Origin: a virus
Reading direction: 5' to 3' (one strand)
DNA length: 25,866 nucleotides
IMG/VR virus record: IMGVR_UViG_3300034200_000178
Location: 1 to 25,866 of that record
In this document: one piece after another, positions 1 through 25,866 of the stretch
How positions within the stretch are numbered: position 1 is the first letter of the stretch
Layout of the letters: the number at the start of each line of letters is the position of its first letter
Program-made: the position numbers and the translations under genes
The notes under the pieces: generated by a model
What the model saw: the letters and a program-made list of their open reading frames with translations, nothing else
Database searches by the model: none
Told to the model about the DNA's origin: nothing

Positions 1-633
1 GATAATTGGCTGTTGCAGAAACGAACGACGGACGACGGACGCACGCTGTTAATTGAAGCGGCGGGTATCGACTCCGGCGGTCACTTCACGCAACAGGTAT
101 ATGGATATGCCGCCAAACGAAAGGCCCGAAGGGTTTGGGCTATCAAAGGTGCGGGCGGATTCGGTCGATTGATTTGGCCGAAACGCGCAGGGCGGGCGGG
201 GCGCACGTCGGCACAAGTTTTTATTGTCGGCGTGGATACGGCGAAAGATGTTTTGTTTGGTCGACTAAAGCGAATACAGCAACCCGGTGCGGGTTACGTC
301 CACTTTGCTAATTCGCTCGACGAAGTGTACTTCGACCAACTAACCGCCGAAACGCTAGTACACCGCATGGTGCAGGGTCGACGTGTGCGTAGTTACCGCC
401 CGCGCACGTCTGGATCGCGTACAGAGGCGTTAGACTGTTTCGTGTACGCTTATGCGGCATTCATCGGTCGACAGGGGCCAATGGTTTTGCCGAATCGCAA
501 ATCAAACGAAAAACCTGTCGAGCAACCGGTAGCCGCAGCGACGCAAGTTGCCGAGCAACCGAAACCGGTTCGACGGCCATTGCCGAATCGACCGCGTGGT
601 GGTGGTGGCGGGTGGGTAAACGGGTGGAGATGA
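1..633 (+). CDS. Terminase large subunit, C-terminal part (GpA type), 5' truncated
   Basis: C-terminal nuclease part of the DNA-packaging terminase, the motor subunit that cuts concatemeric phage DNA and docks on the portal. The reading frame is open to base 1 (it starts DNWLLQKR), so the gene begins upstream; the TTG at 13 is not the true start. Family hallmarks of lambda GpA-like terminases are visible: an IDSGGHFTQQVYGY segment (DSGG followed by H and T) and, near the end, EALDCFVYAYAA. The last 50 residues are a Pro/Gln/Arg-rich tail ending in a glycine run, probably unstructured. The next gene starts one base after the stop, and the position ahead of the portal fits. The packaging mode (cos or headful) cannot be judged because the small subunit and cos region lie outside the window. 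Confidence 0.93.
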   Translation, partial: DNWLLQKRTTDDGRTLLIEAAGIDSGGHFTQQVYGYAAKRKARRVWAIKGAGGFGRLIWPKRAGRAGRTSAQVFIVGVDTAKDVLFGRLKRIQQPGAGYVHFANSLDEVYFDQLTAETLVHRMVQGRRVRSYRPRTSGSRTEALDCFVYAYAAFIGRQGPMVLPNRKSNEKPVEQPVAAATQVAEQPKPVRRPLPNRPRGGGGGWVNGWR

Positions 634-634
634 T

Positions 635-1222
635 ATGGCAAATTTATTTGATTCCAGCAACTACCCGGTAATAGAACCGGACACTTTACAGGCCGGGGAC
701 AGGTGGGCGTGGAAACGTCCCGACTTGATTAGCGACTATCCGTCTTCGGCATACTCGCTGTCGTATGTGTTCCGCCGTGACGTGACCGGCGAACGAATCG
801 CCGTTAGCGCGACGCCGGGATCAGATAGTTACGTTGTCGAAGTTGCATCTAGCACAACGGCAAACTACGAACCCGGAAAATACCATTGGGTCGCCTACAT
901 CACGCGCACGTCGGATTCGGCCCGCGTCGAAGTCGGCTACGGCACGACGGAAGTTAAGGCGAACAAAGCCACGTCGAGCGAGGACCCACGGTCGTTCGCC
1001 CAAATCGCGCTAGATAACATCGAAGCGTACTTAAAGGACCCGACCAACATTGCAGCCGCGTCGTACTCAATTGCGGGTCGCAGTTTGTCGCGTTGGAATC
1101 GCGCCGATTTGTTTGTCGAGCGTGACCGGCTGAAGGGCGAAGTCAACCGCGAGAAACAAGCCGAGAAACTCGCCCGTGGGCTAGGATCAAATAGCACGGT
1201 TCGTGTGAGGTTTACCGTATGA
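635..1222 (+). CDS. Small virion protein with gpW-like C-terminus, between terminase and portal
   Basis: 195 residues. Residues about 1-110 are beta-rich and look like an Ig-like or BppU-type sandwich (AGDRWAWKRP, then alternating polar and hydrophobic strands). Residues about 120-195 are helical and contain SYSIAGRSLSRWNRADLFVERDR, a pattern seen in gpW-type head-completion proteins and in small proteins encoded between terminase and portal of many lambda-like phages. It ends with a basic segment. Its stop overlaps the portal start (ATGA at 1219-1222), so the two are translationally coupled. Likely role: head completion or head-tail joining, inferred from position and the C-terminal pattern. 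The N-terminal domain could instead be decorative. The exact family is uncertain. Confidence 0.7.
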   Translation: MANLFDSSNYPVIEPDTLQAGDRWAWKRPDLISDYPSSAYSLSYVFRRDVTGERIAVSATPGSDSYVVEVASSTTANYEPGKYHWVAYITRTSDSARVEVGYGTTEVKANKATSSEDPRSFAQIALDNIEAYLKDPTNIAAASYSIAGRSLSRWNRADLFVERDRLKGEVNREKQAEKLARGLGSNSTVRVRFTV

Positions 1223-2658
1223 AGTTATTAGACCTTTTCAAGCGAACCCCGAAGAAACCCCGACGCCGCGCATTTGAAGCGGCCAACACTGGTCGATTGT
1301 TCAACGATTGGATGACGGCCACAAAGTCTGCCGACGCGGACATTCGATATACGCTTAAGGCAATGCGGGCGCGATCACGCGACCTTGCCCAAAACAACGA
1401 TTACGCACGACGTTACCTAGACTTGGTGGCAACCAACGTGGTCGGACCGCGTGGCATTACGCTACAGGTTCGCGCACGGGAGCCGAACGGCGCACTGGAT
1501 CAACTGGCAAACCAAATTTTGGAACGTGCCTTTTATCAATGGGGCAGACCAGGAATTTGCACAGTCGATGGCCGGTTGTCGTGGGTCGACGCGCAAAAAG
1601 TATTTATCGAATCGGTGGTGCGCGATGGCGAATGTTTCGTGTTGTTCGTGGAAGACGAAGCGAACCCGTTTCATTTCCGCTTGCAATTCATCGACGCCGA
1701 TTTGGTCGACCAAGACAAAAACGAAGTATTACCCGACGGAACCCAAATCCGCATGGGTGTCGAGGTTGACGCGACCGGGCGTCCGGTTGCGTATTACGTA
1801 AAGGTTCGCCATCCAGACGACTACCAATATTCGGGACAGTACGTCCGCGATATTCGTATCCCGGCTGATCGCATGATTCACGCATTTAGACAGGATCGCG
1901 TCGGACAGACACGCGGCACGCCGTGGACGGCAACCGCGATGACGCGGCTTAAAATGTTGGGCGGTTATGAAGAAGCCGAGTTAGTCGCCGCGAGAATCGG
2001 CGCGTCAAAAATGGGTTTCTTTATTTCGGAATCCGGCGACGAATTCCAAGCCGACGGCCCGAACGCCGACGGCACGCTAAATATGAACGCGCAACCCGGC
2101 GAGTTTATGCAACTTCCGGCGGGCGTAAACTTTAAGGAATACAACCCGCAGCATCCGTCGACCGCGTTTCGTGAATTCGAAAAGGCGATGTTGCGCGGTA
2201 TCGCGTCCGGCTTGGGCGTGTCTTACACGTCGCTTGCGAACGATTTGGAATCGGTTTCGTATTCGTCCATTCGCCAAGGGTTGTTAGAAGAACGCGACCA
2301 GTGGCGAACGGTCCAGCATTGGATGATCGAACACTTTTGCCAGCCGGTGTACTTGCGTTGGTTGCGTAACGCGCTGGACTTCGGCGCGGTATCGCTACCC
2401 GGCAACAAGTATTTTAAATTTAGCGAGACACAATGGGTTCCGCGTGGCTGGCAATGGGTCGACCCGCGCAATGAAGCCGAAGCGCAGATTGTCGCTATCA
2501 ACAACGGTTTGATGACGCGCACGCAAGCACTCGCCGAACGCGGGTTAGACATTGAAGACGTGTTGCGCGAAAGGGCATCCGAAGACGAACTAATTACATC
2601 GGTTGGCGTGACGTTGCCGGGTGGCACAGCGCCGCAGAATGTAGCACCGGGGGTTTAA
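1219..2658 (+). CDS. Portal protein, lambda gpB family
   Basis: 479 residues. Forms the dodecameric ring at one capsid vertex through which DNA is packaged and ejected, and on which the tail is mounted. The N-terminus has the lambda-portal signature: a basic start, a region with DIRYTLKAMRARSRDLAQNN, then YARRYLDLVATNVVGPRGI. Further on are the LQFIDADLVD and GYEEAELVAARIGASKMGFF segments and ASGLGVSYTSLANDLESVSYSSIRQGLLEER, all typical of the family. It is somewhat shorter than lambda gpB (533 residues), mostly for lack of a long C-terminal extension. It starts inside an ATGA overlap with the preceding gene. In lambda a protease gene follows directly; here six unrelated genes intervene. Confidence 0.96.
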   Translation: MKLLDLFKRTPKKPRRRAFEAANTGRLFNDWMTATKSADADIRYTLKAMRARSRDLAQNNDYARRYLDLVATNVVGPRGITLQVRAREPNGALDQLANQILERAFYQWGRPGICTVDGRLSWVDAQKVFIESVVRDGECFVLFVEDEANPFHFRLQFIDADLVDQDKNEVLPDGTQIRMGVEVDATGRPVAYYVKVRHPDDYQYSGQYVRDIRIPADRMIHAFRQDRVGQTRGTPWTATAMTRLKMLGGYEEAELVAARIGASKMGFFISESGDEFQADGPNADGTLNMNAQPGEFMQLPAGVNFKEYNPQHPSTAFREFEKAMLRGIASGLGVSYTSLANDLESVSYSSIRQGLLEERDQWRTVQHWMIEHFCQPVYLRWLRNALDFGAVSLPGNKYFKFSETQWVPRGWQWVDPRNEAEAQIVAINNGLMTRTQALAERGLDIEDVLRERASEDELITSVGVTLPGGTAPQNVAPGV

Positions 2659-2659
2659 C

Positions 2660-3004
2660 ATGGCCGGTACTCACGACATTGTTTGCGATCAAGGCGCGAC
2701 ATTTACGCGTATATTCACTTGGGAAGATTCCAGCGGCATTCCTATTGACTTAACTTTGTATACGGCGCGAATGCAAGTGCGGGCTACGATTGGCTCACTT
2801 TCCACCCTGCTGTCACTGACAACAGAAAACGGTGGTATATCACTGGGTGGCACAGCAGGAACTATTACCGTCACTGCAACGGCTATACAAACCGCAGCCG
2901 TCGCAGCCGGTTGTTATGTATACGACCTTGAAATGGTGACGGGTGCAGTTGTCACGCGTTTAGTGCAAGGATCATTCACAGTTGATGCCGAGGTGACGCG
3001 ATGA
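2660..3004 (+). CDS. Small Ig-like/BppU-N-like structural protein
   Basis: 114 residues, almost entirely predicted beta-strand: [20 protein letters not shown], then [13 protein letters not shown], and a closing ETTR-like edge ([11 protein letters not shown]). This pattern is widespread in small phage proteins encoded beside tail fibre genes and resembles the N-terminal beta-sandwich of BppU-type baseplate proteins. It starts one base after the portal stop, and its own stop overlaps the collagen fibre start (ATGA at 3001-3004). Coupled translation with the fibre suggests it is an adaptor or stoichiometric partner of the fibre. The assignment rests on pattern and context only. Confidence 0.72.
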
Positions 3005-5286
3005 GCGAAACCAAGTTGAATAACATTATTGTTTCCGAGACAACGCAAAACGTCATTGTGCGTGCGCCGGGTCCATCCGGTGCGGCTGGTCCTACTGGTC
3101 CAACCGGATCGACGGGCGCGACTGGTATAACGGGGCCAACCGGCGCGACCGGTGCATTTGGACCGACCGGACCGACCGGCGTGCAAGGCGCACAAGGCAT
3201 CGTTGGACCAACTGGCGCAACCGGCAACGTCGGGCCTACTGGTCCGACTGGCAGTCAAGGTATCCAAGGCGTCATTGGTCCGACAGGACCACAAGGCGTG
3301 CAAGGCATCCAAGGCGTGCAGGGTGTAGTTGGTCCGACTGGTCCACAGGGAATCCAAGGCGTGATTGGTCCGACCGGGCCAACTGGTAATACCGGCGCAA
3401 CTGGTCCACAAGGCCCAACAGGGCCAACCGGCGCACAAGGCGATGCGTCAACTGTGCCGGGGCCAACTGGTCCGCAAGGCATCCAAGGCGTGCAGGGCGA
3501 AACCGGAGCGCAGGGAATCGCGGGGCCAACTGGTCCGCAGGGCGCACAGGGTGATACCGGCCCTACGGGTCCGACTGGCGCAGCATCTAATGTTGCTGGT
3601 CCTACCGGACCTACCGGGGCGCAGGGCGTCCAAGGTGATATTGGACCGACCGGCCCGCAAGGGCCGCAGGGTATCCAAGGCGTACAAGGCAACGTTGGGC
3701 CTACTGGCGCAACTGGCGATATTGGCCCAACTGGTCCAACGGGTGCAGCGTCTAACGTAGCCGGTCCGACAGGCCCGACCGGTCCGCAAGGCGCAGACGG
3801 GCAATCGTCAAGTTTCTACGAATATCAAGCGGACACGAACGCGACAAGCGGCGTTCCTACTGCCGGTCATTTGTACTGGAACAATGCCACGCAGATTTCA
3901 GCGACCGCGATTGTTTTGAGCCATTTGGAACAAAACAATTTAGACATAGATATTTTCTTGGCGATTTTGAAGGATGGCGATGTTATCGTCCTCCAAGATC
4001 GTAATAATTCCGCGAACTTTCAAAAATGGGAAGTTAACGGAACGCCGACCGTCGTATCAAACAGTTATGTTTCGGTTCCCGTTACGCTAGTCACTTCAGG
4101 CGGCACAGGCACAACCAATTTTGCTAACAACCATCAACTGATTGTTGTTATTCAGTCTGTCGGTTTAGTCGGTCCGACCGGACCGCAAGGTGTAACGGGT
4201 CCAACTGGCCCGGTTTCTACCGTTCCCGGTCCGACTGGTCCAACCGGGCCGCAAGGTATCCAAGGTGACGTTGGCCCAACTGGACCGCAAGGATCGCAAG
4301 GTATCCAAGGCATACAAGGCGACGTTGGCCCGACTGGTCCGACAGGATCGCAAGGTATCCAAGGTGTGACCGGTCCGACTGGTCCACAGGGGATACAGGG
4401 TGTCGCTGGTCCAACAGGCCCGACAGGTATACAAGGTATACAGGGCGAAGTTGGACCGACAGGACCGCAGGGAATCCAAGGCGTCCAAGGTGTCCAAGGC
4501 GAAGTCGGCCCGACTGGTCCGACAGGTCCACAGGGTATACAGGGTGTCGCGGGGCCGACTGGACCGACTGGTAGCACTGGCGCAACTGGCGCTGTTGGAC
4601 CTACCGGACCAACTGGCGCGACAGGCGATACCGGACCAACTGGCCCGCAAGGTGTACAGGGTATACAGGGCGTGCAAGGTGCGACCGGTCCGACTGGCGC
4701 AACGCCGACAGTTGGCGGCAGCGATACACAAGTGCTGTTCAACGACGCTGGCGCTATCGGTGGCGATGCTGGTTTTACTTACAATAAAACCACGGACGCG
4801 GGAAGCATTGGCGCGTTAGCACTTTCGGCTGGCAATTTGTCGTTTACGACTACAGGCCAGCGCATCACGGGCGATTTCAGCAATGCGACGCCGGTTAACC
4901 GGCCAATGTTCCAAAGCAGTACGACAAACGGGTACACAGTTGTTCGTGCAATACCAAACGGAACCAGCCAATACGCTGAAATCGGGCTTGGTAATAACTC
5001 CGACGCGACTTCCGCTACTTCAACATTTTTTATGTCATTGAGCGCGACAGAGGCGCGAATTGCCTCTAGTCAAGCAAATACAGGGACATTGCTTCCGCTA
5101 ACTTTTCAAGTTGGAGGGAACGAAAGATTTCGTATTGACACATCAGGACAATTAGGCATCGGCGGCGCTAACTATGGTTCGTCCGGTCAAGTTTTGACTA
5201 GCAATGGCAGTGGTGCGGCCCCAAGTTGGCAGAGTGCCGGTGGCGGAGCGCCGGATTACATAACACAATCTTACGGTATCGTTTGA
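3001..5286 (+). CDS. Collagen-like fibre protein (Gly-Pro-Thr repeats)
   Basis: 761 residues. Residues about 1-20 form a short non-collagen N-terminus that probably attaches to the virion. Residues about 21-268 are Gly-X-Y repeats dominated by GPT, GPQ, GIQ and GVQ triplets with two AASNVA interruptions. Residues about 269-388 are a globular insert ([17 protein letters not shown] onward). Residues about 389-572 are a second collagen-like stretch. Residues about 573-761 are a C-terminal domain with fibre-like motifs ([11 protein letters not shown], then [16 protein letters not shown]). Phage collagen-like regions form trimeric triple helices without hydroxyproline, so this is probably a flexible homotrimeric fibre whose C-terminus binds a surface. 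It could be a side tail fibre or, given its place among head genes, a head fibre. GPT triplets are the O-glycosylated type in Bacillus BclA, and a glycosyltransferase gene lies downstream. Confidence 0.93.
3064..3804 (+). repeat. Tandem Gly-X-Y coding repeats, first collagen block
   Basis: Degenerate 9-base periodicity (GGN CCN ACN / GGN NNN CAA) encoding about 80 Gly-X-Y triplets. Glycine, proline and threonine codons vary freely at third positions. Two perfect 20-residue protein repeats centred on AASNVA (3559-3618 and 3724-3783) differ by synonymous changes in 14 of 20 codons. The repeat is therefore kept at protein level but not at DNA level. Confidence 0.9.
4165..4716 (+). repeat. Tandem Gly-X-Y coding repeats, second collagen block
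   Basis: About 60 further Gly-X-Y triplets, richer than the first block in GIQGVQG and GPTGPQG units, with the same 9-base periodicity and scattered third-position changes. The repeats give rise to several long but spurious ORFs on the opposite strand. Confidence 0.88.
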
Positions 5287-5297
5287 GGTAATCAAAA

Positions 5298-5681
5298 ATG
5301 GCAACAGCAGCACAATACGCAGCGACCCCGCGTGCAGCAGTCGGGCAAGTCGTAACAGCCAACACTAACCGTGATGGCACAGGCACGCTTGCGACAATCT
5401 TTACGGCTGGATCGTCTGGATCGCGTGTCGATGACATTAAAATTCAAGCGTTAGCGACAACGACAGCCGGTGTCGTGCGTTTGTTTTTGCACGACGGCAC
5501 TAACGCTCGACTATGGCAAGAAATCATGGTCACAGCGACTACTCCTAGCACATCCGTACAGGCATTTAATACGACGCTTTATAATCAAGCGTTAGTTTTG
5601 CCCAATGGTTGGTCGCTTCGCGCATCAACCAATAATGCCGAAGGTTTTAATATTTTGGTGACTCGCGCTGGAGACTTCTAA
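5298..5681 (+). CDS. Small beta-rich structural protein, fibre-associated
   Basis: 127 residues, no catalytic motif. Alternating strands: VGQVVTANTNRDGTGTLATIFTAG, then VDDIKIQALATTTAGVVRLFLHDG and a final EGFNILVTRAGDF, resembling a compact beta-sandwich found in small phage structural proteins. A Shine-Dalgarno-like GAGGT overlaps the end of the fibre gene, about 8 bases before the ATG. It lies between the collagen fibre and the glycine-rich adhesin, 2 bases from the latter. Likely a small decoration, cap or adaptor protein of the same fibre set. This role is inferred from position, and no family can be named with certainty. Confidence 0.72.
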   Translation: MATAAQYAATPRAAVGQVVTANTNRDGTGTLATIFTAGSSGSRVDDIKIQALATTTAGVVRLFLHDGTNARLWQEIMVTATTPSTSVQAFNTTLYNQALVLPNGWSLRASTNNAEGFNILVTRAGDF

Positions 5682-5683
5682 AA

Positions 5684-6778
5684 ATGAACCCCGGAACATA
5701 CGCAGGAGTTGGGAGCGGCGCATCGGGTGACACAATCACCGGATTTCAGCAATCGCACATCATCAAAACTTCGCAATCTATTACAGCGCCAGCCGGAACA
5801 AAACGCATTGAAGCATTGATTGCTGGCGGTGGCGGGTCCGGTGGTGGAAATACCGGCGGCGGCGGTTTTGGTGGGCTTGCTGTAATGGGCATTCCTGTTA
5901 CTGGTAGACCATACGATATTGTTGTTGGCGCTGGCGGCATCAATAGCGCACCGGGGAATCCGTCGCAAGTTTGGTCGGCTGGCATGATGTACGCCGAGGT
6001 TGGCGGCGGCGGCGGACATGGCGCCGGAGAGGCAAAAAATGGACGCTCTGGCGGCTCTGGTAGTGGTTCTGGTTCGCAAAACTTTGGTGGGCATGGTGGA
6101 GCGCCACCGTTTGGTGAGTTGCTCTGGTATTACGCGCCAACGTATTCAAATATAACTTGGCAACCAAGAAACACGGCATACCCGGAGACTGTTTACGGAA
6201 CAAATAATGCGGGATTTGGCGCGTATTACAACGGAAACAGCGGTACGTATGCCTTACAAGCGATACGCGGATCGCTAGGCGGCGGCGGTGGCGGCGGTTC
6301 TGCTGCTATTGGTCCCGCGTATGGCGGTGGCGGCGGTGGCGGCGAACCTACCTACGGAGGAACCGCAGGTAACTTGGGTGGCGGCGGCGGATCGATGAGT
6401 AATGGCGGCGTTTACGCTGGTGGATCATTGACAACGGTTAGCATTTGGGGAATTACAGGCAAGGCTAACGGAAACGGCGCTAACGGCGGTGCTGGCGGCG
6501 GCGGCGGTTTGTTAGGTGCTGGAGTAACTGGGTCATATACGCTTGGCGCATTGATTGGTTACACCTCCGACTGGGACCCGATATATTACGTAAATTATAC
6601 TGGCGGCGATGGTGGCGACGGTGGTGGTGGCGGCGGCGGTGTATACGTACCCGGATTTGTGCAAGTTTACTATGACGCACAGGGACAATATTGGGATCAA
6701 TATGTACAGCCAATAGGTCCAAATTTACGCAATGGAAATGGCGGAAACGGATTCGTCATTCTTCGATTTTTCTTTTGA
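5684..6778 (+). CDS. Glycine-rich tail fibre/adhesin protein
   Basis: 364 residues with many poly-glycine runs (GGGGSGGG, GGGGGGGS, GGGGGGGE, GGDGGDGGGGGGG), separated by variable loops rich in Tyr, Asn and Trp. The N-terminal motif ITAPAGTKRIEALIAGGGG and the C-terminal ending GGNGFVILRFFF are typical of the glycine-rich fold of phage adhesins, in which a sandwich of polyglycine II helices presents hypervariable loops (as in S16-type gp38). It is therefore a good candidate for host receptor recognition at the tip of the collagen-like fibre encoded just upstream. The start is ATG, 2 bases after the preceding stop. The fold assignment is inferred from composition and motifs. Confidence 0.82.
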   Translation: MNPGTYAGVGSGASGDTITGFQQSHIIKTSQSITAPAGTKRIEALIAGGGGSGGGNTGGGGFGGLAVMGIPVTGRPYDIVVGAGGINSAPGNPSQVWSAGMMYAEVGGGGGHGAGEAKNGRSGGSGSGSGSQNFGGHGGAPPFGELLWYYAPTYSNITWQPRNTAYPETVYGTNNAGFGAYYNGNSGTYALQAIRGSLGGGGGGGSAAIGPAYGGGGGGGEPTYGGTAGNLGGGGGSMSNGGVYAGGSLTTVSIWGITGKANGNGANGGAGGGGGLLGAGVTGSYTLGALIGYTSDWDPIYYVNYTGGDGGDGGGGGGGVYVPGFVQVYYDAQGQYWDQYVQPIGPNLRNGNGGNGFVILRFFF

Positions 6779-6786
6779 GGTGTGAC

Positions 6787-7194
6787 ATGGGACTATATGC
6801 CATCGTTAAAGGCGGAATTGTCGATGCTGTTGCTATAGCGGATTCGCCACTCGAAACCGACGGAATCTGGATTTGCATAGACGACATGGACCCGAAGCCG
6901 TTTCGCGGGTGGGCATACGAAGATGGCGTATTTTCTTATGAAGCGCCAAAAGTATATGTAAAGAAATCGACAATCCGCGCTGTTTTGTCGGACGTGTGGG
7001 AAAAAATTGAGAATGCCGCGTCATCGGACGACAATGTAAAGCAATGGCTCGATAAGATTGCATTGCAAGAATCGCAAGAATTTACTCAACAATACATAGA
7101 TGAATTGCTTTCACTTGTTAAAGGCAAACTAATTACATTGCAGCAATTCGAGAAATTGCGACCGAATAGTGGTTTTTATATCGAAATCGAATAG
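6787..7194 (+). CDS. Small fibre-associated protein of unknown function
   Basis: 135 residues. The ATG at 6787 is chosen because GAGGTG lies at 6777-6782, right at the end of the adhesin gene, and the protein from here (MGLYAIVKGGIVDAVAIAD) has a natural start; a longer in-frame version from 6691 would begin inside the adhesin gene. Residues 1-60 are beta-rich with a DGIWICIDDMDPKPFRGWAYEDGVFSYE pattern seen in short N-terminal domains of fibre-assembly or fibre-associated proteins. Residues about 65-125 are helical and charged (VKKSTIRAVLSDVWEKIE). This fits a chaperone or accessory for the adhesin, but no family is recognised with confidence. Confidence 0.75.
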   Translation: MGLYAIVKGGIVDAVAIADSPLETDGIWICIDDMDPKPFRGWAYEDGVFSYEAPKVYVKKSTIRAVLSDVWEKIENAASSDDNVKQWLDKIALQESQEFTQQYIDELLSLVKGKLITLQQFEKLRPNSGFYIEIE

Positions 7195-7201
7195 GTGAAA
7201 T

Positions 7202-8266
7202 TTGAAAATTGCCGTTTACGCTATCAGCAAGAACGAAGCGCATTTTGTTAAGCGATTTTGCGAATCTGCAAAAGACGCCGATTTAATACTGATAGCCGAC
7301 ACTGGCAGTACGGACGATACCGCGATTGTTGCCGCCGAATGTGGCGCAGTTGTCCAAGATATTTGTATCACGCCATGGCGATTCGATACGGCGAGAAATG
7401 CGGCACTGGCACTATTGCCGCGTGACATAGACGTTTGCATTTCGCTCGACCTTGACGAAGTATTGGAACCGGGCTGGCGCGAGGAAATCGAACGCGTCTG
7501 GACGGAAGGCACAACCCGGTTGCGGTATTACTTCGATTGGGGTTGCGGGATTAAATTTCTGTACGAAAAAATCCACGCACGGCATGGTTACTTGTGGCAT
7601 CACCCATGTCACGAATACCCCGTGCCGGATGGCCGTATAACGGAAGTGTGGGCGCAGACTGACAAACTTTTGGTTAGCCATCATCCCGACCCGACGAAAA
7701 GTCGTGGACAGTATTTAGATTTGTTGGCGGTATCGGTAAAGGAAGACCCGCACTGTCCGCGCAATGCGTTTTATTACGCACGCGAACTGACCTTTTATCA
7801 GAAGTGGCACGAAGCAATAGCCGCTTTGAATAAGTATCTTGCCATGCCGCAAGCGACGTGGCCGAACGAACGCTGTTACGCGTACCGCTTACTTGGCAAG
7901 TCGCACGCCGAGTTAAACGATTACGCGCAAGCCGAAGGGTACTTATTAAAAGCGTGTTCGGAAGCACCGAATACCCGCGAACCGTGGTGCGAATTAGCAA
8001 TGCTGTATTACCGGCAAAACCGGTGGGCGGAGTGCTACGCGGCGTCGATGCGGGCGCTGTCGATTAAGGATCGTGCGCTGGTTTATACGTGCGACCCGGC
8101 GGTATGGGGCCACTGGCCGAACGACCTAGCCGCCGTGTCCGCGTGGCATTTAGGACTGCAAGCCGTAGCAGTCGAGCAAGGCAAACTAGCCGTAGAAGCG
8201 TCGCCAGATAACGCAAGACTGGCCGAAAATCTCAAATGGTATTTGGGAGAAAAACATGGCGATTGA
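7202..8266 (+). CDS. Family 2 glycosyltransferase with C-terminal TPR-like repeats
   Basis: 354 residues. The N-terminal GT-A domain begins MKIAVYAISKNEAHFVKRF and carries DTGSTD (residues 33-38, nucleotide-sugar binding) and DLDEVL (83-88, the metal-binding DxD). The C-terminal half (about 185-340) is helical with TPR-like repeats (EAIAALNKYL, then LGKSHAELNDYAQAEGYLLKAC, then LAMLYYRQNRWAECYAASMRAL). This GT2-TPR architecture is found in enzymes that glycosylate peptides or proteins. The start is TTG, with AGGTGA at 7193-7198. The end overlaps the capsid ORF by 11 bases. It directly follows the fibre genes and precedes the capsid gene, so plausible substrates are a fibre or the capsid; host surface sugar is an alternative. 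The acceptor cannot be read from sequence. Confidence 0.88.
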   Translation: MKIAVYAISKNEAHFVKRFCESAKDADLILIADTGSTDDTAIVAAECGAVVQDICITPWRFDTARNAALALLPRDIDVCISLDLDEVLEPGWREEIERVWTEGTTRLRYYFDWGCGIKFLYEKIHARHGYLWHHPCHEYPVPDGRITEVWAQTDKLLVSHHPDPTKSRGQYLDLLAVSVKEDPHCPRNAFYYARELTFYQKWHEAIAALNKYLAMPQATWPNERCYAYRLLGKSHAELNDYAQAEGYLLKACSEAPNTREPWCELAMLYYRQNRWAECYAASMRALSIKDRALVYTCDPAVWGHWPNDLAAVSAWHLGLQAVAVEQGKLAVEASPDNARLAENLKWYLGEKHGD

Positions 8267-10643
8267 CCTACAACCGACGGCAACGATGGCCGAGGAAGCC
8301 GAACGCGGGTTAGCGTGGCGCGAGGAATTCGGACGGGGCGGAACCGCCGTCGGCGTTGCTAGGGCGCGTGATATAAAAAACCGTGTTACATTATCACCGG
8401 AAACTGTCCGACGGATGGTTTCGTATTTTGCAAGACATGAAGTCGACAAGCAGGGCGCAGGGTGGTCGCCGGGGGAAGATGGCTACCCGTCCGCCGGACG
8501 GATTGCATGGGCGCTATGGGGCGGCGATCCGGGCCGCGCATGGGCGAATGAAAAAGACCGGCTATTAGATGCCGAAGAAAGCGAGGGTCGGAATATGGAC
8601 CAACAAAGACACATTGTCGCCGTCGTCGAGGACGAAGCGACCGTAACCATTACGTTCGAAAAATCCGTAATGGACATGGACGAATCCGAGGAAGCCGAAG
8701 CCGCAATCGAAGCGGTCGAGGAAGCCGCCGAGGATGAAGCCGAGTTAGTCGGCGAACGTCCGAAAGATATGTTCGGTAACGAGCCGTGGGAGGAAGATTA
8801 CGCAGGACCGGCCAAACGAAAAGGCCCGGAGAAACGCGTATTCCGCAGCGCGGTATTTGAACGCGAGTCGGTGCAGGACGCCGACCGCCGGGTGAGTTTA
8901 GCATTCTCCAGCGAAGCCGCAGTCGAGCGCGGTTGGGGTATGGAAGTGCTGGACCATTCGCCCGGTGCGATAGATTCATCGTTTATTGGTAGTGGCCGTG
9001 CGCCGCTACTGGTCGACCATGATCCCGCCGACCAAATCGGCGTGGTCGAAATGGTTTCCTTGGGTTCGGATCGTGTTGCACGCGCCGTCGTTCGCTTTGG
9101 GAAAAGCCAACGAGCCGAGGAAATTTGGCAAGACGTGAAAGACGGGATACGTGGGAACGTGTCTGTTGGATACGTCATTAACGAGATGGTTTCTGACGGG
9201 AAGCGTGATGGCCGGGAGGTTTACCGCGCAACCAGTTGGTCGCCACTCGAAATTAGTATCGTGTCCATTCCGGCAGATACTAGCGTCGGCGTAGGCCGAA
9301 GCATGGCGGAAACGCCGAAACCGGAAGTTATTTCACATTCACCGAAGGTACAAATTATGAGCGAAATTAACAGCGAAGCCGTCCGCGAAGACGGCATGAA
9401 GGCCGAGCGCAGCCGCGTTTCGGCGATTATGGACCTTGCTTCACGTCACAACCAGCGCGACCTTGGCGAGTCTGCCGTGCGCGAGGGTGCGACTATTGAG
9501 CAATTCCGTGGTGCGTTGCTCGACAAGGTGGCGTCCAAGCCGCTTAACGTCGACGTGGAAGTTGGCCTGTCGGACCGCGAGGCGCGTTCGTTCTCATTCG
9601 TGAAGGCCATTCGCGCCCTTTCGAACCCGCAGGATCGCCGCGCACAGGACGATGCCCGCTTCGAGTTTGAAGTCTCCGAAGCAGCCGCCAAGAAGGAAGG
9701 CCGAGACAGCCGTGGTATTACCGTTCCGGTGGACGTGCTGAAGCGTGACCTGACCACCTCGATTGCGTCCGGTACGTCGAAGGCTGGCAACCTTGTTGCC
9801 ACGGACCTTTTGGCCGGTTCGTTTATCGACGTGTTGCGTAACAAGATGGTCCTTAACACGTTGGGCGCGCAATTCCTGACGGGCTTGCAGGGCAACGTGG
9901 CGATCCCGCGTAAGACTGCCGGTGCGACTTCGTACTGGGTCGGTGAGAACAGCGCCCCGACCGAGGGCAACATGACCTTTGATCAGGTTACGTTGTCGCC
10001 GAAGACGCTTGCCGCGTATGTCGACTACAGCCGTCGCTTGATGTTGCAGTCGTCAATGGATGTCGAGACGATGGTGCGTAACGACCTTGCCGCGTCAATC
10101 GCCGTGGCTATGGACGCTGCTGCTATCTCCGGTTCGGGTTCTAACCGTCCGACCGGCATTCTCAACACGTCCGGCATTGGTTCGGTGACGCTTGGCACGA
10201 ACGGCGGCGCGCCGACTTGGGCCATGGTCACGGGCCTTGTTAAGGAAGTCGAAATCGACAACGCGTTGACGGGTGCGGCGGCGTTCCTGACCAACGGACA
10301 GGTTAAGGCGAAGTTGGCGTCGACTCCGAAGCAGACTTCGGGCGTCGAGGGTAACTTCCTGTTGGGACCGGACGTGAACAGCATCTACGGTTATCCGTTG
10401 GTGGTGTCGCAGCAGATTCCGGGCAACTTGTCGAAGGGTTCGGCGTCCGGCACGCTGTCTGCCATGATCTTCGGCGTGTGGAGCGACTTGCTGGTTGGTC
10501 AGTGGTCGGGCATCGACCTTATGGCCGACCCGTACACTGGCAGCAACGCCGGTACGGTCCGCATCGTGGCGTTCCACGACTGCGACTTCGCCGTGCGCCA
10601 TGTCGAGTCGTTCGCCGAGTGTAACGAGATTGTGACCGCCTAA
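8256..10643 (+). CDS. Fused prohead protease and HK97-type major capsid protein
   Basis: 795 residues in three parts. Residues 1-113 are an N-terminal module with the recognisable segment SPGEDGYPSAGRIAWALWGG, found in some phage head proteins. Residues about 195-350 are an HK97-type (S78) prohead protease: LLVDHDP holds the catalytic His (255), GNVSVGY the catalytic Ser (303), and WSPLEISIVSIPAD the conserved C-terminal strand. Residues 368-795 are an HK97-fold major capsid protein with an N-terminal helical delta/scaffold region (about 368-490), then VLRNKMVLNTLGA, SYWVGENSAPTEG and the closing HDCDFAVRHVESF. The protease would mature the capsid shell by removing the delta region. Start ATG with GGGAG at 8245-8249. 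Lys codons are 10 AAA/3 AAG before residue 368 and 16 AAG/0 AAA after it. Confidence 0.95.
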   Translation: MAIDLQPTATMAEEAERGLAWREEFGRGGTAVGVARARDIKNRVTLSPETVRRMVSYFARHEVDKQGAGWSPGEDGYPSAGRIAWALWGGDPGRAWANEKDRLLDAEESEGRNMDQQRHIVAVVEDEATVTITFEKSVMDMDESEEAEAAIEAVEEAAEDEAELVGERPKDMFGNEPWEEDYAGPAKRKGPEKRVFRSAVFERESVQDADRRVSLAFSSEAAVERGWGMEVLDHSPGAIDSSFIGSGRAPLLVDHDPADQIGVVEMVSLGSDRVARAVVRFGKSQRAEEIWQDVKDGIRGNVSVGYVINEMVSDGKRDGREVYRATSWSPLEISIVSIPADTSVGVGRSMAETPKPEVISHSPKVQIMSEINSEAVREDGMKAERSRVSAIMDLASRHNQRDLGESAVREGATIEQFRGALLDKVASKPLNVDVEVGLSDREARSFSFVKAIRALSNPQDRRAQDDARFEFEVSEAAAKKEGRDSRGITVPVDVLKRDLTTSIASGTSKAGNLVATDLLAGSFIDVLRNKMVLNTLGAQFLTGLQGNVAIPRKTAGATSYWVGENSAPTEGNMTFDQVTLSPKTLAAYVDYSRRLMLQSSMDVETMVRNDLAASIAVAMDAAAISGSGSNRPTGILNTSGIGSVTLGTNGGAPTWAMVTGLVKEVEIDNALTGAAAFLTNGQVKAKLASTPKQTSGVEGNFLLGPDVNSIYGYPLVVSQQIPGNLSKGSASGTLSAMIFGVWSDLLVGQWSGIDLMADPYTGSNAGTVRIVAFHDCDFAVRHVESFAECNEIVTA
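9344..9359 (+). promoter_or_regulatory. Candidate internal start for free major capsid protein
   Basis: GAAGGT at 9344-9349 lies 7 bases before an in-frame ATG at 9357 (residue 368, MSEINSEAVR). Initiation here would give a 428-residue capsid precursor without the protease, close to HK97 gp5 plus a scaffold region. The codon-usage change falls at the same point. The Shine-Dalgarno match is moderate, so this is a candidate rather than a certainty. Confidence 0.5.
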
Positions 10644-10656
10644 TAACGGCGCAGTC

Positions 10657-11184
10657 TTGATTGATCTAGCATCAATCCGGGGCCGTCATTCGGGACAACG
10701 TGCTGTTGTCTTGGGTGGCGGCCCCGCCTTGTTATCGGACTTGCGCCGGGTCCGGCCACGCGTCCAGCGGGACGGCGTGTGGATTGGCGTTAACCAGCAT
10801 TCGTTATTGCTGGCGTTAGATTACGTGGTGTATCAGGACCGGGAACTATTCCCAATCCTGACCGGCCACGGGTTCCCGTTGGTCACGCACCATAAGGACC
10901 AAGCGGATATATGGTCGGGCATTGTTCCCGACTTTGGCTTTTCCGGCGGCACTGCCGTCTGGATTGCCGAGTATTTAGGGTGCGAAGAAATTATCGTGTG
11001 CGGTTGCGATAACTACATGGAGAATCGCCGTTACTGGCATTCCAAGGTTGGCGACCGAGGGTTGGAATTAGGCATTTCGGCGATTGGTGCGTGGCAGCAC
11101 GTCCGCGACCGAATGCAAGACCCGACAAGGGTAAAAGTTGTATCAGGGACACTAATTAAGGTATTTTCCGCGTATGAAGGTTGA
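10657..11184 (+). CDS. DUF115/MptE-like (Maf-type) Rossmann-fold protein
   Basis: 175 residues. The N-terminal GQRAVVLGGGPALLSDL is a glycine-rich nucleotide-binding loop like that of the DUF115/MptE/Maf family, and FSGGTAVWIAEYLGCEEIIVCGCDNY matches that family's second conserved block. Relatives include 6-hydroxymethylpterin diphosphokinase MptE and the Maf proteins that put nonulosonic acids on flagellin. It is a short single-domain phage version. The start is TTG at 10657, 13 bases after the capsid stop, without a clear Shine-Dalgarno; no ATG exists upstream of the conserved loop, so re-initiation after capsid translation is plausible. Function could be sugar transfer or small-molecule chemistry. 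Family membership is inferred from the two motifs. Confidence 0.7.
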   Translation: MIDLASIRGRHSGQRAVVLGGGPALLSDLRRVRPRVQRDGVWIGVNQHSLLLALDYVVYQDRELFPILTGHGFPLVTHHKDQADIWSGIVPDFGFSGGTAVWIAEYLGCEEIIVCGCDNYMENRRYWHSKVGDRGLELGISAIGAWQHVRDRMQDPTRVKVVSGTLIKVFSAYEG

Positions 11185-11401
11185 AATGCGACGGTCCCGT
11201 ATGTATATGGGCCGAACCTTGGAAGCCGGACGGGTTGTCGAAGTCGACGACAAATTTGGCTATTGGCTAACGTCAAAAGGAATGGCGGTCCCGTATCACG
11301 GCGCGGAACCAGTCGCGGAACCGTCGATGCTGGACACCGTTTCTAACTTGATCGAAACACAGGTTAAGAAACGTGGACGACCGGCAAAAGGAAATTCTTA
11401 A
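11174..11401 (+). CDS. Small head-region protein
   Basis: 75 residues. Pattern: a basic start, a small beta region with MGRTLEAGRVVEVDDKFGYWLTSKGMAVPY, then a charged linker and a basic tail (KKRGRPAKGNS). Short proteins with this GxVVEVDD...L...G.A pattern occur between capsid and connector genes in many phages and are usually left as hypothetical. It overlaps the preceding gene by 11 bases and the following methyltransferase by 29. The basic AT-hook-like tail (RGRPAK) could contact DNA; that is an inference. Confidence 0.72.
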   Translation: MKVEMRRSRMYMGRTLEAGRVVEVDDKFGYWLTSKGMAVPYHGAEPVAEPSMLDTVSNLIETQVKKRGRPAKGNS

Positions 11402-11918
11402 ATACCGACAGGTTTACGCGAAATATCCAGATTACCGGATGTTTCCCGACCGGCTACAGCCGGTTGTCGCCGCTTTAAAGGGCCAGTCGGGTTCATTTCT
11501 CGACGTGTCTTGTGGCCGTGGCGAGTTGCTGCAAGCAGCCGCCGACATGGGTTTTGCGCCAATCATGGGAACCGAAGCCGTACCGGAGTTGTGCGGCTAC
11601 GGGATAACCGAAGCGCAGATACACGCGTTACCGTTCGACGATAACGCATTCGATGTGGTTACGTGCATCGACGTAGTCGAACATTTGCTACCGCAAGACG
11701 TAATCCCGGCATTGCACGAACTACAACGCGTCACGCGTAAGTATCTATTGATTGCCGCAGCCGACTATCCGACCTATTGGGATGGCGAGAACTTGCATCC
11801 GTCCGCTCGACCGTATTCGGCATGGGATCAACTTTTTAGACAGGAATTAACCGGCACGGTTCACGAAATCGGGCCAACGTCTACGTCGGTTATGTGGGGT
11901 ATTACTTATGGCAGTTGA
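11373..11918 (+). CDS. Class I SAM-dependent methyltransferase
   Basis: 181 residues. SAM-binding motif I is SFLDVSCGRGELL (about 41-53), with an acidic residue after strand 2 (GTEAV, E68), followed by LPFDDNAFDVVTCIDVVEHL (87-105), the usual motif II region of small-molecule and sugar methyltransferases (Methyltransf_11-like). No DNA-methylase catalytic motif (DPPY, NPPY or PC) is seen, so DNA modification is unlikely. The start is GTG at 11373, inside the previous gene and with a weak ribosome site; an alternative is ATG at 11439 (residue 23), still upstream of motif I. The end overlaps the connector gene by 11 bases. The substrate is unknown. With a glycosyltransferase nearby, sugar O-methylation is one possibility. 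Confidence 0.83.
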   Translation: MDDRQKEILKYRQVYAKYPDYRMFPDRLQPVVAALKGQSGSFLDVSCGRGELLQAAADMGFAPIMGTEAVPELCGYGITEAQIHALPFDDNAFDVVTCIDVVEHLLPQDVIPALHELQRVTRKYLLIAAADYPTYWDGENLHPSARPYSAWDQLFRQELTGTVHEIGPTSTSVMWGITYGS

Positions 11919-12219
11919 AACCGCAGCGGATCGCGCATCCATGTGCGCCGCGTCCGATTGGGGCGTTGCCGCTATCTACAAAAGCGGCGGCAAGCGTTAC
12001 CCGGTGCAGGGCATTTTCGACCGTGAGTATATCGGCGTAAATGTGTCCGACGTAGAGTTTGCCAGCACGCTTCCAGCGTTCCATTTCCCGACCGCATCGT
12101 TACCGTGCCGTGCCTACGTGGGCGATACGCTTTATATCGACGACGACGTATACACGATTCGTAACATCGAAAACGATGGAACTGGCATCACTCGCTTGCG
12201 GCTGGAGGCGACCGAATAA
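11908..12219 (+). CDS. Head-tail attachment protein, gpFII-like
   Basis: 103 residues. The sequence KSGGKRYPVQGIFDREYIG, then AFHFPTASLPCRAYVGDTLYIDDDVYTIRNIENDGTGITRLRLE, follows the pattern of lambda gpFII-type connectors (a small beta-barrel joining the head connector to the tail terminator), including the closing D-G-T-G-x-T-R-L motif. It lies directly before the tail terminator candidate, as in lambda. It starts inside the methyltransferase gene (ATG 11908), and its stop overlaps the next start by one base (TAATG). Confidence 0.82.
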   Translation: MAVETAADRASMCAASDWGVAAIYKSGGKRYPVQGIFDREYIGVNVSDVEFASTLPAFHFPTASLPCRAYVGDTLYIDDDVYTIRNIENDGTGITRLRLEATE

Positions 12220-12659
12220 TGGCGCACGTAAGACAGCAAATCCGCGAAGCGTTTGCATCCGTCCTTACTACGGCAAACGTGGCATCGACGATTTCTTCGT
12301 CGCGTGTGTATCCGTTACCGGCAGACACGACGACAGCGGCGTTGATTTACACGAACGCCGATAGCGTTACTGACACGACATTGCACGCGCCGCGTAACCT
12401 AACACGCGAACTAATCATCGTGGTCGAGTGCGTTGCGCGAAAACTTGCAGATTTAGACGACCAGTTAGACACGCTTTGTAAAAACGTAGAAAACGCCGTT
12501 GGCGCTAACAACACGTTAAGCGGACTGGTTAAAGATTGCATCATGGCAGACACGACAATTACGCACGACTTCACAGGCGATGCGCCGATTGGGTCGGCTA
12601 GGATGCAATTTCGAGTTATGTATAGGACCGCAGAAAACAACGCGGAAATTTCAGTTTAG
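12219..12659 (+). CDS. Tail terminator/tail completion protein (gpU-like position)
   Basis: 146 residues, alpha/beta. N-terminal HVRQQIREAFASVLTT, central strand LTRELIIVVECVARKLADLDDQLDTLCKNVENAV, and a C-terminal strand pair DAPIGSARMQFRVMYRTAEN. This helix-strand layout and the central (I/V)E(C)-x-x-x-L-DD-LD pattern fit small tail terminators, which form a hexameric ring that stops tail tube growth and joins the head. It lies between the attachment protein and the tail tube, the canonical place. Identity is from pattern and gene order. Confidence 0.75.
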   Translation: MAHVRQQIREAFASVLTTANVASTISSSRVYPLPADTTTAALIYTNADSVTDTTLHAPRNLTRELIIVVECVARKLADLDDQLDTLCKNVENAVGANNTLSGLVKDCIMADTTITHDFTGDAPIGSARMQFRVMYRTAENNAEISV

Positions 12660-12675
12660 TTGAGAGGCAAAAAAC

Positions 12676-13071
12676 ATGGCAACACATCACGGATCGGAAG
12701 GATTGGTAAAGATTGGCGCAAACACGGTCGGCGAAGTCACCGGGTTTTCGTTCACGCTCACGGCAGAGTACGCCGAGGATACCACGCTGTCGGATACCGC
12801 GAAGACGTACAACGTCACCGCGATTACCGCGTGGAACGGTAGCGTTACCGCGTTTTGGGATGAAGGCGACACTAACGGCCAGTTGGCTTTTGTGACCGGC
12901 GCAAATGTGGCGTTGAAGTTGTACCCCGAAGGCGCGACGACTGGCGACACGTACTACTATGGCGATGCGTTGGTTACGGAAATTACCCGTAACGTGCAGC
13001 GCGGCGCGATCACCGAAATTTCGTTTAACTTCGTCGGTAACGGCGCGTTGACGACGGGTACAGCATCCTAA
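12676..13071 (+). CDS. Major tail tube protein
   Basis: 131 residues, mostly beta with few charges, and a conserved N-terminus of the phage tail tube type (HGSEGLVKIGANTVGEVTGFSFT). GAGAGG at 12662-12667 is a strong ribosome site 8 bases before the ATG, consistent with high expression. All three lysines are AAG, the same bias as in the capsid part of the fusion and unlike most neighbours. Next come the frameshifted chaperones and tape measure, as expected for a tube gene. Hexameric rings of this protein would stack to form the tail lumen. Confidence 0.87.
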   Translation: MATHHGSEGLVKIGANTVGEVTGFSFTLTAEYAEDTTLSDTAKTYNVTAITAWNGSVTAFWDEGDTNGQLAFVTGANVALKLYPEGATTGDTYYYGDALVTEITRNVQRGAITEISFNFVGNGALTTGTAS

Positions 13072-13084
13072 CAGTTGAGGGTTT

Positions 13085-13441
13085 ATGGATTGGAAAGATA
13101 AAGCCAAATCGCAATTCGCTGAACGGCGCAAGCCGGAAACGCTAGTTGCGATCCCGGTTCCCGAATGGGACACCACGGTTTATTACTGGCCGGATATGAC
13201 GCTGGCGGAAAGACGCGAAATCTTTTTGCTAGCGAAACAGGACGGCGATTCGACCGTGTTGGACCTAGAAGCAATGGCGGTAACGCTGTTGGTTCGGGCG
13301 CGGGATAAGAACGGCAAGCGAATTTTCGTCAATGCGGAACGGCGCGAGTTGCTCAACGAATACGACCCGGAAGTGATGGCTACGATTGTCGCAGCCATGA
13401 ACAACGGAACCGTATCGGTGGAGGACGCCGAAAAAAAATAA
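13085..13441 (+). CDS. Tail assembly chaperone, G-type (frame 0 product)
   Basis: 118 residues. Starts MDWKDKAKSQFAERRKPETLVAIPVPEWDTTVYYWPDMTLAERREIF and ends EDAEKK. Small chaperones of this kind bind the tape measure protein and are encoded between the tube and tape measure genes in long-tailed phages. The last codons GAA AAA AAA TAA form a slippery run, so a fraction of ribosomes should continue in the -1 frame to give the longer product (13085-13602). RBS TTGAGGG ends about 6 bases before the ATG. Confidence 0.85.
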   Translation: MDWKDKAKSQFAERRKPETLVAIPVPEWDTTVYYWPDMTLAERREIFLLAKQDGDSTVLDLEAMAVTLLVRARDKNGKRIFVNAERRELLNEYDPEVMATIVAAMNNGTVSVEDAEKK

Positions 13442-13602
13442 TTGAGGACGTGCAATTAAGGATGATTTACGCACTGGCGTTACGTCTGCACGTCCTACCG
13501 GAACATATTTTCGAAATGACGGAAACCGATTTTTCCTATCTGATCGCAACCTGTAAGTTAGAAGCACAAGAGCAGGAAGACAAATGGCGCAAGCACAAGT
13601 AA
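13085..13602 (+). CDS. Tail assembly chaperone, GT-type (-1 frameshift product)
   Basis: Join of 13085-13438 and 13438-13602 by a -1 shift on A_AAA_AAA (13432-13438). The shifted frame runs 54 codons from ATA at 13438 to TAA at 13600 (IIEDVQLRMIYALALRLHVL, ending KWRKHK), giving about 172 residues. The extension is helical and charged like the T domain of lambda gpGT, which bridges the tape measure and the tube subunits. It overlaps the tape measure start by 19 bases. An independent start for the extension is less likely: GTG 13450 and ATG 13462 lack a well-spaced ribosome site. Confidence 0.82.
13432..13496 (+). promoter_or_regulatory. Programmed -1 ribosomal frameshift signal
   Basis: Slippery heptamer A_AAA_AAA at 13432-13438 (the run is eight A, 13431-13438), followed by a 6-nt spacer containing the frame-0 stop TAA. 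Then AGGACGTGCA (13445-13454) pairs perfectly with TGCACGTCCT (13487-13496). The 32-nt loop holds a smaller nested hairpin, ACGC/GCGT (13469-13472 with 13477-13480). Spacer length and stem size match known bacterial -1 frameshift stimulators. Confidence 0.8.
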
Positions 13603-14786
13603 TCATTACCGCAGTCGATAGGACACAGGCGGCGCTAAAGTCGGTATCTAGCGGAATGAAAACGCTAGAAAAGACCGCGAAGGTTACTAGCAAGGCCATT
13701 AACCTTGCTTTTGGGTTGCTAACTGGCGCGGCATTGCTTGGAAGTTTTAACAAGATTGCCGAAGCCGCGAAGAAAACCGAGGAAGGCCGAAGGGCGCTGG
13801 ATAGGTTCAATACAGCATTAAAAGACCCGGCATTAGTACAAGCCGCTAACAGTTTTACGGCAGCACTTGTTACTGGATTTGCAAAGGTAGTGGAGTTTTC
13901 CGCAGAGGCGCTTAAAGGCGTTAAGGCTATCGGCCAAGAAATGGGCGTGCTTGGTCCAGACATTGACCGTTCACAGTTGACCGGAAACCGTGGCGGGTTT
14001 CGTGGGTTTGCGGCGCGTGGTCGTCGCAATTTCAACGAAACGACCGCGATGGAAAACGACTGGAAGTTTCGGCAAAAGGCGCTGGCAACTGAAAAGAAGT
14101 GGGCCGAAGCCGCAGCGGAAGCACGCGCCAAGGTAAACGAAGCCGACGCAGCGCGGGCGCGAGAAATGGCCGCGTTTAAAAAAGACTTGGAAGAAATACC
14201 CGAGTTATTTTCTACATCGTTTACCGCAGCCGACGTAACCATGGCATCCAGCGTTCAAAATATGCTGGAAGAAATGAACATGGCCGACGATATGATGCTG
14301 AACTTTGCCCAACAAGCAGCATCCAGCATACAAACCGCGTTTGCCGATTTCCTGTTTGATCCGTTCCAAAACGGCTTGCGCGGCATGGTTAAAGGATTTA
14401 TCGACGCGATCCGTCGCATGATTGCGGAACTAATGGCGTCGTATCTGTTGCGCCAATTCTTCCAGTATATGAGCGGCTTTGGCGGTATCGCCGGTAGCAT
14501 CGGGCAGTTTGCCGTTTCTACGCTGTCGGCGCGGGCCATGGGTGGTCCGGTCACTGGCAACACGCCGTACATGGTCGGCGAACGTGGGCCGGAATTGTTC
14601 GTACCGAATACATCTGGCAGCATTGTTCCCAATCACGCCATGGGTGGCGTAACCGTGTCGCCGGTTTACAACATCGACGCACGCGGGGCCACGGCAGATT
14701 TGCAAAAGGCATTGCCGGGAATCATGGCCGAAAACAATCGGCGCATATTCGATGAACTAGACCGACGTTATGGGATAGGGCGATGA
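13584..14786 (+). CDS. Tail tape measure protein (short)
   Basis: 400 residues, rich in helix. N-terminal segment VIITAVDRTQAALKSVSSGMKTLEK is typical of tape measures. A hydrophobic stretch lies near 40-55 and a charged coiled-coil region at about 160-205. The C-terminal part has AFADFLFDPFQNGLRGMVKGFIDAIRRMIAELMASYLLRQFF and the usual GERGPELFVPNTSGSIVPN segment of lambda-type tape measures. In this family tail length scales with tape length (about 0.15 nm per residue), so a tail near 60 nm is expected, shorter than lambda's. It starts at ATG 13584, overlapping the GT frame by 19 bases, and ends in an ATGA overlap with the next gene. Confidence 0.9.
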   Translation: MAQAQVIITAVDRTQAALKSVSSGMKTLEKTAKVTSKAINLAFGLLTGAALLGSFNKIAEAAKKTEEGRRALDRFNTALKDPALVQAANSFTAALVTGFAKVVEFSAEALKGVKAIGQEMGVLGPDIDRSQLTGNRGGFRGFAARGRRNFNETTAMENDWKFRQKALATEKKWAEAAAEARAKVNEADAARAREMAAFKKDLEEIPELFSTSFTAADVTMASSVQNMLEEMNMADDMMLNFAQQAASSIQTAFADFLFDPFQNGLRGMVKGFIDAIRRMIAELMASYLLRQFFQYMSGFGGIAGSIGQFAVSTLSARAMGGPVTGNTPYMVGERGPELFVPNTSGSIVPNHAMGGVTVSPVYNIDARGATADLQKALPGIMAENNRRIFDELDRRYGIGR

Positions 14787-15790
14787 CCGATTACATATTA
14801 CCGCCGGATTTAGTCGCCAACGACATACAGTGGCGCATCCTAGACAACACCGCGTCGTATTCGTCGCCGCTTTCGGGAGCGGTTAAGACTTACTCACGGC
14901 CCGGTAATCGGTGGGCCGCTACACTGTCCTTCCGTGCGATATCGGATCAGAAACGCCGACGGTTGTTGTCATTGCTGGCCGCGTTGCGCGGTCGCTCAAA
15001 TCGCCTATGGTTTACCGAACCCGGCTATTCGTTTGCGGGTTCGTTTTCCTGTCCCGAGTTGATCACCAATAACGCCGCAGTCGTGGCGACTACAGGGTGG
15101 TCATCGTCGAGCGCCGAAGTCGCGTTATCGGCAGACTCGCATTTTGGCTTGCGTCTTGCCCGCACAGCGGCCACAGCAGATGCCTACGCTTACCAAAGCG
15201 CAGCCACCACGGTTGCCAGTGCGCCCTACGCAATACGAGCCGTTTATGGGGCCGGAAAAGGCAACGTCCGTATTGGGGCGGCGGCTGGTACGTCGCAGGG
15301 CGGCACGACGCTGTTAAACGGCACTGTACGTACAACAGCCGGACGTTATACCGATTCGTTCACGGCGTCCGGTACATCGACGCACGTTAGTTTCTACGAC
15401 TACTACAGCGGACGTGCAGCCGGGGCGTTTCAGTTTCTTTCGTGGGCGTCACTGACACGTTGTGCGCTAGTGGCGGGGGGATCGCAAACTGGCGGGGCGT
15501 TGAACATCGACGGCTTGCCGACTTCGACAAACGGGTTGGCCCGTGCGGGCGATTGGGTCGAGATTAACGGCGAACTAAAGCGACTAACGGCTGACCTTAA
15601 TTCCGACAGCAGCGGCGCGGGTTACATCATGTTCGAGCCGACGCTACGCACGTCGCCAGCGGATAACACGGCAGTTGTGTTCCGTAATCCAATGGGTCGT
15701 TTCCTGTTGGCCGAGGATGCGGGCAGTTGGTCCACACGACCCGGCACGCTTTCAGAAATGACGATTGATCTAGTCGAGGACATAGCCTAA
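14783..15790 (+). CDS. Distal tail protein with inserted jelly-roll (CBM-like) domain
   Basis: 335 residues. The N-terminal part (1-88, NDIQWRILDNTASYSSPLSGAVKTYSRPGNRWAATLSFR) and C-terminal part (about 235-335, ALNIDGLPTSTNGLARAGDWVEINGELKRL then FEPTLRTSPADNTAVVFRNPMGRFLLAED) are the two halves of a common minor/distal tail protein. They are separated by about 145 residues reading as a beta jelly-roll (ELITNNAAVVATTGWSSSSAEV ... YAYQSAATTVASAPYAIRAVY), the pattern of carbohydrate-binding modules of the CBM4/9 type. The gene follows the tape measure (ATGA overlap), and the protein probably sits at the tail tip near the host surface. The sugar-binding inference is by pattern only. Confidence 0.78.
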   Translation: MTDYILPPDLVANDIQWRILDNTASYSSPLSGAVKTYSRPGNRWAATLSFRAISDQKRRRLLSLLAALRGRSNRLWFTEPGYSFAGSFSCPELITNNAAVVATTGWSSSSAEVALSADSHFGLRLARTAATADAYAYQSAATTVASAPYAIRAVYGAGKGNVRIGAAAGTSQGGTTLLNGTVRTTAGRYTDSFTASGTSTHVSFYDYYSGRAAGAFQFLSWASLTRCALVAGGSQTGGALNIDGLPTSTNGLARAGDWVEINGELKRLTADLNSDSSGAGYIMFEPTLRTSPADNTAVVFRNPMGRFLLAEDAGSWSTRPGTLSEMTIDLVEDIA

Positions 15791-16407
15791 TGACGCGTTG
15801 GGTTAGCAACACGAACCAAACGGAAGCGGCGAAGGCGTCGCTTTTTATTATCACGATGGCGAAACTGGAATTCGATTCCGGTACGGTCTACGTCCACGAC
15901 GGCGTTGGAAGCGTAACCTTCGACGGTAATACGTACTTGGGCGTTGGCAAATACGGTTCGTTCGACATTATCGACGAAAACATTGATACCGTCGCCCGTG
16001 GAATCAAAGTCACGTTGTCCGGCGTCGATACGTCGCTGGTCCCTATCGTGATGGACGAAGTTTATCAGGGCCGACCGGCAACCTTTTACGTCGGCTTTTT
16101 GGATCAAAACCTAAACTTTGTCGCCGACCCCGAGGAAATTTGGTCGGGCCGCATGGACACCATGTCAATTAGCATGGACCAAAACAGCGCGGTCATTTCG
16201 TTATCTTGCGAATACCGTTTGAGAAAAGAGCCGGTATTAGCAAGGTTCACGGATGAAGACCAGCGACTAGCATTCTCTGGCGACACATTCTTTAACCTAA
16301 CGCAATTCATCCCACGCTATAAAGCGACATGGGGCGACAAACCGACGAACTTTAGCGGTGGCGGCGGTCGTCCGTACGATCCTAACTTCCGCTTGGACCC
16401 GTTCTAA
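15790..16407 (+). CDS. Minor tail protein (DUF2163-like)
   Basis: 205 residues. The segments FDSGTVYVHDGVGSVTFDGNTYLGVG, IKVTLSGVD, YQGRPATFYVGFLD, IWSGRMDTMSISMD and YRLRKEPVLARFTDEDQR follow the conserved pattern of small tail-tip proteins between the distal tail protein and the NlpC/P60 protein. It begins in a TAATG overlap and is followed by another. The role is tail tip assembly, probably like lambda gpL in position; the assignment of exact function is by gene order. Confidence 0.84.
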   Translation: MTRWVSNTNQTEAAKASLFIITMAKLEFDSGTVYVHDGVGSVTFDGNTYLGVGKYGSFDIIDENIDTVARGIKVTLSGVDTSLVPIVMDEVYQGRPATFYVGFLDQNLNFVADPEEIWSGRMDTMSISMDQNSAVISLSCEYRLRKEPVLARFTDEDQRLAFSGDTFFNLTQFIPRYKATWGDKPTNFSGGGGRPYDPNFRLDPF

Positions 16408-16811
16408 TGCGACACGAAGATTGGGTCGACCGCTTGTTTGCGGCAATTGAGCAAGTTAGCACCGAAACCTTTGCATACGGCAAAAACGATTGTTGCCTGT
16501 TTTCGGCGCGTGTCGTCGATGCAATGACCGGTAGCGACTACGCAAAACGTCTTGCAGAAATGTATCACGACGAAAAAACCGCACTTGCTTACATCAATTC
16601 GCACGGTTCCATACAGGAAGCCGTGAAGGATTGGCTAGGCGAACCGTGTGTATCCCTAGCGTATACACAGCGCGGCGACGTTGTACTGTTCAACAACGAA
16701 GGACGCGAAACACTAGGCATTTGCGTTGGTGATCGGATCGTGACGGTCGGCGAAACCGGCATTGCTCACGTATCAATGGAACAGGCTATTTGCAGTTGGA
16801 AGGTTAACTAA
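16407..16811 (+). CDS. NlpC/P60-like tail tip protein (DUF6950-like)
   Basis: 134 residues. YGKNDCCLFSARVVDAMTGSDY near the N-terminus places a candidate catalytic Cys at 29 or 30; QRGDVVLF (88-95) and GIAHVS (His 121) complete a pattern like NlpC/P60 or DUF6950 cysteine peptidase-type proteins found at this position (lambda gpK place). It may cleave peptidoglycan stems during entry, or be a structural remnant of such an enzyme. Cysteine and histidine are present, but the third catalytic residue cannot be assigned. TAATG overlaps lie on both sides. Confidence 0.76.
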   Translation: MRHEDWVDRLFAAIEQVSTETFAYGKNDCCLFSARVVDAMTGSDYAKRLAEMYHDEKTALAYINSHGSIQEAVKDWLGEPCVSLAYTQRGDVVLFNNEGRETLGICVGDRIVTVGETGIAHVSMEQAICSWKVN

Positions 16812-19800
16812 TGGCTCCAGTTGTAAGTGCGGTAACAAACTTCCTGTTGGTGGTTTTCGGCGGCACGTCTGCCGCAGCCACGGTTGCCGCGATGGTGGCG
16901 GCTAACGCCATTGTCTACATTGGCGGCAATTTGCTTTTGATGAAGGTTTCGCAAGCGTTGGGGCCAAAGGTTCCACGCGCAACGTCACGACCGCCCGACG
17001 TAGAATACTCCGATACGGTTGCACCGCGTCGCGTTGTATACGGCGAAAACAAGATTTCTGGAATGAACGTCATTCCGGCGATTGTGACCGGATCAAAGGG
17101 CGAATATCTGCATCAAGTGTTGGCGCTGGTCGGACACGAAGTCAACGCGATAAACACCGTTTACTTTAACGACGAAGCGTTAACGCTCGACGGAAGCGGT
17201 AACGTCACGGCTGGAAGTTTTGTCGGTAAAGCATCCGTCCGTAAATACACCGGCACATCAACGCAAACGGTCGACAGCATCCTAAACGCTGCGATTACGG
17301 AATGGGATTCCGACCACCGTGGACGCGGGATCGCGTATTTGGCGTTGCGTTATACCTTCGACCAAGAGGTATACCGCAATGGCAAACCCGACGTTACCTG
17401 TATCGTGCAGGGCAAGAAGTGTTACGACCCGCGATTGGATACGTCACCGGGTGCGAATCCGACGAACGCGACGTATGCGGCATACACGACCAACCCGGCG
17501 TTGTGTCTTGCCGACTATCTCATGGCGTCATATGGATTGAGTGAAGAAGGAAGCCGCGTCGATTGGGCGTCCGTTGTAACAGCCGCAAACATTTGCGACG
17601 AAAACGTAGCCATTCCGGGATCGACGACGCAAAAACGGTATACCTGTAATTTGGTGCTGGAAGCGACCGCCGAATTTGAAAACAACATTCAAGCATTGAC
17701 ACAGGCCATGATGGGCGCGTGCTACTACTCCGGTGGCAAGTGGCGCATGGCAGCGGGCGCGTGGTCATCGTCGGCGTTTAGCATTACCGAAGACGACATT
17801 GTTGGACAGGTAACGGTCCAGACGGCGCAGAGCCGCAAGCGCGAAGGTTATTACAACGCCGTTCGCGGACAGTTTGTCGACAAGGACCGTAATTATCAGC
17901 CGGTAGAATTCGAGCCGATTCTAAACTCGACATACGAATCGGAAGACGGCGAACGTATCTATACCGAAGTCGCGTTCCCGGCGTGCAATAACCAGTACGA
18001 AGCGCAGCGCAACGCCATCATTCTGTCGCGCCAATCGCGCCGACAAAAGACAGTGCAAGTCGTTTGCAGTCTCAACGCGTACAAAATACGTCCGTTCGAA
18101 ACTGGCACAGTCACGATTGCCGAAGTCGGCTGGACTAACCAAACCGTGCGCTGTATCGGTTGGAAATTCCGACCGGAACCGGCCATCGAACTTACATTAA
18201 TTGAAGCGTCATCGACCGATTACAGCGACCCATCTACGGGGACGTATGTAACCCCGGCATCCGTCGTGGTAAGCGATCCGGCGACTTACTCGCCCGGTTC
18301 GCCGCAGTCATTCACGGCAACGCAAGAAATCGAATCCATCTTGTTGTCGTGGGCCGCACCGTCTAACAGCGTCCCCGGCATTCTGTACCGCGTCTTTCAA
18401 TACACAGCGTCGACGCCGTTTTCGTCGGCCACACAGATTTACGAAGGCGCAGACACACAGTTACGCGTGCCACGCACCGATACCGCAACGCGGTATTTTT
18501 GGGTGCAGTCGTACTATGGCGTTACTGGCGGTACATCCGACCCGACGCCATCCGGCGCGGGCCTGTCGTCGTCCGGCAAGATTGCCACGCTTAACGGCTA
18601 CCTGACCAACGAAGCAACGCTAGTACCGGCGGATTCGTCCGGCACGGTTAGCAGTTATGCGGATGCGGTCGGATTGTTTAAGTTGTTTAGCGGCCCAACT
18701 GATGTTACGGCCAGCACGACCTTTGCCATCGTTTCCGAAGTAAATTGCGATGGCGATTTAAACACTGCCGCCAACACGCCAGTTAGCGGTCAACCGATTG
18801 GTTACTATCGCGTCACGTCACTAACCGCCGACAGCGGACAATTCACCATGTCGGCGACTTATGGTGGCGTAACCATCACCAAGGTATTTACGGTCGGTAA
18901 AGCAAAAGCCGGTCAAGATGGCAGCGGCACTAGCGCCGTATCCATCATATTAAGCCGCACAGCGGTCCAGTTGACCGCATACGCGGACGGCAGTGTGCCG
19001 AGTTACGCGGACGCGTCCGGCCAGTTGACCGTGTATAGCGGCGCAACAGACGTGACCGCATCGGCCACGCTATCCGCTTCGGCCAGTAGCGGCGTTACCG
19101 GAACGATTAACACGGCGACAAATACGCCGGTTAGCGGGGAGCCAAAAGGCTATTACCGCATTACGGCCATGTCGGGTGACGTTGGTTCGTTGACCTTCAC
19201 GGTTCTATACAACGCCGTTACGTACACGGCCACGTTTAGTGCATCGAAAAACAAAGTTGGATACGAAATCGTCGGATCATTACCGACAACCAACCTGTTC
19301 GAGGGCCGAATCGTATTCCTGACGACCGACGACAAGTTGTACCGCTACACCGGTTCGGCTTGGACGGCAGCGGTTAGCGGCGCGGATATTACGGCTGGCA
19401 CTCTGCAAACGGCGGCGTTCGCGTCGAGCATCGAACCCGTAACCATTGTTTCGTCGGTTCCCGGCACGAAGTCGACGAATTCCATTTTCAACACGTCCGA
19501 CGGCAAGTTGTATCGCTGGAATGGTTCCGCTTATGTTGCTACGGTTGCATCAACCGACATAAGCGGCACAATTTCCGACGCTCAAATTGCCGCAGTTGCA
19601 GCCGCTAAAGTGACGGGACAATTAAGTGATTCACAGTTGGCCGCGATTGCAGCGGCAAAACTGACAGGGCAAATTGTCGGTACACAAATAACGGATGGCG
19701 CAATTTCAACCGCTAAAATTGCAGCGGGCGCTATTACGTCTAATGAAATTGCCGCTAACACTATTACCGCAGCGGATATTGCGGCTGGCACTATCACCGC

Positions 19801-21220
19801 AACGGAACTGTCGGCGGGATCAGTCACAACCGCAAAAATTGCGGCTGGCGCTGTCACAGCAAACGAGATTGCCGCAGCGACGATTACCGGCGCGAAGATT
19901 GCCGCCAACACTATTACCGCAAGCAACATTGCCGCCGATACGATTACGGCTGGACAAATTGCAGCGGGCGCAATCAGCACAGATGAATTGGCCGCAAACG
20001 CGGTTACATCGACAAAAATTGCTGTTGGAGATTTTAGCGTACAGGCTAAAAATCCTGGTTTTGAAGATGGAAATGTTGGCTGGATTCTCGAAGGAAATTG
20101 GTCGATTAACTACAACGCGTCGATTGCACGCTCTGGTTTCTGGTACGCGTCGTCGACGTTTACATCTCCGGCAGCGATGCGTAACTCGCAATTGGTCGCT
20201 ACCAATCCCGGCGAAGTGTTTTATGTTGAGGCGTGGATTAAATACAGCAGCGCAAGCGGGCTTGGTTCGTATGTACGTTTAACAGGACTAAACGCATCCG
20301 GCGTCGAAGTGAGCAACCAAGCCGGAAACGCCGTTGCTGTCGGCAATACAAGTTACACAAAATCTAGCGGAACATTCACGGTTCCGGCTGGCGTGTTTTC
20401 TGTAAAAGTCGAAGTCGTTTCCGACATTACTGGCGGTACGTGTTACGTCGACGACGTGCGAATGATTCGTGCGTCTAACTCCGTATTGATCGAAGACGGG
20501 GCGGTTATTGCTGCAAAGGTAGCCGCGAGTGCGATTACTGCCGACAAGATTAGTGCTGGCGCGGTCACTGCCGCAAAAATCAGCGTTACCAATCTTGCCG
20601 CGATTAGTGCCGACTTGGGCAGCATCACCGCTGGTACTATCGTACTGCCGTCGGGCGGGTTCATCCGATCCGGTCAAACCGCATACAACACCGGAACCGG
20701 TTTCTATATCGGCAACGATAGCGGCACGCCGAGATTCTCATTCGGCAACCCGAGCGGAAAAAATATCCGTTGGGATGGTTTGGACCTAACCGTTAATGGC
20801 GGCATCATTCTTACCGGCAGCGTCGCCGCTAATGCAATTACCGCAAGCGCCACGGACCTTCCGTCGGACGTAACGCTAACCAGCGCCAATAGCGGCGTCG
20901 ACAATACGCTGTCGACCATAACGATTACCGCAACCGGCAGTACCAATATGCTGATTCGGTGCGACTTGACGTTTAAATTCACGTTGGCAAGCGGCGCGCT
21001 AATCAATATCTATAAGATTTATCGAGGTGCAACTTTGCTGGTCGATATTCCGATTACCAGTCTTGCATCGGGTGGTACATATCGCGTGCCGTTGCAATAC
21101 ATGGACACGCCGTCGGCGGGAAGCACGACCTATTACATCAAAGTCGAGCCGACCCTAGGCGGCAGTACGACATACATTTACGAAGACATTATTAGCGTCG
21201 TTACGGAATTCAAACGATGA
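16811..21220 (+). CDS. Tail tip/host specificity protein, gpJ-like, with repeats and inserts
   Basis: 1469 residues, the largest gene here. Residues 1-60 contain two hydrophobic stretches. Residues about 60-480 form the hub domains (GENKISGMNVIPAIVTG, NAINTVYFNDEALTL, then ARQSRRQKTV-like SRQSRRQKTVQVVC). About 490-580: fibronectin-III-like. About 590-813: two tandem homologous Ig-like domains, each with SYAD, a VTAS and a NTPVSG motif and GYYR. About 819-910: two small domains of the LYRYTGSAWTAAV / LYRWNGSAYVATV type. 964-1073: eleven decapeptide repeats. About 1076-1220: a jelly-roll domain (NPGFEDGNVGW ... CYVDDVRM). 1231-1260: three more repeats. 1278-1469: C-terminal beta domains. Such proteins form the trimeric tip that contacts the receptor. 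The N-terminal region fits lambda gpJ and the C-terminal part is a fibre. Confidence 0.88.
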   Translation: MAPVVSAVTNFLLVVFGGTSAAATVAAMVAANAIVYIGGNLLLMKVSQALGPKVPRATSRPPDVEYSDTVAPRRVVYGENKISGMNVIPAIVTGSKGEYLHQVLALVGHEVNAINTVYFNDEALTLDGSGNVTAGSFVGKASVRKYTGTSTQTVDSILNAAITEWDSDHRGRGIAYLALRYTFDQEVYRNGKPDVTCIVQGKKCYDPRLDTSPGANPTNATYAAYTTNPALCLADYLMASYGLSEEGSRVDWASVVTAANICDENVAIPGSTTQKRYTCNLVLEATAEFENNIQALTQAMMGACYYSGGKWRMAAGAWSSSAFSITEDDIVGQVTVQTAQSRKREGYYNAVRGQFVDKDRNYQPVEFEPILNSTYESEDGERIYTEVAFPACNNQYEAQRNAIILSRQSRRQKTVQVVCSLNAYKIRPFETGTVTIAEVGWTNQTVRCIGWKFRPEPAIELTLIEASSTDYSDPSTGTYVTPASVVVSDPATYSPGSPQSFTATQEIESILLSWAAPSNSVPGILYRVFQYTASTPFSSATQIYEGADTQLRVPRTDTATRYFWVQSYYGVTGGTSDPTPSGAGLSSSGKIATLNGYLTNEATLVPADSSGTVSSYADAVGLFKLFSGPTDVTASTTFAIVSEVNCDGDLNTAANTPVSGQPIGYYRVTSLTADSGQFTMSATYGGVTITKVFTVGKAKAGQDGSGTSAVSIILSRTAVQLTAYADGSVPSYADASGQLTVYSGATDVTASATLSASASSGVTGTINTATNTPVSGEPKGYYRITAMSGDVGSLTFTVLYNAVTYTATFSASKNKVGYEIVGSLPTTNLFEGRIVFLTTDDKLYRYTGSAWTAAVSGADITAGTLQTAAFASSIEPVTIVSSVPGTKSTNSIFNTSDGKLYRWNGSAYVATVASTDISGTISDAQIAAVAAAKVTGQLSDSQLAAIAAAKLTGQIVGTQITDGAISTAKIAAGAITSNEIAANTITAADIAAGTITATELSAGSVTTAKIAAGAVTANEIAAATITGAKIAANTITASNIAADTITAGQIAAGAISTDELAANAVTSTKIAVGDFSVQAKNPGFEDGNVGWILEGNWSINYNASIARSGFWYASSTFTSPAAMRNSQLVATNPGEVFYVEAWIKYSSASGLGSYVRLTGLNASGVEVSNQAGNAVAVGNTSYTKSSGTFTVPAGVFSVKVEVVSDITGGTCYVDDVRMIRASNSVLIEDGAVIAAKVAASAITADKISAGAVTAAKISVTNLAAISADLGSITAGTIVLPSGGFIRSGQTAYNTGTGFYIGNDSGTPRFSFGNPSGKNIRWDGLDLTVNGGIILTGSVAANAITASATDLPSDVTLTSANSGVDNTLSTITITATGSTNMLIRCDLTFKFTLASGALINIYKIYRGATLLVDIPITSLASGGTYRVPLQYMDTPSAGSTTYYIKVEPTLGGSTTYIYEDIISVVTEFKR
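19700..20029 (+). repeat. Eleven tandem 30-base repeats coding IAAGxITA-type decapeptides
   Basis: Units of the form (A/T)(I/V)(T/S)xxxIAA(G/N/D) repeat with exact 30-base spacing from residue 964 to 1073 of the tip protein (for example AITSNEIAAN, TITAADIAAG). No two adjacent units are identical in DNA. Such repeats in phage tips form a triple beta-helix or coiled shaft. A shorter set of three lies at 20501-20590. Confidence 0.85.
20501..20590 (+). repeat. Three further decapeptide-coding repeats
   Basis: AVIAAKVAAS, AITADKISAG and AVTAAKISVT, the same decapeptide type as the block at 19700-20029, now after the inserted jelly-roll domain. The split suggests the jelly roll was inserted into a longer shaft. 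Confidence 0.75.
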
Positions 21221-21600
21221 GATACGCCACGATTGCACCAAACGGTCGGATTTTGGGCATTTTTACGTGCGAACCGGAGTTGTTGCCGGACCGCCCGAAA
21301 CCGGACGATGCCGTATTCGTCGAATGCCCGACGGCCAATACTGTTAATTCGTATTGGAACGGCAGCGAGTTTGTCGACAAGCAGCCGTCGAGCGTAACGC
21401 ATACGGTCGCTGGAAATACGGTCACGATTACAGGACTACCCGACAACGCGATTATTAACGTCACGTTGCCGGATCGCTACGAAGTCTATCAAGCGTCCAC
21501 AGAATTTAGTATTTCGTTGCCGGGACCGGGTGGGTATGTGTTCCAAATTGACCCGTGGCCGTATCTGAAAAAGACCTTTGCCGTTTTGATTGAGGGATAA
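21217..21600 (+). CDS. Small tip-associated protein
   Basis: 127 residues. It starts MRYATIAPNGRILGIFTCEPELLPDRPKPDDAVFVEC, which resembles the short N-terminal domain found in fibre-assembly and tail-fibre accessory proteins, then YWNGSEFVDKQPSS, a proline-rich beta segment (VTITGLPDNAIINVTLPDRYEV) and GPGGYVFQIDPWPYLKKTFAV. It is translationally coupled to the tip protein (ATGA at 21217-21220). It could be a fibre chaperone or cap. No family is named with confidence. Confidence 0.72.
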   Translation: MRYATIAPNGRILGIFTCEPELLPDRPKPDDAVFVECPTANTVNSYWNGSEFVDKQPSSVTHTVAGNTVTITGLPDNAIINVTLPDRYEVYQASTEFSISLPGPGGYVFQIDPWPYLKKTFAVLIEG

Positions 21601-21603
21601 CTT

Positions 21604-21861
21604 ATGGACATATCGAAATTCAAGGTTCCGCCCGGATCGCTAGTCCTTGACGTAGCGTTGGTATTTGGTTTGGTCTATGCCATGGGCCAGATTACGGAGC
21701 GGTTAGAAGGAATTTCGAAACGTCTGGAAGTTGTCGAGGCGGTCAAGATTCAGCCAGAAGCCGACCGGCGTATTGCCGTGATTGAAGCGCAAATGGCGAG
21801 TCAAACCGAACGACTTAAAAGCATAGAAATGAAACTAGACCGAGTATTAGAGCGACGCTAA
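21604..21861 (+). CDS. Small membrane protein with coiled coil, lysis region
   Basis: 85 residues. One hydrophobic segment near the N-terminus (SLVLDVALVFGLVYAMG, about 12-28) followed by a long amphipathic coil (ITERLEGISKRLEVVEAVK, then IAVIEAQMASQTERLKSIEMKLDRVLERR). GAGGG at 21592-21596 is a good ribosome site. Lying between tip genes and the holin, it may be a holin regulator, pinholin-like or inner-membrane spanin-like protein. No lipobox partner is visible. Function is unknown. Confidence 0.72.
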   Translation: MDISKFKVPPGSLVLDVALVFGLVYAMGQITERLEGISKRLEVVEAVKIQPEADRRIAVIEAQMASQTERLKSIEMKLDRVLERR

Positions 21862-21877
21862 ACGATGGGGGGCGGCT

Positions 21878-22030
21878 ATGGAACTATTCGAAATCTTCAC
21901 GCGTGCATGGCCGGTCATACTCGCACTGATTACGCTAATCATCGTCCTATCCAAACTCGACTTACGGGTTGCAGTGCTGGAAGACAAGATAAAAACGCTG
22001 TTCGACTTGATTAACAAACGCGATAAGTGA
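21878..22030 (+). CDS. 50-residue membrane/coiled-coil protein, lysis region
   Basis: MELFEIFTRAWPVILALITL begins the protein: one TM helix (about 11-24, WPVILALITLIIVL) followed by KLDLRVAVLEDKIKTLFDL, an amphipathic coil ending in a basic tail. ATG 21878 follows a G-run (21867-21872) at good spacing; the other ATG at 21865 is in a different frame. It has the same TM-then-coil layout as the preceding gene, and the two may be a pair or partners in lysis. It is shorter than usual gene-finder cutoffs. Confidence 0.7.
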   Translation: MELFEIFTRAWPVILALITLIIVLSKLDLRVAVLEDKIKTLFDLINKRDK

Positions 22031-22040
22031 GGCACGCCAA

Positions 22041-22526
22041 ATGATGACCATGATTTCGACCTTGCTTTCGTTTCTTGCTGGCGGCTTGCCGAAAATTCTG
22101 CAAATTTTCCAAGACCGACAAGATAAAAAGCACGAACTAGCGTTAGTTGCCGCGCAAAAGGAACGCGAACTAGCGTTAGCGGAACGCGGCTTTATCGCAC
22201 AGGCCCGCGTCGAGGAAATCAAAACCGAGCAAGTCGCTATGGAAACAGCCGCCGAAGAACGGGTCGCGCTGTATCAGCACGACATGGAAATTGGCAAAGG
22301 CGCGTCGAGGTGGATTATTAACCTTCGCGCCAGCGTTCGACCGGTCGTTACGTATATTTTCGTGTTGGAATTAGTGGCGTTGAACATTGCTGGCGTGTGG
22401 TATGCCTACTCGACGGGCATTCCGTTCGTTGAGGCGATGGATAACGTCTTTGGCGACGACGAAATGATTATCCTGTCGTCCATCATTGCATTTTGGTTCG
22501 GTAGTCAAAGTTTCCAGAAAAAATGA
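22041..22526 (+). CDS. Holin of the three-TM (GTA/Phage_holin_3) type
   Basis: 161 residues. N-terminal hydrophobic/amphipathic helix (STLLSFLAGGLPKILQIF), a long charged coiled-coil (about 25-85, DRQDKKHELALVAAQKERELALAERGF), then two membrane segments (VTYIFVLELVALNIAGVWYAY about 103-123 and MIILSSIIAFWFGSQSF about 141-157). This is the layout of the 3-TM holins described for phages and gene transfer agents (RASVRPVVTY and FWFGSQS are conserved). The start is ATG 22041 or the adjacent ATG. The stop overlaps the endolysin start (ATGA), a typical lysis pair. It makes the membrane holes that release the endolysin. Confidence 0.87.
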   Translation: MMTMISTLLSFLAGGLPKILQIFQDRQDKKHELALVAAQKERELALAERGFIAQARVEEIKTEQVAMETAAEERVALYQHDMEIGKGASRWIINLRASVRPVVTYIFVLELVALNIAGVWYAYSTGIPFVEAMDNVFGDDEMIILSSIIAFWFGSQSFQKK

Positions 22527-23020
22527 AAGTTAGTCCGGCGGCAATCGCAATGATCCGCCACCATGAAGGCGTAAAAAACCGCGTTTACCTATGCCCGGCC
22601 AAACTTTATACCGTCGGCGTAGGCCATGTGCTGTACCCGGAGCAAGCAAACTTGACTGTATCCGATAGGCTACAGTTTCCGTTACGGCCCGAACATAACC
22701 GGATTTGGAGCGATGACGAAGTTAACGCTTTACTTGTTGCGGACCTTGCGCGATTTGAGCGCGGCGTGGCCCGATATTGCCCTGCTGCTACTAATCATCA
22801 AGGCCAATTTGACGCACTGGTAAGTTTCGCGTTTAACGTCGGCTTGGGAAACTTGCAGCGGTCCAGTCTTCGGATGAAACACAATCGCGGCGACTACGAA
22901 GGCGCAGCCGAAGAATTTATGAAGTGGACCAAGGGTGGCGGTCGTGTACTGCCGGGGCTTGTTAAGCGTCGACTCGACGAACAACGGCTATATATGCGGG
23001 GGTTACATGGCGCGACGTAA
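22523..23020 (+). CDS. Endolysin, GH24 lysozyme (RrrD type)
   Basis: 165 residues. The catalytic region is HHEGVKNRVYLCPAKLYTVGVGH: Glu 15, Cys 24 and Thr 30 occupy the T4-lysozyme Glu-Asp-Thr positions; Cys instead of Asp is common in this subfamily. FDALVSFAFNVGLGNLQRSSL and the C-terminal LVKRRLDEQRLYMRG are also conserved. It cleaves the glycan strands of peptidoglycan. There is no signal peptide or N-terminal TM, so it depends on the holin just upstream, with which it overlaps by 4 bases. Confidence 0.93.
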   Translation: MKVSPAAIAMIRHHEGVKNRVYLCPAKLYTVGVGHVLYPEQANLTVSDRLQFPLRPEHNRIWSDDEVNALLVADLARFERGVARYCPAATNHQGQFDALVSFAFNVGLGNLQRSSLRMKHNRGDYEGAAEEFMKWTKGGGRVLPGLVKRRLDEQRLYMRGLHGAT

Positions 23021-23336
23021 CGACGGCATTCCTTCAAGTTTTATGGTCGCAGCGCACAAAATCGAGGTTGTAACGGTTCCCGTTAAAAAGTGGAAACACG
23101 GTAAAAACTGTGTGGGAATGTATTTGCCGAATGAATATCGCATCGAAATCATTGGATCGTTAAAGGGGTCGAACAGGCAGCAGACATTCGTTCACGAATT
23201 GCTGCATTGCATCACTGACATTGCTGGTTATCACGAACTGTGCAGCGATGAAGTCTTTATCGACTCGACCGCGCATCTACTCGCGCAAGCATTAGTTACA
23301 TTCGAGCCATCTACTTATGACAGACCGAAGACCTAA
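23007..23336 (+). CDS. Small HExxH putative metallopeptidase-like protein
   Basis: 109 residues from ATG 23007, preferred over a longer in-frame start inside the endolysin gene because G-rich 22998-23002 lies just upstream. FVHELLHCITD carries HELLH (63-67), a zinc-binding HExxH motif, with a downstream acidic residue (E82 in SDEVFIDSTAHLLAQAL) suitable as third ligand. This resembles ImmA/IrrE- or SprT-like small metallopeptidases seen in phages. Its location between endolysin and metallophosphoesterase gives no clear substrate. It might cleave a repressor or host factor, but this is speculation. Confidence 0.72.
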   Translation: MARRNDGIPSSFMVAAHKIEVVTVPVKKWKHGKNCVGMYLPNEYRIEIIGSLKGSNRQQTFVHELLHCITDIAGYHELCSDEVFIDSTAHLLAQALVTFEPSTYDRPKT

Positions 23337-24513
23337 AAACCTAATATCGCAAGACGTATACGAAGCGTTTTGCCGAAACGACAGAAACGTATCGGCAACC
23401 GCCCGCGAATTAGGACTTCACCGCCAAACGGTAATTTCTCACGTTGACCGAGTGGAAAACGGCGACACGCGCAAGATTAAGGGCGACAACGAACTAATTT
23501 ACCTTCGCCAACAGGTTAAGCAATTAGAAAAGCAGAAACTAACCGACGAAGCGGTACGCGCCGAGATACTAAAGGTAGCCGCAGCCACGCCAAAAACGCC
23601 GGACTGGTTGACCAAGCCGAGCAAACCAGCAACCGACCTTATGGGCGTGCCGACTCTGTTTGCGTCCGATTGGCACTTTGGCGAGGTTGTACGGCCAGCC
23701 GAAATCGGCGGCGTGAATGAGTACAACATGGCGTTAAGCAAGGAAAGGGCGCGAACCTTTATTAACGTCGCCATCGACCTATTGCGTAACCACTTGCGCG
23801 GCAAATACCCCGGCGTCGTCTTCGCGTTGGGTGGCGATATGCTGTCCGGCGATATTCACGAAGAACTGTCGGAGACTAACGAGGTTCCGACCATGCCCGC
23901 ATTGCTGGAATTGGTCGGCGTGCTGGCGTGGTGTATTCGCACCTTGGCAGACGAATTCGGCAATGTGTTCGTGCCATGCGTCACCGGCAACCATGGCCGT
24001 ACGTCGCGTAAGCCGCGTGCCAAGCGGCGCAATCACACTAACTTCGACTGGTTGCTATACCAACTGTTGCAACGGTATTTCGAGAACGATAAACGCGTAA
24101 CATTCCTGATTCCAGAGGGGCCGGACGCGTACTTTATGGTTCATAACACGCGTTATTTGCTCACTCACGGCGATCAGTTTAGGGGTGGCGACGGCATGAT
24201 CGGCGCACTAGGCCCGATTAGCCGGGGCGATAAAAAGAAACGCGCACGTAACGGACAAACGGACCGGTCCTTCGACGTAATGATGTTGGGTCACTGGCAT
24301 CAATACATCCACCTAACGCGGTTCGTGGTGAATGGATCGCTGAAGGGCTACGACGAATACGCCGACGCTAACAACTTCGACGTTGAGCAAGCACAGCAAG
24401 CCATGTGGATTACGCATCCACAGCACGGCATCACGTTTCGTATGCCGATATTCGTACAACGCAAAACGACCACGGAAAAAACAGAATGGGTGTCCTTACC
24501 CAAGAGCAACTAG
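23317..24513 (+). CDS. Metallophosphoesterase with N-terminal helix-turn-helix
   Basis: 398 residues. The N-terminal region (about 10-45) is a helix-turn-helix, with NVSATARELGLHRQTVISHVD as a typical recognition helix, followed by a coiled linker (about 55-90). The C-terminal phosphoesterase has all calcineurin-type motifs in order: DWH (118-120), GGDMLSGD (172-179), GNHGR (224-228), THGD (283-286) and GHWH (325-328). It probably hydrolyses a phosphodiester with two metal ions. HTH-phosphoesterases of this kind are known in phages but their substrate is not. It overlaps the preceding gene by 20 bases and the next by 28. Confidence 0.88.
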   Translation: MTDRRPKNLISQDVYEAFCRNDRNVSATARELGLHRQTVISHVDRVENGDTRKIKGDNELIYLRQQVKQLEKQKLTDEAVRAEILKVAAATPKTPDWLTKPSKPATDLMGVPTLFASDWHFGEVVRPAEIGGVNEYNMALSKERARTFINVAIDLLRNHLRGKYPGVVFALGGDMLSGDIHEELSETNEVPTMPALLELVGVLAWCIRTLADEFGNVFVPCVTGNHGRTSRKPRAKRRNHTNFDWLLYQLLQRYFENDKRVTFLIPEGPDAYFMVHNTRYLLTHGDQFRGGDGMIGALGPISRGDKKKRARNGQTDRSFDVMMLGHWHQYIHLTRFVVNGSLKGYDEYADANNFDVEQAQQAMWITHPQHGITFRMPIFVQRKTTTEKTEWVSLPKSN

Positions 24514-24692
24514 ACGAACTGGCGTACTGCGAACACGACCGTTGCCAGAATTGCCATTTCTTCAAGTACCGCAACGCGGCGTTTTGTTGCACGCATCCAG
24601 CAGTCAATCAGCCGCTCGACGGCGACTGTTTATGCGACGGGTTGCTGTTTATTTCTTCACGACCTTACGCACGGGAGCATTGCGCCGACTAG
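24486..24692 (+). CDS. Small cysteine-rich (probable zinc-binding) protein
   Basis: 68 residues from ATG 24486 (a longer in-frame start at 24405 would lie deep inside the phosphoesterase gene). It has eight cysteines: C15, C20, C23, C34, C35, C48, C50 and C66, with CQNC and FCCTHP clusters, which suggest one or two zinc or Fe-S sites. It overlaps the phosphoesterase by 28 bases. The stop (TAG 24690) is the last + strand gene end before the convergent - strand block, and its 3' end overlaps that of a - strand gene by 44 bases. Confidence 0.66.
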   Translation: MGVLTQEQLDELAYCEHDRCQNCHFFKYRNAAFCCTHPAVNQPLDGDCLCDGLLFISSRPYAREHCAD

Positions 24693-24789
24693 CCGACTTC
24701 GGCGGTTCCGGCTTTTGCGGTTCAATTCCCGTAACCAGCGTTTTTAAGTAGGTCCAAAACGCAACAAACTTCGCTTTAATTGTTTCCAT
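24649..24789 (-). CDS. Small basic protein
   Basis: 46 residues (METIKAKFVAFWTYLKTLV..., ending PVRKVVKK) with a Pro/Lys-rich middle. A good ribosome site AGGTGA (24793-24798 on the - strand) overlaps the stop of the upstream gene, so the two are coupled. The first 20 residues could be a membrane-associated amphipathic helix and the rest is strongly basic. Function is unknown. It is shorter than usual gene-finder limits. Confidence 0.6.
   Translation of the reverse strand: METIKAKFVAFWTYLKTLVTGIEPQKPEPPKSASRRNAPVRKVVKK
24691..24717 (+). terminator. Weak hairpin at end of the late operon
   Basis: AGCCG (24691-24695) pairs with CGGCT (24709-24713) around a 13-nt loop, followed by a TTT run and G. 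The stem is short and the T-tract only four bases long. It sits right at the stop of the Cys-rich gene, where the two transcripts converge, but the support is weak. Confidence 0.25.
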
Positions 24790-24792
24790 TTG

Positions 24793-25248
24793 TCACCTAT
24801 CTAGTGTGTCCATCGGGTGCAATTCGTCTTGCGGTATCCAATACGCCGGTCGATTGTGGCCCTTGTCGCCCCAAAAACGCTCGACCTTACCTTCGACCGC
24901 ATCAATCCAACCGGCCAGCCTATAGACGCCGTACTTGCCAATAACCAGCACAAAACGCCGGTCCGGGTCTTCGTCGTGCAGGATAAGACAGCCGTTCGGG
25001 TGCGGAGTGTATCGCACGTCGAATGATCCAGCGTCATTTGCCCGGATGCGTTCCGCCCCGGTCCAATAAATCCCGAGTGCCTTGCAGACGGCTAATTCGG
25101 CACAACAGCCTTCGATATCCTGTTCCCACAAATTGCTGTTGGGCTGTCCGTGTGTCCGCTTACCGTTTTGAGCGATACCACGAACACGACGGACGACCCC
25201 GGCATTAGCCGCCAGCATTATTTCCTGTGCTGACAGTTGGACCAGCAT
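24793..25248 (-). CDS. Protein of unknown function, 151 residues
   Basis: MLVQLSAQEIMLAANAG, then EQDIEGCCAELAVCKALGIYWTGAERI (an E-x-x-x-E pattern in a helix), NDAGSFDVRYTPHPNGCLILHDEDPDRRFVLVIG and VYRLAGWIDAV. The pattern is shared by uncharacterised phage and bacterial proteins and recalls a PD-(D/E)XK-like alpha/beta core, but a clear E-x-K is missing, so nuclease activity is not claimed. It starts in a TAATG overlap with the coiled-coil gene, and its stop TGA is immediately followed by the next gene's ATG three bases on. Confidence 0.75.
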   Translation of the reverse strand: MLVQLSAQEIMLAANAGVVRRVRGIAQNGKRTHGQPNSNLWEQDIEGCCAELAVCKALGIYWTGAERIRANDAGSFDVRYTPHPNGCLILHDEDPDRRFVLVIGKYGVYRLAGWIDAVEGKVERFWGDKGHNRPAYWIPQDELHPMDTLDR

Positions 25249-25424
25249 TAGCGGGTTTGTATTTCCTTGCCGTGATACTGGCGCTGTCCCGTTTGCCAGT
25301 CTTTCAGCAACTTCCGAAGCATTTGGTTTTCTTCATCCAGCGCGGCCACGCGGCCATTGAGAAACTGGATTTCTTCGCGCTGACGCTTGATCACAGCGTC
25401 GCCCCAAATCAATTTACTATCCAT
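25248..25424 (-). CDS. Small coiled-coil protein
   Basis: 58 residues from ATG 25424, chosen because GGAAGG precedes it at good spacing; a 103-residue version from 25559 would have an arginine-rich out-of-character N-terminus. KRQREEIQFLNGRVAALDEENQMLRKLL is a clear heptad coiled coil, so the protein probably forms dimers. It overlaps the small membrane gene by 16 bases and the next gene by one (TAATG). Function is unknown. Confidence 0.66.
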   Translation of the reverse strand: MDSKLIWGDAVIKRQREEIQFLNGRVAALDEENQMLRKLLKDWQTGQRQYHGKEIQTR

Positions 25425-25537
25425 TGCGCGACCTTCCACGTTACTCCAACAAAAATACCCGTGACGATTGCAAGCAGGACGGTTCCGCCTATCCCAACGA
25501 TCACGGTTGTTACCTTGTCTTTCGAATCTGTGTTCAT
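25409..25537 (-). CDS. 42-residue single-TM protein
   Basis: MNTDSKDKVTTVIVGIGGTV opens the protein; the segment VTTVIVGIGGTVLLAIVTGIFV is one hydrophobic helix (about 9-30), with a short C-terminal tail WKVAQWIVN. The ATG at 25537 has a poor ribosome site. It ends inside the coiled-coil gene. Possible membrane regulator (for example superinfection exclusion), but nothing decides this. Confidence 0.5.
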   Translation of the reverse strand: MNTDSKDKVTTVIVGIGGTVLLAIVTGIFVGVTWKVAQWIVN

Positions 25538-25604
25538 AAGAGTTGCCGACTACGCGCACGGCGTCGGCGTACCGCTAGGGGGGCGTGGCGCGATCACGCG
25601 TTAA

Positions 25605-25859
25605 TCAAAACGGAATTTCGTCGTCGAATTCTGGATCGACAGCCGGGGCCGCTTTCGGGGCCGGAGCCGCGCTAGACTCTCCAACGGGTTTGTATTTCAC
25701 GCCGAAATACTTGCGACCGTCCTTGGATTCATTAACCCAAGCATCGACGTAGAATTCGACGCCAGCGATAACCGCTTTGCCGCGATAGTCGGCGTCCTTT
25801 TTACCTTCGCGTTTGCGGTCATTCTTAAACAGCGCACCGCTATTGTCTTTCCTTTCCAT
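25605..25859 (-). CDS. Small protein with SSB-like acidic C-terminus
   Basis: 84 residues. The core (NSGALFKNDRKREGKKDADYRGKAVIAGVEFYVDAWV) has a beta-rich pattern seen in small phage single-domain proteins near replication genes. A proline/alanine linker follows, and the protein ends DPEFDDEIPF, the acidic tip by which bacterial SSB recruits partner proteins. It may bind ssDNA itself or attach to proteins that recognise SSB tails. The start ATG is at 25859, with only seven bases of upstream sequence visible. It may be the last gene of a replication or early block lying beyond the window. Confidence 0.72.
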   Translation of the reverse strand: MERKDNSGALFKNDRKREGKKDADYRGKAVIAGVEFYVDAWVNESKDGRKYFGVKYKPVGESSAAPAPKAAPAVDPEFDDEIPF

Positions 25860-25866
25860 TATTCAA

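Follow-up and report, generated by a model that had tools for sequence, protein, structure and literature searches.

Organization of the fused protease and capsid locus

The stretch analyzed here, hereafter the window, is the complete 25,866-nucleotide viral DNA of IMG/VR record IMGVR_UViG_3300034200_000178. A single frame of 795 codons, which the initial annotation had described and which is indeed open throughout, joins a prohead protease to a predicted scaffold and a capsid protein, and the features of this locus are as follows:

8256-10643, plus strand: protease-scaffold-capsid fusion ORF, 795 aa and 85.5 kDa in one frame
8256-8585, plus strand: N-terminal accessory domain, residues 1-110 (PHROG 2859, function unknown)
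8583-8597, plus strand: candidate second internal start, comprising GAGGGT at 8583-8588 and the ATG at 8595 (codon 114)
8958-9317, plus strand: S78 prohead protease domain, residues 235-354 (Pfam Peptidase_S78)
9300-9356, plus strand: hypervariable linker, codons 349-367, site of the putative internal ribosome binding site
9344-9349, plus strand: GAAGGT, Shine-Dalgarno-like site of the proposed internal start; most close homologues have AAGGAG instead
9357-9359, plus strand: internal ATG (codon 368), at which a free capsid precursor is proposed to begin
9357-9749, plus strand: predicted scaffold (delta) domain, approximately codons 368-498, mostly helical in the AF2 model
9390, plus strand: maximum-likelihood codon-usage change-point, codon 379, from a two-segment model
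9753-10640, plus strand: predicted mature HK97-fold capsid domain, from approximately codon 500 (boundary approximate; Pfam match at 511-787)

The first 11 bases of the fusion ORF are shared with the upstream glycosyltransferase ORF, and the Shine-Dalgarno (SD) sequence of its own start is GGGAG at 8245-8249 (-7.3 kcal/mol). Residues 199-791 matched positions 14-623 of the 626 in the PHROG 617 profile (E = 7e-161), a match that covers both the protease and the capsid, and residues 511-787 matched the Pfam family Phage_capsid (E = 2e-45); the match to NCBIfam NF045541 was partial (residues 208-444; 156 bits, under the curated cut-off of 525 bits). Peptidase_S78 scored 33.2 bits against a gathering cut-off of 21, and H255, S303, and E332, which from family knowledge we take to be the catalytic residues of a protease whose activity here is predicted only, were invariant in 20 diverse members. 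The domain profile searches of the fusion ORF matched the Peptidase_S78 and capsid families only and found no ClpP-type protease domain.

Several neighboring features were also recorded. The portal is separated from the fusion gene by ∼5.6 kb (2660-8266) containing a collagen-like tail fiber gene (3001-5286) and a glycosyltransferase gene with TPR repeats (7202-8266), unlike the isolated relatives that were viewed, in which the portal lies directly upstream of the fusion gene. Just 3′ of the capsid stop codon is a 20-pair stem-loop (10679-10725), a possible terminator or processing site that overlaps the ORF at 10657-11184. Farther downstream, the tail assembly chaperone ORF (13085-13441) ends in GAAAAAAAATAA, from which the -1 frame is open for ∼50 residues and beyond, past 13584; this is a candidate lambda G/GT-type frameshift.

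Codon usage and the proposed internal start at codon 368

Codon usage changes abruptly within the fusion ORF. The lysine counts given in the initial annotation were exact, with 10 AAA and 3 AAG before codon 368 and 0 AAA and 16 AAG from that codon on (chi-square p = 8e-5), and the codons for Leu, Ala, Gly, Val, Gln, Arg, and Asp shift as well, most clearly those for leucine (CTA or TTA in 9 of 13 cases before codon 368 and in 0 of 36 after it). When a two-segment codon-usage model was compared with 500 within-amino-acid (synonymous) codon shuffles, the log-likelihood gain reached 78.5 at codon 379 and 76.8 at codon 368, against a shuffle maximum of 36.7 (z = 14.6). The switch had originally been placed exactly at residue 368; this holds within the resolution of the method, codon 368 being nearly as likely, but the optimum itself lies 11 codons later. 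Under the same test, the genes for the portal, fibers, glycosyltransferase, tape measure, Dit, and exonuclease gave z values of -0.4 to 2.5. The capsid half was the only codon outlier in the window, its next nearest genes being those for the major tail protein and head closure, whereas the protease half had ordinary background usage. Codon adaptation of the capsid half alone is what would be expected if ribosomes translated that half much more frequently than the protease half.

The proposed start, an ATG at 9357-9359 with GAAGGT 7 bases upstream, is present as first described. As an SD sequence this site is moderate to weak, with an anti-SD duplex of -4.0 kcal/mol that is equaled or bettered at five other in-frame ATGs; however, the codon-368 ATG has the least structured RNA among the in-frame ATGs of the ORF (minimum free energy -1.0, against an ORF mean of -11.8), placing it in the top 0.4% of positions. 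Compared with synonymous resamplings, the SD of the window alone was not better than chance (p = 0.10), whereas tests combined by Fisher's method gave p = 3e-4 for 15 close and p = 0.02 for 19 distant homologues, which are not independent of one another; significance was reached only in combination, because the coded residues themselves favor G-rich codons. Within the window's own clade, synonymous variation around codon 368 was low, with 24 of 777 windows equally low.

The product predicted from Met368 has 428 residues and a mass of 45.2 kDa. An AF2 model of this precursor, made from an alignment with 56 diverse members, reached a pLDDT of 79, whereas the model of the full-length protein, made from a shallow alignment, reached only 36 and was unusable. 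In the precursor model, residues 6-114 (precursor numbering) are helical and residues 131-154 flexible, and the HK97 fold follows; the best structure match was 8GTA (E = 2e-20), with HK97 (1OHG) at 1e-12. As modeled, the internal-start product would resemble the entire HK97 gp5 precursor, with a predicted helical delta domain followed by an HK97 fold. Since the mature HK97 chain aligned from codon 503 of the fusion, cleavage near codon 500 is likely, and the processing site expected earlier near residue 490 is probably somewhat farther downstream.

Conservation of the putative internal start signals

In the close set (80 codon-aligned IMG/VR loci, 67-100% identity), the protease-capsid linker varied in both length and sequence, yet an ATG and an SD-like site were present at its end in all. 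Outside the window's clade the SD was mostly AAGGAG, with duplexes down to -9.2 that were often the best among in-frame ATGs, whereas the window's own clade keeps the weaker GAAGGT. The initial annotation had held that an identical codon pattern in both halves of homologues would speak against internal initiation; instead, 14 of 15 close representatives (<88% mutual nucleotide identity) switched, with the break 4-40 codons past the equivalent ATG.

The wider family was assembled from isolated phages, loci from bacterial genomes, and IMG/VR, giving 177 analyzable members with ∼35-100% identity. All 177 of these diverse loci encode the fusion in a single frame and none is a split-gene relative; judged from these sequences, the protease-capsid fusion is the rule in the PHROG 617 family rather than a peculiarity of the window phage. 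An ATG was present inside the linker (24-87 codons) of 174 of the 177 fused ORFs, and one of the three exceptions had a GTG with an SD of -8.8. The SD was -5 or stronger at 80% of linker ATGs, compared with 18% of 2386 other in-frame ATGs. Over positions -30 to +15 around the linker ATG the RNA was less folded, at -4 to -5 kcal/mol compared with about -9 (p = 4e-24), and S, T, and P were enriched at the second residue. Random 44-codon windows contained an ATG in 66% of cases and an ATG plus SD in 16.7%; the presence of a Met/ATG alone was thus rejected as evidence of an internal start. A significant codon break was detected in 69 of 170 members, and 74% of these breaks were within 25 codons of the linker ATG, compared with 11% in shuffles. 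The remaining 101 had no significant switch, and the idea that a strong switch is common to all homologues was rejected, as it is absent in several distant phages.

Among isolated phages, the linker ATG was kept in those of Roseobacter, Synechococcus, Klebsiella, Salmonella, Rhodobacter, Pseudomonas, Acinetobacter, Burkholderia, Xanthomonas, Vibrio, Halomonas, and Dinoroseobacter. Most of these ATGs were accompanied by an SD, whereas those of cyanophage members were not; despite this, the codon break in two Synechococcus phages fell 1 and 9 codons before the linker ATG. Two far more distant Helicobacter prophage fusions (∼24% identity) have AAGGAGAAATGATG immediately after the protease domain. 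A Helicobacter bizzozeronii prophage fusion (locus L101, 1767-3596) is interrupted in frame by a stop codon close to where its capsid domain ends; it is annotated as two ORFs and is probably a degraded copy. The family counts describe related sequences and not independent trials, and the argument for an internal start is that four different signals coincide at a single site.

Similar signals were found at codon 114. This codon is located between the accessory domain and the protease part, immediately ahead of the RHI/V motif with which the protease part begins. The SD here was the strongest in the window ORF (-8.3), the surrounding mRNA was unfolded (mean -2.1, compared with about -8 to -12 nearby), and the ATG was shared by 74 of 74 close homologues, nearly all of which retained the SD even where the encoded amino acids had changed. 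Distant members that carry the accessory domain had an M...RHI/V start in 24 of 39 cases, and 79% of these had an SD of -5 or stronger, although the start signal was weaker than in close homologues. Synonymous resampling of this SD detected no selection (p = 0.57), a null that reflects the preference of the coded residues for G-rich codons. The accessory domain is fused in most relatives, unlike in phage CRP-823 (locus L083), where it is a separate ORF (1486-2202) in another frame that overlaps the protease-capsid ORF (2162-4414). A three-tier nested gene, in which starts at codons 1, 114, and 368 would give, in that order, a fusion of accessory domain, protease, and capsid, a 73-kDa fusion of protease and capsid only, and the free capsid precursor, is a tentative reading to which we give less than an even chance; if true, a single cistron would determine how much is made of each of three head components.

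Interpretation and comparison with known systems

A single frame and a codon switch were observed, as were, across the family, a conserved start codon with an SD and unfolded mRNA at that switch. On this sequence evidence, the locus is very probably a nested two-product gene, in which a free capsid precursor would be made by internal initiation beside a rarer protease-capsid fusion. The internal initiation at residue 368 that the initial annotation suggested is thus supported by the start codon, SD, unfolded mRNA, and position, all conserved over ∼35-100% identity, as well as by the gp5-like size and architecture of the product. Initiation at 8256 would give the 85.5-kDa protease-scaffold-capsid fusion, and independent initiation at the ATG at 9357 would give a 45-kDa scaffold-capsid precursor alone, the counterpart of HK97 gp5. 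The fusion, as a minority of subunits, would co-assemble through its capsid domain and thereby bring the S78 protease into the procapsid, where the protease would cleave near codon 500 and release both the protease half of the fusion and the delta domains; the remaining shell would consist of ∼30-kDa subunits. We infer the making of both products, their ratio, their co-assembly, and their cleavage.

Three other explanations were weighed. All subunits might be made as the full fusion, with the protease half clipped off each and the codon switch reflecting selection for accuracy or folding of the capsid domain. The single open frame in 177 of 177 loci fits such a polyprotein, and there is a published precedent in the tripartite capsid gene of Gifsy-2 (Effantin, 2010, as cited in PMC3121763). 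However, a polyprotein gives no reason to expect that an ATG, an SD, and unfolded mRNA should be conserved at the switch, and its two halves should be equally translated, yet codon adaptation is confined to the capsid half. It would also place ∼415 proteases in each procapsid, several times the ∼60 that accompany the 415 capsid proteins of HK97 prohead I (PMC12749128). The virion of Dinoroseobacter phage R4C, whose capsid gene is a family member, has 415 capsid chains, modeled from residue 362 of 629. We consider the polyprotein very unlikely, and still less credence is given to a mosaic gene, that is, a recent join of two genes with different codon histories in which the switch marks the join and the ATG and SD are relics. 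The switch does fall at a domain boundary, and the ATG resembles the start of a once-separate capsid gene, but all of the diverse loci carry the fusion, which must therefore be old, and the ATG and SD persist within an otherwise hypervariable linker. Furthermore, the protease half has the background codon usage of the phage while that of the capsid half leans toward the major tail protein, and the switch co-occurs with the ATG and SD across relatives.

The third explanation, a separate shorter transcript (from an internal promoter or a processed mRNA) translated from codon 368, is a variant that still uses the internal start. It would also produce an excess of capsid, and phage late mRNAs are often processed; nevertheless, a search limited to promoters of the sigma-70-like type found none in 7900-11000, compared with 1.1 expected in shuffles, and we regard this variant as improbable, if less so than the other two.

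Internal initiation within the fusion, if true, would explain in general terms how phages whose protease and capsid are fused keep from packing a protease with every shell subunit, and the protein annotated as the major capsid protein across the PHROG 617 family would not be the main primary product. It would also show that a codon-usage switch within one ORF can expose a hidden cistron. Family phages already in culture include R4C, Rhodobacter phage RcCronus, and Klebsiella phage KA2-1, for which the predicted internal starts are at codons 189, 190, and 212, respectively.

Protease-capsid fusions themselves are already known (PMC6536676; PMC8601537) and, like the window ORF, are represented in PHROG 617 (“major head protein”) and NF045541 (“prohead protease/major capsid protein fusion protein”); both describe one protein without an internal start, and the window differs by the start proposed here. 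The major capsid protein of R4C (PDB 8GTA; PMC10276861) is a family fusion ORF with an internal ATG at codon 189 (SD -9.5) and a mature chain of residues 362-629, and the word “protease” is absent from the main text of the structure paper (PMC10276861). No report of internal initiation in a protease-capsid fusion was found in the open-access literature, which is weak evidence of absence because most subscription papers lay outside the search. HK97 also has an S78-type protease upstream, and its gp5 has 385 residues compared with 428 for the predicted internal product, but gp4 (protease) and gp5 (scaffold-capsid) are separate genes (PMC12749128), whereas the window protease is in frame with no intervening stop codon. 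In Gifsy-2, as in the window, protease, scaffold, and capsid are in one gene, although the Gifsy-2 protease is ClpP-type and that of the window is S78. The full-length product of this Salmonella phage is reportedly processed, with the protease half clipped from all subunits. In lambda C/Nu3, and also in Mu I/Z, a protease gene has an in-frame internal start that gives a second, abundant head-assembly protein. The two elements, the fusion and internal initiation within a phage head gene, are thus each known, and their combination appears to be new, as far as the reports found indicate. Lambda C/Nu3 shares with the window an in-frame start with a conserved ribosome binding site (predicted here) inside a longer ORF; its nested product is a scaffold, with the capsid protein encoded elsewhere, whereas in the window the nested product would be the scaffold-capsid precursor itself.

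Follow-up and report, generated by a model that had tools for sequence, protein, structure and literature searches.

Most long-tailed dsDNA phages carry counterparts of the lambda G/GT system, in which a tail assembly chaperone gene lies between the tail tube and tape measure genes, a slippery heptamer stands at the chaperone 3′-end, and T is read in the -1 frame and overlaps or abuts the tape measure gene (PMC5009743). In lambda, where G and GT arise at ~30:1, the two products connect the tape measure protein with the tube protein (PMC5009743). According to PMC3091744, RNA structure downstream of phage sites is known only for rare cases, and not for P2, and conserved hairpins were reported in three of five phage clusters, only one of which was judged likely relevant (PMC4066793). 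In reporters, an A7 cassette gave 10% frameshifting, and cassettes of tail chaperones gave 6-7% (PMC3711429). Among described sites, those closest in motif to the locus studied here are gp18/gp19 of Burkholderia phage KL1, where GGGAAAC stands immediately before a TGA stop, and the haloarchaeal viruses HCTV-1, HCTV-2 and HCTV-5, with G_GGA_AAC and A_AAA_AAC for g-t in HCTV-1 and HCTV-2 (PMC3483164, PMC5009743). Outside tail genes, the cassettes of Escherichia coli dnaX and IS911 combine a Shine-Dalgarno (SD)-like element, a heptamer and a 3′ stem-loop (PMC3711429, PMC4066793, PMC5009743). We describe a tail chaperone locus in the window, that is, the whole 25.9-kb stretch of an uncultured-virus record that was analysed, which resembles lambda G/GT in gene order and heptamer position, and differs from lambda-type sites in having a stem that covaries and an SD-like element that is conserved.

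The gene neighbourhood at the locus follows the lambda-type G/GT order. A major tail (tube) protein gene (12676-13071, + strand, like G, the elements of the signal, T and the tape measure gene; phrog_1407, E 3.1e-12) is followed by gene G (13085-13441), which encodes 118 aa and ends in GAA AAA AAA TAA, and then by the tape measure gene (13584-14786), which matched phrog_1538 and other tape measure families. A tail terminator gene (12219-12659) lies among the genes around the site, and further products encoded nearby are a portal of the lambda type, a distal tail protein, a tail fibre resembling J and, sharing one frame, a prohead protease and capsid protein. The G protein matched phrog_344 (E 2.1e-8), and its structure was predicted with moderate confidence (mean pLDDT 75). 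Among PDB entries, 2OB9, the tail assembly chaperone of HK97, matched the predicted fold best (probability 1.00, TM 0.57, E 0.014), at 15% identity, and named tail assembly chaperones were also found among the viral-library matches (E up to 1e-3). Thus, judged by profile and predicted fold, G is a tail chaperone.

The initial annotation had described an eight-A run that ends G just before its stop codon, and this run was located to the base at 13431-13438; it is the only A or T run of at least 7 in the window. Its last seven bases form the heptamer A_AAA_AAA in the zero frame (13432-13438), which abuts the G stop codon TAA (13439-13441). Scanning viral contigs with G recovered ~100 contigs whose G proteins were 61-100% identical to that of the window, and these gave 42 distinct homologous sites. 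All 42 carry a canonical X_XXY_YYZ heptamer, in register and directly before the G stop, which is TAA or TGA in every case; the comparison of slip sites among related phages that had been proposed as a check on the slip reading thus came out in its favour. The heptamer is A_AAA_AAC at 21 sites, A_AAA_AAA at 12 and G_GGA_AAC at 9, so that A_AAA_AAC is the commonest form of the group and the poly-A form is that of the window's clade. By parsimony on the G tree, the heptamer type has switched about six times. The residues encoded by the heptamer vary (KK, KN or GN), and only slip-capable combinations were found. Because the encoded residues change while slip capability does not, coding constraint on G does not explain the conservation of the heptamer.

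Downstream of the heptamer, a 6-nt spacer, TAATTG (13439-13444), leads into a perfect 10-bp stem, as had been noted from the single sequence, and the spacing is constant in all aligned relatives. The 5′ arm AGGACGTGCA (13445-13454) pairs with the 3′ arm TGCACGTCCT (13487-13496) around a 32-nt loop (13455-13486), each boundary being reproduced to the base. This stem is one of only two perfect hairpins of at least 10 bp with a loop of up to 45 nt in the 25.9 kb, and the 62 nt that follow the heptamer (13439-13500) fold at -23.6 kcal/mol (z = -4.74), a value that none of 200 shuffles equalled. Among the relatives, 98.3% of stem cells are paired (23 distinct rows). Compensatory changes, for which the initial annotation had suggested looking in related phages, were found at 5 of the 10 pairs: the 23 rows hold 34 double-changed cells at these five positions vs. 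11.0 ± 2.9 after shuffling, and the covariation score was 0.438 vs. 0.174 for shuffled alignments and at most 0.112 when the 3′ arm was slid by 1-3 columns. By an approximate parsimony count, made on one tree with arbitrary tie-breaking, double stem substitutions fall on about ten branches. One subclade retains a G-A mismatch at the seventh pair. The RNAalifold consensus of the relatives consists of exactly the ten stem pairs and nothing else. A smaller hairpin nested in the loop had also been proposed; it is present in the minimum-energy fold of the window sequence, but absent from the consensus fold of the relatives. A search of Rfam returned nothing.

Since the two arms also encode T, synonymous recoding of T was used as the null for the stem. 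With the T protein of the window fixed, 4.5% of synonymous recodings of the window sequence paired at 10 of 10 positions, so that the proof of the stem rests on the family and not on a single sequence. The family mean was 9.62 of 10 pairs, vs. a maximum of 7.83 in 500 recodings using the codon usage of the window and of 8.33 in 300 recodings using that of the family. By this family-wide comparison, the stem is an RNA feature beyond coding constraint.

Upstream of the heptamer and within G lies an element absent from the initial annotation, a Shine-Dalgarno-like GGAGG (13420-13424), which 8 nt separate from the heptamer's second base. GAGG occurs at exactly this spacing in 37 of the 39 relatives with enough upstream sequence. 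When any SD-like motif of the kind used in PMC4066793, placed 5-17 nt from the second base of the heptamer, was counted, all 39 relatives carried one, vs. a mean of 25 and a maximum of 33 under the synonymous null, and other in-frame positions of G carry such a motif in 24% of cases. This conservation suggests that GGAGG is a probable 5′ stimulator of frameshifting. With this conserved SD-like element in addition to heptamer and stem, the window shows the same arrangement of three parts as the signals of dnaX and IS911 (PMC3711429, PMC4066793).

The T frame begins with ATA at 13438 and runs in -1 to a stop codon at 13600-13602, giving 54 sense codons after the slip and a predicted GT fusion of 172 aa. 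It overlaps the tape measure ATG at 13584 by 19 nt, in agreement with the open frame and overlap first noticed in the sequence. Every relative with sufficient sequence leaves only the T frame open, the two others being closed. The variability of T codon positions 1, 2 and 3 among the relatives is 0.25, 0.12 and 0.49, and the aligned T proteins share 19 invariant columns; by these measures the T frame is under protein-coding selection. Profile searches with T against Pfam and PHROGs gave no significant match for the window's family, and tblastn with T found nothing.

More diverged phages were reached through G and through the tail fibre. Phage DSL-LC06 has a G protein 33% identical to that of the window, and the Roseobacter phages CRP-406, CRP-811, CRP-821, CRP-823 and CRP-831, reached through the tail fibre, have the same gene order as the window; Pseudomonas phage Lebethron, reached in the same way, was set aside as different in layout. 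In DSL-LC06 and all five CRP phages, A_AAA_AAC abuts the G stop, a stem begins 4-7 nt downstream, and an unannotated -1 frame reaches the tape measure gene or nearly so. Scans with the G proteins of these two groups gave 44 and 34 distinct sites, and A_AAA_AAC was found in 44/44 and 34/34, at one of the 34 (L204) one codon before the stop. GAGG stands at the window's spacing in 43/44 and 23/34. The stems of these groups differ in sequence and loop length, being GCGAYCCATTCA/TGAATGGGTCGC with a 79-nt loop in CRP-823-like sites and of the AGGACACTGA/TCAGTGTCCT type with a loop of 56-66 nt in DSL-LC06-like sites. Their mean pairing exceeded the maximum of the synonymous null in each group (12.73 vs. 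11.93 of 14, and 11.70 vs. 10.18 of 13). Double changes in the stem can be seen clearly in the DSL-LC06 group; the CRP group shows few, and some of its members miss part of the stem. The T frames of these relatives align with the window-family T at shared positions across the three groups, and for the T proteins of CRP and Sinorhizobium phages there were matches to phrog_337 or phrog_16513, profiles of tail proteins or chaperones. A search of named phages at the DNA level with 12900-14000 found nothing, and a scan of genome contigs found no relative in cellular genomes. Pelagibacter phage HTVC202P (L113), a distant relative, carries A_AAA_AAC and a -1 T frame (1533-1709) that ends at the tape measure start, and no stem was found when one was looked for there. 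Because this phage has the heptamer without the stem, the stem is not universal and appears dispensable in some lineages.

We propose, at a probability of roughly 0.93, that the site is a lambda G/GT-type signal for programmed -1 ribosomal frameshifting; the initial annotation had read it in this way from the window sequence, and the comparisons of slip site, stem and T start among relatives all support that reading. Most ribosomes would translate G and stop at TAA (13439-13441), releasing the 118-aa tail assembly chaperone. A minority, with two tRNAs placed on A_AAA_AAA, would be held up there by the stem 6 nt downstream and probably also by 16S rRNA paired to the upstream GGAGG; both tRNAs would then re-pair one base back, and translation would continue through T to yield the 172-aa GT. 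By analogy with lambda, the tape measure protein would be covered by many copies of G and a few of GT, whose T part would recruit the tail tube protein. That slippage occurs is inferred, as are its rate and the roles of G and GT, which are carried over from lambda.

Two rivals concern the way in which T is produced. T might be a product of its own, started internally or by termination-reinitiation at the G stop, with GGAGG serving T as ribosome binding site. In keeping with such a route, GGAGG lies upstream, the window has an in-frame GTG (13450) and ATG (13462), and in one clade (L097-L110) TGATGG follows the heptamer, which places ATGATG across the G stop in the T frame, so that reinitiation could add free T in that clade. 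However, when relatives were inspected for a T kept under its own start, as the initial annotation had raised, no start codon was found to be conserved: ATG 13462 is confined to the window's clade, the codon over the G stop in the T frame is ATA, ATG, CTG or CTA depending on the clade, and 11 of the 42 distinct sites lack ATG, GTG and TTG in the first 27 T codons. Free initiation would moreover need no heptamer, yet the heptamer never fails in the 42, 44 and 34 sites, which makes separate production extremely unlikely. Alternatively, RNA polymerase could slip on the A8 run, which is near the length considered for such slippage (PMC3711429 cites n > 7), and GT would then arise by normal translation of mRNAs of altered length. 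Relatives carry A7 followed by C, or GGGAAAC with only three A, and this process would select the run rather than the X_XXY_YYZ pattern and would have no need of a stem at fixed spacing; its probability is close to negligible. Both a T start of its own and transcriptional slippage were rejected as mechanisms of the family.

Two further alternatives leave ribosomal frameshifting in place and concern its stimulator. The stem could be a by-product of T coding constraint, or a terminator, with the heptamer alone driving the frameshift. Its arms do code for conserved T residues, and ten pairs arise in 4.5% of recodings of the window with its amino acids fixed, but the family pairing lies above all 500 and all 300 synonymous recodings, compensatory double changes occur at 5 positions, two other groups carry stems of other sequence at the same distance, and neither a terminator nor a promoter was found at the site, so that we regard this explanation as very unlikely. 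A pseudoknot, in which loop bases pair downstream of the stem, had been suggested on account of the large loop, and a 32-nt loop could permit one. When all 5-bp helices over 165 nt were surveyed across the 42 sites, one loop-to-downstream candidate (alignment columns 33-37 with 74-78) was 89% paired, but it has a single double-change position and is not distinct from unrelated helices, and nothing else between loop and downstream sequence stood out. The consensus fold contains the ten-pair stem only, though RNAalifold cannot return pseudoknots, and a pseudoknot stimulator thus gains no comparative support and is unlikely. The same survey pointed to another candidate helix, this one within T (alignment columns 78-82 and 128-132, counted from the heptamer; ~13509-13563), 93% paired with double changes at two positions, which may be a coding chance.

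Taken as a -1 ribosomal frameshift signal, the locus would be an instance of a known mechanism, that of lambda G/GT, and the sequence comparisons make the window family an unusually complete and well-supported new example of it. A conserved SD-like motif 6-17 nt before the heptamer and a covarying stem-loop 4-10 nt after it, by which the dnaX and IS911 type is recognised, are both found here, and the stem and SD-like element may act as stimulators of that type; unlike this locus, dnaX and IS911 involve unrelated genes and purposes, dnaX has the strong heptamer A_AAA_AAG, and IS911 has a three-way junction. The KL1 structure is a single-sequence mfold prediction, unlike that of the window family, and the likeness drawn here is one of motif. 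The covarying large-loop stem together with GAGG at fixed spacing across three phage groups would be mildly new, and no priority is claimed for it. The odds appear about even that G/GT frameshifting in a wide range of tailed phages, uncultured and marine or freshwater, is driven by a complete dnaX-like cassette in which GAGG keeps a fixed spacing, a weak heptamer directly precedes the stop, and a stem of 9-14 bp closes a loop of 32-79 nt. If so, the dose obtained from a weak heptamer would be set by the stimulators on its two sides, whereas RNA structure is usually regarded as infrequent at the frameshift sites of phage tail genes. In this lineage every element of the -1 signal can be read from comparative data, including the compensatory stem changes and the SD-like element, and at tail chaperone genes selection on stimulators beyond the heptamer can therefore be seen.

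No T half is annotated in the records of CRP-406, CRP-811, CRP-821, CRP-823, CRP-831 and DSL-LC06, which therefore lack part of a tail-assembly protein that would be expected, and the layout described here would recover it. Heptamer, stem and open frame are present in all six: in the five CRP phages (L115-L119; ~140 nt after the chaperone gene) the stem has 12-14 bp, and in DSL-LC06 (L112), with the unannotated T at 3276-3467, it has 9-13 bp.

Several other genes of the window were also recorded. A prohead serine protease (Peptidase_S78, residues 235-354) and a major capsid protein (Phage_capsid, residues 511-787) share one open frame at 8256-10643 and are apparently fused. Between head genes, 3001-5286 encodes a 761-aa protein with many collagen-like Gly-X-Y repeats (Pfam Collagen, E 4e-57). 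Amid the head and tail genes, the product of 7202-8266 weakly matches glycosyltransferase-2 and TPR, and 11373-11918 encodes a SAM methyltransferase.
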